From: an uncultured Mucispirillum sp.
GTDB lineage: Bacteria > Chrysiogenota > Deferribacteres > Deferribacterales > Mucispirillaceae
Reading direction: 5' to 3'
NCBI GenBank assembly: GCA_944326705.1
Contig: CALVEY010000015.1
Location: forward strand, 1 to 56,566
DNA: 56,566 nucleotides
The notes below the pieces were generated by a model. That model worked only from the letters and a program-made list of their open reading frames with translations. It did not search any database and was not told the DNA's origin. Positions within the stretch are counted from its first letter, which is position 1, and every line of letters begins with the position of its first letter. A program made the translations under genes and the position numbers. Of this stretch, positions 1 to 56,566 are shown piece after piece.

Positions 1-89
1 TTTAACTCTAGTAAATATTTTATTTTAATTATTATATAGTTATTAGTATTATTATAAAAAAATGGGGGTGAAGCAGGAAATAAAAAAAC

Positions 90-118
90 TTGCAAGAATG
101 TAATTTAACCTGTAATAT
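90..118 (+). promoter_or_regulatory. Probable sigma-70 promoter of the HIT-lapAB-mutS cluster
   Basis: TTGCAA at 90-95 and TAATAT at 113-118 are separated by 17 bp, with a TG just before the -10. The HIT-protein start codon lies about 30 bases downstream behind a GGAG ribosome site. The region is AT-rich, so chance matches are possible. Confidence 0.4.
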
Positions 119-147
119 AAACTATTAAATTATATACTGGAGTATTT

Positions 148-654
148 ATGGATAGATTATGGGCCACATGGCGAATGGCTTATATTACAGGTGAGCATAA
201 AGATATCGGCTGTGTATTCTGCAATGCACCTAAAAGCACAAAAGATGAAGAAGTTTTAATATTACATAGAGGCTGCCACTGCTTTATTATAATGAACCTT
301 TTTCCTTATAATAATGGTCATGTGATGGTTATTCCTTACAGACATACTTCTGATGTTACCACATTAACAGATGAAGAATCTCTTGAAATGATGAAATTTA
401 CCCGCCTAATGACAAAAGTTATGAAAAAAACACTTAATCCAGAAGGGTTTAATATAGGTATGAATGTGGGAAGACCAGGTGGTGCAGGTATTGCTGACCA
501 TCTGCATATGCATATTGTGCCAAGATGGACAGGAGATACTAACTTTATGCCTGTTATAGGTGAAACAAGAGTCCTGTCTGAACATTTAGAAGCAACATAT
601 AAAAAACTTTATACTGCACTGCAGGAGGAGCTTAAAAATGATAAGAATATTTAA
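148..654 (+). CDS. HIT family protein, AP4A phosphorylase-like
   Basis: A 168-residue histidine-triad nucleotide-binding protein. The triad HLHMH is at residues 118-122, followed by IVPRWTGDTNFMP. The N-terminal RLWATWRMAYI and the NLFPYNNGHVMVIPYRH block resemble the actinobacterial AP4A phosphorylase-type HIT proteins (Rv2613c type) more than small Hint proteins. Cytoplasmic degradation of diadenosine polyphosphates is therefore the family-based expectation. The ATG is preceded by GGAG. The 3' end overlaps the next gene by 17 bases, so translation of the two is probably coupled. The substrate is not shown by the sequence. Confidence 0.85.
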   Translation: MDRLWATWRMAYITGEHKDIGCVFCNAPKSTKDEEVLILHRGCHCFIIMNLFPYNNGHVMVIPYRHTSDVTTLTDEESLEMMKFTRLMTKVMKKTLNPEGFNIGMNVGRPGGAGIADHLHMHIVPRWTGDTNFMPVIGETRVLSEHLEATYKKLYTALQEELKNDKNI

Positions 655-1027
655 ATTAATTATACAGGCAGTATTTATCGGCTATCTTATAATATTTTCT
701 GTAAGTAATGTGGAGACAGTTACATTTAAACCACTTATGAATGTGGCTACATACAATATTCCACTTTTTCTGCTTGTAATAATCACTCTTTTTATAGGTA
801 TAGTGATTGGTGCATTAGCAGTATGGGGCGAAAGCCTTGCATTAAAAAGCAGAATTAAAAAACTTAATAAAGAAATCAAAGCTGACCAGCAGGAAATAGA
901 AAGGCTGCAGAAATTAACCATCTCCCAGGAGCCTGCAAAACAGGAACCTGCAGCAGTAGAAGAAGTGAATAAAACAGAAGCACCTGCAGAAAATGCACAA
1001 AATGATATAAAAGACGCATTAAGGTAA
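638..1027 (+). CDS. lapA: LapA (DUF1049) domain inner-membrane protein
   Basis: A 129-residue protein with two hydrophobic segments (roughly residues 5-25 and 40-65), then a charged helical stretch and an Ala/Glu/Pro-rich tail. This is the layout of LapA (lipopolysaccharide assembly protein A, DUF1049). The start overlaps the HIT gene, and an AGGAGG-like site lies inside that gene's end. The next gene, 4 bases downstream, is LapB-like, which reproduces the lapAB pair of enterobacteria and supports the call. Expected role: inner-membrane partner of LapB in control of LPS synthesis. The tail is longer than in the E. coli protein. Confidence 0.75.
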   Translation: MIRIFKLIIQAVFIGYLIIFSVSNVETVTFKPLMNVATYNIPLFLLVIITLFIGIVIGALAVWGESLALKSRIKKLNKEIKADQQEIERLQKLTISQEPAKQEPAAVEEVNKTEAPAENAQNDIKDALR

Positions 1028-1031
1028 TATT

Positions 1032-2132
1032 ATGAACTATACAGAGATTGCAAGTATATCGCTGGCTATAATAATAGCAGTAGTTTTTATATTTTTCTTA
1101 ACTAGAAGAAACACTGTTAAACAGCCTAAAAAAACACATATTTCTGTTGTAAATGCTCTATCTGCTTTTTTTAATGGCGATGATAATACAGCTATAGAAA
1201 AACTGAAAGATATAGCTTTTAAAGGGGGAGCAAACCCAGAAATATATTTAATATTAGGCTTTTTATTTAGAAGAAAAGGCGATTTCACACGAGCTGCCCA
1301 AATCCATGAAATGATGCTTGGAAATAATGAGCTTGATAAAGATTTTAAAAACGCTTTAATAGGCGAATTAGCAGAAGATTATATGCTTGCAGGTCAGTAT
1401 GCAAAAGCAGTATCACTTTTACAGAATGAAAGCCAGGTAATGAATAACCCTGATAATATTATAACTATGGCAAAAAGTGCCCTTTATTCTCAAAGCTACG
1501 ATAATGCTTTGCAATACCATATGAAATATCATAAAATAACAGGCAAATATCTGCCAGGTTTTTTTGAAAAATGTATGGTAGAAAAAGCAGTGAATGCAGC
1601 AAATCCGCAGGCTTCTTTTAAGCATATTAAATCAGCTTTAGAAGAAAATAAAAAATGCCGCCCTGCAAGGATTATTAAAGGGCTTTTATTCTTAAAAACT
1701 GATAAAGTGCAGAAAGCAGTTGATGAATTCCAGCAGATTATAGAAGAAGGACTGCTTAGAGATATGGACGACTTTAAAAATGTGGAAAAAGCATATATTG
1801 CAGCAGGCAAAGAAGGTGAGCTTACTGCCCTTTTAAGACAGCAGGCATCAGAAGGAGCATTAAACCCATTTATACATATAGCGCTGGCAGAAAAATATGA
1901 ATATAACAATGAGAATGAAAGTGCTAAAACTATCTTAGAATCATATATTGAACAGCCCGATGCTAAAATTATAGCAGCAAAAGTATATGCAGAAAAATTT
2001 AATAATAAATTTATAGGTCATATAGTAAAAGACGCATATTCTTATAAATGCAGAAACTGCGGCTTTGAAACAAACCAGTATAAAGATGACTGTCCTAAAT
2101 GCAGTGCTTATGACAGTATTTATCCAAAATAA
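1032..2132 (+). CDS. lapB: LapB/YciM-like TPR protein with rubredoxin-type zinc knuckle
   Basis: 366 residues: one N-terminal transmembrane segment (about 7-25), a long run of TPR-type helical repeats, and a C-terminal four-cysteine knuckle (CRNCGF near residue 338, then CPKC). This is the architecture of LapB/YciM, which in E. coli promotes FtsH-dependent turnover of LpxC and so sets LPS synthesis. The gene follows lapA with a 4-base gap. Sequence outside the knuckle is divergent, so the family is assigned from architecture and context. Confidence 0.75.
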   Translation: MNYTEIASISLAIIIAVVFIFFLTRRNTVKQPKKTHISVVNALSAFFNGDDNTAIEKLKDIAFKGGANPEIYLILGFLFRRKGDFTRAAQIHEMMLGNNELDKDFKNALIGELAEDYMLAGQYAKAVSLLQNESQVMNNPDNIITMAKSALYSQSYDNALQYHMKYHKITGKYLPGFFEKCMVEKAVNAANPQASFKHIKSALEENKKCRPARIIKGLLFLKTDKVQKAVDEFQQIIEEGLLRDMDDFKNVEKAYIAAGKEGELTALLRQQASEGALNPFIHIALAEKYEYNNENESAKTILESYIEQPDAKIIAAKVYAEKFNNKFIGHIVKDAYSYKCRNCGFETNQYKDDCPKCSAYDSIYPK

Positions 2133-2149
2133 CAGTAATTAAGGCAGAA

Positions 2150-4693
2150 ATGGAAAGACCAAAAAATGTTACGCCGGCAATGGCGCAGTTTTATGATATA
2201 AAAGAGCAGTATCCAGATTCTATTCTTTTTTTCCGTATGGGTGATTTTTATGAAATGTTTGGAGATGATGCTCTTACGGCTTCTAAAATATTAGGTATTG
2301 CTCTTACCTGCCGTAATAAATCATCAGAAAATCAGATACCTTTATGCGGCATACCTTACCATTCTTATATGCCATACCTTGTAAAGCTTTTAAAGGCAGG
2401 AAAAAAAGTGGCAATATGTGAGCAGTTAGAAGACCCTAAAATGGTTAAAGGTGTTGTAAAAAGAGGTGTTACTAGAGTTGTTACTCCTGCAACAGCAATA
2501 GAAGATGAAGCAGTTGTTACTTTTGATAATAACTTTTTAGTAAGCCTTTATGCTGAACTTGATAAAGTATATGCAGCGGCAGTTGATGTAACTACTGGCG
2601 AAACTTATTTAAAAACTATACCAGTAGATACTTTAGAAGAAAATACTTATTCAATGGAAGCAAAGGAAGTTATTGCAAATATTGATATAGATATAAATAA
2701 TATACCTGTAACTATAAGAAATCCTGGAAAACATTATAACACAGCATTAAACAGAGTGCTTACCCATTATTCTGTTACAAGTGAAAAAGCATTATTTATT
2801 GAAGATAAAGGCTATATCTGGGCGCTTGCTATGATACTAGATTATCTTGATGACTTAATACTTACCACAAAGCTTATGCTGCCTGTTACATTAAATGATA
2901 CTGATAACTTAATAATAGACAGTGTTGCTTCTTCCACATTAGAGCTTACAAACTCTACTGCAGGAAAAGATAATACATTATTTTACATTCTTAACCAGAC
3001 ATCAACGCCTATGGGTGCAAGGTTTTTAAAAAATACAATCACAAGACCTTTAAGAAATGCTGCTCAGATTAATACAAGGCTTGATATAGTAGAATACTTT
3101 ATAAATAATCCGTCATTTTTAAGCACAGTTAATGGTCTTTTATCTAATATATTTGATATAGAGCGTATTACATCAAGACTTATTTCTGGCAGGGCTACAC
3201 CAAAAGATTTAATATGGCTTAAATTATCTATTAAAAATATTCCAGAGCTTGATGCTATGCTTCAGTCTGTGCCAGATATTTTTGCAAAGTATAAGCTTGA
3301 TTCTCAGGAAGAACTTTATTTTTTAATTGAAAAATCAATAAATGATGAGCCCCCTGCAGCTATTAAAGAAGGCGGTATTATAAAAAGCGGATATAACAGC
3401 CATGTAGATGAGCTTAGAGATATTAAGCATAACGGCAAATCGTTAATATTAGAGATAGAAGAAAGAGAAAGGAAAGCAACAGGCATAAGTCAGCTGAAAA
3501 TTGGCTATAACAAAGTGTTTGGATATTATTTTGAAGTTTCAAGGATAAATGCTCCAAAAATGCCGTCATACTTTGAAAGAAAGCAGACTCTTGCAAACAG
3601 TGAGCGTTTTATTACAGAAGAATTAAGAGAGCTTGAAAATAAAATATTAAATGCAGAAGAAAAGCTTGCAGATATTGAATATTCTTTATTTCAGGATATA
3701 AGAAAGTATGCTTCAAGCAAGGCAGAAAATTTAAGGCAGCTTGCAAAACTTATTGCAGAGATTGATACTATTGCAGCTTTTGCAAATATAAGTATAAAAA
3801 ATAACTACAGCCGTCCAAAAATAGTAGAAAATGGTATAATAAATATAAAAGAAGGCAGACACCCTGTTGTAGAAAATAAAAGTAAAGATGCTTTTGTGCC
3901 AAATGATTTTTACTTAGATAACGACGAAAACAGGCTTTTAATTATAACAGGGCCTAATATGAGCGGTAAAAGTACATATCTTCGCTCCAGCGCATTAATT
4001 GCTGTTATGGCACACTGTGGCTGTTTTGTGCCTGCTGAAATGGCAGAAATACCACTGCTTGACAGGATTTTTACACGGGTTGGCGCAAGTGATAACCTTT
4101 CCCGCGGTGAATCTACTTTTATGGTGGAAATGGTAGAGACTGCCAATATTTTAAAAAATGCTACAAAAAATTCTCTTATTATACTTGATGAGATAGGCAG
4201 GGGCACATCTACTTTTGATGGTATTTCTATTGCCTGGGCAGTGGCAGAACATATATTAAATAATATTGGTGCAAAAACATTATTTGCTACCCATTATTTT
4301 GAGCTTACAGAAATAGGTGAAAAAGGCAAAGGTGCACAAAACTATACTGTAAGCGTAGAAGAATGGAATAATGAAGTAATATTTTTAAGAAAAGTTATAA
4401 AAGGCACAGCTGATAAAAGCTATGGTATATATGTAGGTAAAATGGCAGGACTTCCTGAAAGTGTAATAAAAAGAGCAAACGAAGTGCTTTCTGATTTAGA
4501 AAACCATGAAGATATTGCACTTATGCAGGAAAAAGAGCAGCCTAAGCATAAACAAAGATTTGTGCAGCCTATACTTGTTTTTGATGATTCTCACCCTGTA
4601 ATAGATGAGCTTAAATCTATGGATGTAGATAATATTACACCTATACAGGCTGTGCAGATTTTATCTGAATTAAAGAAAAAAGCACTTCAATAA
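2150..4693 (+). CDS. mutS: DNA mismatch repair protein MutS
   Basis: 847 residues, full length for MutS1. The N-terminal mismatch-binding domain has the Phe-x-Glu signature (GDFYEMFGDDA, near residue 35). The C-terminal ATPase carries Walker A GPNMSGKST (about 600-608) and Walker B LIILDEIGRGTSTFDG (about 675-690). It recognises mispairs and starts excision repair with MutL. It follows the lapB-like gene by 17 bases on the same strand. The state of mismatch repair matters here because it affects the slippage rate of the poly-C promoters elsewhere in the window. Confidence 0.97.
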   Translation: MERPKNVTPAMAQFYDIKEQYPDSILFFRMGDFYEMFGDDALTASKILGIALTCRNKSSENQIPLCGIPYHSYMPYLVKLLKAGKKVAICEQLEDPKMVKGVVKRGVTRVVTPATAIEDEAVVTFDNNFLVSLYAELDKVYAAAVDVTTGETYLKTIPVDTLEENTYSMEAKEVIANIDIDINNIPVTIRNPGKHYNTALNRVLTHYSVTSEKALFIEDKGYIWALAMILDYLDDLILTTKLMLPVTLNDTDNLIIDSVASSTLELTNSTAGKDNTLFYILNQTSTPMGARFLKNTITRPLRNAAQINTRLDIVEYFINNPSFLSTVNGLLSNIFDIERITSRLISGRATPKDLIWLKLSIKNIPELDAMLQSVPDIFAKYKLDSQEELYFLIEKSINDEPPAAIKEGGIIKSGYNSHVDELRDIKHNGKSLILEIEERERKATGISQLKIGYNKVFGYYFEVSRINAPKMPSYFERKQTLANSERFITEELRELENKILNAEEKLADIEYSLFQDIRKYASSKAENLRQLAKLIAEIDTIAAFANISIKNNYSRPKIVENGIINIKEGRHPVVENKSKDAFVPNDFYLDNDENRLLIITGPNMSGKSTYLRSSALIAVMAHCGCFVPAEMAEIPLLDRIFTRVGASDNLSRGESTFMVEMVETANILKNATKNSLIILDEIGRGTSTFDGISIAWAVAEHILNNIGAKTLFATHYFELTEIGEKGKGAQNYTVSVEEWNNEVIFLRKVIKGTADKSYGIYVGKMAGLPESVIKRANEVLSDLENHEDIALMQEKEQPKHKQRFVQPILVFDDSHPVIDELKSMDVDNITPIQAVQILSELKKKALQ

Positions 4694-4708
4694 AAGGAGG
4701 ATATTTTT

Positions 4709-5017
4709 ATGAAATGCCCAGTATGTAAAGACAAAGATTTAGTAATGAGTGAAAGAAACGGTATCGAGATTGACTACTGTCCAGAATGCCGTGGTGTATG
4801 GCTTGATAGAGGGGAGCTTGATAAAATAATTGAGCGTAATATGGCTTCTCAGCAGGAAACATACAGAGAACCTGCACCACAAAAAGAATACAGAGAAGAA
4901 AAATATTATGAAAATAAAAAACATTATGATGATGACTATAAATATCACGATAAACACAGCCATTATGGTAAACATAAAAAAAGAAGCTTTTTAAGCGATA
5001 TTTTTGATTTTGATTAG
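4709..5017 (+). CDS. TFIIB-type zinc-ribbon protein with charged His/Tyr/Lys-rich tail
   Basis: 102 residues. The N-terminal half is a zf-TFIIB-type zinc ribbon: CPVC at residues 3-6, CPEC at about 25-28, and the typical GVWLDRGELDKII helix. The C-terminal half is disordered in appearance, rich in Tyr, Lys, His, Asp and Glu, and ends RSFLSDIFDFD. A strong AAAGGAGG site precedes the ATG. The family is widespread in bacteria and its function is poorly defined; nucleic-acid or metal binding is plausible. It lies 15 bases after mutS and may be co-transcribed with it. Confidence 0.85.
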   Translation: MKCPVCKDKDLVMSERNGIEIDYCPECRGVWLDRGELDKIIERNMASQQETYREPAPQKEYREEKYYENKKHYDDDYKYHDKHSHYGKHKKRSFLSDIFDFD

Positions 5018-5033
5018 TATAATAAATATAATA

Positions 5034-5073
5034 TAGCTGGATACATTAAAAGAATCTTATAATGTTCCAGCTA
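5034..5073. repeat. Inverted repeat TAGCTGGA / TCCAGCTA
   Basis: Perfect 8-bp arms at 5034-5041 and 5066-5073 flank a 24-base loop. It sits just after the zinc-ribbon gene and could be a weak terminator or the edge of the repeat beside it. There is no long T-run, so terminator function is uncertain. Confidence 0.5.
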
Positions 5074-5084
5074 GTAAAAATTAT

Positions 5085-5126
5085 AGACTCTTCGGCTCCG
5101 CTAGCACTTCGCATCAAGGTGACACA
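5085..5126. repeat. Dispersed intergenic repeat fragment (degenerate)
   Basis: A GC-richer patch in the 302-base gap at 5018-5319, with the pattern ACTCTTCGGCTCCGCT then CTTCGCATCAAGGTGACAC. It resembles the reverse complement of the patch at 19169-19204 (TGTCATATGAGC, AGCGAACGAAGT). It is followed at about 5138-5160 by AAAAAAATGGGGTGAAGCAG, which is nearly repeated at 55-76. I read these as remnants of a dispersed non-coding repeat. A 68-codon open frame across it (5062-5268) has no ribosome site and is not called. Confidence 0.4.
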
Positions 5127-5264
5127 CGGTGTTTTAAAAAAATGGGGTGAAGCAGTAAAAAGACACTCTTTGTCGCTTATATATAATATTTATATAGTAG
5201 AGATAATAATGAAATATTTACCACACATTATTATTTTAGAATATTTAAGTTTTCAAAAATATAC

Positions 5265-5294
5265 TTGACATTTAAACTCTTAAATGACTAGAAT
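5265..5294 (+). promoter_or_regulatory. Probable promoter of the lipoprotein/outer-membrane operon
   Basis: TTGACA at 5265-5270 and TAGAAT at 5289-5294 are separated by 18 bp. The start codon of the lipoprotein is at 5320 behind AGGAGGA. Unlike the three poly-C promoters, the spacer here is mixed sequence of near-normal length. Confidence 0.55.
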
Positions 5295-5319
5295 TGTCAT
5301 AGTATTTTTAGGAGGATTT

Positions 5320-6309
5320 ATGAAAAATAAATTACTGGTTTTTTTATTATTACTTTTTACTATGGCTGTTAGTGGCTGTGGAGAAAGTATTTTTGAAATA
5401 GGTGGTAATGATAAATCACCTGAAGCATTAGATGCTACAATCAAAAAAGCATTTATGGATAAAGATTATGATACTATATTAAGTATTTATTCATCAGATA
5501 ATTATACTTATTTTTCTGATGAAGCAGCTCATAATTATGTTGCTGCATTATTAGGTAAAGGTGGCTTTAATATAATAAATGGACTAGATTTCTTTTTTGG
5601 AAATAATACAGCTAATACAAGCGATATGTATCAAATGATTTATTCTATAATAGGCATAGATAATGGAAGTATAGAACAAGTAAATACTGTTAAATCCTAT
5701 TTTGATAAGGCTGCTAATGTCTGCAATACTGTAACATGCACAAGATTAGGTGGAGAAATAAATATAAATACAGATGGGACATCAATCTGCAGTGTACAGC
5801 AAAGCACTAACCAGGCAGTATTAGATAACAGCACTGCCTTTGTATGTTCTTTATCAGGTGCTTTTGGAACTGTAACAAATTTATCAAATACTGTAAACAC
5901 ATTAGCTGATATAGCACACATAGATATAAGCAATATTGATATTACTTCTCAGGCAGGTATACAAGAAGTTGTTAATCAAATTGAAAGTAAGGGTCAAAAT
6001 TTAACTACATTAGCACAAGATTTAACCGATGATACCTTAAAAGATTTAGCAAATACTTTAAACACTCTTGATAGTAATTTAGGTAATTTTACAAGTATTG
6101 TAGGTAATATCGATGGTGTAAATGAAGTGTTAGCAGACCTTAAAGACACAAGTTCTAACTCTTTCACTACTCAATCACTAAGAGGTGGCTTAGAACAATA
6201 TTTAACAAGTATCGGCTCATCAAATAATACTGGCAATACTGGTAATACAGGCGGCAATATATATGAAACAGGAAATATAAATGGAGCGAGTGATAGCTAT
6301 GAATATTAA
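5320..6309 (+). CDS. Putative lipoprotein of unknown function
   Basis: 329 residues from the ATG at 5320, chosen because AGGAGGA precedes it and a signal peptide begins there; an upstream in-frame start at 5284 lies in the promoter. The signal peptide ends in a VSGC lipobox, and the residue after Cys is Gly, so outer-membrane sorting is possible. The mature part is Asn/Thr/Asp-rich with alpha-helical stretches and four cysteines in the middle (two in a CNTVTC motif). The C-terminus is a Gly/Asn/Thr low-complexity tail. No known domain is recognised. It overlaps the next gene, an outer-membrane protein, suggesting one surface operon. Confidence 0.8.
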   Translation: MKNKLLVFLLLLFTMAVSGCGESIFEIGGNDKSPEALDATIKKAFMDKDYDTILSIYSSDNYTYFSDEAAHNYVAALLGKGGFNIINGLDFFFGNNTANTSDMYQMIYSIIGIDNGSIEQVNTVKSYFDKAANVCNTVTCTRLGGEININTDGTSICSVQQSTNQAVLDNSTAFVCSLSGAFGTVTNLSNTVNTLADIAHIDISNIDITSQAGIQEVVNQIESKGQNLTTLAQDLTDDTLKDLANTLNTLDSNLGNFTSIVGNIDGVNEVLADLKDTSSNSFTTQSLRGGLEQYLTSIGSSNNTGNTGNTGGNIYETGNINGASDSYEY

Positions 6310-7426
6310 AATTATAAATAAATTTTTATTTGTTAGTTTTTTTATACTTATCCCTGTTTTTACAGGCTATGCACAGAATGTTTCAATGGAATATTCACGA
6401 GTAATGTCTTCTGTAAGAGCTATGGGTATGGGTAATGCTTTTTATGGTGTAAGTGATGATAAGTGGGCTGCTTTTTATAACCCAGCAGGGCTTGCAAGAA
6501 ACAAAATGCACTGGCAGTTAGATTTGGTACCTTTAACTATTGGTGTTAATAATAATATATTATCTACTGGGACAGATGTATTAAGCGGTGGTTTTAATAC
6601 TAATAATCTTGGCAATACTATAAGTAACCTTTTAGGCTCATACAATAATATTGCACCTATTAACTGGTATACTGCTTTTACATACAAAAACTGGTCATTT
6701 GGTTTTTTTGTAAATGCTAATGTAAATCTTTTAACATACAATAATGTTAACCCAACTGTTGGTGCAAAAGTCAGAGGTGACGCAGGTGCAGTTGTTACAT
6801 ATGCACACTCTTTTTTAGAAGATAAATCTCTGCATTTTGGTGTATCACTTTATGGTCTTTATAGAGTAGGTTATCAAGGAATGTATAATGCTGTAGATGC
6901 AGCTGGCATTGATACAAATGCTCTTTTAAATGATGTTTTAAATAATACAGGCTGGGGTATATTTTTAAGTGCAGGTGTAATGTATGAACTTCCTTGGCTT
7001 AGAAAAGTTTTAAATCCTCGTGTAGGTGTATCTCTTAATGATATAGGTTATCAAACCATGAAATCATATAACAGAATAGACCCATCATTAAATTTAAGTT
7101 TTGCAATATCACCTAACTGGAAAATGATATCTTCAAATATAGTGGTAGATTTCAATGACATATTATTTACAAATGGCGATGACCAGTCTTTTGGTAAAAG
7201 AGTAAATATTGGTGCAGAAATAGGTTTTTGGAACAGGATATTTTTAAGAACTGGGCTGCATCAAGGCTACTGGACAGCTGGTGCAGGTTTAGATATTTGG
7301 TTAATCAGGTTAAATTATGCATATTATACAGAAGAGCTTGGAGCATATGCTGGTCAAATCCCAGATGAAAGACATGTTATTGAGATTGTGCTTGGCTGGG
7401 ATATGATGCAGAAAAGACAAGATTAG
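6299..7426 (+). CDS. PorV/FadL-like outer-membrane beta-barrel protein
   Basis: 375 residues from the ATG at 6299 (an in-frame ATG at 6281 is also open). GGAG at 6283-6286 and the signal peptide, which ends TGYAQ, favour 6299. The mature start has the RAMGMGNAFYGVSDDKWA and FYNPAGLA motifs typical of PorV/UPF0164/FadL-type barrels. The rest alternates aromatic and polar residues in beta-strand fashion, ending with a terminal strand near VLGWDM. Family members are outer-membrane channels or secretion-associated barrels; the ligand is unknown. The start overlaps the preceding lipoprotein gene by 11 bases. Confidence 0.75.
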   Translation: MNIKIINKFLFVSFFILIPVFTGYAQNVSMEYSRVMSSVRAMGMGNAFYGVSDDKWAAFYNPAGLARNKMHWQLDLVPLTIGVNNNILSTGTDVLSGGFNTNNLGNTISNLLGSYNNIAPINWYTAFTYKNWSFGFFVNANVNLLTYNNVNPTVGAKVRGDAGAVVTYAHSFLEDKSLHFGVSLYGLYRVGYQGMYNAVDAAGIDTNALLNDVLNNTGWGIFLSAGVMYELPWLRKVLNPRVGVSLNDIGYQTMKSYNRIDPSLNLSFAISPNWKMISSNIVVDFNDILFTNGDDQSFGKRVNIGAEIGFWNRIFLRTGLHQGYWTAGAGLDIWLIRLNYAYYTEELGAYAGQIPDERHVIEIVLGWDMMQKRQD

Positions 7427-7454
7427 TTGATTTTATGGTAATGAGGATAGAACA

Positions 7455-8090
7455 ATGAAGAAAATTATATTAACATTATTATTTACCATGGTAGCTGTTT
7501 TTAGTTATGCTCAAAATAATGATAATTTAAAAATGCAAATAATTGGCGATAATAGAAGCTGGCTTAATGAAGAATATAAAAGTAAATTTCAATATCCAGT
7601 AACAGCAGGTGTTTCTGTTTTTTACGATGCTTCTATTGCAAAATCAAATATAGGCACTTATAACCAATTTCATCATGGTGGTGGGGCTGCATTAACATCA
7701 AAATTAAGCTTTTCTAAATATTTAGCTTTTGGGCTTGATGTTTCTGTGGCAGGTGCTGCAAAAAAATTAAATAATGGAGTAAATTCAAACTTTACTTATT
7801 TTGCACTAGCACCATCTTTAATATTCCAAAGAGAAACAGAAAGAAACGAAGCAGGGCTTGTGCCATGGGGTGGTGTAGGTGTATTAATAACTGCCAATCA
7901 TTATGATGTAACAAATACAACTAATGGTGGTTTTGGTTTTACATTCAATGTAGGTTTAAGGTATAATTTTAAAGAAAACTTTTATACTGGCGGCCGTATT
8001 GATTATTTAGTATCACCTGTAGTAGATACTGTTCATAAGGGTGCATTACAAAGCATTAGAGTTGGTTTTGAAGCAGGGTATAGATTTTAG
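7455..8090 (+). CDS. Small outer-membrane beta-barrel protein
   Basis: 211 residues with a signal peptide ending FSYAQ. The mature part has amphipathic strands and ends VGFEAGYRF, a classical C-terminal aromatic barrel signature. Size suggests an 8- to 10-strand barrel of the OmpA/OmpW type, but no specific family is recognised. It lies 28 bases after the PorV-like gene on the same strand, and a terminator follows at 8139. It is probably the last gene of the surface operon starting at 5320. Confidence 0.75.
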   Translation: MKKIILTLLFTMVAVFSYAQNNDNLKMQIIGDNRSWLNEEYKSKFQYPVTAGVSVFYDASIAKSNIGTYNQFHHGGGAALTSKLSFSKYLAFGLDVSVAGAAKKLNNGVNSNFTYFALAPSLIFQRETERNEAGLVPWGGVGVLITANHYDVTNTTNGGFGFTFNVGLRYNFKENFYTGGRIDYLVSPVVDTVHKGALQSIRVGFEAGYRF

Positions 8091-8138
8091 ATACTTCAAA
8101 TACACATAATATTTATTTTTTATTTTAATATAATCTTT

Positions 8139-8168
8139 AAGCTCTGCATATTGCAGAGCTTAATTTTT
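8139..8168 (+). terminator. Rho-independent terminator
   Basis: Stem AAGCTCTGCA/TGCAGAGCTT with a short loop, followed by AATTTTTT. It closes the surface operon that ends at 8090. Confidence 0.8.
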
Positions 8169-8291
8169 TAACACATAAAATAAATTTATCTAAAAAATTT
8201 GGATAAGATATAAAAAAGTATGATAAAATACACATATTAAAAGAGATTGTCAAAAAATTATTTTTTCCACATTCTCTCACTCATCTATTAT

Positions 8292-8471
8292 CTTATAAAT
8301 ATTTTTAAACTCTGCACTTTATACTCTCTACATGCCCCTGCAGGTTTTCATGTTCTGCCATTGTGATAATATCATCACTTCCTGCCTGTAAAGCTGCTTT
8401 ATTATAATAAATAATACTTGAACGCTTAAAAAAATCATAAGTGCCAAGTGGTGAGAAAAATTTTACACTTC
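8292..8471 (-). pseudogene. hisD 3'-end fragment (copy A)
   Basis: The minus strand encodes a near-copy of about the last 55 residues of HisD, including FFSPLGTYDFFKRSSIIYY, a single-residue change to NKAALQAGSDD, and the terminal QGHVESIKCRV. The intact gene is at 11042-12310. Homology starts upstream of the stop codon region and breaks off near 8471, where an AT-rich sequence shared only with copy B begins. It has no start codon or upstream HisD sequence, so it is a remnant. A 77-codon frame (8305-8538) only reads through it. Confidence 0.9.
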
Positions 8472-8610
8472 CTTTTTTATTTTTACATAATTTTTTAAAA
8501 AAAATTATGCAAAAAGTTATTATAAAATCTATAAACATTTACAGCACATTAAGCAGCAGCTTATAAGATTTTATAAATTTAATAATAATTTTTTAAAAAA
8601 ACTTGACATT
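8292..8610. repeat. 0.32-kb direct repeat, copy A
   Basis: The hisD fragment plus an AT-rich stretch and the promoter -35 region are nearly identical to 10013-10331. Shared landmarks are TTATGCAAAAAGTTATTATA, CAGCACATTAAGCAGCAGC and the run into ACTTGACATT. The repeats differ by scattered substitutions and small indels in A/T runs. Confidence 0.9.
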
Positions 8611-8629
8611 CCCCCCCCCATGATATAAT
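8603..8629 (+). promoter_or_regulatory. Poly-C spacer promoter (C9), probably phase-variable
   Basis: TTGACA at 8603-8608 and TATAAT at 8624-8629, with an extended -10 TG at 8621-8622. The spacer is 15 bp and holds an uninterrupted C9 run (8611-8619). The optimal spacer of 17 bp would need C11. Slippage in such a run is the known on/off mechanism for neisserial porA and opc. It drives the lipoprotein gene at 8661. Confidence 0.75.
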
Positions 8630-8660
8630 GCGAATAACCAATATAATTTAAGGGGGATTT

Positions 8661-9926
8661 ATGAAAATAAAGTTTTTACTACTACCAGTTGTTATAGGAG
8701 CATTCTTCTTAATGACAGCTTGTGCTGACAGCGAAAAAAATAACAGCACAACACCACCTGCACAGTCTTATAATATAACTGGTAAAATTGATTATGCAGG
8801 AAAAACTATATCTTATGCAAAAGTATGCCTTGATGTAAATAATAATGGTCTAGCAGATGATACTTCATGTATAGATACTGCTGATAATAATTATAATTTT
8901 ACATCTGTTGATAATCCTGCATCTTATTCATTAGTTGCTTTTATTAAAGAAGCAAATACAGCAGTAAATGCAAAAATTATAGTTGATAATATTGAATATG
9001 ACAGCATATTATATGCACCAAGGGGTAAAACAGATACTATTTCTATTACAACTACACTTGCAAAAAGTTTAATGGATAAAGATAGTGCTTTATCACTTAA
9101 TAATGCAGAAACACAGGCAGAAGAAATAGTTAAAAAAGCTGAAAGTCCTGCAACGGTGCTTACAGTTTATAATAATGCTTTAAATACTTCATCTGAAACT
9201 ATAACAAATATTTCTACAAGCATTCGTGGTTTAGTAAATGTTATTACAGATAAATTAAACAAAGAAACTAATATCACAGACAACACTAATATTACAGTAA
9301 CACAAGAAGAAGTTAATACTGCTAATGAAGCAATAAAAGCAGAAGATGATAAACTTCCACAAAATCCTGATAAAACACCATTTGATAGAATATCTACTAT
9401 TTTAGATAATGCACAGGAAATGCCAGTAATTGATTTAACACAAGAGAAAATGGCATATTATCCAAATGGCGAATTTTATGATGGACATTATAGTAACGGC
9501 AGGCCTGTTTTTATAATCCAAAATCTAGATGCGAGTGTATTTGTTAACACTTCTATAAATATAGATATAGTATTTTGGTATATTGGATACCCTTATAAAA
9601 AATACAGGGGAAGTTATGATAATTCAGAAAGGTTATTCTATTTAGAAAATGATGACTATTTTAATTATTCCAGTATAGAACCATGCTCTGGTATAGTTGA
9701 AGATACATATATTACATATACTAATGAAAATATTTTACAGACTATGATGAATAATGCAGACTGTATGATTGCATTTAATGATCCTAACCCAGCTGTTCCA
9801 AACTATTTAAATTATGTGGCAAATTGTTTAGAAACTCTAAAAAATGAAGGCTTTACACCAGTAAAAGCTAAGTATAGAGTAGATACAAATAATTTAACAA
9901 ATTATTCATGTGGTAATAATAAATAA
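8661..9926 (+). CDS. Putative lipoprotein with EF-hand-like loop
   Basis: 421 residues. The signal peptide ends in an MTAC lipobox. AAGGGGGA precedes the ATG. Residues about 38-85 form a short repeat-like module (TGKIDYAGKTISYAKVCLD) with a calcium-loop-like DVNNNGLADD, followed by CID and YNFTSVDNPASYSL. This resembles carboxypeptidase-regulatory-like beta domains, but I cannot name the family. The middle is helical, Asn/Thr-rich. The C-terminal half has a YPNGEFYDGHYSNG segment and several cysteines. The function is unknown. It differs in sequence from its neighbour at 10400 despite the shared promoter region. Confidence 0.8.
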   Translation: MKIKFLLLPVVIGAFFLMTACADSEKNNSTTPPAQSYNITGKIDYAGKTISYAKVCLDVNNNGLADDTSCIDTADNNYNFTSVDNPASYSLVAFIKEANTAVNAKIIVDNIEYDSILYAPRGKTDTISITTTLAKSLMDKDSALSLNNAETQAEEIVKKAESPATVLTVYNNALNTSSETITNISTSIRGLVNVITDKLNKETNITDNTNITVTQEEVNTANEAIKAEDDKLPQNPDKTPFDRISTILDNAQEMPVIDLTQEKMAYYPNGEFYDGHYSNGRPVFIIQNLDASVFVNTSINIDIVFWYIGYPYKKYRGSYDNSERLFYLENDDYFNYSSIEPCSGIVEDTYITYTNENILQTMMNNADCMIAFNDPNPAVPNYLNYVANCLETLKNEGFTPVKAKYRVDTNNLTNYSCGNNK

Positions 9927-9962
9927 TAACAGCACAATTAAAAAGCACAAGCAGCATAATAT

Positions 9963-9985
9963 GAGCCAGTTTTTACTGGCTCTTT
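9963..9985 (+). terminator. Rho-independent terminator, copy 1
   Basis: GAGCCAG/CTGGCTC stem with a TTTTTA loop and a short T-run. The same hairpin and flanks recur at 10980-11003, so the terminator belongs to the duplicated unit. Confidence 0.75.
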
Positions 9986-10012
9986 AAACAATTTAAAATC
10001 AGTTAAGATATT

Positions 10013-10191
10013 CTTATAAATATTTTAAACTCTGAATTTTACACTGTTTGCATGCCCCTGCAGGTTTTCATTTTCTGCCATTGTGATAATATCATCACTT
10101 CCTGCCTGTAAAGCTGCTTTATTATAATAAATAATGCTTGAACGCTTAAAAAAATCATAAGTGCCAAGTGGTGAGAAAAATTTTACACTTC
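10013..10191 (-). pseudogene. hisD 3'-end fragment (copy B)
   Basis: A second remnant of the last 55 or so HisD codons on the minus strand, preserving the FFSPLGTYDFFKRSS region and the C-terminal sequence. It is closer to the intact hisD (11030-11208) than copy A at its 3' end: GAATTTTACACTGTTTGCAT versus the native GAATTTTATACTGTTTGCAT. Homology to hisD stops at about 10191, at the same point as copy A. That identical breakpoint shows that both fragments descend from one duplication junction. Confidence 0.9.
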
Positions 10192-10331
10192 CTTTTTTAT
10201 TTTTACATAATTTTTAAAAAAAATTTATGCAAAAAGTTATTATAAAATCTATAAACATTTACAGCACATTAAGCAGCAGCTTATAAGATTTATAAATTTA
10301 ATAATAATTTTTTTAAAAAAAACTTGACATT
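10013..10331. repeat. 0.32-kb direct repeat, copy B
   Basis: Near-identical to 8292-8610. Upstream, the homology between this copy and the native hisD locus extends further, through the GAGCCAG terminator (9963 and 10980) and the TTTAAAATCAGTTA linker. The repeated unit was therefore promoter, lipoprotein gene, terminator and hisD 3' end. Confidence 0.9.
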
Positions 10332-10349
10332 CCCCCCCCGTGCTAAAAT
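10324..10349 (+). promoter_or_regulatory. Poly-C spacer promoter (C8), probably phase-variable
   Basis: TTGACA at 10324-10329 and TAAAAT at 10344-10349, with TG at 10341-10342. The spacer is 14 bp with a C8 run (10332-10339), one C fewer than the promoter at 8603. It drives the lipoprotein gene at 10400. Confidence 0.7.
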
Positions 10350-10399
10350 AGGTACGTGCACAAAAAAGAAGCTTCTAAATTTTATTAACGGAGTTTATT

Positions 10400-10960
10400 A
10401 TGAAGAAATTTTTAATGCCATTTTTTATGGCTTTAATTGTTGCAGCACTAGCAGGTTGTGCTGATAATAATAATGATGGCGGTTCCAGCGTGCCATCATA
10501 TGATTTAAGCAATATAGCAACAGATGAAAATATAACAACTGTAGAAGCTACTCGCGATACATATGCATGGGGTTATATGTCTCTTACAAATCCAAGAATA
10601 GCATCAGGTCAATACTATCCGATACTGTTAAGCACATCTATGGGTATCCACCCTTCTTTTAAAGCAACATTATCATCTGATTATAATGCTGATACATTAA
10701 ATGGAGACCTTACTATTGGCAACAAAAATTATGATTTAAGCAGTGCTGCATCTATGACTAATAGTGGGAGTGGGAGATATCATTTAGCAATTGAAGGACA
10801 AACTATTCCAAATGACGGCACTATACTTATTGTATTTTTAACACGAGATGAAGAAGAACAGTATTTTGGCAATATAGAAGCTATTGACCAAACAGTTATT
10901 AATCGGTTAAATGAATTAGGTGCGTTAAGACAGTATAAATGGACTAAATCTGCTAATTAA
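10400..10960 (+). CDS. Putative lipoprotein, single copy of an unnamed NPR/LGALRQYKW domain
   Basis: 186 residues. The signal peptide ends in LAGC; the next residue is Ala. After a short Asn/Gly/Ser linker comes one domain of about 140 residues with landmarks YAWGYMSLTNPR, YYPILLS, GDLTIGNKNYD, RYHLAIEG, ILIVFLTRDEEEQYF and LNELGALRQYKW. The same domain occurs twice in the lipoprotein at 47215. I do not recognise it as a named family. An outer-membrane-anchored, probably surface, role is inferred from the lipobox and the poly-C promoter. GGAG lies 9 bases before the ATG. Confidence 0.8.
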   Translation: MKKFLMPFFMALIVAALAGCADNNNDGGSSVPSYDLSNIATDENITTVEATRDTYAWGYMSLTNPRIASGQYYPILLSTSMGIHPSFKATLSSDYNADTLNGDLTIGNKNYDLSSAASMTNSGSGRYHLAIEGQTIPNDGTILIVFLTRDEEEQYFGNIEAIDQTVINRLNELGALRQYKWTKSAN

Positions 10961-10979
10961 TTCAACAGCAGCATAATAT

Positions 10980-11003
10980 GAGCCAGTTTTTACTGGCTCT
11001 TTA
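10980..11003 (+). terminator. Rho-independent terminator, copy 2
   Basis: GAGCCAG/CTGGCTC hairpin with a TTTTTA loop and T-run, identical to the one at 9963. It lies between the convergent lipoprotein gene and hisD. Confidence 0.75.
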
Positions 11004-11041
11004 AATAATTTAAAATCAGTTATGATATTCTTATAAATATT

Positions 11042-12310
11042 TTAAACTCTGAATTTTATACTGTTTGCATGTCCCTGCAGGTTTTCGTTTTCTGCCATTG
11101 TGATAATATCATCACTTCCTGCCTGTAAAGATGCTTTATTATAGTAAATAATACTTGAACGCTTAAAGAAATCATAAGTGCCAAGTGGTGAGAAAAATTT
11201 TGCACTGCCCCCAGTTGGAAGTACATGGTTAGGACCTGCAAAGTAGTCACCTGCTGCCTCAGGGGAGTTACCGCCAACAAAAATCGCTCCAGCATGGCGT
11301 ATTTTGCCTATATGGCTTAAAGCATCATCAATATATAACTCTAAATGCTCAGGTGCAATATTATTTGCTATTTCGCAGGCCTCATCTAAGTTATCTACAA
11401 GCACAATAGCAGAATGTTTTTTAACAGATACTTCTGCAATATGTTTTTTAGGAAGTTTTTCAAGCTGAGCATATACTTCTTTTTCTATTTTTTCAGCCAG
11501 CTCTTTATTCCATACTATTGTAACAGCAGAAGCAAGCTCATCATGCTCGCATTGGGCAAGCATATCACTAGCCACATATTTTGCTTCCGCATTATCCCCT
11601 GCTATAATTAATATTTCGCTAGGTCCTGCTATCATATCAATATCGCATACACCAAAAACAAGTTTTTTAGCCATAGCCACATAAATATTACCAGGTCCTG
11701 TGATTTTATCTACTTTTTTCACAGATTCTGTACCGTAAGCAAGAGCTGCTATTGCCTGAGCACCGCCAACTTTATAAATATCTTTAATGCCGCATATATC
11801 TGCTGCAACTAAAACAGCACTGTTTATTTTACCATTTACTGCAGGGCTTGCCATAGATATATGTTTGACTCCTGCTGCAACAGCAGGCAGAGCATTCATT
11901 AAAACAGAAGAAAAATATGCAGCCTTGCCGCCTGGCACATATATACCAGCGCTGTCAAGTGGAGTAATTTTCTGTCCAAGCATTGCACCCGTTTCTGTTT
12001 CTATAAGCCATGTTTTTTCCATCTGCAGTTTATGAAAAGCAAGTATATTGTTATGGGCTTTTTTTATGCTTTCTATTAATTTTTTATCAGTATTATTATA
12101 GGCATCTTCTATTTCCTGCCTGCTGACTTTTATATTATCCTTATTAATATCAAAGTTATCAAATTTCTTAGTATATTCAAATAATGCCTTATCCCCATTT
12201 TTTCGCACATTTGATATAATATCAGAAGCAATCTGCAGGTAATCACCCTCCATAACTGCTCCGCGGTTTTTAATTTCTTCTAATTTTTTATCATGTTTAT
12301 TTATTATCAT
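11042..12310 (-). CDS. hisD: Histidinol dehydrogenase
   Basis: 422 residues, full length. It catalyses the last two steps of histidine synthesis, histidinol to histidine, with two NAD+. Zinc-site signatures are present: MLAQCEHDE (Gln and His), AAGDYFAGPNHVLPTGG (Asp) and the C-terminal ENLQGHANS (His). The cofactor region has GGAQAIAALAYGTESV and KITGPGNIYVAMAK. No other his gene is in the window. It is separated by 1 base from the GGDEF gene upstream. Two copies of its 3' end lie at 8292 and 10013. Confidence 0.97.
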   Translation of the reverse strand: MIINKHDKKLEEIKNRGAVMEGDYLQIASDIISNVRKNGDKALFEYTKKFDNFDINKDNIKVSRQEIEDAYNNTDKKLIESIKKAHNNILAFHKLQMEKTWLIETETGAMLGQKITPLDSAGIYVPGGKAAYFSSVLMNALPAVAAGVKHISMASPAVNGKINSAVLVAADICGIKDIYKVGGAQAIAALAYGTESVKKVDKITGPGNIYVAMAKKLVFGVCDIDMIAGPSEILIIAGDNAEAKYVASDMLAQCEHDELASAVTIVWNKELAEKIEKEVYAQLEKLPKKHIAEVSVKKHSAIVLVDNLDEACEIANNIAPEHLELYIDDALSHIGKIRHAGAIFVGGNSPEAAGDYFAGPNHVLPTGGSAKFFSPLGTYDFFKRSSIIYYNKASLQAGSDDIITMAENENLQGHANSIKFRV

Positions 12311-12311
12311 A

Positions 12312-13388
12312 TTATATCCCCACTATAACACAATCTATAGATATGCCATTCTCTTTTCTAGTGTGAGTTTTTGCCTCATAAAGTCTTGTATCTGCAAGGC
12401 GGACAATCTCTTCAAAGCTGGTAAAATCTCTTTCATTTGCAGTAACTACGCCGCCGCTGAAACCAAATATCATATTTTCATCTTCTTCATAAACTATTTT
12501 TTCAACAGCATTCTGCATTTTTACTATATAATCATGCAGTGCATTTTTATCAGTGATTTCAGTAAAAAGATAAAACTCATCACCGCCAAATCTGCCAAGT
12601 ATATCATAATCACCTATCTGGCTGCGCATAGCATAAGATATCATTTTTAATATCTCATCCCCTGCTAAATGGCCGAATTTATCATTAATATATTTATAGT
12701 TATTTAAATCAAACATAATAAAAGTAAAATTTCTGCCGTTTTTCTTATACTCTTCAAAACTTGATTTACCAGTTAAATCAAATATAAATTTATTAGGCAG
12801 ACCAGTTAAATAGTCAGTATTTGCCTGCATTTCCAGTAAAAAAGCATTATCCAGCTTTTTAAGAGCAATAGAAGCAATTAATGCAAACTCTTCCACAAAA
12901 TCAAAATTATAATCACTTGAAAATCTGCTTTTATCGCTGGAATAAAACCCAAGTGCTGCAACTATTCTACCATTATCAGTAATTGGAGCAAGCACATAGG
13001 AATAATTTACATCTGAAGGCATAAGCTGAAAATCTTTATGTATAACAGATTTATCTGTGCCTGAGCGGGTATCTGTTCCTAAAAAAGTATATGAAAAAGC
13101 ATCACTGTCAACCACTCGCACTCTTGTACCTTTATTTACATAGTTCTGCACCATAGCCATAGAATCTTTTTTAATAAAAAGCACTGCCCTTTCAATATCA
13201 AAGATTTCTTCAATATAGTGCATAGGTTTATTATCTATTTCCTCTAAATTATCACTTAAAAGCATAGAAAATTGAACAACTTTAAAACCGTTATGCTTAG
13301 CTTCATTTTCTTTAACACGCATAACCATACTTTCAAGCTCGTTTTTAAGGTCATAATTTTCTTTTAACAGGTTGCTGATGTTTGACAT
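12312..13388 (-). CDS. GAF-type sensor diguanylate cyclase (GGDEF)
   Basis: 358 residues. A short N-terminal coiled coil is followed by a GAF-like sensory region (about 40-190) and a GGDEF domain beginning at TDYLTGLPNK. The active-site loop is intact (GRFGGDEFYLF), so cyclic di-GMP synthesis is expected. The four residues at the usual inhibitory-site position (five before GGDEF) read GDYD and not RxxD, so product inhibition through that site is unlikely. There are no transmembrane segments. It lies between polA and hisD in one compact minus-strand cluster. Confidence 0.88.
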   Translation of the reverse strand: MSNISNLLKENYDLKNELESMVMRVKENEAKHNGFKVVQFSMLLSDNLEEIDNKPMHYIEEIFDIERAVLFIKKDSMAMVQNYVNKGTRVRVVDSDAFSYTFLGTDTRSGTDKSVIHKDFQLMPSDVNYSYVLAPITDNGRIVAALGFYSSDKSRFSSDYNFDFVEEFALIASIALKKLDNAFLLEMQANTDYLTGLPNKFIFDLTGKSSFEEYKKNGRNFTFIMFDLNNYKYINDKFGHLAGDEILKMISYAMRSQIGDYDILGRFGGDEFYLFTEITDKNALHDYIVKMQNAVEKIVYEEDENMIFGFSGGVVTANERDFTSFEEIVRLADTRLYEAKTHTRKENGISIDCVIVGI

Positions 13389-13406
13389 TTAATGCTCCCA
13401 AATATT

Positions 13407-15797
13407 TTATAACTGTCCCCAGTTATCACCAGTTTCTGCATTTACTAAAAGCGGAACTGATAAGGATACTGCTCTTTCCATAATATTTTTCATAATATCA
13501 GTAAATTCTGATACAATATTTTCATTTACTTCAAAAATCAGCTCATCATGGATTTGCAGAATACATTTTGCATCTATACCATTTTCTTTAATATATTTAT
13601 CACACTTTATCATTGCAAGCTTAATTATATCGGCTGCACTGCCTTGTATAGGTGCATTTACTGCCATTCTCTCTGCACGGGTGCGTATATTTGCGTTACG
13701 ACTGTTAATATCATGGATATTTCTTTTCCTGCCTAAGATTGTGCTGCAGTAGCCTTTTTCCCTTGTCTGCTTAATTATTTCATCTATAAATATTTTTACT
13801 TTTGGATAAAGAGCAAAATAGCCGTCAATAAAACTTTGGGCTTCTTTTCTTGTAACTTTTGTATCTCTTGCAAGTCCAAAGGAAGAAAGTCCGTAAAGTA
13901 TACCAAAATTAACAGCTTTTGCTATACGCCTTATATCATGAGTTACTTCATCAGCTGATGATAAGTGAAATATATTTAATGCAGTCATTGTATGAATATC
14001 TTTATTTTCATTAAATGCTTTAATTAAATTTTCATCTTCTGATAAATGAGCAAGTATTCTTAACTCTATCTGAGAGTAATCAAGCGATACAAGCTTGCAG
14101 CCCTTTTTTGCAACAAAAGAACTTCTTAATATTTCAGCATATTCTCCCTTCTGGGGTATATTCTGCATATTAGGGTTGCTAGAAGACAGTCTGCCTGTTG
14201 CTGTGCCTGTCTGTTTAAATTCTGTATGAATTCTGCCGTCTTTTACATATTCCAAAAGATTAAGTGTATATGTAGAATAAAGCTTGTTTATTTCCCTGTA
14301 TTTTAATATGGAAGAAATAAAGCTGTCATATTCTGGATAAGATATTCTTAAATCTTTTAATGTATCTTCATCTGTAGAATAGCCGCTTTTATTCTTTTTA
14401 GCACCTTTTAAGCCTAATTTATCATAAAGATATGATGATAACTGCTTTGGTGAGTTAGGGTTTAAATCAAAGCCTGCCGCTTCTTTTATTTTATTATATT
14501 CTAAATCTATGAAAGTTTTTAATTTATCAGCAACTGATTTAATGTTTTCCGCATTAATCATAATACCAGTCTGCTCCATTTCAGCTATTATACGGGCAAC
14601 TGGCTCTTCCATTTCATAATAAAGCTTATCAAGAGAGTTTTCTTTTAATTTATCAAATAAATCTTTGCTTTTTTTATAAAGCTTTCCAAAAAATTCTCCA
14701 TCGCTTTCATCTTTTAACTGCCTGATACCGCCAGCATCTGGGTCCATAAGATAATCTGCAAGTAAAATATCAAAGGCTTTTTCTGGAATATTTATGCCTT
14801 TTTTAATAAGTGATTTTATATCGTAGTAATATACGGGCTCGCCCTTTTCATACTCGTAATAAGATGTTTCATCAACTGCATATATTTTATCATTTAAGTA
14901 AGCCATAATTACAGGATTATTTACCTGCTTATATTCTAGTGCTGCAGCTTCTATTGATACATTACTTAATGATGCAAGCTGCTGTTTTAACTGATAAAGC
15001 TCATAGTAATATTTAAGTTTTTCTTCATCTCTTTCAATGTGAGATGGAGTCATATTATCAATAAAGAAAAGCTTTACAAGCTCACGGCTAAGATATGCAC
15101 TTTCACGCCCCTGCATGATTTTTTCTTTTGTTTTGCCTTTTAAATTTTCTACATTTGCAAAAATATTATCAAGGTTTTTATAATCATCAAGCAGAGTTTT
15201 AGCAGTTTTTGGTCCTATCCCTGCAATTCCTGGGATATTATCACTGGTATCGCCCATTAATGCAAGCATATCAGGAATAGACTCAGGATATAAGCCAAAT
15301 TTTTCATAAACCTTTTCTCTATCTATTACTTCATCTTTTTGATAGTCATATATCTGCACTTTATCATTTACAAGCTGATGTAAATCTTTATCTTTAGTTA
15401 CTATCCATACCCTGTTATCAATAGTCTGAGATAATGTATTTATAACATCATCAGCTTCATAACCTTCAACACAGTAGATAGGATACCCAGTATAAGGCAG
15501 CATTTCTTTTAATATATTTAGCTGCACTATTAAATCTTCAGGCATCGCCTGCCTTGTAGCCTTATAGCTTTCAAACATTTCATGGCGGCGGTTTTTGCCT
15601 TTTGCATCAAATATTATAATAATATCAGATATTTCAGGGTTTTTTCTTAACTTTTCTAAAACAGATAAAAACACATGGATAACACCTGTTGGCACACCAC
15701 CAGCTGTTAAAGGGGGAACATTGTAAAAAGCTCTGTATATTACAGAGTTACCGTCTATTAAAACGGTAACTCTATCTTTATTAAAATTTTCTGCCAT
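13407..15797 (-). CDS. polA: DNA polymerase I, proofreading site apparently absent
   Basis: 796 residues, shorter than the roughly 930 of E. coli. The N-terminal 5' nuclease domain is complete (VTKDKDLHQL, MGDTSDNIPGIAGIGPKTA). The polymerase domain has motif A (LVSLDYSQIELR), motif B (RRIAKAVNFGILYG) and motif C (QIHDELIFEV). The central 3'-5' exonuclease region is reduced, and no DxE or other DEDD-type metal motif is visible in it. This resembles the degenerate proofreading domains of several bacterial Pol I enzymes. Role: Okazaki fragment processing and repair synthesis. It lies 3 bases from ilvE and 18 bases from the GGDEF gene. Confidence 0.95.
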   Translation of the reverse strand: MAENFNKDRVTVLIDGNSVIYRAFYNVPPLTAGGVPTGVIHVFLSVLEKLRKNPEISDIIIIFDAKGKNRRHEMFESYKATRQAMPEDLIVQLNILKEMLPYTGYPIYCVEGYEADDVINTLSQTIDNRVWIVTKDKDLHQLVNDKVQIYDYQKDEVIDREKVYEKFGLYPESIPDMLALMGDTSDNIPGIAGIGPKTAKTLLDDYKNLDNIFANVENLKGKTKEKIMQGRESAYLSRELVKLFFIDNMTPSHIERDEEKLKYYYELYQLKQQLASLSNVSIEAAALEYKQVNNPVIMAYLNDKIYAVDETSYYEYEKGEPVYYYDIKSLIKKGINIPEKAFDILLADYLMDPDAGGIRQLKDESDGEFFGKLYKKSKDLFDKLKENSLDKLYYEMEEPVARIIAEMEQTGIMINAENIKSVADKLKTFIDLEYNKIKEAAGFDLNPNSPKQLSSYLYDKLGLKGAKKNKSGYSTDEDTLKDLRISYPEYDSFISSILKYREINKLYSTYTLNLLEYVKDGRIHTEFKQTGTATGRLSSSNPNMQNIPQKGEYAEILRSSFVAKKGCKLVSLDYSQIELRILAHLSEDENLIKAFNENKDIHTMTALNIFHLSSADEVTHDIRRIAKAVNFGILYGLSSFGLARDTKVTRKEAQSFIDGYFALYPKVKIFIDEIIKQTREKGYCSTILGRKRNIHDINSRNANIRTRAERMAVNAPIQGSAADIIKLAMIKCDKYIKENGIDAKCILQIHDELIFEVNENIVSEFTDIMKNIMERAVSLSVPLLVNAETGDNWGQL

Positions 15798-15800
15798 ATA

Positions 15801-16727
15801 TTATTTTACAGGATATAACCAGTCAGTATATTTTTTATTTTTGCCTTTAACTATATCAAAAAAAGCAGATTGTAATTTACCAGTGATTTCCCCTCTTACA
15901 CCAGTGCCTATAATTCTGCCGTCAAGCTGGCTGATAGGAGTAACTTCTGCTGCTGTTCCTGTGAAAAATGCCTCATCTGCCAGATAGAAATCATCTTTAG
16001 TAAATCTTTGCTCAACTACTTCATAACCTAAATCGCGTGCAAGAGTGATAATAGAATCTCTTGTAATACCTCTTAAAATAGAAGTCATTGGAGTAGTAAT
16101 AAGTCTGCCGTTTTTAACAATAAACACATTTTCGCCGCTGCCTTCTGCCACATATCCTTCTGTATCTAAAAATAATGCTTCATCATATCCGCTGATAACT
16201 GCTTCCCTTTTTGCTAAAACACTTGCCACATAGTTGCCGCATGTTTTAGAGCGTGTAGCAGTTGAGTTTACATGGAATCTGTTAAAAGAAGAAGTGCACA
16301 CTTTAATACCTTTTGAAAGACCTTCTTCACCAAGATAAGCACCCCAGTTCCAAGCAGCAATAGCTGTTTCTACTGGATATTTTTCATCTATTTTAATACC
16401 AAGACCGCCATCACCAAGATAAATAATTGGGCGGATATAACATTCTTCTAAATTATTTGCTTTAACTGTTTCAACTGTTGCTTTACATAATTCATCAAGA
16501 GTATATCCTGGGTTAATCATGAAAATGCGTGCAGAATCAAGAAGTCTTTGCATATGCTCTTTTAAACGAAATACTGCTGAACCATTTTCTGTTTTGTAGC
16601 AGCGTATACCTTCAAACACACCTACACCATAGTGGAGTGTGTGAGTTAATACAGATACTTTTGCATCATCTTTTGCTACTAATTTACCATTCATCCAAAT
16701 TTTACTATCATTACTTACAGCTGACAT
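15801..16727 (-). CDS. ilvE: Branched-chain amino acid aminotransferase
   Basis: 308 residues, class IV PLP-dependent aminotransferase of the IlvE group. Seen: HYGVGVFEGIRCY near the N-terminus, the PLP-lysine region RSKTCGNYVASVLAKREA, EGSGENVFIV, and the phosphate-binding SILRGITRDSII. It transfers the amino group between glutamate and the branched-chain 2-oxo acids. AAAGGAG precedes the ATG. It sits between gpsA and polA, with no other ilv genes nearby. Confidence 0.93.
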   Translation of the reverse strand: MSAVSNDSKIWMNGKLVAKDDAKVSVLTHTLHYGVGVFEGIRCYKTENGSAVFRLKEHMQRLLDSARIFMINPGYTLDELCKATVETVKANNLEECYIRPIIYLGDGGLGIKIDEKYPVETAIAAWNWGAYLGEEGLSKGIKVCTSSFNRFHVNSTATRSKTCGNYVASVLAKREAVISGYDEALFLDTEGYVAEGSGENVFIVKNGRLITTPMTSILRGITRDSIITLARDLGYEVVEQRFTKDDFYLADEAFFTGTAAEVTPISQLDGRIIGTGVRGEITGKLQSAFFDIVKGKNKKYTDWLYPVK

Positions 16728-16757
16728 AGTTTTCTCCTTTTATCTTTATTAATTATC

Positions 16758-17753
16758 TTAATATGGCATTTCCACAGTTAATGGTCTTGTCATTAAATCT
16801 TTTACTGAATCTTTAGGATTTTTTCTTTCATATATTATTTTATATACTTCTGTACATATTGGCATCTGCACACCCCTTTCCTGAGCTGCTAAATATACAG
16901 CTTTTGCAGTCGGTACACCTTCTGCCACCATTTTCATAGAGTGAGTTATTTCATCAATATCTTTGCCCTGAGCTAAAAGTCTGCCAACACTGTAGTTTCT
17001 TGACTGCTCACCTGTGCATGTTAATACTAAATCACCAAGACCTGAAAGCCCAACAAATGTTTCTCTTTTAGCACCATATGCAAGTCCAAAGCGTGTAATC
17101 TCTGCAAGTCCTCTTGTAATTAATGCAGCCCTTGCGTTATTATCAAGCCCCATACCATCGCTTAATCCTGTTGCAATAGCTATTACATTCTTAACTGCAC
17201 CGCCTACTTCAAGACCTATCATATCATCAGTAGTATATACTCTGAAATAATCGCATGATAAAGTTTCCTGCCACCATTTAGCGAGTGTTGCCGAATATGA
17301 TGCAATAGATACTGATGTAGGTTTTTGCTGGGCAAGCTCTTTTGCAAAAGAAGGGCCTGAAAGCACAGAATATTTTGCCACAACTTCGCTAGATATTACT
17401 GAAAGCATAAGCTGACCTGTTGATATCTCTACACCTTTTGTAGCAAGTAAAATATTTTTACCAGTTAAGCTTTTTGCATAAGTTTTTGCCATACTCCTTG
17501 TAAACTGAGATGGCACTGACCATATAATATATTCTGCATCACAGTTTTCTATCTCATCCATTGGTTTTGCTGACACATTTTTAGGAAGTAATAAATCAGG
17601 TAAAAATACAGGGTTTACATGAGCTTCGTTAATAGCTTTTATTATCTCATCTTCTCTAACATACATTACCACTTCTCTGCCGTCTGATGCAGCAAGAGTT
17701 GCTAACGCTGTTCCAAAACTGCCGCCGCCTATAACCGCTACTTTATTATTCAA
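16758..17753 (-). CDS. gpsA: Glycerol-3-phosphate dehydrogenase [NAD(P)+]
   Basis: 331 residues from a TTG at 17753, chosen because GGAGGA lies 4 bases before it; an in-frame ATG at 17771 would put the ribosome site inside the gene. The Rossmann motif VAVIGGGSFGTALA starts at residue 4 of this form, and the C-terminal domain has GLSGLGDLVLTCTG and SRNYSVGR. It reduces dihydroxyacetone phosphate to sn-glycerol 3-phosphate for phospholipid synthesis. It is the first gene of the minus-strand cluster running to hisD. Confidence 0.94.
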   Translation of the reverse strand: MNNKVAVIGGGSFGTALATLAASDGREVVMYVREDEIIKAINEAHVNPVFLPDLLLPKNVSAKPMDEIENCDAEYIIWSVPSQFTRSMAKTYAKSLTGKNILLATKGVEISTGQLMLSVISSEVVAKYSVLSGPSFAKELAQQKPTSVSIASYSATLAKWWQETLSCDYFRVYTTDDMIGLEVGGAVKNVIAIATGLSDGMGLDNNARAALITRGLAEITRFGLAYGAKRETFVGLSGLGDLVLTCTGEQSRNYSVGRLLAQGKDIDEITHSMKMVAEGVPTAKAVYLAAQERGVQMPICTEVYKIIYERKNPKDSVKDLMTRPLTVEMPY

Positions 17754-17925
17754 TTTATCCTCCAAACACATATAGTAGTATTATAAAAAATATGAAATGA
17801 TTATAATAACATTTTACAAGAAAATAAAGAGTTAAAAATATTTATAAGGTCATTTTTTTGGATATAAGTTATAAATTATTGATAATTAAGAAAATAGTTA
17901 TTATATTATTTTGCTGAAAAATGTA

Positions 17926-17967
17926 TATAAAAAAGCCCTGCAGATAATTTTTATATGCTGCAAGGCT
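17926..17967 (-). terminator. Rho-independent terminator of the DUF4340 gene
   Basis: Read on the minus strand, AGCCTTGCAG pairs with CTGCAGGGCT (one mismatch) and is followed by a T-run (A-run at 17927-17934 on the plus strand). It lies just after the stop of the gene at 17989-18852. Confidence 0.7.
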
Positions 17968-17988
17968 GATTTATGAAATAAAATATGT

Positions 17989-18852
17989 TTATCTGCCAGT
18001 AAAAGCAAAAATCTGTTTTACCACATCTTTTTCTACATATAAAATTCTGCCCTTTAATGGCATTAAAAATTTATCCTGCAGGCTTGGTATTGCAAAAAAA
18101 TACCTGGTAACACCGCGTCTGTTTACTTTCATTGTAATAGTAGCAGTTGGCCTTTGGGGAAGTTTTATACTGTCATCTTCTACAAAGCCTAAAGCTTCCG
18201 CTGCAAGCAGTGTTTCTATGAAATGCTGTGCTTTTTCTTCTTTTATAAGAGTTTTGCCATCCATCATCCAGCCATTATCTGTGCGGTGCAGGGTAAAATA
18301 ATCATTACCTAGGCTTGCTTCCATACTTTTTATCTGTGGATAGTATGCTTCAAAAATAATAGTATCAGAAAAACCTGCCGCATCTTTTGGCAGCAGACTT
18401 AACGCACCAGAGTGAACAACTAAAATATCAGGGTCTCCAGTTTTTGTAATATAAACATAGTCTTCATCATGCTCCACTCTGTTGCCTATTGCAATAGTAG
18501 TGATTTTGCCTGCATAATCTAATATTAAATAGCCATTACTGCCTATACTGAACTCTGGGTCGTCCTGCGAACCTGTTACTCTTTCATCAACATTTAAATC
18601 ACGCAGCCTGTTTAAAAGTTTTGTAACTTTTGATTTATCAGCTTCCCAGTCAGAATCTATAACATACCATACGCCGCTCCGTTTTTCTAACTGCAGGCTG
18701 TATGCCGATGTTTTATACTCCATGGCAGTAATACCTGACGGGTCTGGTAAAAGTTTTTTAAAAACTTTCCCTCTAAGCCTTCTGTATGGGAGAAAATATA
18801 TACTTGCTAAAATCAAAACCAGAATAATAATTCCAACATTAGCCCACAGCAT
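17989..18852 (-). CDS. DUF4340 domain membrane-anchored protein
   Basis: 287 residues. One N-terminal transmembrane segment (about 5-22) is followed by a periplasmic domain with the DUF4340 pattern: SLQLEKRSGVWYVIDSDWEA, a VTKLLNRLRDLNV helix, and repeats of similar beta layout (FTLHRTDNGWMMDGKTL). DUF4340 proteins are often linked to ABC-type gliding or efflux loci, but none is next to this gene. It is monocistronic, with its own promoter and terminator. Function unknown. Confidence 0.8.
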   Translation of the reverse strand: MLWANVGIIILVLILASIYFLPYRRLRGKVFKKLLPDPSGITAMEYKTSAYSLQLEKRSGVWYVIDSDWEADKSKVTKLLNRLRDLNVDERVTGSQDDPEFSIGSNGYLILDYAGKITTIAIGNRVEHDEDYVYITKTGDPDILVVHSGALSLLPKDAAGFSDTIIFEAYYPQIKSMEASLGNDYFTLHRTDNGWMMDGKTLIKEEKAQHFIETLLAAEALGFVEDDSIKLPQRPTATITMKVNRRGVTRYFFAIPSLQDKFLMPLKGRILYVEKDVVKQIFAFTGR

Positions 18853-18875
18853 AATATCCTCCTTAATTTTGTGAT

Positions 18876-18903
18876 ATTATAACATATCGGAAAAATTTAA
18901 CAA
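18876..18903 (-). promoter_or_regulatory. Probable promoter of the DUF4340 gene
   Basis: On the minus strand, TTGTTA (18903-18898) and TATAAT (18881-18876) are separated by 16 bp. An AAGGAGGATATT ribosome site and the ATG at 18852 follow. Confidence 0.6.
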
Positions 18904-19168
18904 CTAGTTTAGCAAAAAAGTAAGAAATGTAAAGTTAAATTAAACAGAAATTAATACATAATGAAATTTTAAGGTATAAAACAATGAATATTTTAAAAAT
19001 ATAAAATTTTAATACAGTTTACATTTTAATATTACCATGCTTATATTACATAAAAAAGAACCTTATTAATGAAAGTATTTAAAAGATAAAATCTATATAC
19101 AGGTCTCGTGTTGTCTATCTCACTTCCCAGCAGGTCATATCATTCCCATTTAATTATAATATCTCAAC

Positions 19169-19204
19169 AGTGTCATATGAGCATTAGCGAACGAAGTATT
19201 TTAA
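19169..19204. repeat. Dispersed intergenic repeat fragment in the 18853-19268 gap
   Basis: TGTCATATGAGC followed by AGCGAACGAAGTATTTTA is similar, in reverse complement, to the patch at 5085-5126. The rest of the 416-base gap holds the DUF4340 promoter, a GC-richer stretch at about 19100-19145 and AT-rich sequence with no gene that I can see. Confidence 0.35.
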
Positions 19205-19268
19205 ACATTCTAAATACATATATTGTTAGTAAAATGACAATAATACTGATAATGTTTAGATAAAATTA

Positions 19269-21533
19269 CTATTCACTTTTTAAGGTAATATTATTTAGAT
19301 AACAGTAAAGCTGACCTAATGCAATCCCTGCATCATTAGCAGGCACTTTTTTATGAGTAAGCACTCTAAATCCCTTTTCTGTAAACATATTATATATTTT
19401 ACTGCTTAAAAAGATATTCTGCATAACTCCGCCAGATAATGCAATAGTTGAAATTCCATATTTTTCTCTTATATCAACACATATATCATATATAACTTTT
19501 GCAAAACCGTTATGAAATTTTGATGATATTATTTTTATATCCTGATTATTTAATATATCATCTACCATTTCCTTAAATACTTTTGAAAGTTTTATTTTAT
19601 TATCTTCATACATAAAATTATAACATTCATTACACTCTTTAAATGCTAAGTTCTCAAAAAGAATGGCAAGCTCACCCTCATATTCATTTGTGCGCTTAAG
19701 TAAAGCAAGTGAGCCGGCACTTTCAAAAAGTCTGCCTGCTGCACTTGTTTCTATAGAGTTAAGTTTATTATCTACTGCCATTTTTATAAGAGATATTTCC
19801 TGCTCTGTTGTATACCCTGATGAAATAAATCTATCCATCACCTTATCAAGCAGGTTTTCCGTATAAAGATAAGATATAACCATTCTAACAGGGTTTTTCG
19901 CTGCTGAATCAAGCCCCGGCTGAATATAATTTTCTATATGAGCATATCTTGTAATAATATTACCTTCTTTTATAAATATTTCTCCGCCCCAGGCTTTATT
20001 ATCTGCGCCTAAGCCAAAGCCATCCATAACTATACCTATAGCATTATCATAATATGAGTTTTCTGCCATACATGAAGCAAAATGAGCTGTATGGTGCTGC
20101 ACTTTATATATATTTTTATACCTCTGCTCTGCAAAAAGAGTAGAACGATACTGGCTGTGATAATCCACTACTGCTGTAACAGGGTTTATATTAAAAAGTG
20201 ATTTCATATTATCATGTACTTCTTCATACATCTGCTCTGTTTCTATATTATCTAAATCACCAATATACTGGCTTAAAAATGCAAAGCCTGATTTATAAAA
20301 AAGCAGTGAGCTTTTAAGGTTTGCACCACTTGCAAATATTTCTTCCTGATTATCACTTTTTAATGCTACAGGATATGGTGCATAGCCCCTTGCTCTTCTA
20401 AAAAGTATATATCCATAATCAGCAAGAGCACATACGCTGTCATCTACTCTCTGGAAAATCTCTCTATTATGGTGCAGAAAAACATCAGTAAATCCGCTTA
20501 AATTTTTTTCTGCCTCTTCCTGATTTTTAGCAATAGGCTCATCTTTATGATTTGCACTTGTTGCTATTATAAACTTTGTTTTCATATACTGAAATAATAC
20601 AATATGCAGTGGAGTATATGCTGTCATTATGCCTATTTTATTTGAATTAGGCGATACATAGTCTGAAAAAGGGCGCCTGAACCATTCAAAAATAACTATT
20701 GGGCTTTCTGGTCTTGTAAGAGTTTCTTCCACTATTTTTGGAACAACTGCATGCCTTTTAATAGTCTGAATATTTTCTGCCATTACTGCAAAAGGTTTAG
20801 TATTTCTTTTTTTAAGCTCTCTTAATTTTAATACTGCACTATCCTGCTCTGCACTGCATATTAAATGGTAGCCCCCTAAACCTTTCACTGCCACTATGCC
20901 GCCATTATCTATATATTCTGCTGTTTTTTTAAAGGCTTCTTCCTGATTTTCAATAATTCTGCCTTTAAAATTAAGGGTAACTTTTGGACCACATTCTGTG
21001 CAGGCGATAGGCTGAGCATGATATCTTCTGTCATTTGTATTTGTATATTCATTATAACAGTCATCACACATTTTGAAATCTTTCATTGTGGTATTTATTC
21101 TATCATAGGGCAGTTTTTCTATTATAGAATACCTTGGTCCGCAGTTAGTGCAGTTTGTGAAAGGATAAAAAAATCTTCTTTCACCTATATCTAATATTTC
21201 ACTTCTGCATTCATCACATATTGCCATATCAGGCGGTATAAGTGTAATACCCCCTAAATCTTTTGAATGTTCTATAGTAAAGTTATTATAGTCTATATGC
21301 TCAATATCTTTTACATCAATACTTACAATATGAGATAAGGCAGGTGCATTTTCCTTTATTTTTTTTATAAATTTATCAAGCTCTTCATCCCAAAGGTTTG
21401 CTTTTATAATAACGCCTCTGCTGGTATTAATAACAGACCCTTTTATATGCATAGAGTCTGCTAAATTTTTTATAAAAGGTCTAAAACCTACACCCTGAAC
21501 TATGCCTTGTATTGTTATCTGACGCGTAATCAT
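19269..21533 (-). CDS. hypF: Carbamoyltransferase HypF ([NiFe]-hydrogenase maturation)
   Basis: 754 residues from the ATG at 21533, which overlaps the trkH stop as ATGA; a GTG five codons upstream is also open. Domains in order: acylphosphatase (GIVQGVGFRPFIKNLA), two zinc fingers (CDECRS...CTNCGP and CDDCYN...CTECGP), YrdC-like (GGIVAVKGLGGYHLIC), and Kae1-like ATPase (VQHHTAHFASCMAEN, VMDGFGLGADNKAWGGE). It uses carbamoyl phosphate to make the thiocarboxamide on HypE that becomes the cyanide ligand of the active site. No other hyp or hydrogenase gene is in the window. Confidence 0.95.
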   Translation of the reverse strand: MITRQITIQGIVQGVGFRPFIKNLADSMHIKGSVINTSRGVIIKANLWDEELDKFIKKIKENAPALSHIVSIDVKDIEHIDYNNFTIEHSKDLGGITLIPPDMAICDECRSEILDIGERRFFYPFTNCTNCGPRYSIIEKLPYDRINTTMKDFKMCDDCYNEYTNTNDRRYHAQPIACTECGPKVTLNFKGRIIENQEEAFKKTAEYIDNGGIVAVKGLGGYHLICSAEQDSAVLKLRELKKRNTKPFAVMAENIQTIKRHAVVPKIVEETLTRPESPIVIFEWFRRPFSDYVSPNSNKIGIMTAYTPLHIVLFQYMKTKFIIATSANHKDEPIAKNQEEAEKNLSGFTDVFLHHNREIFQRVDDSVCALADYGYILFRRARGYAPYPVALKSDNQEEIFASGANLKSSLLFYKSGFAFLSQYIGDLDNIETEQMYEEVHDNMKSLFNINPVTAVVDYHSQYRSTLFAEQRYKNIYKVQHHTAHFASCMAENSYYDNAIGIVMDGFGLGADNKAWGGEIFIKEGNIITRYAHIENYIQPGLDSAAKNPVRMVISYLYTENLLDKVMDRFISSGYTTEQEISLIKMAVDNKLNSIETSAAGRLFESAGSLALLKRTNEYEGELAILFENLAFKECNECYNFMYEDNKIKLSKVFKEMVDDILNNQDIKIISSKFHNGFAKVIYDICVDIREKYGISTIALSGGVMQNIFLSSKIYNMFTEKGFRVLTHKKVPANDAGIALGQLYCYLNNITLKSE

Positions 21534-23020
21534 TTTTTCCAAAACCACGGGCTGAAAAGAATAAATACCGTAAATAATTCTAAACGCCCTATAATCATTG
21601 ATATAGAAAGAGTTAATTTTGCAAAGTCTGGTAGAAATCCGTAATTATCTGCAGGCCCTACTGCCCCAAAACCAGGACCTACAGTGCCAAGACAGCCAAG
21701 CATAGCTGATAAAGCTTCAAATGGTGTAACAGCTCCACTTAATGCAACAATAAATGCACCAGTAAACAATGTAGTCATATAAACTACAATAAAGCCCATA
21801 ACAGTAATAACTACTTTATTAGATACTGGGTTTCCATTAAGCCGCATTGTAAATACTCCCTTTGGGTGTATAAGGGATTTTATATTTATTACTGCCTGTT
21901 TAAACATAATAATATGACGCACAACTTTTATACCGCCGCTTGTAGAGCCAGATGAGCCGCCAATAAAAAATAATACAAATATTAATATTTGCGCGGCAGG
22001 GTGCCATAAATTATAATCTGCTGTTGCAAAGCCTGTTGTGCTGATAACTGATACTACCTGAAATGTGCCAAACCTTACAGCATCTAGTAATGATGTATAA
22101 GTTTTACCGTCCATTCCAGTAAAACCTTCAGGCTGAATATATAAAAGGATAGATACTGCTGCAGATATTAAAATAATAAGCAGTGTAAAAAGTTTTATTT
22201 CAGAATCATTTATTATGCTTTTAAAATTACCGCGGACAGTTTTTAGCAGCACTAAAAAGTTAAGTGAGCCTATATACATAAATATAATTAAAACCCAGTC
22301 AATATAAGCTGATGAAAAATATGCAACGGAATTATTTTTATTAGAAAACCCGCCTGTTGCAATAGCGCTTGATGCATGAGTAAAAGCATCCAGCAGGTTC
22401 ATGCCGCCATAAGAAAGTAATACTATACCTATAATATTTAATGAAAGATATAAAACCCAGATAAATTTTGCAGTCTGGGTGATTCTAGGTGTAAGTTTTT
22501 CTTTTGTAACACCAGTTGTTTCCACCTGCATAAGATGAGTACCGCCAATACCTAAAAGAGGAAGTATAGCTACAGATAATACAATAATTCCACCGCCTCC
22601 AATCCAGTGAGTTATTGCACGCCATAACTGCATAGATTTTGGAAGGGCTTCTATATCTGATAAAATTGATGCACCAGCTGTTGTAAACCCAGAGACAGAT
22701 TCAAATAATGCATCATATACATTAGGTATTGCTCCAGATACATAATAAGGAAGTGTGCCCACAATACATGTAAAAACCCAGATAAAAACAACAAGCACAA
22801 ACCCGCTTCTAATAGTAATTGTCTTTTTATCCCTGCTTTTTGAAAAAAATGCCAGCACAGCAGATAATAAAATAATTACTGCCATTGTTTTTAAAAAAGA
22901 TACGGCTTCATTATTTTCATTATACATAAATGCATAAAATCCGCAAAAAGCCATAAAACATGAAAGTATTAAGTTAATAAAAACAATAGGCCGTAATATT
23001 AACCTTAACTGGTGTATCAT
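21530..23020 (-). CDS. trkH: Trk/Ktr-type potassium uptake channel subunit
   Basis: 496 residues of mostly hydrophobic segments with the four pore-loop selectivity repeats of the TrkH/KtrB family, for example SGFTTAGAS, SAIATGGFS, STTGFATADY and LGTVGPGFG. GGSSGSTSGGIKVVRH is the conserved loop before a late transmembrane helix. It forms the K+-translocating membrane subunit. The start overlaps the trkA stop by 4 bases, and the stop overlaps the hypF start. Confidence 0.94.
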   Translation of the reverse strand: MIHQLRLILRPIVFINLILSCFMAFCGFYAFMYNENNEAVSFLKTMAVIILLSAVLAFFSKSRDKKTITIRSGFVLVVFIWVFTCIVGTLPYYVSGAIPNVYDALFESVSGFTTAGASILSDIEALPKSMQLWRAITHWIGGGGIIVLSVAILPLLGIGGTHLMQVETTGVTKEKLTPRITQTAKFIWVLYLSLNIIGIVLLSYGGMNLLDAFTHASSAIATGGFSNKNNSVAYFSSAYIDWVLIIFMYIGSLNFLVLLKTVRGNFKSIINDSEIKLFTLLIILISAAVSILLYIQPEGFTGMDGKTYTSLLDAVRFGTFQVVSVISTTGFATADYNLWHPAAQILIFVLFFIGGSSGSTSGGIKVVRHIIMFKQAVINIKSLIHPKGVFTMRLNGNPVSNKVVITVMGFIVVYMTTLFTGAFIVALSGAVTPFEALSAMLGCLGTVGPGFGAVGPADNYGFLPDFAKLTLSISMIIGRLELFTVFILFSPWFWKK

Positions 23021-24363
23021 TTATTAAAAAGCTCCTCAAGCCTGCTTATTTCATCATGAGTTACAAATGTTATAAGGCTGTCCCCTTCTTCTATAACAAA
23101 TGAGCCTGTTGGAATAATTGTTTTTCTATGACGCTGCACTGTAATAATTAAACAGCCTGCAGGAAGTTTTAAATCCATAATCTTTTTGCCTATAATATTC
23201 TGGTTGCTGTTTCCTACTATAAACTCAATAGCTTCTGCCTGACCTTCAAATATTGTATATACATTTTTTATATTGCCTTTACGGATAAATTTAAGTATTG
23301 CATCAACTGAGCTAAGCTTTGCACTAATACATGAATCTATCCCTAAATTTGTAGCAAGAGTAGTGTAGTTTAGCTTATCAATTAAAGCTACCGCTCTTTT
23401 TACTCCCTTGCTTTTTGCATAAACTCCAGCAAGAATATTTAATTCTTCACTTTGAGTTGTAGTGATTATTGCATCAGTATAAGCAATATTTTCTTCTTCA
23501 AAAACATCCTGGTCTGAAATATTGCCATTAATAACAGTAGCGTCTGGATAAAGTGCAGAAAGCTCCTTGCACCTTTCATAATCTTTTTCAATAATGCGTA
23601 CATCTTTGCCATCTTCTATAAGCATACCTGCAATATGCTTGCCTATTAAGCCGCCGCCAACAAGCACTATTCTTTTCAGCTTATCAACAGTCATGCCTGC
23701 TCGTGTTAATATTTTATTAAAAGATTTACCAAGAGCTACAATATATATGTGGTCTCCTGTTAATATTTGGAAATCACCTTTTGGAATATGCAGCATTTCA
23801 TTTCGTAAAACACCTGCAATAATAAAATTCTGGTCAATAATAGAACGAATATCTTTAACAAGCACGCCGTTAAAAATACTGTCATCTTTTACTAAAAAGT
23901 CTCGTAACTGAGCATTAGTGCCTTGAAATGCAAATATACCACTTGATGCTCCATGGACTACCGTCTGCACTATATCAAAAGCTGCCTCAATCTCTGGGTT
24001 TACAAGATAATCTATACCGATTGATGAATTTTTTAAAAGCCCTCCGCGCATATAATCTACATTTCTAACACGGGCTATTTTAATAGGTGTATTAAATGCA
24101 CTGCCTGCCACAAAGCATGATATCATATTAACTTCATCTACACTTGTAGCAGCAATAAAAATATCTGCATTTTCTGCCCCTGCCTGCCTTAAAACATCTA
24201 CATTTGAGCCTTCACCAGTTACCACAAGACAGTCAAGCATATTAGATGCTCTTGCAGCACACTCTGGGTCTTTTTCAATAATTACTACATCTTTCTGCTC
24301 TGCTACAAGCTGAGAGGCAATATGGGTGCCTACTTCACCAGCACCCACTATAACAATATTCAT
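23017..24363 (-). CDS. trkA: Trk potassium uptake regulatory subunit TrkA
   Basis: 448 residues with the tandem RCK layout: an N-terminal Rossmann domain (IVIVGAGEVGTHIASQL), a TrkA_C domain, a second Rossmann domain (IVLVGGGLIGKHIAGML) and a second TrkA_C domain. It is a peripheral cytoplasmic gating ring that binds NAD(H)/ATP and controls TrkH, whose gene overlaps its 3' end. Confidence 0.95.
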   Translation of the reverse strand: MNIVIVGAGEVGTHIASQLVAEQKDVVIIEKDPECAARASNMLDCLVVTGEGSNVDVLRQAGAENADIFIAATSVDEVNMISCFVAGSAFNTPIKIARVRNVDYMRGGLLKNSSIGIDYLVNPEIEAAFDIVQTVVHGASSGIFAFQGTNAQLRDFLVKDDSIFNGVLVKDIRSIIDQNFIIAGVLRNEMLHIPKGDFQILTGDHIYIVALGKSFNKILTRAGMTVDKLKRIVLVGGGLIGKHIAGMLIEDGKDVRIIEKDYERCKELSALYPDATVINGNISDQDVFEEENIAYTDAIITTTQSEELNILAGVYAKSKGVKRAVALIDKLNYTTLATNLGIDSCISAKLSSVDAILKFIRKGNIKNVYTIFEGQAEAIEFIVGNSNQNIIGKKIMDLKLPAGCLIITVQRHRKTIIPTGSFVIEEGDSLITFVTHDEISRLEELFNK

Positions 24364-24373
24364 TGGATTTTCC

Positions 24374-25921
24374 CTATGGTCTTTCAGATATGCTTACATA
24401 CTGTTTAAATACCCAGCCTGTAAGTGTTGGCGAAAGTCGTATCTGCACCCAGTCTTCGTTTTCAGAAACATATTCATATTTCTGGCCAACTTTTGCAGCT
24501 GCAATTCTGGCAGATTCAAGGCTTGGAATTGCCCGCACATTTAATGAATTAGCTAATATATACACATCTTTTGGTCTGTTATATACAGGCGCAGGCTCTT
24601 CTATTACAGGCTGTTCTTCTACCTGTGGTATATTATTTACTGCTGGCTCAGCTGCTGGAGTATCTGGTGTATATGGCTCAGTTTGAGCTGTCTGCACAGT
24701 TTCAGTCTGCTGGTTAATATTATTATCTGCAGTATCTAAATTATTATTTACAGTATCTGGGTTATATGGCTCTATACCTGCATTATCTGCTGGAGTTGCT
24801 GGCTCATTATACATATCTGTATTATTATTTAATGAGTTATCAGCATATTCTTGAACAGGTGCAGTATTTGTTTCTACCTGTGGTGCTGCTTCCTGCACAG
24901 GTGCTTGTGTTTGGACTGGTGCTTGCGTCTGAACTGGCATTTCCTGCTGAGTATAAGTGTTTGCTGCAATCTGAGCAGCAGGCTCTTTATTTATTAAATT
25001 AAATATTTTATCTGCACCTAAAAAGCCAACTAATACTGCAAGACACGCTATAACTGCAATTATAACAAATGGTTTTGCCTTGCCGCTTTTTCTTTTATGA
25101 GCTGTTGCCATCACATTATTTACACTTGATAATGCACTTATTAAGTGATTTTCTGTAATAGTGTGAGAGTTATCTAAAAATGCAGCAATAATCGTTCTTT
25201 CCATAAGAGTATTAATAAGCCTTGGGTTGCCTTTTGTAATTTTTGCAATACGCCTAACTACTCCGCTGTGGATTTTAACATAACTTTTGCCTGCTTTTTC
25301 AAGGTGAGAATAAATATAGTTTTTTATATCTTCCTGTTTTATGTTATCAAGCTTCACATATAAAGTTACACGCTGTTTTAACTGCCTTAAGCTCTCTTCG
25401 TTTAATTTTTCATCAAGCTCTGGCTGACCTGCTAATATTATTTTTAAAAGCTTGTCTTTTTCTGTTTCTAAATTAGATAAAAGACGCAGCTCTTCTAATG
25501 TTTCATTTGGCAGATTCTGCGCCTCATCTATAATGATAACAGCTTTTTTACCTTGAGAGCCTATCTCAATTAAAAAATCACGCAGTCTTGCAAAAAGTGC
25601 ATTCTTAGTAAGCGTTTTATCTACATGTATATTAAAATCTTCCAGTATTGCCATAAAAAGCTCTTCTGGAGTAAGGTTAGGAAATAATATATATGCAGAA
25701 ACAATATTTGCAGGAAGCTCATTAATAAATTTTTTAATAGTAATAGTTTTACCAGTGCCTGGCTCTCCTGTTAAAACAGCAAAAGGTTCATCTGAATGTA
25801 TTAAATACTGTAATGTGTCTAATGCATCCACATGCATTTGTGTTGGGTAGTAAAATTCTACATCAGGAGTCCTTTTAAAAGGGTCTTGGTAAAATCCAAA
25901 AAATTCTGTAAATGTTCTCAT
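24374..25921 (-). CDS. ExeA/GspA-like AAA ATPase with C-terminal SH3 domain
   Basis: 515 residues. The N-terminal ATPase begins FTEFFGFYQDPFKRTPD, typical of ExeA-type proteins, with Walker A GEPGTGKT (about 51-58) and Walker B VIIIDEAQNLP (about 130). One transmembrane helix is near residue 280-300. A Gln/Pro/Asn/Thr-rich periplasmic linker follows, and a bacterial SH3 domain closes the protein (about 450-512; NSLNVRAIPSLESARI, GWVFKQYVS). ExeA proteins help secretin or pilus machinery cross peptidoglycan. Here an SH3 domain replaces the usual peptidoglycan-binding domain. No secretion gene is adjacent. Confidence 0.82.
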   Translation of the reverse strand: MRTFTEFFGFYQDPFKRTPDVEFYYPTQMHVDALDTLQYLIHSDEPFAVLTGEPGTGKTITIKKFINELPANIVSAYILFPNLTPEELFMAILEDFNIHVDKTLTKNALFARLRDFLIEIGSQGKKAVIIIDEAQNLPNETLEELRLLSNLETEKDKLLKIILAGQPELDEKLNEESLRQLKQRVTLYVKLDNIKQEDIKNYIYSHLEKAGKSYVKIHSGVVRRIAKITKGNPRLINTLMERTIIAAFLDNSHTITENHLISALSSVNNVMATAHKRKSGKAKPFVIIAVIACLAVLVGFLGADKIFNLINKEPAAQIAANTYTQQEMPVQTQAPVQTQAPVQEAAPQVETNTAPVQEYADNSLNNNTDMYNEPATPADNAGIEPYNPDTVNNNLDTADNNINQQTETVQTAQTEPYTPDTPAAEPAVNNIPQVEEQPVIEEPAPVYNRPKDVYILANSLNVRAIPSLESARIAAAKVGQKYEYVSENEDWVQIRLSPTLTGWVFKQYVSISERP

Positions 25922-25955
25922 TTTTTCTTGTATGCCTCTATCTATTTTATATATA

Positions 25956-27497
25956 CTATACGCCTTTATTTTGTATAGGTTTATTGATTATTTCTCTTGA
26001 AAGCTCATTATATGTAAATTCCACATGGCTCATTTCTGATTTTATATTTCTTGAAACATTTAACATTCTTAAGCTTACACCTGGGTATATTGTATCTTCC
26101 ACTATGATTTTAGGTGCATCACATACAGATTTACGCATTAAATCATTATATTTTTTCTCAAGCAGCGGAAGACGGCGTTTAAAAGTCTCTGCACTGTCAA
26201 GCAGCATTCTTACTTTTGGATTGCTTTGTATTTTAGGGTCCTGAATATTCAGCTTTGATAATACATCATTTATCTTTTCTAAAGATTCACTTAACTGGTT
26301 TATTTCTACTTTTACTTTTTCTGCCTTATTTTGTAAAAGTGGGGAATATCCAAGGTTAACTTCCATTTTGCCAGAATTTTTAGAGCCTAAGTTTGTAACA
26401 TGCAGATTAGAAAATACTCTTATATCTCCACCGCTTATAATAGTATCTTTACCAACAGCTCGAACTGTAGCAGCCTCTATATTTGAGTTAAAGCAGTATT
26501 TTTCAACACTTAACTCACCACCTGAGAAAATATTAGCATTTTCACAATAGCCCACAGAAATATTACCGCCTGCTTTAATAGAGCCTTTAGTAATAACGCC
26601 CTTAATACCCTTTTTTATAACTATAGTATTGCGTGCTTTTAAATCAGCATTTTCCACAATACCTTCTACTATAATATCATCTGCATCAATAATAAATCCA
26701 GACTGCACATTACCAGTGACCTGTATAGTGCCTTCAAACCGCACATTACCTACACGCATATCCACATCGCCATTAATCTGAAGCATAGGAAGTACACTTA
26801 TTGTATTGCCGCTTAATATTATATGACCATTATATTTTGAGCGGTATTCTGTTTTTTCAAGATTAGAGTATACTCCTTCCACCACTTCTATACCTTTATC
26901 TACACCTTCAACGGCTTTTATTATATTACCAGAAATATCTCTGCCGTCTTTGCCTTTATCTGGTGGAGTGCGTTTTATAATAAGCTGGTCTTTTTTTACA
27001 AGAATAAATTTTGTAAACTCTTTATAATCAACTTTACCGTTTGGTAAAAGTTTTGGTTTAATGTTTGGTCTTTCAAAAAGAAACTCTATATTTGCATCTT
27101 TGCCCTGAACTGGCGGAGTGCCCTCGCATATTAATACATTTTCTACTATATAACCATCGTTTAAAAGGTCTATGGCTTCTTTTAATGCTTTATCATTAAT
27201 ATAGCCTGGGCTTATTTTATTTTTTTCTGTTAAATGAAGAACTACATCTTGATATTTTGTTTTTTTATCTGTATTTATGCCTGGATAGAAAGATACTCGT
27301 GCAGTAAGCATATCATCAGATACTATAACCCTGATGATAGGCTCAATAAACCTAATAGTTTTAACCTCTAAAATATAATCGCCATCTTTCAGTGATGAGG
27401 GCAGCACTCTATATTCATCATTTGGCAGCGTGTATATATTACGGGCTGCAAAATCAAGCTTATGTTTATCCTGCTCTCCAGCAATACGAATAGTCAT
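25956..27497 (-). CDS. FapA-type (DUF342) polymer-forming protein
   Basis: 513 residues with the DUF342/FapA layout. An N-terminal region has the conserved GKDGRDISGN and KRTPPDKG pattern (about 175-190). It is followed by a right-handed beta-helix of short repeated strands (GDVDMRVGNVRFEGTIQVTG and similar), ending in a coiled coil (KVEINQLSESLEKINDVL). FapA family proteins are implicated in polar localisation and flagellar or cell-cycle control in vibrios; the role here is not established. GAGG precedes the ATG. It lies 34 bases upstream of the ExeA-like gene. Confidence 0.82.
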   Translation of the reverse strand: MTIRIAGEQDKHKLDFAARNIYTLPNDEYRVLPSSLKDGDYILEVKTIRFIEPIIRVIVSDDMLTARVSFYPGINTDKKTKYQDVVLHLTEKNKISPGYINDKALKEAIDLLNDGYIVENVLICEGTPPVQGKDANIEFLFERPNIKPKLLPNGKVDYKEFTKFILVKKDQLIIKRTPPDKGKDGRDISGNIIKAVEGVDKGIEVVEGVYSNLEKTEYRSKYNGHIILSGNTISVLPMLQINGDVDMRVGNVRFEGTIQVTGNVQSGFIIDADDIIVEGIVENADLKARNTIVIKKGIKGVITKGSIKAGGNISVGYCENANIFSGGELSVEKYCFNSNIEAATVRAVGKDTIISGGDIRVFSNLHVTNLGSKNSGKMEVNLGYSPLLQNKAEKVKVEINQLSESLEKINDVLSKLNIQDPKIQSNPKVRMLLDSAETFKRRLPLLEKKYNDLMRKSVCDAPKIIVEDTIYPGVSLRMLNVSRNIKSEMSHVEFTYNELSREIINKPIQNKGV

Positions 27498-27578
27498 AAG
27501 ACCTCAAAAATATTATTACTTTATATTAATAGATATAATATATAAAAGCAATAGTTTTATAATGCTTTATAGGAAATA

Positions 27579-28502
27579 TCAGCATTTTTTGCTAAAATGC
27601 TCATATCCTGCCACCCTAATCTTTTGCAAATGTCCATCTTTTTCTAAAAAAATGCCATTTCCTTCTTCAATTCTGCCAACAGGGATAATATTTATATTTA
27701 AAAAGTCTAAAATATCTTTTTGTATTTTTTGTGCAAGAAAACTTTTTACAGTAAAAAGCAATGCAAATTCTTCACCAGATGAAAGAAAGTAATCAAAACT
27801 ATTTATGCCGTATTCTGCTAAATGTGATAAATCAAGCTTATTGTATTCTATTATGGCTTTTTTATTTGATGATAATGCAATATTATTTAAATCTACCCCT
27901 AAGCCGTCACTTATATCTGTCATAGATGTAATGCCCTTAATATTTCCAAGATATGCACCCAGCTTATCTTCTGCATTAACTTGATAATGGTAGTATTTAT
28001 CTATATTAAATGAATGGCTGTTTAATTCTTTTTCTAAAGATATTCTGCATAAACCTAAAGGACGGGAAATAAATATTATATCGCCATTTTCTGCACCGCT
28101 TCTACAAACAGTATTTGCGCCCTTTTCTCCAAGCACAGTTAATGAAAATACATTTCTTTCAGATGATGTTGTATCGCCGCCAATAAGTTCCACATTATAA
28201 AATTTACATTCTTCTTCTATTAAAGGCATTATATTTTCTAAATATGATTTATCCTTTAAAGCAAGCCCTAAAAGCACATATTTTGATACTGCCCCCATTG
28301 AAGCAATATCGCTTATGTTGCATGTAAAAAGCTTATGAATTACATATTTTAAAGGGGTAGATGACAAAAAATGAATATTTTCTGATAATATATCTTTAGA
28401 TATAAGCAGCTTATTATAAATCAAGGCAGCATCATCGCCTATATATTTATTTTTATTGATTATACTTTTTTCAAGATATGAAATAAACTCAAACTCTTTC
28501 AT
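27579..28502 (-). CDS. thiL: Thiamine-monophosphate kinase
   Basis: 307 residues from the ATG at 28502, chosen because the family starts just before FEFISYLEK; an upstream open frame to 28574 lies inside thiE. Conserved blocks: KYIGDDAALI, CNISDIASMGA (metal and phosphate site), ELIGGDTTSS, and SMTDISDGLGVDLNNI. It phosphorylates thiamine monophosphate to the diphosphate. It overlaps the 3' end of thiE by 14 bases with no clear ribosome site, so it probably depends on translational coupling. Confidence 0.93.
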   Translation of the reverse strand: MKEFEFISYLEKSIINKNKYIGDDAALIYNKLLISKDILSENIHFLSSTPLKYVIHKLFTCNISDIASMGAVSKYVLLGLALKDKSYLENIMPLIEEECKFYNVELIGGDTTSSERNVFSLTVLGEKGANTVCRSGAENGDIIFISRPLGLCRISLEKELNSHSFNIDKYYHYQVNAEDKLGAYLGNIKGITSMTDISDGLGVDLNNIALSSNKKAIIEYNKLDLSHLAEYGINSFDYFLSSGEEFALLFTVKSFLAQKIQKDILDFLNINIIPVGRIEEGNGIFLEKDGHLQKIRVAGYEHFSKKC

Positions 28503-29115
28503 TGATAATATCCAAAAGCCTTTTTGCATCATCATAAGGTGTTTTTGATTTACATAAAAATGATGAAACTGCAAGTCCTTTTGTACCTGCTTTTAGTGCA
28601 TCTAATGCATTATCTGCATTTATGCCGCCTATTGCAACAGCAGGTATATTTAATGCTTTATTTATTTTATATATACCTTCTGTTCCTAAAATCTGCCTGT
28701 GGTCTTTTTTTGTATAAGTTTCTGTATACGGTCCTATGCCTGCATAATCAGCATATTTATTTGCAGTATCTGTATCTTCTAAATTATTACAGGAATAGCC
28801 TATAATCATATTGCTATAATTCTGCCTTATTAATGAAGCATCCCCATCATTTATTCCAATATGTACTCCGTCTGCACAGGTTTTTACTGCCATATCAATA
28901 CTGTCATTCATAATAAATAAAGCATTATATTTTGCAGTTATTTCTCTAACTGTATAAGCATATTTCAGCTTTTCTTCTAAATTTTGTGATTTATTGCGAA
29001 GCTGGATAGTAGAAACGCCGCCTTTAATTACATTTTCTAAAAAATCACTTAAAGGCAGCTGCAGATAATCTGTTTCTAATACTAAGTAAAGTTTAAGTTT
29101 TTCTGATAACTCCAT
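28489..29115 (-). CDS. thiE: Thiamine-phosphate synthase
   Basis: 208 residues, TIM-barrel ThiE/TenI fold. Seen: STIQLRNKS, LFIMNDSIDMAVKTCADGVHIG, IGYSCNN, YAGIGPYTETYTK, and PAVAIGGINADNA. It joins the thiazole and pyrimidine moieties to give thiamine monophosphate, which the overlapping thiL product then phosphorylates. Its ATG overlaps the stop of the carboxypeptidase gene (TAATG). CNN replaces the usual cysteine/serine-histidine pattern in the ISxS region, so a TenI-type paralogue is a minor alternative. Confidence 0.9.
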   Translation of the reverse strand: MELSEKLKLYLVLETDYLQLPLSDFLENVIKGGVSTIQLRNKSQNLEEKLKYAYTVREITAKYNALFIMNDSIDMAVKTCADGVHIGINDGDASLIRQNYSNMIIGYSCNNLEDTDTANKYADYAGIGPYTETYTKKDHRQILGTEGIYKINKALNIPAVAIGGINADNALDALKAGTKGLAVSSFLCKSKTPYDDAKRLLDIINERV

Positions 29116-30659
29116 TAGTCAAGCTCTACTAAAATTTTTGCAATATCCTGTTTTTTTGCTGTATCGTAAGCTACTACTGGGTAAAGTTTGCCTTTTGAGC
29201 CTACAGAATATTTTTTTAAAATATTTGCAGGTGGAAATATTATTTCATAGCCTCTGTCATCGCCAATATTTGCAGACTTATCAGCAGGAAACCAGCCTTT
29301 AAAGTTAATTGCTACATTATAATCCTGCACTTTTGAGCTTAAAAGTTTTACAAACACGACTTTTGAGCCGTCTTTTATATGTATTTTATCCCCGTTTTTT
29401 ATATATACATCTTTATTATCAATAGTTAAGTGAAAATATTTTATATTAGGCTCTAAACTTATTTTGCTTTCTTCACTGCTTAATTTTACCTTTTCCTGCT
29501 CTTTTACAGGTATTTCTATTTCTTTATGTTCTTTATCTTCTACAGCTGCCACTTGACGAACAGGCTCTACTGCTTTAATAGTAATACTTCCCATAACTAT
29601 ATTATCTTTACGGAAAATTATTTTGCTGTCTTTTTCTACCTTATAGTCTTTATTTATATCATTTAAGTTGCCAAAGTTTACAATATCGCATGTTTTACCA
29701 CGCTTATGGTTTGCAAATATTTCTGTTACTTTTATAGTGCTGCCTTTTTCTACTTCTAACACTCTGCCGCTGCGGATAAAAAGCTCATCATTATGGACTT
29801 TTATTACTGCACCAGTAAATTCAGGCTCATAAGTATGGGTATTAGGGTATTCTATTTCTATACCTATGTTTTTCATAAACTCATTTATTACATAGTTATG
29901 ATAAAGCACATTTTTATCAAGCTTCATATTCTTAGAGCCTTCTATACCAAAAGCAGGTATACATAAATCAGATACTGCATACCATGTAGCAGATTTTCTC
30001 ATACTTTTAAAACGGCTTGAACTTTTACTTGTTTCTGTATTAAAATAATGTTTTTTAGGGTCATCATCAGGGATTTTTGCATTAGCTGCATCCATTGCTT
30101 TTCTTGCCATTTCCCCAAGTTTTAATGTTTTACCATTGCTGCATGTAAATTCTTCTTCATCTACAATTACAGAATAACCAAACCTGTCTGGGCTTTTGTG
30201 CCAGCTTATATACTCTGGATAATGAAAACCCCAGCCGTCATGCAGGTTTAAAAATATATCAGATTCTTTCATATATTCTTTTATTTTATTAACAATATCA
30301 CCCTGCCAGTCATTTGGTGCTTTATCAAAAAGCCTGTTCATATCCACGCCTTTTACTTCCCTGTTATAAAGCATAATAGAGTAAAAATTTGTGCGTGGTA
30401 TAACTATTAAGTTGCCTTTTTCCAGTTTTATATCTGCATAAGAATCAGCAGATAAAAATCCGCCAGGCTCGTCCCCCTGAATACCGCCAATAATAAGCAT
30501 AGTAGGGCCGTCCTGCCTGCCGTATATTTTATACACTTCAAGTTCGTGGTTTGTTCCTGTAAAAAAAACTTCTCTTACTGTATCTGGTCGTTTTACATCT
30601 GCATATAAACTGCCTGTAACAGAAAATAACATTACTAAACTATAAATTAATACTCTCAA
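29115..30659 (-). CDS. M99-family carboxypeptidase resembling Csd4/Pgp1 (cell-shape peptidoglycan DL-carboxypeptidase)
   Basis: About 514 residues from a TTG at 30659, which has GGAGAGGGA just upstream and overlaps the previous stop (TTGA); an ATG at 30671 gives 518 residues but lacks a ribosome site. It has a signal peptide ending SLYA. The catalytic domain has the unusual zinc triad of Helicobacter Csd4 (Gln, Glu, His). Here these are Q65 and E68 in GGIQGDEPGG and H144 in NLHDGWGF (518-residue numbering), with a candidate catalytic Glu in FGIEGSKN. C-terminal beta-rich modules follow. Csd4/Pgp1 trims tripeptides to dipeptides in peptidoglycan and is needed for helical shape. The Csd6-like gene lies directly upstream. 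Confidence 0.85.
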   Translation of the reverse strand: MRVLIYSLVMLFSVTGSLYADVKRPDTVREVFFTGTNHELEVYKIYGRQDGPTMLIIGGIQGDEPGGFLSADSYADIKLEKGNLIVIPRTNFYSIMLYNREVKGVDMNRLFDKAPNDWQGDIVNKIKEYMKESDIFLNLHDGWGFHYPEYISWHKSPDRFGYSVIVDEEEFTCSNGKTLKLGEMARKAMDAANAKIPDDDPKKHYFNTETSKSSSRFKSMRKSATWYAVSDLCIPAFGIEGSKNMKLDKNVLYHNYVINEFMKNIGIEIEYPNTHTYEPEFTGAVIKVHNDELFIRSGRVLEVEKGSTIKVTEIFANHKRGKTCDIVNFGNLNDINKDYKVEKDSKIIFRKDNIVMGSITIKAVEPVRQVAAVEDKEHKEIEIPVKEQEKVKLSSEESKISLEPNIKYFHLTIDNKDVYIKNGDKIHIKDGSKVVFVKLLSSKVQDYNVAINFKGWFPADKSANIGDDRGYEIIFPPANILKKYSVGSKGKLYPVVAYDTAKKQDIAKILVELD

Positions 30660-32014
30660 ATCCCTCTCCATATTTCAGACTTGATTTTAAAAAATGACGG
30701 ACAGCCTGAAAGAGTTAATATTTTTGTGCCTTTATCTTCTACATTACCAGATGAATATTCCTGCATAAACTCTACTTTATATTCACCACCTGAATAAGAC
30801 CATTTAATATTTGATATATTAAGTGTTATCGGCTCACCTTTTGCAAAAAGTGCCGATTTTTTCGCTTTCCACTGGCTGTAATTTTCTCTGCTGGCTTTAA
30901 ACCTTACATCATAATTAGCCATATATTTTTCTATATCCTGCGCTCTCCATGATGCAGCCCAGTTTTCTACAAATGATTTTATATCATTATCAAGCTCTGG
31001 TACATTTTCTATACCTTTAGAAGATGTTTCTTCACTGATTAATTTTAAAGAACCATTTTCTTTTATAAAGTAATATTTTTTATTAGTATATGTAGAAAGG
31101 TTTGCAGCACAGTAATACTGGTTTGTATCAAATACAGTATAATTATCATCTTTCATAAATACTTTCGTATTATCGTTGCGTATAACTTTATCTGGATATA
31201 TATCCATTAAGTTTAATTTATTATTAGTATAGCTTTTATAATTTGCACCGCCGTAAGTTTTAAATTTGCTGTGCACTAAGCTTTTAAAAGTATCCTTATC
31301 GTTACCCTGCCATGCAGTAATAAATGATTTTAATACTTCAAGCTGCTCATTTCTTACTGCATTATAATCTTTTTCATCAGAATACATTAATTTTTCTGCA
31401 ATAATCACTGGTGTAGTAATAGATACATTATCATATAATAACCCAAAGTTAGTGTTATTCATAGCAACACAGCCTTGAGTATATGTTTTATCTAAGTCTG
31501 GCTTAACGCCATGCAGCCATATACCGCCGCCTGTTTTTTTCTCTATTTTATCTACAATATTAGGATAATTTAATGGAAATGAGCCTGCACCATATATTAA
31601 AGCATAATCGCCGTATCTTTTTACAAGCTCTTCACCTGAAGAGTATGATACAACATAATATACACCTTCTGGAGTTTTTTCATCGCCCTGCTTTACTTTA
31701 TTGCCGTCCACTCTGCCTGTTAAAATCGGAAACTCTTTAATCACTTCCATACTGTCATTATTAAGCACTGCAATATAGAGCCTTTTAAGAGATTTATCCA
31801 CAAGCACAACATGGATTAATTCGCTACTATCAGAAGATAAGTTTACAATGGTATTTTTGCCAAGCCTGCTTTTTGCTTCAGGCGCTTGAGAAGCTATCAT
31901 CTGCTGAGATACATCTTCTGTCTGACTTTTTGCATCATCAGGTACTTCTTCATAAGCATAGCTTATACCAAAAGATAATACTAATGCACATAATATACTG
32001 CATAATACTTTCAT
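30656..32014 (-). CDS. YkuD-domain peptidase resembling Csd6/Pgp2 (LD-carboxypeptidase)
   Basis: 452 residues with a signal peptide (ends ISYA). A YkuD catalytic domain (about 65-205) has H168 in WLHG and C182 in TQGCVAM. Two NTF2-like regions follow (about 215-310 and 325-450). A YkuD domain followed by an NTF2-like domain is the layout of Helicobacter Csd6 and Campylobacter Pgp2, which act as LD-carboxypeptidases on tetrapeptides and make the substrate for Csd4/Pgp1. Here the NTF2-like part appears duplicated. The gene overlaps the Csd4-like gene, so the two activities are encoded together. A plain LD-transpeptidase role cannot be excluded. Confidence 0.82.
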   Translation of the reverse strand: MKVLCSILCALVLSFGISYAYEEVPDDAKSQTEDVSQQMIASQAPEAKSRLGKNTIVNLSSDSSELIHVVLVDKSLKRLYIAVLNNDSMEVIKEFPILTGRVDGNKVKQGDEKTPEGVYYVVSYSSGEELVKRYGDYALIYGAGSFPLNYPNIVDKIEKKTGGGIWLHGVKPDLDKTYTQGCVAMNNTNFGLLYDNVSITTPVIIAEKLMYSDEKDYNAVRNEQLEVLKSFITAWQGNDKDTFKSLVHSKFKTYGGANYKSYTNNKLNLMDIYPDKVIRNDNTKVFMKDDNYTVFDTNQYYCAANLSTYTNKKYYFIKENGSLKLISEETSSKGIENVPELDNDIKSFVENWAASWRAQDIEKYMANYDVRFKASRENYSQWKAKKSALFAKGEPITLNISNIKWSYSGGEYKVEFMQEYSSGNVEDKGTKILTLSGCPSFFKIKSEIWRGI

Positions 32015-32021
32015 TATTTTT

Positions 32022-33389
32022 TCACCACTCTATATTTTTCCCATATAAAAAATATCTGTCTAATTTATTTTTTAACATGTTGTCTACCTTTTTAGCATAG
32101 CCAACAGGGATATTATTAAAAAATAAAAGTTCGTTATTATAGTTATCATTACAGGATATGTCAAACCCTTTCAAAAAATTTTCTGCCAAATCTGCAGAAA
32201 TATTATATCTCATATTATTTTCTGTAAAAGAGCCCCACTGCCATACACTCTGGCATGACGGCTCATAAATTTTGCCAGTATCCTTGTAAAGATTTAAGCC
32301 CCGCCTTTTAAACTTAACTTTTTTAAATATTTCTGGGGCAGTTTCTATATAGCCCCGTCTGTCATATTCGCTGATTGATATATGGGAATAGGAAAAGGAT
32401 GGATAATATTTTTTAAAGAAATCTTTTTCCTTTTCCTTTAATTTAGAGTTTATAAAATTATAAGGAATAAATGTGCCCTTTTTACGAACTGCTGCTGCAA
32501 AAAAGCCATCTATTTTATCAGTATCCGGCATAATACGGGCAATATTTTCATCAATATGGCTTATTCCTGATAAGCCTTTGCCATAGTGACTGCCAGCAGG
32601 AAGAAGCTCTGCATTATCAAATTCATCAAGCAGATATTTTATAACATATTCGTTTTCTTCTAAACTTAAAGTGCAGGTAGAATATACTAATACTCCCCCT
32701 TCTTTTAAGCATAAAAAGGCTGATTTTATAAGCTGACGCTGTAAATCTGCCATTCTTTCTACAAGCTTTTTATTCCACTCTGCCTGCACAGTCTTATTAC
32801 GGAAAATTTTATTTTCATTAGAACACGGTGCATCAAGCAGAATACCGTCAAAAGAATTTTCAAAAATATTAGGTAAAAGCCTTCCGTCCATAGAAACAGT
32901 CTTTACATTATATGCTCCATATTTTTCTAAATTAAAATGAAGAGATTTTAAACGGCTTGCAGATATTTCATTGGCTACTATTATACCTTTCCTGTTACTC
33001 ATATCAGATAATGCACATGTTTTTCCGCCGGGAGCAGAAGATACATCAAGCATAACAGGGTTTTCTCCCATATAAGACATTAATATTTCAACTGGAGCAA
33101 TAGATGATGGGTTCATAATATATACTCCGCCTGTCTGAAAAGAAATACTCTCTACTATCTTATCAGCATTTTCCACTGCCTTATATATATTATCATATTC
33201 TTCAAGCTTTTCTAAAGTGCATATATTATTAAGTTCTAATAGATAATCAATATTTCTTGATGACTGCACACGAATATGGCGTGATTTTGGACATGAAAGA
33301 CCATATTCAAATTCATCATACTTATCTTTTAATAAAGGCTTATACTCTGCCCTGAATCGCTCTAACCAATTATTTTCCATAGCATACAC
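32022..33389 (-). CDS. RsmB/NOP-family rRNA m5C methyltransferase
   Basis: 455 residues (452 if the ATG at 33380 is used). It has the SAM-binding region GGKTCALSDMSNRKGIIVANE, the motif IV cysteine in LDAPCSNENK and the catalytic cysteine in VYSTCTLSLEENE. The order and the C-terminal PUA-like RNA-binding extension resemble RsmF/YebU. It methylates cytosine-5 in rRNA; the exact base is not deducible. It lies 41 bases downstream of the accessory operon and 7 bases upstream of the Csd6-like gene. Confidence 0.9.
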   Translation of the reverse strand: MYAMENNWLERFRAEYKPLLKDKYDEFEYGLSCPKSRHIRVQSSRNIDYLLELNNICTLEKLEEYDNIYKAVENADKIVESISFQTGGVYIMNPSSIAPVEILMSYMGENPVMLDVSSAPGGKTCALSDMSNRKGIIVANEISASRLKSLHFNLEKYGAYNVKTVSMDGRLLPNIFENSFDGILLDAPCSNENKIFRNKTVQAEWNKKLVERMADLQRQLIKSAFLCLKEGGVLVYSTCTLSLEENEYVIKYLLDEFDNAELLPAGSHYGKGLSGISHIDENIARIMPDTDKIDGFFAAAVRKKGTFIPYNFINSKLKEKEKDFFKKYYPSFSYSHISISEYDRRGYIETAPEIFKKVKFKRRGLNLYKDTGKIYEPSCQSVWQWGSFTENNMRYNISADLAENFLKGFDISCNDNYNNELLFFNNIPVGYAKKVDNMLKNKLDRYFLYGKNIEW

Positions 33390-33429
33390 AATATTAAATT
33401 AATAAAATTTATGCAAGGAAAAAAGTGAG

Positions 33430-35337
33430 TTAATATATAATGATTTTTCTATAATCATATAACCGTTTATAATCTAATGTTTTTTCTTGTATATATTTTT
33501 CATGATTACTAATTGTATCAAATATATGTTTTCCTATAGCTGCATTTTTTACGGAAAAACATTCTTTGCTTTTTTTTATCGCTTTTTTAGATTTACTTAT
33601 ATTACCCATTAAAAATTCATAAAGTGCAATTTCTCTCCATATTATATCGTTTGGATGTCCTTGTGCTGTTTCATTAAAATTATCAACCTGATACCTGATA
33701 ATACTATCTATTTCTATTTTATAATTAGTTAATTTTGTATTATTGACTGTTTTTAAAAACCAAAATAAATCAAATTTATCTAAAGTCTGAGTTGTTAAAT
33801 TTTCATAATCAGACAATATATACTCTAATGCTTTTTCAGGCTTCTCCCATTTCAAATACAACATTACTTTATAATTATGAAGCCTTCCAATATCTGATGA
33901 TAAAGTTAAATATCTTGCAACATTATCTAATGACTGCAATATTGCAGAAAATTCTTCATCTGTATTAGATGTAAAAATCAAACATTTTTGAAGTGTCATT
34001 ATAGAGCGTCTGTATATTTTAGAATAATTGAAGTCATCTATATTACCATTAGATAAAAGTTCCCATACTGTTCTATAATTTTCTATTAATGTATAATATT
34101 CTTTTGCTTTAATAGTTGCTTTTTCAAATTGTAGATCATTAATATAAGTTTCAATTTCATATAATTTATAATCTAAAATAAGTATAAAATATTCAGGATT
34201 GGAAGCTATTTTTGAGATATATTTTTCTTGCTCACCAATATAGATAAATGCATTTTCTGTATAACCTATATGATTACATACAAATAAAAGCATATTTTTT
34301 ATTCTAAATAATATATGTAAAAATTCTTTATAAGTTTTATTTTGTATTAATTCTTCCATTATATATGAAAGTAAACCTAACATTTGATATAAATCATCAA
34401 ATTTATCTATGTTTTTATAATTACGCCACAGTCTTTCTATTAATGCCTCAATTGTAGCTTTTGCTTTTAATGAACTTTTTTTATCTAAACTTTTTATTAA
34501 AATATTCTTTATAGATAATTTAATATTTTCACCAAATAACTCATTACTTTTACTTATTGAAAGAACTAAAAATCTATATAGTGCTAATACATAATCACCA
34601 TCTCTTTCTGCAATTTTTGCCTTGCGTAATTCATAATTTCCAAATGATTCAAATAATAAATATTTATTTTCTTTTTCAAGTGTTTTTAAATATCCTTTAG
34701 TATCTACATTATCAATATTATAAGTTAAATTAGCAATAAAATCAGCACAAACTAAACCCCACAAATCATTTGCATAGTGCAGCTCTATATTAATCTTATT
34801 ATTTAATAAATCTATAATACCACGAGCTGCAAGTCCTGCTTCAAAAGATAGCTTTAAATTATTTAACACATCTATTTTAATATCACTTACTGATGTCTGG
34901 CGTATTCCATCTATTGTTCTAGTTGCTACAATTAGGTCTAATCCATCAATTGTTGTATCATCTGGTATAACTGTTTCTATTAGAGCAAGTAAATCTGTCA
35001 TCATCAGTCTATAAGTCATTTCTCTTTCTGATAGTTTAGATTTAGTAAAATTGACAACAGAAATCATTGTATATTTCTTTTTTAATGTATCAAGATTACT
35101 TAAGATATTTTTTGCAATATATAATGCTTTTTCATGACCTAAATTAGCCCTAAATTCTGTCAAATGAAAATCTTTTATACTATCAAATCCTAATTTTTTT
35201 GGTATATGGCTATATATTTTTCTAAATTCCAAATCTATCTCTGCAAATTTTCCTTCAACTAGTAAACCAGATATAACCCATTTACCTTTTTTCGTTTCAA
35301 AATCACCAGATTCATCTATAAATAAAGTATAATACAT
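33430..35337 (-). CDS. DUF3800 protein with TPR-like C-terminal region
   Basis: 635 residues. The N-terminal 230 residues are DUF3800, with the acidic motif FIDESGDFE at 6-14 and the late WGLVCADFIANL motif. The fold is thought to be RNase H-like, so nuclease activity is plausible but unproven. The remaining 400 residues are helical, TPR-like repeats. The ATG overlaps the stop of the preceding nuclease gene by one base (TAATG), so it belongs to the same operon. Glutamine is almost always CAA, while core genes nearby favour CAG, supporting acquisition. It is probably the third component of the McrBC-like system. Confidence 0.8.
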   Translation of the reverse strand: MYYTLFIDESGDFETKKGKWVISGLLVEGKFAEIDLEFRKIYSHIPKKLGFDSIKDFHLTEFRANLGHEKALYIAKNILSNLDTLKKKYTMISVVNFTKSKLSEREMTYRLMMTDLLALIETVIPDDTTIDGLDLIVATRTIDGIRQTSVSDIKIDVLNNLKLSFEAGLAARGIIDLLNNKINIELHYANDLWGLVCADFIANLTYNIDNVDTKGYLKTLEKENKYLLFESFGNYELRKAKIAERDGDYVLALYRFLVLSISKSNELFGENIKLSIKNILIKSLDKKSSLKAKATIEALIERLWRNYKNIDKFDDLYQMLGLLSYIMEELIQNKTYKEFLHILFRIKNMLLFVCNHIGYTENAFIYIGEQEKYISKIASNPEYFILILDYKLYEIETYINDLQFEKATIKAKEYYTLIENYRTVWELLSNGNIDDFNYSKIYRRSIMTLQKCLIFTSNTDEEFSAILQSLDNVARYLTLSSDIGRLHNYKVMLYLKWEKPEKALEYILSDYENLTTQTLDKFDLFWFLKTVNNTKLTNYKIEIDSIIRYQVDNFNETAQGHPNDIIWREIALYEFLMGNISKSKKAIKKSKECFSVKNAAIGKHIFDTISNHEKYIQEKTLDYKRLYDYRKIIIY

Positions 35338-38009
35338 TAAAATTTCCTTAAATAATTAGTAGATTTATTTTGTTTCATTTCATAATACTTATCAGATTGT
35401 TCTTTCGTAAAAAAAGAATTACAGTTAGGACATTTTATATTATATATACTATCTTCATTATTATTATGATAAGTCCAAAATACACCATTTTTTATGAGTT
35501 TAACCTTACATGAAAAACAGTTTGTATAGATTAAAATATTATTACAATATTGGCAATATTTATACTTGAAATCAGAGCTAATTTCGATATTAGAAGCACT
35601 CATGAAATTATTTTCAACTTTCTTTCTTCTATCTTCTAATGTTTCAATATTTACATTACCACATGAAAGACATATCCAACGCTCAGGAATCTTTTTTGAA
35701 ATAGTATAAACATAATATTGTATACACATCCCTAAAAATCTTTGCATCATTGTTTGATATGAATAATTTTTAGGATTAATCACAATAGCTCCATACCTAT
35801 GATTTGCCATTATATCATCATATTCTTTGATACGTAATTCTTCAACTTCTTTTTTGCTATCAAATAATACACCCTCACCATAATATGAATACTTACCCCA
35901 TTTTTGGTTATTTATAACAATTCTTTCTCTAGATAAAGCATTAAAATCTGGATGTAAAATAAAAACTTTATTATAATAGTCTGTTTCATCATCTATATGC
36001 TTTTTATGAATATTATTATCTTTAAAATAATATTCATAAAAAGCATCATAATCTTTATCTTCTTGAAAAAAAGATACTTTACGTCCTGCGTAATCTTTTG
36101 AATAATATAATAGCCTTATAAGATATTTAATATCTGCTTCTTCATGAAATTTAGAATCTAATATTATTTGGTATGGAGCAATATTTTTATATACTATTTC
36201 TAAAATTATATCTGGACATTTTTTAGTTACTAATTCTTTTTCATACCATATATTTATATTACACTCTAATTCATCATTAATCAATTCAACTAATGTATTT
36301 TTTGATTTATCAGATAAAATGTTTTCTAATAATATATTTATCCAATTATTCTCTTTAGGTTTAAAATGGTAATACTGAATCAATATATTTATTACTATTA
36401 TAAAACACCATCTTTCATATAATTTAGGCATATCTATTACTGTAATATTTTGCTCAAAATACTGTATTAAACTAAGCTGTTTAATATCAATATTTTGGAT
36501 ATTAAGAAGTAATTTAAACATGGTAAATGTATTAGTATAAAAATAGTTTTGTACAAAAGTCATTGAGTTAGGAAAAATAGATGATGGACTAATTTTTAAT
36601 CGTTTAAATTGTTTATCCAAGTTTAACATCTTATTAGACAACTTTAATAGATCATTTTCATTTAACAACTTACTATATTCATTATACATTTTTTGATAAT
36701 TTTTTTTCATTATTTCAGATTCTTTTTTTAAATATTTTACTGCCTCTCTATCCTGTTTACTATTAAGGTCTATATTTCTCTGCCAATCATTTTTTTCATA
36801 TTCTTCAGCTTTAATTTTATACTCTTCAATTTTATCATTATAACTTAACGGTATGATAGATATAATATCTGATATTTTATAAGGAATAGTATAATTAATT
36901 TCTGCATTAATTATAAACCATTCATTCATCATTTTTATTTTTTCACATAAATCTTGATACTGTATAGGTATATTTATATAACAACAATATTTGTTTAGTT
37001 TCTTTACTCCACCAAAAGACATATCTATAGCACATTTAAATTTTATATATTGTTTGCTACTTTCCTTTTCTATAGCTATTTTTTTTATTTTATAAAAATG
37101 TCCTTCTTTTAAAATTATACCATTCATCACCTTAATTTGCTTGACTTGTTCAATACTTGAATATATGATTTGAAAATCTTTATAAATAGGCACAGATAGA
37201 TTAATAAAAGAATATTTTTCCGAAAATAACTGTGGTTCTTCACATATAATACTATACTTTCCTAAATTTTTATTTTTAAGGTTCTTACTTAATTTTTCAT
37301 TATATATTCTATATACTATATTATTTTTTTGATTTCCCATAATCGTATCAAAATATTTGTCCCCGTTATTGTCTCCTATATATCGAATATCAATTGTATA
37401 TTTATTACATTGAGATAATTTTGATTTATCCCCAGTCATTTTTTTAAGCAATTCATCTCTTTCATTAATTAAAAGTTGAGTATCACGATAAAATATATCT
37501 TTATTAACCTGTACTTTATTACTTCTTAAAACCTCATTTATCTCTTCCATTTGATTTTTGAATTCACTTATTTTTTTATTTGTAGATACTCGTATATATT
37601 TTTGATAATTAATATTGTTAGACAAAATATATTTAATACAATCAAAAGTCCAATATATATATTGATTATCTGGTATATCATAATTTTCTACTTTTGATTT
37701 ACTTGTGTAATATTGTTTACTAGGGTCTGATATGTATTCTATAAATGTTTTTGTTGTAGGTGCTATTTTTTTTATATTTTCTTTTATAAAATATTCTTTT
37801 AATATTACTTTGGGTTGCTTTAGAATTTTATCTATATTATTAAGATATTCTTCCAATACTTTTTTATATTGTTCAGTAATACCTATGGTAGTAGCTTTTA
37901 TTTTCATATTAGAATATGAATTTTTACTATAAATTAGTTTCCAAAGTTCATTTTTAAAATCATCAAGCATAATACTTACATCTTCTTGACTTAAACTAAT
38001 ATTTTTCAC
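35337..38009 (-). CDS. DUF2357 / PD-(D/E)XK nuclease (McrC-like), main part
   Basis: 890 residues from a weak GTG at 38009 with no ribosome site. The same frame is open without ATG or TTG up to 38149, directly after the 80-codon frame at 38147-38389. The true N-terminus is therefore probably that upstream frame joined by a -1 shift (about 1017 residues in total). Residues 85-130 match the DUF2357 pattern (SKVENYDIPDNQYIYW). A coiled coil is near 400-470. The nuclease core is CPDIILEI (about 598-605) and IILDSKF (about 615-621). The C-terminus has three CxxC knuckles (about 770-865). It is the likely DNA- or RNA-cutting partner of the AAA+ protein encoded upstream. Confidence 0.82.
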   Translation of the reverse strand: MKNISLSQEDVSIMLDDFKNELWKLIYSKNSYSNMKIKATTIGITEQYKKVLEEYLNNIDKILKQPKVILKEYFIKENIKKIAPTTKTFIEYISDPSKQYYTSKSKVENYDIPDNQYIYWTFDCIKYILSNNINYQKYIRVSTNKKISEFKNQMEEINEVLRSNKVQVNKDIFYRDTQLLINERDELLKKMTGDKSKLSQCNKYTIDIRYIGDNNGDKYFDTIMGNQKNNIVYRIYNEKLSKNLKNKNLGKYSIICEEPQLFSEKYSFINLSVPIYKDFQIIYSSIEQVKQIKVMNGIILKEGHFYKIKKIAIEKESSKQYIKFKCAIDMSFGGVKKLNKYCCYINIPIQYQDLCEKIKMMNEWFIINAEINYTIPYKISDIISIIPLSYNDKIEEYKIKAEEYEKNDWQRNIDLNSKQDREAVKYLKKESEIMKKNYQKMYNEYSKLLNENDLLKLSNKMLNLDKQFKRLKISPSSIFPNSMTFVQNYFYTNTFTMFKLLLNIQNIDIKQLSLIQYFEQNITVIDMPKLYERWCFIIVINILIQYYHFKPKENNWINILLENILSDKSKNTLVELINDELECNINIWYEKELVTKKCPDIILEIVYKNIAPYQIILDSKFHEEADIKYLIRLLYYSKDYAGRKVSFFQEDKDYDAFYEYYFKDNNIHKKHIDDETDYYNKVFILHPDFNALSRERIVINNQKWGKYSYYGEGVLFDSKKEVEELRIKEYDDIMANHRYGAIVINPKNYSYQTMMQRFLGMCIQYYVYTISKKIPERWICLSCGNVNIETLEDRRKKVENNFMSASNIEISSDFKYKYCQYCNNILIYTNCFSCKVKLIKNGVFWTYHNNNEDSIYNIKCPNCNSFFTKEQSDKYYEMKQNKSTNYLRKF

Positions 38010-38146
38010 ATTAATATCTACTAAAATATCACCAAAATATATTTTAGCATCACCTATATGATTGATAAATAATGACTCATAATATTTCCCTTTTTTATTC
38101 CACTTATTGTTTTCTACCCACCATATCTTATTTGTAACAGGATCTA

Positions 38147-38389
38147 TTATTTTTTTAACACTTTCTTTCTGCCATTATTTAATAATATAACTGGAATAAT
38201 ATTATCATCATCTAGTTGAAAAGCAATTTGTGCATATAAATTATCAATCTTTGTGTATGTATATAACTGAAGAAAATATGCATTATCATCTATATATTCT
38301 AACTTTTCTGATAAAAAATTTTCTTTTACTTCTTCTATTTCATTTTCATTTTTCCATTTTATATTCAAATATTTGGCTTCAATATTCAT
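38147..38389 (-). CDS. N-terminal part of the McrC-like nuclease, ending at an A7 frameshift site
   Basis: 80 codons starting at ATG 38389, 2 bases after the stop of the McrB-like gene. The peptide (MNIEAKYLNIKWKNENEIEE...) continues in character into the -1 frame (IIDPVTNKIWWVENNKWN) that leads into the 890-residue nuclease. Reading stops at TAA 38149-38147, immediately after A AAA AAA. I read it as one gene interrupted by a frameshift: programmed, phase-variable, a mutation or a sequencing error. Alternatively it is a free small subunit. Confidence 0.65.
   Translation of the reverse strand: MNIEAKYLNIKWKNENEIEEVKENFLSEKLEYIDDNAYFLQLYTYTKIDNLYAQIAFQLDDDNIIPVILLNNGRKKVLKK
38150..38156 (-). 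other. A7 slippery site before in-frame stop
   Basis: Minus-strand reading is GTG TTA AAA AAA TAA. The heptamer A AAA AAA is in the correct phase for -1 slippage of the dnaX type, and the -1 frame reads ATA ATA GAT into the nuclease. A homopolymer of this size can also vary by replication slippage. Confidence 0.6.
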
Positions 38390-38391
38390 TT

Positions 38392-40569
38392 TTATGCCCA
38401 GTAGTTAACTATATCTTGATTATTTTTTGCTCTACTGATTACATCTACTAATTCATCAATTACATCTTTATACTGATTATCTTCCTGACTTAAAATAGTC
38501 TTCAATTCTTGCAGCATATTTTCCAGCAGCATTATTTTAGTTGTTTTATCATCTATTTTTTTGTTACCATCAAATGTAAGTTTAGGAAGTATTTTATGTA
38601 TAATATAATTATTTAAAATAAGATATTTATCTATATTTAGTTCATGACATATGTTATTATAATTCATACCCTGCCTGATAGTTCTAAAACTAAATTCTAC
38701 ACCCATAGGCAGTAAATATTTCTCTACAAGAATAAGTATATTATTAACAAATTCATCATCTTTTCGAAACTCTGGATATTCTTTTCTTATGCCTAACTGT
38801 ATAGGTGTAAGTTTTATTTTTTTATCAATATATTTATACTCTGTATCTACACCATAATCTTTATTAAGACTTAAAAAAGGACTTTTAAATCTTATAATAT
38901 GTGCCCTATCCAATATTTTTGGTGATAAATAGTTTGTTGTTTCATCTATATTTATTGCTCCAAAAAATCTTACATTATTTGGTATTTCAATTTTAGGCTG
39001 TATAGTAAATGCATTATTTAAAATATTTCTCAGATGAATGTAATAAGAGATTAATGACTCTTTTTCAGTTAAACCAAAAACCTTTCTTATTTCATTATTT
39101 AAATCATCATCCTGCATCATATCAAGATATGAATAATCGCTGCCTTTATCTGTTTTATTTGTTATATATTCTAAAATATCTATAAAACTATAAATTTCTT
39201 TTAAATTATTTTTACTTTCATTATCACTATACAATTGTATTTCTATATTTTTTGTCCGCTCTTCTAATAGTGATAAAAAGTCTGCAAAATAATACTCAAC
39301 CCTTGCAAGATTCATTTCATCTAAACAAATAAAATAAGGAATATCTGGATTTTCAATAGCTTCTCTTATAGCTTCTGTAAATTCAGTAGATAAAAAGCGT
39401 TTTTCAATTGGATTATAATACCCTAACAAATCCTCAGAACCTGTCCAGTTTGGTTTAACAGGAATAATTTTAGCAATTCCACCAATTGCATCTGCAAAAT
39501 ATTTAACAAGACTAGTTTTTCCAGTTCCAGAATCACCTGCTAATACAATAAAATCATTAGTTTGTAATAATGCATAGAAATCCATTAATAACTCTTTTTC
39601 ATACATTATTCCTTTTTTATATAAATATGCTTGTATATGATTTATAAGCTTATCAGGATTATTTTCTATATCATCATAAGTTATATAAGTTCCTTCTTCT
39701 AAAGTATATTTTTTTTCTACACCTGTTAACTGTTTAAATTTATCATCATCTAAAAGACCAAGCTGTAAAAGTTTATTTGCTTTTTTCTGCAATTCTTTTG
39801 CTATTTCTTTATCCATATTATCCCTCAATTCTATAAGCCTTTCTATTTCATTTTTACAATCTTCAATATTATGAATAAGCTCTTCTAAATTACTATTTTT
39901 TTCTTGAATATCATTTAAAAGGATTTGATGCTGCTCTTCTGTTTCCTCTACAACCTTTTCTAAATCATTTAATTTCTCTTTATTAGCATTAATTCCATTT
40001 TCTATTTCTTGGCTATTTTCTTTAATAACTGATTCAACAATAGATTTTGTTATTAAAATATTACCCTCACTATCTTTGTATAATTCAATATCTTCCATAC
40101 TTTTCAACTCTCTATATGAATCCACCTGTAACTGCAATGGGTTAAGATGTTTTTCCCTTTCATAGGTTGGTGAAAATGATAATATCATTAAAAATATACC
40201 ATTTTCTGCTTTATATTTGATAATATTATATTTATCTGGTGCAAGAAATATACTTTGAGCTTCCGCAGTTAATCCTGTTAAAGGATAAGATAATTCATTA
40301 CCAAAATACGGATGATAAAACTTATTAATCCATACAGAATTATCTAGCACTAGAATATCCCTATAATACACAACGACAAAGATTTTGTTGAAAGGCATTT
40401 TCCAATGGATACTGATATATTTCTTCAAAAACCCATCATTAAAAACAACTTGATTATCTTTTTTTATAAATCCACCAGAATCTCTGTCCAAAATATCATA
40501 AACATCTTTTATATCAAACTGCCCATTTGTTTCTGACATATTTATTCCATATTTATTTAATAATTCCAT
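38392..40569 (-). CDS. McrB-like AAA+ ATPase with N-terminal domain and long coiled coil
   Basis: 725 residues. An N-terminal beta-rich domain of unknown type (1-175) is followed by a coiled coil (about 180-265, heptads rich in Glu, Leu, Asn and Lys) and a McrB-family AAA+ domain. Walker A is LAGDSGTGKT (343-352). Walker B FICLDEMNLARVEYYFADFL (413-432) is the McrB-type block. The sensor-like GAINIDETTNYL (about 538-549) replaces the MNTAD nucleotide motif of E. coli McrB, so GTP specificity is uncertain. It is likely the motor that loads the downstream nuclease. It has no ribosome site; a TATAAT lies 8 bases from the ATG. Confidence 0.88.
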   Translation of the reverse strand: MELLNKYGINMSETNGQFDIKDVYDILDRDSGGFIKKDNQVVFNDGFLKKYISIHWKMPFNKIFVVVYYRDILVLDNSVWINKFYHPYFGNELSYPLTGLTAEAQSIFLAPDKYNIIKYKAENGIFLMILSFSPTYEREKHLNPLQLQVDSYRELKSMEDIELYKDSEGNILITKSIVESVIKENSQEIENGINANKEKLNDLEKVVEETEEQHQILLNDIQEKNSNLEELIHNIEDCKNEIERLIELRDNMDKEIAKELQKKANKLLQLGLLDDDKFKQLTGVEKKYTLEEGTYITYDDIENNPDKLINHIQAYLYKKGIMYEKELLMDFYALLQTNDFIVLAGDSGTGKTSLVKYFADAIGGIAKIIPVKPNWTGSEDLLGYYNPIEKRFLSTEFTEAIREAIENPDIPYFICLDEMNLARVEYYFADFLSLLEERTKNIEIQLYSDNESKNNLKEIYSFIDILEYITNKTDKGSDYSYLDMMQDDDLNNEIRKVFGLTEKESLISYYIHLRNILNNAFTIQPKIEIPNNVRFFGAINIDETTNYLSPKILDRAHIIRFKSPFLSLNKDYGVDTEYKYIDKKIKLTPIQLGIRKEYPEFRKDDEFVNNILILVEKYLLPMGVEFSFRTIRQGMNYNNICHELNIDKYLILNNYIIHKILPKLTFDGNKKIDDKTTKIMLLENMLQELKTILSQEDNQYKDVIDELVDVISRAKNNQDIVNYWA

Positions 40570-40577
40570 AGTAACAT

Positions 40578-40583
40578 ATTATA
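40578..40583 (-). promoter_or_regulatory. -10 element of the McrBC-like operon, leaderless configuration
   Basis: TATAAT on the minus strand (40583-40578) ends 8 bases before the ATG at 40569. Transcription starting 6-8 bases after it would begin at the start codon. No clear -35 and no Shine-Dalgarno sequence are seen. Confidence 0.45.
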
Positions 40584-40640
40584 TTTATTTTTTCAATAAT
40601 GAATAATGTCATTAAATAAATACTTATCTAATTTATTCAT

Positions 40641-40667
40641 TTGACATTTCCTATCCTATATTATATT
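40641..40667 (+). promoter_or_regulatory. Probable dprA promoter
   Basis: TTGACA at 40641-40646 and TATATT at 40662-40667 have a 15-bp spacer. It sits in the 152-base gap between the divergent McrB-like and dprA genes. Its TTG is in frame with dprA but is not a start codon. Confidence 0.4.
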
Positions 40668-40721
40668 CTTTCATTTATTATTATTTTCAGGGAGCTTATT
40701 ATAGATACCATTTATGAATAT

Positions 40722-41813
40722 ATGGCGTTAAAGCATATTAAAGGGTTAAGTGATACTATCATTTCTTTAATTATGGAAAAACGTGGCACAATATCAGGAA
40801 TATTTAAAGAAAAGGCAGATTTCTTTTACGGCTCAAATATTCAAAGTGCTGTAGTTGATAGAATCCTTACAAAGTCTTTTAATGAACAGGCTGTTGAAAG
40901 CCAGATAAGGCGTGCAGAAGATGCTGGAATATCCATTATAACTTTAGAAGACGAAAGATACCCTAAAATGCTGAAAGAAGTATATGCGCCGCCTGCTCTG
41001 CTTTATGTGCTTGGAAACAGTGAATGTTTAAATAATATATGTGTAGGTATAGTAGGCTCTAGAAACTGCTCAAAAATGGCAGAAAATTTTGCATATAAAT
41101 TATCTAAAGAATTAGCAGAAGTAGGCATAACTGTTGTCAGCGGCTTTGCTTACGGTATAGACATTGCGTCCCATAAAGGTGCTGTTGATTATGGCGCAAC
41201 TGCCTGTGTATTAGGCAGCGGACTTGCAAATATATACCCTGCAGCTCATACTAAATATATTGATAAAATACTTGAAAAAGGCGGCTGTCTGATGAGTGAA
41301 TTTACTCTTGATGAAGCACCGCTGCCGCAAAACTTCCCTAGAAGAAACAGAATAATATCAGGGCTTTCAAAAGCTATTGCAGTTATTGAAGCAGGATATA
41401 AAAGCGGTTCTTTAATTACATGTCGCTTTGCATTAGAACAAAACAGAGAGATTTTTGCAGTGCCTGCATTTCCTGGCGGTAGAAATAGTGCAACAAACTC
41501 TCTTCTAAGGCAGGGAGCAAAATTTTTAGAATCATCTCTTGACATAATCTCTGATTTACAATATGACTTAAAAATTAAGTTAAATGAAAATAATAGCGAA
41601 ATTGTTGAGAACAGCATAAAATCTCTTGAAATTGAAGATGAAACAGGGCAGAAGATATATGACGCTTTATCTATAGAGCCTTTATCGTTAAATAATATAT
41701 GTTTAAAACTAAATATTGATGTGGTTTCTGCTATGAATGCCATAGCCTGCCTTGAGCTTGACGGCATAATAGAAAAAGCACAAGATGAAAAATATATAAT
41801 TAAAATAATATAG
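40722..41813 (+). CDS. dprA: DNA processing protein DprA (Smf)
   Basis: 363 residues from the ATG at 40722. The frame is open further upstream, and GGGAG at about 40690 could serve a non-ATG start nearer 40697, so the first residues are uncertain. The Rossmann domain has GIVGSRNCSKMAEN, VVSGFAYGIDIASHKGA, LGSGLANIYPAAH, FPRRNRIISGLSKA and EAGYKSGSLITCRFALE. A C-terminal winged-helix (DML1-like) domain follows. DprA loads RecA on single strands during natural transformation. It is the first gene of the dprA-topA-trmFO-xerC block. Confidence 0.94.
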   Translation: MALKHIKGLSDTIISLIMEKRGTISGIFKEKADFFYGSNIQSAVVDRILTKSFNEQAVESQIRRAEDAGISIITLEDERYPKMLKEVYAPPALLYVLGNSECLNNICVGIVGSRNCSKMAENFAYKLSKELAEVGITVVSGFAYGIDIASHKGAVDYGATACVLGSGLANIYPAAHTKYIDKILEKGGCLMSEFTLDEAPLPQNFPRRNRIISGLSKAIAVIEAGYKSGSLITCRFALEQNREIFAVPAFPGGRNSATNSLLRQGAKFLESSLDIISDLQYDLKIKLNENNSEIVENSIKSLEIEDETGQKIYDALSIEPLSLNNICLKLNIDVVSAMNAIACLELDGIIEKAQDEKYIIKII

Positions 41814-41825
41814 ATGGGTAGCACT

Positions 41826-44171
41826 ATGAATCTGGTAATTGTTGAATCACCTGCAAAAGCTAAAACTATTGAAAAATACCTTGGCTCTGATTACAAAGTA
41901 ATCGCCAGCGTTGGTCATATTATTGACCTGCCGCCTAATGAATTAGGTGTAGATATTGAGCATAACTTTGAGCCTAAATATATTGTGATAGAAGGTAAAG
42001 AAAAAGTTATTTCTTCCCTTAAAAGCAATGCAAAAAAGGCTGATAAAGTATTCCTTGCGCCCGACCCGGATAGAGAGGGAGAAGCGATTGCGTGGCATAT
42101 TGCAAGCCAGATTGATAAAAATAAGCCTGTAAAACGTGTACTTTTTAATGAAATCACTAAAAAAGGTATACTTGACGGCATAAATAACCCTGGCGATATT
42201 AACTTAAACAGAGTTAACGCCCAGCAGTCTCGCAGAATATTAGACAGGCTTGTAGGTTATATGGTAAGCCCGCTTTTATGGAAGCCATTAAGATATGGTC
42301 TTTCAGCAGGCCGTGTTCAGTCTGTTGCATTAAGATTAATATGCGAAAGAGAAGAAGAAATAGAAAAATTTGTACCAGTTGAATCATGGAGTATCAGTGC
42401 AGATTTTAATATAGAAAATAAAGATACAAATGATAAAGGTGTATTAAAAGCCAAACTTGATAAAATAAAAGGCAAAAAAGCAGATATTAAAACAGAAAAG
42501 GATGCAGAAAAAATACTTGCTGATATGCCTTTAGATTTTATTGTATCAGGTGTAGAAGAAAAGGCAGTTAAGCAAAACCCTGCTGAGCCTTTTATAACAT
42601 CAAGAATGCAGCAGGAAGCTATTAGAAAATTGGGCTTTACTGCTAAAAAAGCAATGGCAGTTGCCCAAAGCCTGTATGAAGGTGTAGAGCTTGCAGAAGG
42701 ACCTGTTGGTCTTATTACTTATATGAGAACAGACTCTACCCGTATTTCTCCAGAAGCAGAAAGCCAGGCAAAAGAATATATTGAAAATAACTATGGCAAA
42801 GATTATGTAGCTAAAACCAAAAAAGCTTCAAAAAAATCAAATAATGTGCAGGACGCTCACGAAGCTATCCGCCCTACTTCTGTTTTAAGAACACCTGCGG
42901 AAATTAAAAAATATTTAACTAATGACCAATACAGGCTTTATAAACTGATATGGGAAAGGTTTGTAGCAAGCCAAATGGCAGAAGCCATATTTAACCAGAC
43001 AGTAGTGCGCTTAACTGGCAAAGATTATGAATTTAAAGCATCTGCTAAAACTCTTGCTTTTGCAGGCTTTACTAAACTTTATCTTGAAAGTAAAGAAGAA
43101 GATGCTAAAAATGAAGAAGATGATGAAACTACTATCTCTTTTAAAATATCAGAAAACACTCCTGCATTAAGAGATAAAACAGAAAAGAAACAGCATTTTA
43201 CACAAAGCCCGCCCCGATATACAGAGGCTACTCTTGTTAAAACATTAGAACAGCAGGGAATAGGCAGGCCGTCAACCTATGCTGCTATTATCTCTACTAT
43301 TGTAGAAAGGCAGTATACAGAACTGCAGGATAAAAAATTCCACCCAACAGAGCTTGGAAGAATAGTAAATAAAATATTAATAGAAAACTTTCCAAAAATA
43401 TTTGAAGTAAAATTTACTGCAAGTATGGAAAAAGACTTAGACTTAATAGAAGACGGTAAGGAAAACTGGCATGATGTATTATCAAACTTTTATAAAAATT
43501 TTGATAAAGAGTTAAAAGCAGCTTCCACTGGTAAAATATCTGCCAATTTAGAAACTAATAAAAAATGCCCAATATGCACAAGTGAGCTTGTTATAAAAAT
43601 GGGTAAAAACGGTGCATTCCTTGCATGCTCTGCATACCCAGAGTGTAAGTTTACTTCTAACTTTAAAAGAAATGAAAAAGGTGAAATAGAGCTTGTAGAA
43701 GATAAGCAGTTTGAAGGCACTGGTATAAAATGTGAAAAATGCGGCGCAGAACTTGTGTTTAAAAAGACACGCTTTGGGGAAGTTATTGCATGTCCTGAAT
43801 ATCCAGAATGTAAAAATATTAAAAACTTTTTAAGAACTCCAGACGGACAGATAAAAATATTAGAAGCAGGACAGGTTTTAGATGAAAAATGCCCAGAATG
43901 TTCTAAACCACTTACATTAAAATCTGGCAAGAATGGTATGTTTGCAGCATGTTCTGGATACCCGGAATGTAAATTTACTGCTAATATTGAAATGAAAGAT
44001 GACGGCACTATAGGTATTAAGCCAAACACTCCAAATGAAAGCGGCGAAGTATGCGAAAAATGCGGCAAACCTATGGTTGTAAAAAGAAGCTTCCGCGGTG
44101 CTTTCCTTGCATGCTCTGGTTATCCAGAATGTAAGAATACTAAGCCTATTAAGAAAAAAGAAAATGGATAA
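41826..44171 (+). CDS. topA: DNA topoisomerase I
   Basis: 781 residues from the ATG at 41826 (785 from an ATG at 41814 that touches the dprA stop). The family begins LVIVESPAKAKTIEKYLG. It has the TOPRIM motif PDPDREGEAIAWH, the catalytic tyrosine in GLITYMRTDSTRIS, and four C-terminal zinc ribbons each ending in YPECK (from residue 580 on). It relaxes negative supercoils. Its stop overlaps the start of the small gene at 44164 by 8 bases. Confidence 0.96.
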   Translation: MNLVIVESPAKAKTIEKYLGSDYKVIASVGHIIDLPPNELGVDIEHNFEPKYIVIEGKEKVISSLKSNAKKADKVFLAPDPDREGEAIAWHIASQIDKNKPVKRVLFNEITKKGILDGINNPGDINLNRVNAQQSRRILDRLVGYMVSPLLWKPLRYGLSAGRVQSVALRLICEREEEIEKFVPVESWSISADFNIENKDTNDKGVLKAKLDKIKGKKADIKTEKDAEKILADMPLDFIVSGVEEKAVKQNPAEPFITSRMQQEAIRKLGFTAKKAMAVAQSLYEGVELAEGPVGLITYMRTDSTRISPEAESQAKEYIENNYGKDYVAKTKKASKKSNNVQDAHEAIRPTSVLRTPAEIKKYLTNDQYRLYKLIWERFVASQMAEAIFNQTVVRLTGKDYEFKASAKTLAFAGFTKLYLESKEEDAKNEEDDETTISFKISENTPALRDKTEKKQHFTQSPPRYTEATLVKTLEQQGIGRPSTYAAIISTIVERQYTELQDKKFHPTELGRIVNKILIENFPKIFEVKFTASMEKDLDLIEDGKENWHDVLSNFYKNFDKELKAASTGKISANLETNKKCPICTSELVIKMGKNGAFLACSAYPECKFTSNFKRNEKGEIELVEDKQFEGTGIKCEKCGAELVFKKTRFGEVIACPEYPECKNIKNFLRTPDGQIKILEAGQVLDEKCPECSKPLTLKSGKNGMFAACSGYPECKFTANIEMKDDGTIGIKPNTPNESGEVCEKCGKPMVVKRSFRGAFLACSGYPECKNTKPIKKKENG

Positions 44172-44760
44172 TGAATACATGGATATATTTGATAAAAAGA
44201 AATTATTACCAAAAACTTTTGAAGCAAATTGTGTTGATATAACATTTCCATTTACTCATAGTAGTGAAATATGTGACAAATTATATTGCCTAGGAATGTA
44301 TTATCTTGATAGTGCAAAAACATTACTTAATGCTGAAAATAAATTTTATGCAAAAGATTATTATATACTCCCAGTATTACACTTGCTAAACCATGGAATA
44401 GAGCTCTCTATTAAATATTATTTAATGAAATTTGATAATCAAATAATTGAACAACATGATATAATCGATTTATTCAAGAAAATAAAAAATAAAATTAAAA
44501 AAATAATTACAGAAAAAGAATTTAACGCCATACCATGGGATAATACGCTCAATATAATTACTGTTTTATATAAAGAAATTTTGAATGAAAAAAATAATCT
44601 GCCATATCGTTATCCAATAAATAGTAGATGTGAATTGTATGAATATGCTGATGAAAAGAATAGACTTTATATAAATCAAGAATATTTAACAGTAATCATA
44701 AATAATTTAATCATTTTTTTTGATGCATTATCTAACTACATAGATGAAATTATAGAATAA
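44164..44760 (+). CDS. HEPN-like protein of unknown function
   Basis: 198 residues from the ATG at 44164, inside the end of topA; a longer frame from 44098 only reads through topA. It is helical, with a four-helix HEPN-like pattern. YYLDSAKTLLN is followed by VLHLLNHGIELSIKYYLMK and then QHDIIDLFKKI, the spacing of HEPN proteins. The classical RxxxxH ribonuclease motif is not evident, so catalysis is doubtful. It uses CAA for glutamine throughout and is more AT-rich than topA and trmFO, which suggests insertion into a conserved block. No partner nucleotidyltransferase gene is beside it. Confidence 0.6.
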   Translation: MDNEYMDIFDKKKLLPKTFEANCVDITFPFTHSSEICDKLYCLGMYYLDSAKTLLNAENKFYAKDYYILPVLHLLNHGIELSIKYYLMKFDNQIIEQHDIIDLFKKIKNKIKKIITEKEFNAIPWDNTLNIITVLYKEILNEKNNLPYRYPINSRCELYEYADEKNRLYINQEYLTVIINNLIIFFDALSNYIDEIIE

Positions 44761-44882
44761 TAAAAATTTTGAATGAATAAACATTGTTTGAAATACAACA
44801 TGTAATTAAATATAAAATAATTAAATAAAATAATGAATTATATAAAAATCTATTAAAGAAAGTTAGTTTAAAAGGATAATTT

Positions 44883-46220
44883 GTGGCAGAATATGATGTT
44901 ATAATTGCAGGGGCTGGGCTTGCTGGCAGTGAAGCAGCTTATCAGCTGGCAGAAAAAGGTTATAAAGTAAATCTTATAGAAATGAGGCCTTTAAAAACTA
45001 CACCAGCCCATGAAACAGATAAATTTGCAGAGCTTGTATGCTCTAACAGCTTAAAATCGTTAGATATTACAACAGGAAGCGGGCTTTTAAAAAAAGAAAT
45101 GATGCTTTATAACTCTTTTCTTATGCAGACAGCTCTTAAATGCAGCGTGCCTGCAGGTGGTGCTTTAGCTGTTGACAGGGTTTTATTTTCTAATATTATT
45201 ACTGATGCTGTAAATAGTCATAAAAATATCACTGTTACAAATAAAGAAATTACAGAACTTCCTATAAATACAGATATTCCATTTCTTATTGCTACAGGGC
45301 CGCTTACAAGTGACACTTTAGCTGAAAACATAAAAGAATACTGTGGCGGAGCACTATACTTTGCTGATGCTATAAGCCCTATTATAGATGCAGATACTAT
45401 TGATATGGAAAAAGGATATTTCCTTGGCAGATACGGCAAGGGCGGCGATGATTATTTTAATATTCCTTTAACTGAAGAAGAATATAATACATTTTATGAT
45501 GATATAATGGCTGCTCCAAAAACAGCTTTTCATGATTTTGAAAAAATATCATATTTTGAAGGCTGTATGCCTGTAGAAGTTATGGCAGAAAGAGGCAGGC
45601 AGACTTTAACTTTTGGACCTATGAAACCTGTGGGACTTGAAAATCCTGAAACAAATATCCGCCCTTATGCTGTAATACAACTTAGAAAGGAAAATAAAGA
45701 AGGCACAGCATTTAATATGGTAGGCTTTCAAACAAAAATGACAATAGGTGCACAAAAGGAAATATTTAGAAAAATTCCCGCTTTAAAAAATGCAGAATTT
45801 TTAAGATTTGGCTCAGTCCATAGAAATACATATATAGAAAGTCCAAAACATATTTCAAGATACTTTAATTTTAACAGCAATAAAAACTTATTTATTGCAG
45901 GCCAGATTACAGGGCTTGAAGGATATAATGAATCTATTGCAGGGGGCTTAATGGCATCGCTGCAGATAGCAAGACTTTTAGAAAATAAACCATTTTTAGA
46001 TTTCCCAACTGGTACAGCTATGGGGAGCTTATCAGAATATATTTCTGGAATATCTGAATTTTCTAACGGCAAAAAATATGTGCCTTCTAACTTTCATCTT
46101 GGAATGCTACCGCCCCTTGAAAAGAAAGTGCGGGATAAAAAACTGAAAAAACAAATGCAGGTAGAAGCTGCATACAAAAAGGCAGAATTATTTTATAAAG
46201 AAAATTATGGAAATAGATAA
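44883..46220 (+). CDS. trmFO: Methylenetetrahydrofolate-tRNA-(uracil-5-)-methyltransferase
   Basis: 445 residues from a GTG at 44883 with AAAGGA upstream. The FAD-binding start is DVIIAGAGLAGSEAAYQLAE, and the TrmFO signatures MRP...TPAHETDKFAELVCSN, DRVLFSNIIT and QITGLEGYNESIAGG are present. It makes 5-methyluridine at position 54 of tRNA using methylene-THF and FADH2. It overlaps xerC by 14 bases. Confidence 0.95.
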   Translation: MAEYDVIIAGAGLAGSEAAYQLAEKGYKVNLIEMRPLKTTPAHETDKFAELVCSNSLKSLDITTGSGLLKKEMMLYNSFLMQTALKCSVPAGGALAVDRVLFSNIITDAVNSHKNITVTNKEITELPINTDIPFLIATGPLTSDTLAENIKEYCGGALYFADAISPIIDADTIDMEKGYFLGRYGKGGDDYFNIPLTEEEYNTFYDDIMAAPKTAFHDFEKISYFEGCMPVEVMAERGRQTLTFGPMKPVGLENPETNIRPYAVIQLRKENKEGTAFNMVGFQTKMTIGAQKEIFRKIPALKNAEFLRFGSVHRNTYIESPKHISRYFNFNSNKNLFIAGQITGLEGYNESIAGGLMASLQIARLLENKPFLDFPTGTAMGSLSEYISGISEFSNGKKYVPSNFHLGMLPPLEKKVRDKKLKKQMQVEAAYKKAELFYKENYGNR

Positions 46221-47124
46221 CGCAATAGAAGAATTTATAAATTTTGTCCGCGTAGAAAGAGAATACAGTGAACACTCTGTTACAGCATACGCAAAAGATT
46301 TAAGCGAGCTTTCTATTTATGCTCACGATGAAAAAGTGCCTGATGATGTAAAATCCCTTGATTTTTTCACACTTCGCGGCTTTATTACTACTCTTTATGA
46401 CAGAGAGTTATCAAAATCCAGCATTGAAAGAAAAATATCTACTATTAAATCATTTTTTAAATTTTTATACAGGCGGGGATTTATAGAAGAAAACCCTGCC
46501 CGTATGCTTAAATTTCCTAAAAAAGAAAAATATCTGCCTACTGTTTTTAATGTAGATGATATTTTTACACTTTTAGATTTGCCAGATAAAACTACACCTA
46601 TGGGTATGCGTGACGCTTTAATTTTAGAGCTTTTATATGGCACAGGCGTCCGTGTTTCTGAACTTGTAGGGCTTGATAGAAGTGCAGTTGATTTAAACGG
46701 TATGCGCATACTTGTGCGTGGTAAAGGCAAAAAAGAAAGGATTGTGCCACTTGCTCCAGAGCTTATCTCTCTTATTAAAGATTATTATAAAGTAATGTAT
46801 GATATTGTTGCAGATAACAGGATAGTAGACAGCGATGCACTAATTATAAACAGACTTGGCACACGCATGACAGATAGAACAGTGAGAAGAGTAGTGGAAA
46901 CATATCTGAAAAAAGCAGGGCTTCCACTAGATTACTCACCCCACTCTTTCAGGCACACTTTTGCAACCCACTTATTAGAGGGCGGTGCAGATTTACGCTC
47001 TATTCAAGAGCTTTTAGGCCATGAATCACTTGCCACTACACAAAAATATACCCACAGCGATTTAGCATCACTTTTAAAAGTGTATGATGAATCTCACCCT
47101 ATGGCAAAAAAAGATAACCAGTAA
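46207..47124 (+). CDS. xerC: Tyrosine recombinase XerC/XerD type
   Basis: 305 residues. An N-terminal SAM-like domain is followed by a catalytic domain with the Arg in GTGVRVSELVGL, the His-x-x-Arg in SPHSFRHTFATHLL, the LGHESLATTQKYTH block with His and the nucleophilic Tyr, and the RGKGKKERIVPL beta-hairpin lysine. It resolves chromosome dimers at dif. The position after trmFO matches the usual xerC context, where hslVU often follows; here a lipoprotein gene follows instead. Confidence 0.92.
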   Translation: MEIDNAIEEFINFVRVEREYSEHSVTAYAKDLSELSIYAHDEKVPDDVKSLDFFTLRGFITTLYDRELSKSSIERKISTIKSFFKFLYRRGFIEENPARMLKFPKKEKYLPTVFNVDDIFTLLDLPDKTTPMGMRDALILELLYGTGVRVSELVGLDRSAVDLNGMRILVRGKGKKERIVPLAPELISLIKDYYKVMYDIVADNRIVDSDALIINRLGTRMTDRTVRRVVETYLKKAGLPLDYSPHSFRHTFATHLLEGGADLRSIQELLGHESLATTQKYTHSDLASLLKVYDESHPMAKKDNQ

Positions 47125-47157
47125 AATAAAATATTATTCTCTTTTTTTAAAAAACAC

Positions 47158-47182
47158 TTGACATTCCCCCCCATGATATGAT
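47158..47182 (+). promoter_or_regulatory. Poly-C spacer promoter (C7), probably phase-variable
   Basis: TTGACA at 47158-47163 and TATGAT at 47177-47182, with TG at 47174-47175. The spacer is 13 bp with a C7 run (47166-47172). The design, including the TT before and ATGA after the C run, matches the promoter at 8603 although the loci are 38 kb apart. Confidence 0.7.
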
Positions 47183-47214
47183 GGGGACACAAATTATGAA
47201 AAAGGAGATATTTT

Positions 47215-48357
47215 ATGAAAAAATCTTTATTATCAATTTTATTAGCAGCATTTCTTGCTTTAATATCAGGCTGTGCTGATGACACAAAAAATACAGGAAC
47301 AAGTGGTGGTTCATCTAATATTGAAAGTATTCCTGCTGGTGATGAAATAAAATTAGAAAAACATCAAAATAATTACGCATGGGCTTATGCAGACCTTACA
47401 AACCCAAGAAAAGAACAAGGAACATACTATCCTATACTGATAAGTAATCTTATGGGGTTATATAATTATAATACACTATTAACATCTACATACAAAGTTG
47501 ATAACTCTGATGGGGACCTTACATTAGGAAATAAAAATTATGATATAGACGGAGCAACATCTTTAAATAATAGTGGAACTACTAGATATCATTTAGCATT
47601 TACTGACGGCAGTATTCCAACTAAAGGAACAATAGTAATTGCATTTCTTACTAAAGAGGAAGAAAATAAGTTTTTTAATATAGAACTAGTAGATGGCAAA
47701 CTACCTCAATCTTTAATTGATGAATTAAATCAATTAGGAGCATTAAGACAATATAAATGGGCAACTGATACAGGCACTGGTGGAAGTAGTAATGCAGGGG
47801 GCCTGCCAGCAGAAAATATTCCTGTAGATGAAACTACAGTATATGAATTTACTAAAAAATATTACCAAGTTTATAGTATAGAAGTAAGAAACCCAAGACA
47901 AGATGTTTCTGAACCAATATATCCTGTATTAATAAGCCAGGCTTTAGGGTTAGAAGGTGGTGAAACTGACCTTACTCAATATGGCTTTGGTATTGTTAAA
48001 GGTGTGAAATATTTCGCACACTTTGCCAGTCAAAGTTATTTAAGTCAGTCAAAAACACCAGACCTTACATTTTGTAGAAATCCATCAGAAACTGTTCTTA
48101 ATATAACAAGTACAAATGGATTTATGAATTCTGAAGAAAAGAAAACTTACTATATATCATTTGAGGAATGGAACGACCCAGTTATGCCGTCTGAAGGATA
48201 TCTTTTATTTGCTTTTCTTACAGCAGAAGAAATACAAAAATATTTTCCAAGTAAAGACATTATTGACCCATTTGCAAAAAAATATTTAGACAGCACTGTT
48301 ATTGATGAACTTAAAAACCTTGGTGCATTAAAACAATATAAATGGACAGCCAAATAA
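47215..48357 (+). CDS. Putative lipoprotein with two copies of the NPR/LGALRQYKW domain
   Basis: 380 residues. The signal peptide ends in an ISGC lipobox; AAAGGAGA precedes the ATG. Domain 1 (about 45-185) closely follows the 10400 lipoprotein: YAWAYADLTNPR, YYPILIS, GDLTLGNKNYD, TRYHLAFTDG, LNQLGALRQYKW. After a Gly/Ser/Thr linker, domain 2 (about 205-378) is a divergent copy: VYSIEVRNPR, IYPVLISQALGL, LLFAFLTAEEIQKYF, LKNLGALKQYKW. Function unknown. The C7 promoter points to a variably expressed surface protein. Confidence 0.82.
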   Translation: MKKSLLSILLAAFLALISGCADDTKNTGTSGGSSNIESIPAGDEIKLEKHQNNYAWAYADLTNPRKEQGTYYPILISNLMGLYNYNTLLTSTYKVDNSDGDLTLGNKNYDIDGATSLNNSGTTRYHLAFTDGSIPTKGTIVIAFLTKEEENKFFNIELVDGKLPQSLIDELNQLGALRQYKWATDTGTGGSSNAGGLPAENIPVDETTVYEFTKKYYQVYSIEVRNPRQDVSEPIYPVLISQALGLEGGETDLTQYGFGIVKGVKYFAHFASQSYLSQSKTPDLTFCRNPSETVLNITSTNGFMNSEEKKTYYISFEEWNDPVMPSEGYLLFAFLTAEEIQKYFPSKDIIDPFAKKYLDSTVIDELKNLGALKQYKWTAK

Positions 48358-48369
48358 TTAAACTTATAT

Positions 48370-48405
48370 CCTTATCAGTTAAAAACTGATAAGGATTTTC
48401 TTTAT
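48370..48405 (+). terminator. Rho-independent terminator
   Basis: CCTTATCAGTT/AACTGATAAGG stem with an AAA loop, followed by ATTTTCTTT. It closes the 47215 lipoprotein gene. Confidence 0.8.
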
Positions 48406-48513
48406 CTTTAATCCATATCATTATTCTCACAACAAATATTAACCCATTTTATTCTTTTTTATCAATTATTTAAAACTTATTGAAAACTTTTTTCATTTTT
48501 TTTAAATTTTTTA

Positions 48514-48547
48514 TTGACTTTTATTATCAATAATGATATTAATAATC
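48514..48547 (+). promoter_or_regulatory. Promoter with Fur-box-like operator
   Basis: TTGACT at 48514-48519, 17-bp spacer, TATTAA at 48537-48542 with an extended TG. A sequence at 48529-48547 matches 15 of 19 positions of the Fur consensus GATAATGATAATCATTATC and covers the -10. The AT-rich background makes such matches easier to find by chance. Confidence 0.5.
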
Positions 48548-48549
48548 AT

Positions 48550-48733
48550 CGGCAGAAAGGAAATACTAAAAGCCGAAATAAATTAGTATATAAGGAGTTT
48601 TCAGCTAGGATTTTTTTAGCACTCAGGCTTATCAATGATAAGCGTTTTCAAATAGTAAGATTTCCCGTTCTTACAATCCTCCCATATTTTTGCACAATTA
48701 AAAACAGCAGGTCGGCACACCCTGCTGTTTTTG
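48550..48733 (+). ncRNA. Candidate small RNA of about 185 nt, Fur-controlled
   Basis: It is bounded by the promoter/Fur-box at 48514-48547 and a strong terminator at 48700-48735, with no credible protein gene between. It contains a 5' GGC...GCC pairing (about 48551 and 48572), a GCTTATCAATGATAAGC hairpin (about 48627-48643) and C-rich stretches TTTCCCG and CCTCCC (48661-48683) that could pair with ribosome sites. Iron-regulated RNAs such as RyhB and FsrA have this general design. I do not recognise a named RNA family. A 127-codon frame over it is not convincing. Confidence 0.45.
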
Positions 48734-48735
48734 TT
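48700..48735 (+). terminator. Rho-independent terminator of the candidate small RNA
   Basis: AAAAACAGCAGG and CCTGCTGTTTTTG flank a short loop (TCGGCACA-type). The stem is GC-rich with a T-run on one side and an A-run on the other, so it could act in both directions. Confidence 0.8.
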
Positions 48736-49064
48736 TCTACTTTTATAAAAACTGCATTGCATTTTTTTATAATAATGATTACAGTTAATTTATCCCCTTT
48801 TTTAAAATATGTTCTCATATTATCTCATTATCTTTGTAACTTAATTGTATATGATTATGCAGTTTGGAACATAAGGAATGAAATAACAAAAATTTGATTT
48901 ATGAGATTTGCGGCGGTATAATTATTTAAATTTTATCCTATAAGTATATATAATTATTGAAACAGATTTACTTATAATTGTTAAAGATAAACCTGTTAGA
49001 AAAATACTTTTAAAATATATATGCTTATGTTATTCTTATTTAGTATTTTATTTGTGAGGCTTTT
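48736..49064. other. AT-rich gap before the M24-like gene
   Basis: No gene is supported here. A TAATAATGATTA-like stretch near 48770-48782 is a weak second Fur-box candidate. The promoter of the gene at 49065 must lie in the AT-rich 48940-49050 part but cannot be placed with confidence. Confidence 0.4.
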
Positions 49065-50267
49065 ATGTATTCAAAAGTGCCTGGTGCAGAACTGATTAAC
49101 AGACTTAAAAAATTTACTACATTTATGGATATGACTGATGATGCATGGCGGTATATCTTCATATTTAACCCAGTGAATATCTACTATTTTACAGGCACTA
49201 TGCAGGACGGCATACTTTTTATACAAAGAGATGAAGAGCCCATATATTTTGTTAAAAGAAGTGTAGAAAGAGCAGCCAAAGAAATAAGATACTGCAAAGT
49301 TATGGCATATAAAGAGCTGCAGGATATTAAAAACGAACTTGCACTTAATACATTTTTCCCTGCATTTGTAGATAAAGGCTTTGTAACTATCAAACTTTTA
49401 GAAGAATTTAATACTCAGTTTGAATTTGGCAAAATATATTCCTGTGATAAAGCATTAAATATGACTAGAAGTGTAAAAAGCAAGTATGAGCTTGATATAT
49501 TAAAAGAAGCAGGAGCAATACACTCTGATATTATGGCAAATATTGTGCCTGAACTTTTAACAGAAGATATTTCAGAAAGAGATGCTGCACTGCTTATATT
49601 TAATGAGTTTATAAAAAAAGGACATCAAGGTATAGTCCGCTTTGAAAGACCTGGAATGGAATTTCAAACATTAAATGTAGCTTTTGGAGAAAGCTCATTA
49701 AATATTTATAAATATGATATTCCTGCAGGTGTCACTGGCATATATGCTTCTTCCCCCTTTTTTGGAAGCAGTAAAATCACTTTAAAACAAAATGATTTAG
49801 TAACAATACCTTCTGTATTTGGCATTAACGGCTATCACTCAGTATGCACATACTGCTACGCTTTTAACAGCCTTATAGACTATATACGCAGGCAGCAGGA
49901 GCACTGCAAAAATTTAAAAGATTTAGCAGTAACTCTTTTAAAACCAGGTGCAAAACCAAGCGAAATTTATACGGAAATTATGGATAATATTCATCCAGAA
50001 ATTCAAGGCACATTTATGGGGCTTGGTGATAACACTCTTACTCATCTTGGCTGGGGCACAGGGCTTGCCGTTGATGAATTTCCTGTTATATCAAAAAATA
50101 ATGATAAACCACTTGTGGAAAATATGGTTATAAACTTAGGATTTTTCTCAGCATTAGAAGGCTACGGTGTAACAGGTATGCAGCATACATATATTATCAC
50201 TGCAGAAGGCGGCGTATCTATTAACGGCGATGCTGATGAAGTAACAGTTGCAGGAAAATATTTATAA
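49065..50267 (+). CDS. M24-fold protein lacking the metal-binding residues (pseudo-peptidase)
   Basis: 400 residues with the creatinase-type N-terminal domain (FNPVNIYYFTGTMQDGIL) and an M24 'pita-bread' C-terminal half. The usual ligand positions appear replaced: DLVTIPSVFGINGYHS and CTYCYAF in place of the two aspartates, GWGTGLAVDEFP where GHGxGLxVHExP is expected, NLGFF for the EPG motif, and MQHTY for the last Glu. The fold is inferred from these alignments by eye. A binding or regulatory role is more likely than peptidase activity. It converges on the ferredoxin-like gene, which ends one base after it. Confidence 0.75.
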   Translation: MYSKVPGAELINRLKKFTTFMDMTDDAWRYIFIFNPVNIYYFTGTMQDGILFIQRDEEPIYFVKRSVERAAKEIRYCKVMAYKELQDIKNELALNTFFPAFVDKGFVTIKLLEEFNTQFEFGKIYSCDKALNMTRSVKSKYELDILKEAGAIHSDIMANIVPELLTEDISERDAALLIFNEFIKKGHQGIVRFERPGMEFQTLNVAFGESSLNIYKYDIPAGVTGIYASSPFFGSSKITLKQNDLVTIPSVFGINGYHSVCTYCYAFNSLIDYIRRQQEHCKNLKDLAVTLLKPGAKPSEIYTEIMDNIHPEIQGTFMGLGDNTLTHLGWGTGLAVDEFPVISKNNDKPLVENMVINLGFFSALEGYGVTGMQHTYIITAEGGVSINGDADEVTVAGKYL

Positions 50268-50268
50268 T

Positions 50269-51411
50269 CTATACATCAAATATTTTCATATCTGATATTG
50301 TTAGCCTTTCGCTGTTCCTTGAAACAAGAACATTATCTTGAAAAAATGTTTTTAAGTTTAATGTATCTTTATAATGAAGCTTATTATGGTAGCATGCCCT
50401 TTCGCAAAGTTTACATGATATACATTTTGATGGGTTAAAAGTGATTTCAGTTCTTTCATCATTTATATATAATGCACCAGTATTGCAAAATCTTGCACAC
50501 ATTCCACAGTAAACACATGATTCATCTATTACCATATTATTAAACAGATTATTAGTTTCAACTTCTAAGCGAGTTATTTTTCCTAAAGACATAAGGCTGT
50601 CTAAAAAGATTTTTCTTCTTGCTGTTTCTTCATGGGTAAAATCAATTTTAGTTCTGTCTTCTAAAGTTTCAACAGTAATCATATCAGCACTTTTTAATAT
50701 ACTTTCCTGCAGAGTGTTTTTAAAGAAAGCAAACATACCGCGCCTGTTTACTGCTGGGTTTGGCTTTTCTTCCTCTTTTGGCTGGATTATAGGAAGCTGT
50801 TTTGGAAATATTAAGCGTATACTGTCAGATTCATATATTATTTCTAAGTCATTTAAATCTTCAAATATAGTTTTTAACTGCTCTAAAAGTTTAATTTCCT
50901 GCTCTAATACCTGTTTGCCGTTTTTAGAATCACATTCCATGCAAAGCCCGTATTTGATAGTTATGCGGGAAGCTCCATGAAGATAAAGCACTATAAAATC
51001 TACCACATTAAATATGCCTGCACAGTCCACCACTGCTGTCTGCCTGTTGTATGCAGGATTATCACTGCAGGTAATAACTAAATCACCACGGGAAGTAATA
51101 CTGCGGCTTAGATTATCAATAAATTTCCTGTAACCGCCATGTCTTAGTCTGAATACCTGAGCATTACACTGGCTTACGCATATTCCGCAGCCAGTGCATT
51201 TATCCCATTCAACATTTATAGTTTCCCCAGGTCCGCCAACTTTTATAGCTTCTGAAGGACATAAAGTATAGCATGTTGTGCATGGTGAGCTTTTATGCTT
51301 TATTTTAGAGCAAAACTTAGGGGCAACAGAGATAGAGCGTGATACCCCTTCAAACACCATATTTGCAATATCTATTTTATTAAACAATATATCACCTGAA
51401 TATAATGGCAA
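50269..51411 (-). CDS. Multi-cluster 4Fe-4S ferredoxin-like protein
   Basis: 380 residues. Two N-terminal 4Fe-4S motifs are present (SPCTTCYTLCPSEAI near 41-55 and KCTGCGICVSQCNA near 71-84), and two near the C-terminus (SCVYCGMCARFCNTGAL near 293 and KCISCKLCERACYHNKL near 321). The middle region has CMECDSKNGK and a helical segment. The protein is cytoplasmic, with no signal peptide. It probably moves electrons for a partner enzyme. The radical SAM gene 9 bases upstream is the obvious candidate. It is not a recognised named enzyme. Confidence 0.8.
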   Translation of the reverse strand: MPLYSGDILFNKIDIANMVFEGVSRSISVAPKFCSKIKHKSSPCTTCYTLCPSEAIKVGGPGETINVEWDKCTGCGICVSQCNAQVFRLRHGGYRKFIDNLSRSITSRGDLVITCSDNPAYNRQTAVVDCAGIFNVVDFIVLYLHGASRITIKYGLCMECDSKNGKQVLEQEIKLLEQLKTIFEDLNDLEIIYESDSIRLIFPKQLPIIQPKEEEKPNPAVNRRGMFAFFKNTLQESILKSADMITVETLEDRTKIDFTHEETARRKIFLDSLMSLGKITRLEVETNNLFNNMVIDESCVYCGMCARFCNTGALYINDERTEITFNPSKCISCKLCERACYHNKLHYKDTLNLKTFFQDNVLVSRNSERLTISDMKIFDV

Positions 51412-51420
51412 AATATATTA

Positions 51421-52749
51421 TTAAATATCAGATAATTCAAAAGTTTTAGGCTCAACTTTATCTATCTGATATTCTCTTAATACTTTTCTGCCGTATTCTT
51501 CATCAAAATCAACTGCTAAATAAGTAAGCCCAAGTTCCATATCGTAATCTTTTAATAAAGTAATATATGTTGGTGAAAATTCTATTACTTTATTTGATGT
51601 ATCATACATATAATGGTCTACTTTATTATCATCAAGCACTGCTTTTATTTTAGCAGCATCATCACCATAACCTTTTGCTGTTTTTAAGAAGAAATCTTTT
51701 TCAGAAAAATATTCTATCTCACTCATTTTAATAGGGTGGTTGCTTTGATAAAGCTGTGCAGTTAATTTATTTTCAAGACTGCAGTAGTGCATACCCATTT
51801 TAACATTATGTTCAAGGCAGTAAAGCATTACTTCTAAACATTCTATATTACTTTGAGCAATAGGTACGCCCCCTGCATAAGTATAAGGATAAAGCACTTT
51901 GTATGGTCTTTTAGATACTTCATAGCCTTTATTTTTATATTCATCTGGGTGCACATAAGGGTATAAAAACTCTAATACATTAATACCGAATATGCCTATT
52001 TTATCAAGAGTCATCATTAACTCTTCCATTTCTTTTACTTTTCCAAGCATTAAAGGCATTTCTACCATTGTGCGTTTAATATATTTTACTGCTAATGCTA
52101 AATTATCAAGGCTTTTTTGGTCTACTTTTCCATTTTCATCTGGTTTTAAACCAAAGCGGATTTCATCAAGCCCTGCATCTTTTAATGACTGCATAATTTC
52201 TTCAGTAACTAAATCACCATTAGTATATATTCTTGTTTGTATAGTTTTATCTGCTTTTTTAACTTCTTTTAAAAACTCTGCACATTTATCTGGATATAAT
52301 AAAGGCTCGCCACCAGTTATACCAACAGATTTCATTTTTTTATAATATCCTAAATGAGTTTTAAACTCTGATATAATATCATATACTTTATTTACACCTT
52401 CTGCATAGTCTGCCTGGTTTTTATTAGTGCAGAAAAAACAGTCGCGGTTGCATTTTAAAGTAAGAATATATGTTGCAGAGCCCATACCTGTATGGCAGTG
52501 CTCACATGATGGAGATATTGCATTAATTACAACACTTTTACCGCTATTGCATATACGCGCACCTTTTTCTTCTAATTTTTTTAAAAGTTCCTGTTCTTTT
52601 TTAGAATAATCTTCTTTAGATATTCCTGCACCGCTTTCTTTGATATATTCTAAAAAGTTTTCATACTGCTCTATATATCTTTTTGCATCTGCTTTTAATC
52701 CTTCATTTTTTAAAGAATCAATGTTTTCTTTTGTAATTGTGTATACCAC
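51421..52749 (-). CDS. Radical SAM protein
   Basis: 442 residues. The CNRDCFFC motif (C100, C104, C107) binds the SAM-linked cluster, followed by GGEPLLYPDKC (the GGE motif) and a TIM-barrel layout. An N-terminal extension carries additional cysteines (C67, and SCEHCHTG at 81-88) that may bind metal. The C-terminal part is about 150 residues and does not carry a SPASM-type seven-cysteine set. The substrate is unknown. It lies between the histidine kinase gene and the multi-cluster ferredoxin gene on the same strand with gaps under 10 bases. Confidence 0.85.
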   Translation of the reverse strand: MVYTITKENIDSLKNEGLKADAKRYIEQYENFLEYIKESGAGISKEDYSKKEQELLKKLEEKGARICNSGKSVVINAISPSCEHCHTGMGSATYILTLKCNRDCFFCTNKNQADYAEGVNKVYDIISEFKTHLGYYKKMKSVGITGGEPLLYPDKCAEFLKEVKKADKTIQTRIYTNGDLVTEEIMQSLKDAGLDEIRFGLKPDENGKVDQKSLDNLALAVKYIKRTMVEMPLMLGKVKEMEELMMTLDKIGIFGINVLEFLYPYVHPDEYKNKGYEVSKRPYKVLYPYTYAGGVPIAQSNIECLEVMLYCLEHNVKMGMHYCSLENKLTAQLYQSNHPIKMSEIEYFSEKDFFLKTAKGYGDDAAKIKAVLDDNKVDHYMYDTSNKVIEFSPTYITLLKDYDMELGLTYLAVDFDEEYGRKVLREYQIDKVEPKTFELSDI

Positions 52750-52754
52750 TTTCC

Positions 52755-54212
52755 CTACTCCGCTGGCAGTGTAACTGTAAAAACTGCACCATGCTTGCTG
52801 TTATATACAGTTAAGTCGCCGTTATGATTATTTAATATTTTTCTGCTTATTGGTAACCCTAAACCAGTGCCTGAATTTGATGTAGTAAAAAACGGCTTAA
52901 ATAAATTAGGCATAACTTCTAACGGTATACCCGGTCCAGTATCAGAAATCATGATACTTGTTTTGCCGTCTTTTTCCTGAAAACTGATAGTAACTGTCCC
53001 ATCGCTTTCCATTGCATTCATAGCATTAGCTATCAGGTTTACAATAACTTGTTTTATCTGGTCTATATCTGCATAAATATAAGCATCATAAGGAATATCA
53101 ATATTCAGCTTAAAATTATGCTCTGCCATTCTTGTTTCAAATAAAGGCCTTATTTCACTAAACAGTTTTGTAAGCTGTATTTTTTCTTTTTTAGGCGGCC
53201 GTTTCCTTGAAAAAGAAAGAATATCTTCTGTTAAATGCTCCAGCCTTATAGATTCTGTTGCAATAATACCTGCCATGCGTTTTAAATCTTCATTTGTAAC
53301 AGCTTTCATAAGCCGTTTTGCAAACCCGCCAATAGAAATAAGCGGATTTTTTACTTCATGGGCAATAGTAGCTACATAGTTGCCAAGTGTTACAAGGCTT
53401 TGTTTACTACGCATTTCAGATTCTATTTCTTTGTAAAATGATGTTGTATATTCATATTTCTGGTTAGATATAACAGCCATCATCATAGTATTTAAAAGCC
53501 GTGCAGTTGAACGGGTAGTAAAAATATGTGTGTTGGTATATTTATTGTTAGAATATGTTATTAATATACCATATATTTTATTACCAGTCATCATTGGTGC
53601 AATAATAAGCGGATTAGTTAACTGCACATTATCTATAGAACGGAAAATTTTATCTTCCAGCTCTAAATGTCTTTCAATATCATCTGGATGCTTATTATAT
53701 TCCTGCAGCTGCTTAATAATAGATTTTTTAACAGGCACACGCTTATTTCTAAATACTTTTACCTGCTCTTCTGTATATGGTGGTATACTTGTCATATATA
53801 TACCACGCAGCTCCATAAGCTTTTCATTAAAAAACATTACTGCAGCTTTATCAAAAAGTCCTGAATATACTAATGCATTTGTTGTAACTTTCACCATCTC
53901 ATCAAGAGTAGCTCTGCCTGCATATATATCTGGACTTTTTGAAACATTTTCTGCAATTTCCCATGTGGCTCTGTTTTCCACATAAACATCAATTAAATCT
54001 GTAAGCAAACTGACAGCTTCTTCTGATAACTCTTTATCTGCAGAATACATTATCTCCAAATCCACATTGCCTGTGTGGAGATAAATACTGTATTCCTTAA
54101 AATTATCAACAGGAATATCCCTATATGCAATTCTTTCACCCATAGGGCTTTTTACTATTACCTGTGTTACTTTACAATTACAGCGTTTGTTAATAATTTC
54201 TATCAGTTTCAT
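52755..54212 (-). CDS. Cytoplasmic GAF-domain sensor histidine kinase
   Basis: 485 residues. An N-terminal region of unknown type (1-85) is followed by a GAF-like domain (about 95-260), HisKA with the phospho-acceptor in TIAHEVKNPLISIGG (His near 284), and HATPase with NAMNAMESDG, SDTGPGIP, FKPFFTTSNSGTGLGLPIS. No transmembrane segments are visible, so it senses a cytoplasmic signal. No response regulator gene is adjacent. It is 5 bases from the radical SAM gene, hinting that the two respond to a shared signal. Confidence 0.9.
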   Translation of the reverse strand: MKLIEIINKRCNCKVTQVIVKSPMGERIAYRDIPVDNFKEYSIYLHTGNVDLEIMYSADKELSEEAVSLLTDLIDVYVENRATWEIAENVSKSPDIYAGRATLDEMVKVTTNALVYSGLFDKAAVMFFNEKLMELRGIYMTSIPPYTEEQVKVFRNKRVPVKKSIIKQLQEYNKHPDDIERHLELEDKIFRSIDNVQLTNPLIIAPMMTGNKIYGILITYSNNKYTNTHIFTTRSTARLLNTMMMAVISNQKYEYTTSFYKEIESEMRSKQSLVTLGNYVATIAHEVKNPLISIGGFAKRLMKAVTNEDLKRMAGIIATESIRLEHLTEDILSFSRKRPPKKEKIQLTKLFSEIRPLFETRMAEHNFKLNIDIPYDAYIYADIDQIKQVIVNLIANAMNAMESDGTVTISFQEKDGKTSIMISDTGPGIPLEVMPNLFKPFFTTSNSGTGLGLPISRKILNNHNGDLTVYNSKHGAVFTVTLPAE

Positions 54213-54246
54213 ACTTCACCTCAAATATTTTAAGGCTTAAACTTAA

Positions 54247-56316
54247 TTATTTAGCGGCTATCGCTCCTAAATCACCAATAATTAAAAATACTTTTCTAAG
54301 ACAGGCTATTAAACCAAGCCTGTTTTCTCTAACTTTTATATCTTCTGCCATAACCATAACTTTTTCAAAGAAGTTATCAACAGCAGGAGCAAATTTCATA
54401 AGCTCATCAAGCACAGCATAATTTTTTTCATCATCTAAAAGAGCCTGCATATTCTGATTTCTGATAAGGCTTCCAAGCGCTTTTTCTTCATCTGTCTGCA
54501 GCAGCTCGTCAGAAAATTCTTCTTTTTCCCAGTTATTTTTCTTTAATATGTTATTAATTCGCTTAAATGCCTGAGCAATAGTCTGAAAACCGTCTGTTCC
54601 CCTTGCATTTGTTAAAACTTTTGCTAAGTTTAATGTTTTTAATATATCGCTTGATTTATCACATACTGCATCAAAAACATCTGCTGCAACAAGTTCTTTT
54701 GATACAAGCATTTGTCTGTATCTAAGGTTTATAAAAGATAATACTTCCTGCATAACAGTATCTTTATCAAAAGTAAGCCGTGAGCTTAACTTATCAAAAG
54801 TAATGTTTATTATATCTTTTAATTCTATTCTATATCCTGCCTGTTCTATTATAGAAATTATACCGATTGCATTTCTTCTTAATCCGTAAGGGTCTAAGTT
54901 GCCTGTTGGCTTCATACCAGCAGCAAAAACACCTGCAATAGTATCTATTTTATCAGCAATAGAAGTAAGCCTGCCTTCCTCTGTTTCTGGTAACACATCG
55001 CCTGCAAATTTAGGCAGATAATGCTCCATTATACCGCGAGCAATATCATCATCTAAGCCTTCATTTTTAGCGTAATAGTAGCCCATTACACCCTGCAGCT
55101 CTGGAAATTCGTAAACCATTTCACTTAAAAGGTCAGCTTTGCAAAGGTATGCAGTTTTTTCTACACTTTCTTTTTTATCACTGCATAATTTTTCTGCTAA
55201 AAATACAGCAATAGCTTTAAATCTTTCCATTTTTTCATAGCTTGTGCCAAGTTTTTCTTGATATACAACTTTTTTAAGCTGTTCTGCTCTGTCTTCTAAT
55301 TTAACTTTTTTATCGTTATTAAAGAAAAATAAAGCATCATTAAGCCTTGCTCTAAGCACTCTTTCATAACCCTGCCTTATAGTGCCGTCACCATTAGGTG
55401 ATTTAATATTAGCAATACCTATAAATTTATTTAGCAGCCTGCCATCACCTGCTCTGACAGGGAAATATTTTTGGTGTATCTTCATAGAAGTAATTAATAC
55501 TTCTTCTGGAAGTGTTAAAAATGAATCTTCAAAAGAGCCCAGGATTGCATAAGGATATTCCACTAAATCAGATACTGTATTTAAAAGACCTTCATCAGTT
55601 TCAACTGTGATATTTTCTTTTGCTTCTATTTCTTTTATTTGTGAAAGGATAATCTCTTTTCTTTTAGCTGTATCCACATAAACAAATGCTTTTTCTAGTT
55701 TTTCTTTATATTCTGCAGCGTTTTTAACTTCAATTTTATCTGGTGCTAAAAATCTATGCCCATAAGTTATATTTGATGCAGTAATGCCGTCAGTTTCAAA
55801 AACAAGTGCTTTTTCATCATAAACAGATAAAAACCAGTGAATAGGACGCACAAACCTGAAATCATTATTGCCCCATTTCATTGATTTTGGAAAAGGTATG
55901 CTTTTTATAACTTCAGGAGCTGTTTTAAGCAGTAAATCTGCAGTGTTTTCACCACCAGTTTTCTTCTCCCCCTGTAGATAGTCGCCTTTTTGAGTGGTAA
56001 CTTTTTTTAATGTGCTTTCATCTATTCCTTTAGATGCTGCAAACTTTTTAGCAGCTTCAGTTAATGAGCCGTCACTGTTAAATGCAATATTTGCAGGCGG
56101 TCCCATAATAATCTCTGTTTTATCAGCCTGTGATACTGGCAGACCTTCTATATTTACATACAGTCTGCGTGGCGTGCCGCCAGATTCTATTGATGAAAAT
56201 GGTAAATTTAAAGCTGAAAGCCTTTTTGTCCATTCATCAAGCAGGTATTTTGCAGATGATGGAATAAACGCTGCTGGTATTTCTTCGCAGCCAATTTCTA
56301 GTAAATATGAAGGCAT
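54247..56316 (-). CDS. glyS: Glycyl-tRNA synthetase beta subunit
   Basis: 689 residues from the ATG at 56316 (AGAGGA upstream; a TTG at 56322 is too close to that site). It begins SYLLEIGCEEIPAAF, the family N-terminus, and has PKSMKWG, FRFVRPIHWFLS, and a C-terminal helical anticodon-binding region (GLIACLRKVF). It joins the alpha subunit (GlyQ), whose gene would be expected upstream, beyond 56566. The final 250 bases of the window are AT-rich and show no gene. Confidence 0.96.
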   Translation of the reverse strand: MPSYLLEIGCEEIPAAFIPSSAKYLLDEWTKRLSALNLPFSSIESGGTPRRLYVNIEGLPVSQADKTEIIMGPPANIAFNSDGSLTEAAKKFAASKGIDESTLKKVTTQKGDYLQGEKKTGGENTADLLLKTAPEVIKSIPFPKSMKWGNNDFRFVRPIHWFLSVYDEKALVFETDGITASNITYGHRFLAPDKIEVKNAAEYKEKLEKAFVYVDTAKRKEIILSQIKEIEAKENITVETDEGLLNTVSDLVEYPYAILGSFEDSFLTLPEEVLITSMKIHQKYFPVRAGDGRLLNKFIGIANIKSPNGDGTIRQGYERVLRARLNDALFFFNNDKKVKLEDRAEQLKKVVYQEKLGTSYEKMERFKAIAVFLAEKLCSDKKESVEKTAYLCKADLLSEMVYEFPELQGVMGYYYAKNEGLDDDIARGIMEHYLPKFAGDVLPETEEGRLTSIADKIDTIAGVFAAGMKPTGNLDPYGLRRNAIGIISIIEQAGYRIELKDIINITFDKLSSRLTFDKDTVMQEVLSFINLRYRQMLVSKELVAADVFDAVCDKSSDILKTLNLAKVLTNARGTDGFQTIAQAFKRINNILKKNNWEKEEFSDELLQTDEEKALGSLIRNQNMQALLDDEKNYAVLDELMKFAPAVDNFFEKVMVMAEDIKVRENRLGLIACLRKVFLIIGDLGAIAAK

Positions 56317-56566
56317 AAACAAATCCTCTTTTATGTAATTATTTTAGTATATATTGTAACAGCTAAATAAAACCTACTGTTTTAGTATAAAAAAGAGAAA
56401 ATTCATCTCATTTTTATAGTATATTCTAACCTTTATTTATATATGTTAGTATAAAATTTTTCAAGTGTTTTGTATATTATTAGACATATTTATAAATTCT
56501 AAAAACGATTGCAACATTTTAAGCAGTCGTTTAAATTCTCATAAAAAATATCATTAGCCGATTTAT

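Follow-up and report, generated by a model that had tools for sequence, protein, structure and literature searches.

The 56,566-nt stretch of DNA from an uncultured Mucispirillum sp. that we analysed (contig CALVEY010000015.1; hereafter the window) contains an operon of four minus-strand frames at 33430-40569. On balance, we read it as a horizontally acquired CnuB-CnuC core, a Type I-A-like CoCoNuT, with a third co-inherited subunit that joins a DUF3800 RNase H-fold nuclease to TPR-like repeats. An earlier note on this DNA had given four frames over this span, and its frame coordinates proved exact (Table 1). Four ORFs are indeed present, but not four genes: the 80-aa frame belongs to the nuclease gene, as its 5′ piece. 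As the note also said, the frames abut or overlap. The CnuB stop lies 2 bases from the start of the 80-aa frame, and the stop of the long nuclease frame overlaps the DUF3800 start in a common TAATG.

Table 1. Features of the operon, the island and its borders (window coordinates).
Feature	Position	Strand	Basis
RsmB/F-type rRNA methyltransferase, left flank, outside the system	32022..33389	-	Methyltr_RsmB-F 3.2e-46
Inserted island	33427..40629		blastn of same-genus G003 stretch vs window
DUF3800 (RNase H-like) + TPR-like repeats, 635 aa	33430..35337	-	AF2 model, TPR matches, DUF3800 profile, acids
CnuC/McrC-like nuclease, main frame, 890 aa	35337..38009	-	PDC-M26B 1.4e-88; PF04411; motif table; frames
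5′ piece of CnuC/McrC-like nuclease gene, 80 codons	38147..38389	-	PDC-M26B positions 4-84, 8.2e-10
A7 tract	38150..38156	-	5′ piece ends after tract, homologous reading resumes in another frame
CnuB/McrB-like coiled-coil AAA+ NTPase, 725 aa	38392..40569	-	PDC-M26A 1.6e-198; AAA_5 5.6e-9; alignment motifs; heptads
dprA, right flank, outside the system	40641..41813	+	DNA_processg_A 6e-70

The island and its surroundings

The genes lie in an AT-rich insert of 7.2 kb. Performing blastn with the G003 stretch, we found 51 unaligned bases where the window has the island. One sister species has an empty site at this position, and in another same-genus genome a methylase-McrBC system occupies the same integration site. 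GC content is 0.22-0.26 in the island vs 0.32-0.34 in the flanking genes (two on the left, one on the right), which bears out the AT-richness remarked on earlier. The CAA bias for Gln described with it holds over the four frames together (49 CAA : 26 CAG) but not in the AAA+ gene (10 : 13). The gene block looks foreign in its host genome.

The context also supports the defence role that had been proposed. At one related locus (L091), Type I restriction genes and a Mokosh gene adjoin the trio, the loci of relatives have defence neighbours, and the methylase-McrBC system sits at the same site in the same-genus genome. We infer that the trio would have anti-phage activity.

The CnuB motor and the broken CnuC gene

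CnuB matches a PADLOC model (PDC-M26A), and alignment places its Walker A at about residues 345-352, its Walker B at 412-420 and its NxD motif at 540-542. The motif reads NID in the window, not NxxD, and its N and D are invariant in 34 of 34 aligned rows. From Walker B to NxD there are 104 residues in the window protein and 91-104 in 28 rows, against 65-86 in six distant rows. A heptad test, made on sequence, predicts a coiled coil at about 175-266. Its best a/d hydrophobic fraction was 0.67 over 63 aa, a value reached by 20 of 2000 shuffles, in agreement with the coiled coil seen by the earlier note. CnuB-like proteins occur on 326 plasmids (E 1e-5), and 32 of them cover at least 80% of the query. 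CnuB had no match in viral contigs and two partial matches among phage records.

In the CnuC frame, PF04411 scores 24.7 bits against a cut-off of 22.1, and the motif table gives the catalytic residues YERW, PD and LDSK, so that the PD-(D/E)XK core claimed before is borne out. The zinc knuckles are likewise there, as four CxxC pairs, one of which is CPxC. DUF2357 fared differently: Pfam makes no such call in the window protein, and the McrC kinship comes from the structure of a relative. The best structural matches of the CnuC model of that relative (L028) are five McrC chains. In this model, OB-fold matches lie at 326-438 with McrC matches on either side, long helices run over 248-326 and 456-506, and an all-beta domain occupies 5-136. 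Judged by alignment to the model, the window CnuC would carry a coiled coil and an OB-fold inserted in DUF2357, and its N-terminal beta domain is split by the frame change. The best matches of the OB-fold insert are DNA binders (SSB). The kinship to McrBC and the CoCoNuTs is thus upheld by the PDC-M26A and PDC-M26B matches, by the NxD motif and by the McrC chains that top the structural comparison.

What the earlier reader missed is that the window nuclease gene is broken at an A7 tract. The N-terminus of the 80-aa piece aligns with the intact CnuCs of relatives and covers part of the N-terminal beta domain. In the 890-aa frame, conserved sequence (WW..W) extends upstream of the GTG as far as the A7 tract, and this GTG is probably not the native start. 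Because the nuclease gene changes frame at A7, this copy may be off. Most likely it is silent or depends on slippage for whatever activity it has.

There is an even chance that the operon in this genome is a decaying remnant, with its nuclease inactivated and only its layout informative. The frame change at A7 with a stop directly after it fits decay, and broken CnuCs are found in relatives too: 6 of 62 evaluable loci have no single CnuC frame of at least 780 aa, and CnuC is split at an additional Psychrobacter locus. However, the CnuB and DUF3800 genes are uninterrupted, the catalytic motifs 3′ of the break are retained, and A7 could be an assembly error or permit slippage. Decay would in any case bear on this copy, not on the system type.

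We also weighed whether programmed frameshifting makes two nuclease forms on purpose. A AAA AAA, a known type of slippery heptamer, sits immediately 5′ of the stop. The sequences of relatives lend this no support, as CnuC is in one long frame at 56 of the 62 loci and A7 stands at the equivalent place in 0 of 11 relatives compared, L030 and L094 having six A there. Moreover, the island coding strand has 17 runs of at least 7 A, so a coincidence is cheap. We consider a programmed event very improbable.

A DUF3800-TPR gene behind CnuC

The third protein has its DUF3800 domain at residues 1 to about 230 and TPR-like repeats at about 235-635, and its AF2 model has a pLDDT of 84.5. TPR matches confirm the helical repeats that the earlier note had named. 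For its DUF3800 call the outcome was divided. The domain falls under the Pfam cut-off (13.2 vs 21 bits), and PF12686 gives 15.7 bits or none in the third proteins of relatives, but profile-profile comparison finds the family: hhalign gave DUF3800 a match probability of 95.4% over 190 columns, controls reaching 0.2-0.3%. The partner profile was built from 11 canonical DUF3800 proteins of 21 loci, all above the Pfam cut-off. An HMM of canonical DUF3800 proteins also matches the homologues at L091, L096 and L089 (1.5e-6 to 2.8e-4). Going by these profiles, the third protein appears to be kin to DUF3800 over the whole domain, and we do not file it under the Pfam family PF12686.

The acids D8, E106, D134 and D199 are kept in 11, 11, 10 and 11 of 11 proteins, respectively, and may correspond to the RNase HI catalytic positions. 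In the model, the order of elements fits beta1-beta2-beta3-alpha-beta4-alpha-beta5-alpha, and the four acids would fall at the RNase H places on beta1, the first core helix, beta4 and the last helix. The structural search gave no RNase H match for DUF3800; the full-length model returned repeat proteins and weak viral matches. Among PDB sequences, the domain profile had no hit below E 0.2. The third gene probably encodes a second nuclease.

The earlier note had proposed checking co-occurrence across genomes and had guessed at a distinct DUF3800 variant. Both were answered in its favour. The third gene stands directly behind CnuC in 11 of the 62 evaluable loci, these 11 being spread over at least five phyla, and both new loci found by searching with the third gene alone carry the same trio. 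In 10 of the 11 it is on the same strand and overlaps CnuC or lies at most 25 bases from it; at L086, where CnuC is broken, the spacing is unclear. DUF3800 divergence tracks that of CnuB (r 0.83) and CnuC (r 0.75) over ten loci, which include partial DUF3800 proteins (L028, L088) and a CnuC fragment (L086) and leave out L087 and L096 as broken. The Sulfurimonas and Oleiphilaceae loci are examples of intact trios. Since the trio stands side by side in several phyla, the third gene appears to be a true partner that has so far gone undescribed.

That it is an unrelated passenger trailing the pair by chance could be argued from its absence at 51 of the 62 evaluable CnuBC loci, where the pair works or at least persists, and at the three plasmid loci that we opened. 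Strand, tight spacing, recovery of the trio through the third gene alone and correlated divergence speak against chance so strongly that we regard a passenger as ruled out for practical purposes.

The third gene is rare. In evenly drawn samples it was found in 1 of 369 genomes for the class of G391, 2 of 297 for the phylum of G387 and 1 of 249 for the phylum of G385, in each case in seed genomes only. Among 384 relatives of the window, it occurred in the window's own genome only, along with one weak ordinary DUF3800. A single origin in one CnuB clade was rejected by an AU test; the gene may have been gained repeatedly or lost repeatedly. The CnuB trees were built quickly and have long branches. 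They leave out L105 (too short) and L095 and L096 (too few columns), and for the AU test 10 outgroup rows and 7 rows whose status is unknown were dropped as well.

We rejected the idea that viruses or plasmids carry the third gene. The window protein had no match in plasmids or phages, the L089 homologue had none in plasmids, and 0 of 71 pattern matches in viral contigs was confirmed. No DUF3800-associated structured RNA reached gathering scores in the window or at 11 DUF3800 loci, and when 32900-40900 was scanned permissively, the one match was at chance level.

Known systems and a possible mode of action

According to the available part of PMC11090510, the published Type I-A CoCoNuT has no components beyond its McrB and McrC homologues (CnuB and CnuC). 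In that type, CnuB has a CSD-like OB-fold at its N-terminus and a helical insert between Walker B and NxD, and CnuC begins with an immunoglobulin-like domain; the 104 residues after Walker B here and the all-beta domain of the L028 model may correspond to the latter two. The operon resembles Type I-A in having a coiled-coil NxD McrB motor and adjacent CnuB and CnuC genes. Its CnuC also has an N-terminal beta domain, PD-(D/E)XK, several CxxC pairs, a zinc ribbon and a DUF2357-like part with a predicted inserted coiled coil and OB-fold. It differs in the third co-inherited DUF3800-TPR gene, and the available main text of that paper nowhere mentions DUF3800. As DUF3800-TPR is conserved behind CnuC, we file the system as a variant and not as plain Type I-A. 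The PADLOC candidate PDC-M26 is similar in its adjacent M26A and M26B matches, with the nuclease in two pieces here. Going by the matches, this candidate has two proteins in PADLOC-DB, and the DUF3800 protein, without a PADLOC match, is extra. The McrBCs of E. coli and Thermococcus (6hz4, 6ut5-6ut7, 7vsr) share the AAA+ motor with a stalk-nuclease partner; unlike them, the operon here has NxD instead of NxxD, a long coiled coil, an inserted OB-fold, a zinc ribbon and a third gene.

Our literature search found no paper linking DUF3800 to McrBC. The available parts of PMC10910872 and PMC12669027 describe a TPR+DUF3800 protein beside a Cas12a2 sub-branch and DUF3800 in VI-F and V-A2 loci, and present DUF3800 beside Cas12a2 and type VI-F CRISPR as an RNase H-fold nuclease. 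By these descriptions, the window protein is alike in pairing DUF3800 and TPR-like repeats with a defence nuclease; the partner is a CRISPR effector there and McrBC here.

We propose that CnuB would assemble into rings and be stimulated by the CnuC stalk. The OB-fold of CnuC would bind single-stranded nucleic acid of the invader, probably RNA or a displaced strand, and the PD-(D/E)XK domain would cut. The DUF3800 protein would dock through its repeats and, as the second nuclease, cut RNA or RNA-DNA hybrids. Sequences and models show the domain make-up, the order of the genes, their co-inheritance, the insertion and the defence-type surroundings, from which we infer the assembly, the target, the order of cuts and the effect on phage; RNA as the target is suggested by the OB-fold and by analogy.

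The system could instead be DNA-targeting Type IV restriction of the McrBC kind, with DUF3800 as a regulator or off-switch, for example by degrading the trigger or by limiting self-damage, and not as an effector. The resemblance of the OB insert to ssDNA-binding proteins would suit this. The DUF3800-bearing rows retain the CnuC catalytic YE, PD and DxK, so there is no lost nuclease to replace, and the broken CnuCs at several loci hint at nuclease toxicity. However, the third gene is lacking at most CnuBC loci, and DUF3800 is therefore no obligatory antidote; moreover, its family has been described as a nuclease in interference modules (PMC10910872 and PMC12669027, in their available parts). 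We hold the regulator to be unlikely and keep to DUF3800 as a second nuclease.

More tentatively, and with some doubt, DUF3800-TPR may be a portable nuclease module for unrelated RNA-sensing systems: Cas12a2, VI-F and at least two NxD McrBC branches, the trio being one and L101, where a DUF3800 gene lies upstream in a coiled-coil NxD McrBC system, the second. If so, DUF3800-TPR would mark RNA sensing, and CnuBC with DUF3800 would be an RNA-triggered two-nuclease defence. RNA targeting by CoCoNuTs has so far been a prediction. A co-inherited DUF3800, published beside RNA-linked CRISPR effectors, would point independently to RNA or RNA-DNA hybrids. It also suggests an accessory module common to CRISPR and McrBC-type immunity. 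DUF3800 also offers a simple handle for tests, being one removable gene with four mutable acids, and the system can be compared in forms that occur in nature with two genes and with three.

The third gene of the operon and its relatives

The trio lies in an AT-rich block of four abutting or overlapping minus-strand frames, and the boundaries that the earlier note had drawn for it proved exact. The start of the last frame overlaps the stop of the 890-aa frame (TAATG), and the GC content of the block is 0.22-0.26 compared with 0.32-0.34 in the neighbouring genes.

Features of the window and of related loci (positions without a prefix are those of the window)
Feature	Position	Strand	Description
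Operon	33430-40569	-	between the two neighbours below
Left neighbour			RsmB/F-type rRNA methyltransferase
Right neighbour			dprA
Frame 1 (transcription order)		-	AAA+ protein, 725 aa
Frame 2		-	80 aa
Frame 3		-	890 aa
Frame 4		-	635 aa
A7 tract	38150-38156
GTG of continuing CnuC frame	38009
Stretch replaced in empty site	33427-40629
Site between the two neighbours (L120-L124 in other genomes of the genus)	33389-40641
Site in G003, G006			no large insert
Site in G007			one small frame
Site in G001			two-frame pair; PADLOC silent on both
Site in G005			5 kb: two DNA methylases + NxxD McrB/McrC-like pair; PADLOC call REase_II
221-aa frame	L124:2535-3200		between methylases and McrB-like gene
DUF3800-TPR loci	L048, L086, L087, L089, L091, L096		Pseudomonadota
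DUF3800-TPR locus	L028		Spirochaetota
DUF3800-TPR locus	L029		Campylobacterota
DUF3800-TPR loci	L068, L088		Thermodesulfobacteriota
DUF3800-TPR locus	L090		Armatimonadota
Disrupted CnuB homologue	L002 (G017:C115:17971-19470)		three internal stops
Divergent locus	L101:488-8405
Defence gene row	L091:3362-21049		one strand
PDC-M04A	L089:5232-6476		DUF3800 protein (PF12686, 50 bits)

We scanned a single genome for each species, using three aligned CnuBs as the query; of the 492 loci encoding a relative, the 80 best were carried forward. By phmmer, 65 of the 80 carry a nuclease homologue and 15 carry none; three of the 65 end less than 300 bases past the nuclease gene, leaving 62 evaluable for the next gene. 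In 11 of these 62 best-scoring loci, the gene directly after CnuC is homologous to the DUF3800-TPR gene of the window. It overlaps CnuC or begins at most 25 bases away in ten of them; in L086 the broken CnuC blurs the spacing. The other 51 loci have no DUF3800 gene behind CnuC; no further case emerged when every frame was searched with the family profile and a canonical DUF3800 profile. When the DUF3800 profile was the sole query, 4 of 105 genomes of Psychrobacter, to which L091 belongs, gave matches. Two were new, and at both CnuB, CnuC and DUF3800 are consecutive. The three-gene set is thus conserved elsewhere.

In Mantel tests over ten loci, the pairwise divergence of DUF3800 follows that of CnuB (r 0.83, p 2e-4) and of CnuC (r 0.75, p 4e-4). 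On the CnuB tree, gain and loss of DUF3800 take at least four changes over 64 rows, compared with 10.4 in shuffles; a single clade of DUF3800 bearers was rejected (AU p 6e-58). From the gene order, the loci found through DUF3800, the correlated divergence and the tree, the association of the DUF3800-TPR gene with CnuBC appears to be old and to have been lost or regained several times, and the same evidence speaks against the third gene as a passenger.

A further association is found at L101, where two proteins, one DUF3800-TPR-like with 694 aa (A2 profile 1.5e-12, canonical profile 3.7e-5) and one of unknown kind with 374 aa, are encoded upstream of a divergent pair, namely a coiled-coil NxD (NQD) McrB and a McrC with PD-(D/E)XK and a DUF2357 match just below the cut-off. 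Since L101 stands outside the trio's branch on the CnuB tree and has its DUF3800 gene upstream, the module has come together with this kind of system at least two times, in different gene orders.

The CnuBC core and the predicted role of the DUF3800-TPR protein

We checked the core pair feature by feature against the published Type I-A CoCoNuT definition (PMC11090510). The AAA+ protein matches the PADLOC candidate model PDC-M26A (1.6e-198) and the 890-aa frame PDC-M26B (1.4e-88). Like Type I-A CoCoNuTs, window CnuB has an NxD motif (NID), and a coiled coil is predicted before its NTPase domain. The N and D are invariant in all 34 aligned rows, and the spacing from Walker B to NxD is 104 residues in the window, 91-104 in 28 rows and 65-86 in six distant rows. 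Window CnuC keeps the PD-(D/E)XK residues (YERW, PD, LDSK) and four CxxC pairs, again as in Type I-A. Structural evidence comes from a relative, the AF2 model of the L028 CnuC (pLDDT 82.5), whose five best structural matches are all McrC chains (Z 11.0, 10.1, 10.0, 9.5, 9.3; rmsd 6.9-13.6 over 169-285 residues; next match Z 7.8). That model also has the inserted OB-fold (326-438, Z up to 7.3). The kinship with McrBC and CoCoNuTs, the coiled coil of the motor and the nuclease core with zinc knuckles, all proposed in the earlier note, are borne out, as is its fusion of DUF3800 to helical repeats.

In the AF2 model of the fusion protein (pLDDT 84.5), an alpha/beta domain extends to about residue 230, followed by helical repeats whose structural matches are TPR proteins, among them MalT domain III (Z 17.8, rmsd 4.7 over 303), APPBP2, Rap and LGN. 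The DUF3800 domain falls below the Pfam cut-off; a profile comparison with 11 canonical DUF3800 proteins (from 21 loci) gives 95.4% probability over 190 aligned columns, against 0.2-0.3% for controls. Its modelled elements run beta1-beta2-helices-beta3-alpha-beta4-alpha-beta5-alpha, an order fitting an RNase H fold that has extra helices after beta2. D8, E106, D134 and D199, which we take to occupy the positions of the RNase HI catalytic acids, are kept in 11, 11, 10 and 11 of 11 homologues. None of the structure searches returned RNase H, so the fold is assigned from topology, residues and two papers. One assigns DUF3800, on AF2 evidence, an RNase H fold with a catalytic rearrangement, and reports a TPR+DUF3800 protein beside a Cas12a2 sub-branch (PMC10910872). 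The other, a 2025 classification, counts DUF3800 among nucleases of the RNase H fold and places it in some VI-F and V-A2 loci (PMC12669027).

On balance we favour a reading in which the DUF3800 protein is an extra nuclease subunit that would dock on the CnuBC machine through its repeats and cleave RNA or RNA-DNA hybrids, while CnuC would cleave by its own intact motif. The make-up, order, co-inheritance, mobility and context of the genes are observed; complex formation, the target and an anti-phage effect are inferences. The CnuBC pair itself is of a known kind. In the open-access literature searched, we found no link of DUF3800 to McrBC or CoCoNuTs and no mention of PDC-M26; the word DUF3800 is absent from the main text of PMC11090510. 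This suggests that the third partner is new relative to that literature.

The broken nuclease gene, the insertion site and defence neighbours

The earlier note had the four frames right and overlooked a break in the nuclease gene. The 80-aa frame aligns to positions 4-84 of PDC-M26B and stops directly behind an A7 tract. Past the tract, homologous CnuC sequence, including the conserved WW..W stretch, continues in another frame with no usual start codon ahead of a GTG. In none of 11 relatives compared is there an A7 run at this position; L030 and L094 have six A. Intact CnuC is the rule among relatives, with a single frame of at least 780 aa in 56 of the 62 evaluable loci. A mutation, an assembly error or reading by slippage would account for the window copy, and the break restricts the possible function of the operon in this genome. 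CnuC is likewise in pieces in L096, L140, L054, L095 and L086, near short A runs in the first two, which may reflect decay, sequencing error or switching. A CnuB homologue from the window's order (L002) is disrupted as well, and its genome encodes an ordinary DUF3800 elsewhere.

In a same-genus genome with flanks 93-94% identical, 51 unaligned bases replace the operon. The site could be judged in five of nine further congeneric genomes; in the remaining four, the flanks lie on separate contigs or gave no match. Elsewhere in the genus (L120-L124), it is either empty or occupied by varying inserts that are small or of defence type, with methylases and a McrBC-like pair in L124, and defence genes appear to turn over there. 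By eye, we take the small frame of G007 to be antitoxin-like, the G001 pair to be antitoxin-like and toxin-like, and the 221-aa frame of L124, which has no PADLOC match, to be homing-endonuclease-like.

Defence genes also lie beside some relatives of the trio. PADLOC on 65 neighbour frames of eight loci (E <1e-20) gave MkoA, PDC-S11 and the methylase and specificity subunits of Type I systems among the first 25 of 117 families matched; five of ten neighbours that were scanned one by one had no match at 1e-6. L096 has a McrB-like restriction frame nearby. In L091, Type I restriction genes lie directly upstream of the trio and the Mokosh gene MkoA about 50 bases downstream, all in one row. In L089, a Type I restriction subunit directly precedes the trio, and just upstream of it lie the PADLOC candidates PDC-M04A and PDC-M04B, the former adding a second DUF3800 to the same island.

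Follow-up and report, generated by a model that had tools for sequence, protein, structure and literature searches.

Type I CoCoNuT (coiled-coil nuclease tandem) systems are marked by an NxD motif in the GTPase together with a coiled coil, and an insert between the Walker B and NxD motifs marks subtype I-A (Bell et al. 2024, PMC11090510). The nuclease subunits of Type I systems, the CnuC proteins, carry an N-terminal immunoglobulin-like beta domain (PMC11090510). Subtype I-A is described as consisting of two genes, and DUF3800 is not mentioned in the main text of that paper (PMC11090510). Two further points of comparison are the PADLOC candidate system PDC-M26 and E. coli McrBC, a Type IV restriction system.

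The window analysed here is a 56,566-nucleotide stretch of DNA from an uncultured Mucispirillum sp. (contig CALVEY010000015.1 of assembly GCA_944326705.1). It carries an island with a three-gene operon resembling these systems, in which the nuclease gene is split between two reading frames:

33426..40630: genomic island of 7.2 kb between dprA and an RsmB-like gene, 23.5% GC against 32.5% in the flanks
38392..40569, minus strand: McrB-like GTPase subunit, CnuB-like (PADLOC PDC-M26A), 725 aa, intact
38147..38389, minus strand: 5' piece of the split nuclease gene, with an ATG start, 80 codons and TAA, coding for the beginning of the N-terminal beta domain
38150..38156, minus strand: A7 run where the frame is lost, A_AAA_AAA in phase with TAA directly after it
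35337..38150, minus strand: remainder of this gene, in the -1 frame, with the end of the beta domain, a DUF2357-type helical region, PD-(D/E)xK (PDDEXK_7) and C-terminal zinc-ribbon cysteines
35337..38009, minus strand: sole candidate restart frame, GTG 38009, 890 codons, starting at about residue 132 of the homologues
33430..35337, minus strand: third gene, DUF3800-like, N-terminus FIDESGDF, 635 aa, its ATG overlapping the nuclease stop (TAATG)

Class of the system

The McrB-like GTPase subunit matches the PADLOC profile PDLC04547 with E=1.6e-198, and Pfam AAA_5 scores above its cut-off. Its motifs are GDSGTGKT (Walker A), FICLDE (Walker B) and N540-I-D542-E (NxD), and the string INIDE, which is NxD and not NxxD, is invariant across four CnuB-like proteins. 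The AlphaFold models that we used are weak (pLDDT 48 and 43, with a mean of 43 for the CnuB-like model). Within a model that is poor overall, a continuous helix at residues 175-269, with a block of pLDDT 62-78 at about 191-240, is predicted as a coiled coil N-terminal to the GTPase. LDE 416-418 and N540 are separated by an insert of about 120 residues, predicted to be mostly helical in a structure of low confidence. We also looked for a cold-shock-like OB fold at the N-terminus, where the model has strands at 63-132 with a pLDDT of only about 30-40.

The locus thus resembles Type I CoCoNuT in its NxD motif followed by E, its coiled coil before the GTPase and the long insert that separates Walker B from NxD. 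The likeness extends to the nuclease, with its N-terminal beta domain (assigned from a weak model and cut by the frameshift), DUF2357-type region, PD-(D/E)xK motif and zinc-ribbon cysteines. Unlike the described systems, it has a CnuC split by a frameshift and a translationally coupled DUF3800-like gene downstream. Because this third gene is present, where I-A is a two-gene operon, we state the subtype as I-A-like and not as membership of I-A. The two components of PDC-M26, M26A and M26B, are both found in their order, but M26B is in two consecutive pieces and not in a single open reading frame. With E. coli McrBC the locus shares an AAA+ GTPase and a PD-(D/E)xK partner in a single operon. It differs from McrBC in having NxD for NxxD, a coiled coil in place of the DNA-binding domain, and a nuclease with an extra beta domain and zinc ribbons. 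Sequence searches of the PDB gave no useful match. The locus is best explained as an acquired operon for anti-phage defence, which encodes a Type I CoCoNuT-like system related to McrBC.

The frame break

On the minus strand, the 80-codon frame (38389-38147) ends in GTG TTA AAA AAA TAA. From 38150 the -1 frame is open for 937 codons, up to the stop at 35337, and the first ATG, GTG or TTG in it is GTG 38009. A stop-free stretch of 936 codons has a probability of about 1e-46 given the base composition of the -1 frame, which rules out chance as its origin. Joined, the two parts would make a nuclease of about 1017 residues (80 + 937). The first-pass annotation had described the same terminal codons, the same open frame lacking ATG and TTG, and the same joined length, and all of these are borne out by the letters. 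The frame break in the assembled sequence is real.

Positions 4-84 of the PADLOC profile PDC-M26B (PDLC04548) align with the small frame (E=8.2e-10) and positions 85-446 with the large frame (E=1e-101). As the profile runs over the break with no gap, the two frames encode successive stretches of a single protein. The small frame is 32-33% identical to the N-terminus of fused homologues, and is by this alignment and the profile match the N-terminal part of the nuclease. In the large frame, Pfam PDDEXK_7 (PF04411) scores 24.6 bits, above its cut-off of 22.1, and DUF2357 passes its cut-off solely in the Psychrobacter homologue. Alignment with homologues shows that the downstream frame retains the invariant residues D646, D664 and K666 as well as the conserved Cys pairs. 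The downstream frame is thus intact, with its catalytic and zinc-binding residues, as are the partner genes. The -1 product, NGRKKVLKKIIDPVTN, aligns gap-free to the NGDRKQLESITDPASN of the homologues, and the loss of a single base is therefore the simplest change. The break falls at codon 81-82, near residue 85. The Vibrio homologue, in a weak model, is beta-rich over residues 1-133 and has helices from 139 onwards. On these profile matches and alignments, the split protein is a CnuC nuclease broken within its N-terminal beta domain.

Homologues of the nuclease

Alignment with homologues had been proposed as a way of finding out whether the N-terminus is normally fused to the nuclease, and it is. 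At least 14 relatives encode the nuclease in one frame, and intact one-frame genes are found on plasmids of Klebsiella, Edwardsiella and Pseudoalteromonas, in genomes of Vibrio and Enterobacter, and in a number of others. None of the homologues whose junction was read has an A run there. Because these relatives have a one-piece protein, a recent inactivating or barely leaky mutation is likelier than a programmed frameshift.

Broken copies of cnuC occur elsewhere. The Psychrobacter locus L013 has a -1 break at TTA AAA AAG, and its 93% identical twin, L066, is intact with one more A (a change from A7 to A6 in L013); cnuB of L013 has lost a further base. In L070, cnuC has lost one C relative to the 92% identical L069. 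The breaks in L013 and L070 lie at other positions than the A7 site of the window, and altogether three of the five three-gene operons have a one-base deletion in cnuC, in a different place in each. The loss of cnuC is thus recurrent and independent of position, which fits inactivation (or, in loci L012 and L013, sequence error) and does not fit a recoding signal.

The A_AAA_AAG of L013, a second slippery -1 break, was also considered as a sign of a conserved recoding signal, and was rejected because the near-twin L066 is intact with one more A. The cnuC of Enterovibrio sp. JCM 19048 (L012, 4716-7322) has several frame breaks and belongs either to a pseudogene or to a low-quality draft. In L065 (3951-8674, reverse), a transposase gene that we name IS30-like from its sequence lies inside the cnuC homologue, and an IS3-like element follows.

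Origin of the frame break

The first-pass annotation had offered four explanations: programmed frameshifting, phase variation, a disabling mutation and a sequencing error. The homologues fused in one frame support the disruption of a normally single protein, and of the four explanations the disabling mutation is the one best supported. We consider it probable that the gene, which encodes a defence nuclease of a known kind, is a loss-of-function or low-leak allele that arose recently through a change in a homopolymer. CnuC is normally one protein, and a single base would have been lost from the homopolymer at codon 81-82, most simply turning A8 into A7. Normal translation would then yield an 80-residue dead-end fragment. 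The nuclease part could be made only by rare slippage on A7, either as a -1 shift of the ribosome or as an extra A added by RNA polymerase, or by a weak restart at GTG 38009. We infer the ancestral A8, the recency of the change and a loss of function that leaves no more than a slight leak. The A8 ancestor has to be inferred because none of the phylum's 49 other genomes has the system, and with it an intact sister allele of this gene. The 937 open codons downstream imply that the break is recent or tolerated, and the kept catalytic residues are compatible with a recent break and with continued selection alike.

If instead the ribosome shifted by -1 at A_AAA_AAA in a programmed manner, the toxic nuclease would be held at a low, fixed ratio. 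The heptamer is indeed phased for such slippage, as the first-pass annotation had pointed out, with a 0-frame stop immediately after it, and the -1 product continues as homologous sequence in a long open frame. However, the same heptamer is found in phase 15 times among the 14,804 codons of intact genes nearby, and the nuclease frame itself holds three more copies; being so frequent in intact genes, it carries little weight by itself. The main criterion for recoding is conservation of the frameshift site among homologues (PMC3711429). Here at least 14 homologues are intact in one frame, none changes frame at the A7 site, and the broken copies break elsewhere and have intact near-twins. A search upstream of the A7 run for the Shine-Dalgarno-like motifs GAGG, GGAG, AGGA, GGNGG and AGGKG (criteria of PMC4066793) found none, and no stimulatory structure was found downstream (z-scores of the RNA folding MFE from -0.44 to +1.56). 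With its site unconserved and no stimulator found, the suggestion of programmed frameshifting lacks support, and we regard it as very unlikely. Even more improbable is a functional split, in which the 80-residue piece would be useless and an 890-residue nuclease without the beta domain would be made from GTG 38009. By homologue alignment and the predicted secondary structure of the Vibrio protein, this codon does map to where the beta domain borders on the first DUF2357 helix, and E. coli K-12 McrC is an example of a nuclease without such a domain (PMC11090510). Against this, no Shine-Dalgarno-like sequence lies just upstream of GTG 38009, the gap between the TAA and this codon is about 137 nt, and the beta domain is kept in all intact homologues of the family.

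An assembly or sequencing error would mean that the real gene is intact in a single frame. Single-base homopolymer events are a classic artefact, singleton frameshifts with a BLASTP-validated fusion are expected to be mostly errors (PMC3711429), and the several one-base deletions within the L013 operon look like errors. The same assembly, however, shares 167 full-length orthologues with the related genome G006, and none of these is split. All 192 A/T runs of 7 or more within these orthologues are unbroken (95% upper bound 1.6% per run). Since selection purges real frameshifts and not sequencing errors, the 0 of 192 argues against error. Nor does a frame split appear where genes of the window match the sister species G003 (43 open reading frames with matches) and G006 (31). 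These counts render the suggested error unlikely. In reversible phase variation, the run would alternate in length within the population, A7 being off and A8 on, and active nuclease would be confined to a part of the cells. The position of the homopolymer close to the 5' end of the coding region, the wholly intact downstream frame, the abundance of A/T runs of 7-8 in the three-gene operon (19) and the loss of frame at homopolymers in other operons of the family all speak for it. On the other hand, 7-8 nt is on the short side for a contingency tract, runs of equal length are common in intact backbone genes (the 192 of 7 or more), and the A7 site is not conserved as a tract in homologues. We therefore think phase variation improbable as well, and retain the inactivated or barely leaky allele as the reading of choice.

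Residual nuclease production

How much nuclease such an allele could still make may be judged from published rates. Unstimulated heptamers in E. coli reach at most about 10 times a background of 0.055% (PMC4066793), insertion by E. coli RNA polymerase at one A7 run affected 0.39% of transcripts (PMC6260861), and frameshifting on one A_AAA_AAA cassette in E. coli amounted to 10% (PMC3711429). In a methyltransferase gene, an indel in an 8A run is bypassed and functional protein is made (PMC3812077). The last two cases imply that the A7 allele could exceed marginal activity, and the 15 in-phase heptamers in intact backbone genes would argue against strong slippage in this host. Our best guess from these rates is a leak below 1%; a leak of several per cent is possible.

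The homopolymer indels of M.HaeIII (PMC3812077) and tssM (PMC4256274), which are bypassed by slippage, share with our case the one-base change in an A run and the intact downstream frame. The same holds for the bypassed indels of Buchnera and Blochmannia, as far as these are cited in PMC5009743. Our case differs from them in that the bypass is only putative and A7 is at the short end of the range.

What tempts one to read a programmed frameshift into a defence nuclease is thus better read as gene inactivation. A leaky or phase-variable A7 allele, if that is what it is, would offer an easy way of carrying a costly nuclease at a low dose. A broader, rather doubtful proposal is that three-gene CoCoNuT-like operons tolerate or exploit one-base losses in cnuC; in many cells the nuclease would then be silent or leaky, and slippage or reversion would restore it.

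Genomic island and distribution

The island is horizontally acquired. In the sister species G003 the site is empty, with dprA and the RsmB-like gene 106 bp apart. Fifty genomes of the phylum, the genus included, were searched for the system, and it was found in none of the other 49, so that a CoCoNuT-like system is now placed in a phylum whose other searched genomes lack one. Searches of viral contigs and phages and of two other phyla likewise found no relatives.

The interval from dprA to the RsmB-like gene (33389-40641 in the window; also seen in loci L036, L037 and L038) is occupied differently in other genomes. In G005 it holds, at 24.8% GC, two DNA methyltransferases, an NxxD-type McrB and a further gene, and in G001 a small toxin-antitoxin-like pair, with functions assigned by sequence inspection. 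The interval appears to be a hot spot at which defence genes insert.

Remnants and the third gene

A lone 131-residue domain match on Klebsiella plasmids was considered as a stand-alone N-terminal protein and rejected, as the copy that was fully read is a remnant. This remnant (L047, 4522-5498) consists of a C-terminal portion of CnuB and some 148 N-terminal residues of CnuC, the latter joined to foreign sequence. Transposase genes lie nearby, and several plasmid records have the same partial match, of which one was fully read.

Over 600 aa, the third gene of the window shares 30% identity with its Psychrobacter counterpart (L013, 7421-9349), which passes the DUF3800 cut-off, and the order CnuB, CnuC, DUF3800-like is also found in L013, L066, L069 and L070. 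Among four operons of one bacterial family, the third gene is 88-94% identical to the Psychrobacter copy, and the cnuC genes upstream of it fall into two groups that are mutually only about 26-27% identical. These identities suggest that the third gene may have been retained as the CnuBC module was swapped, or the reverse.
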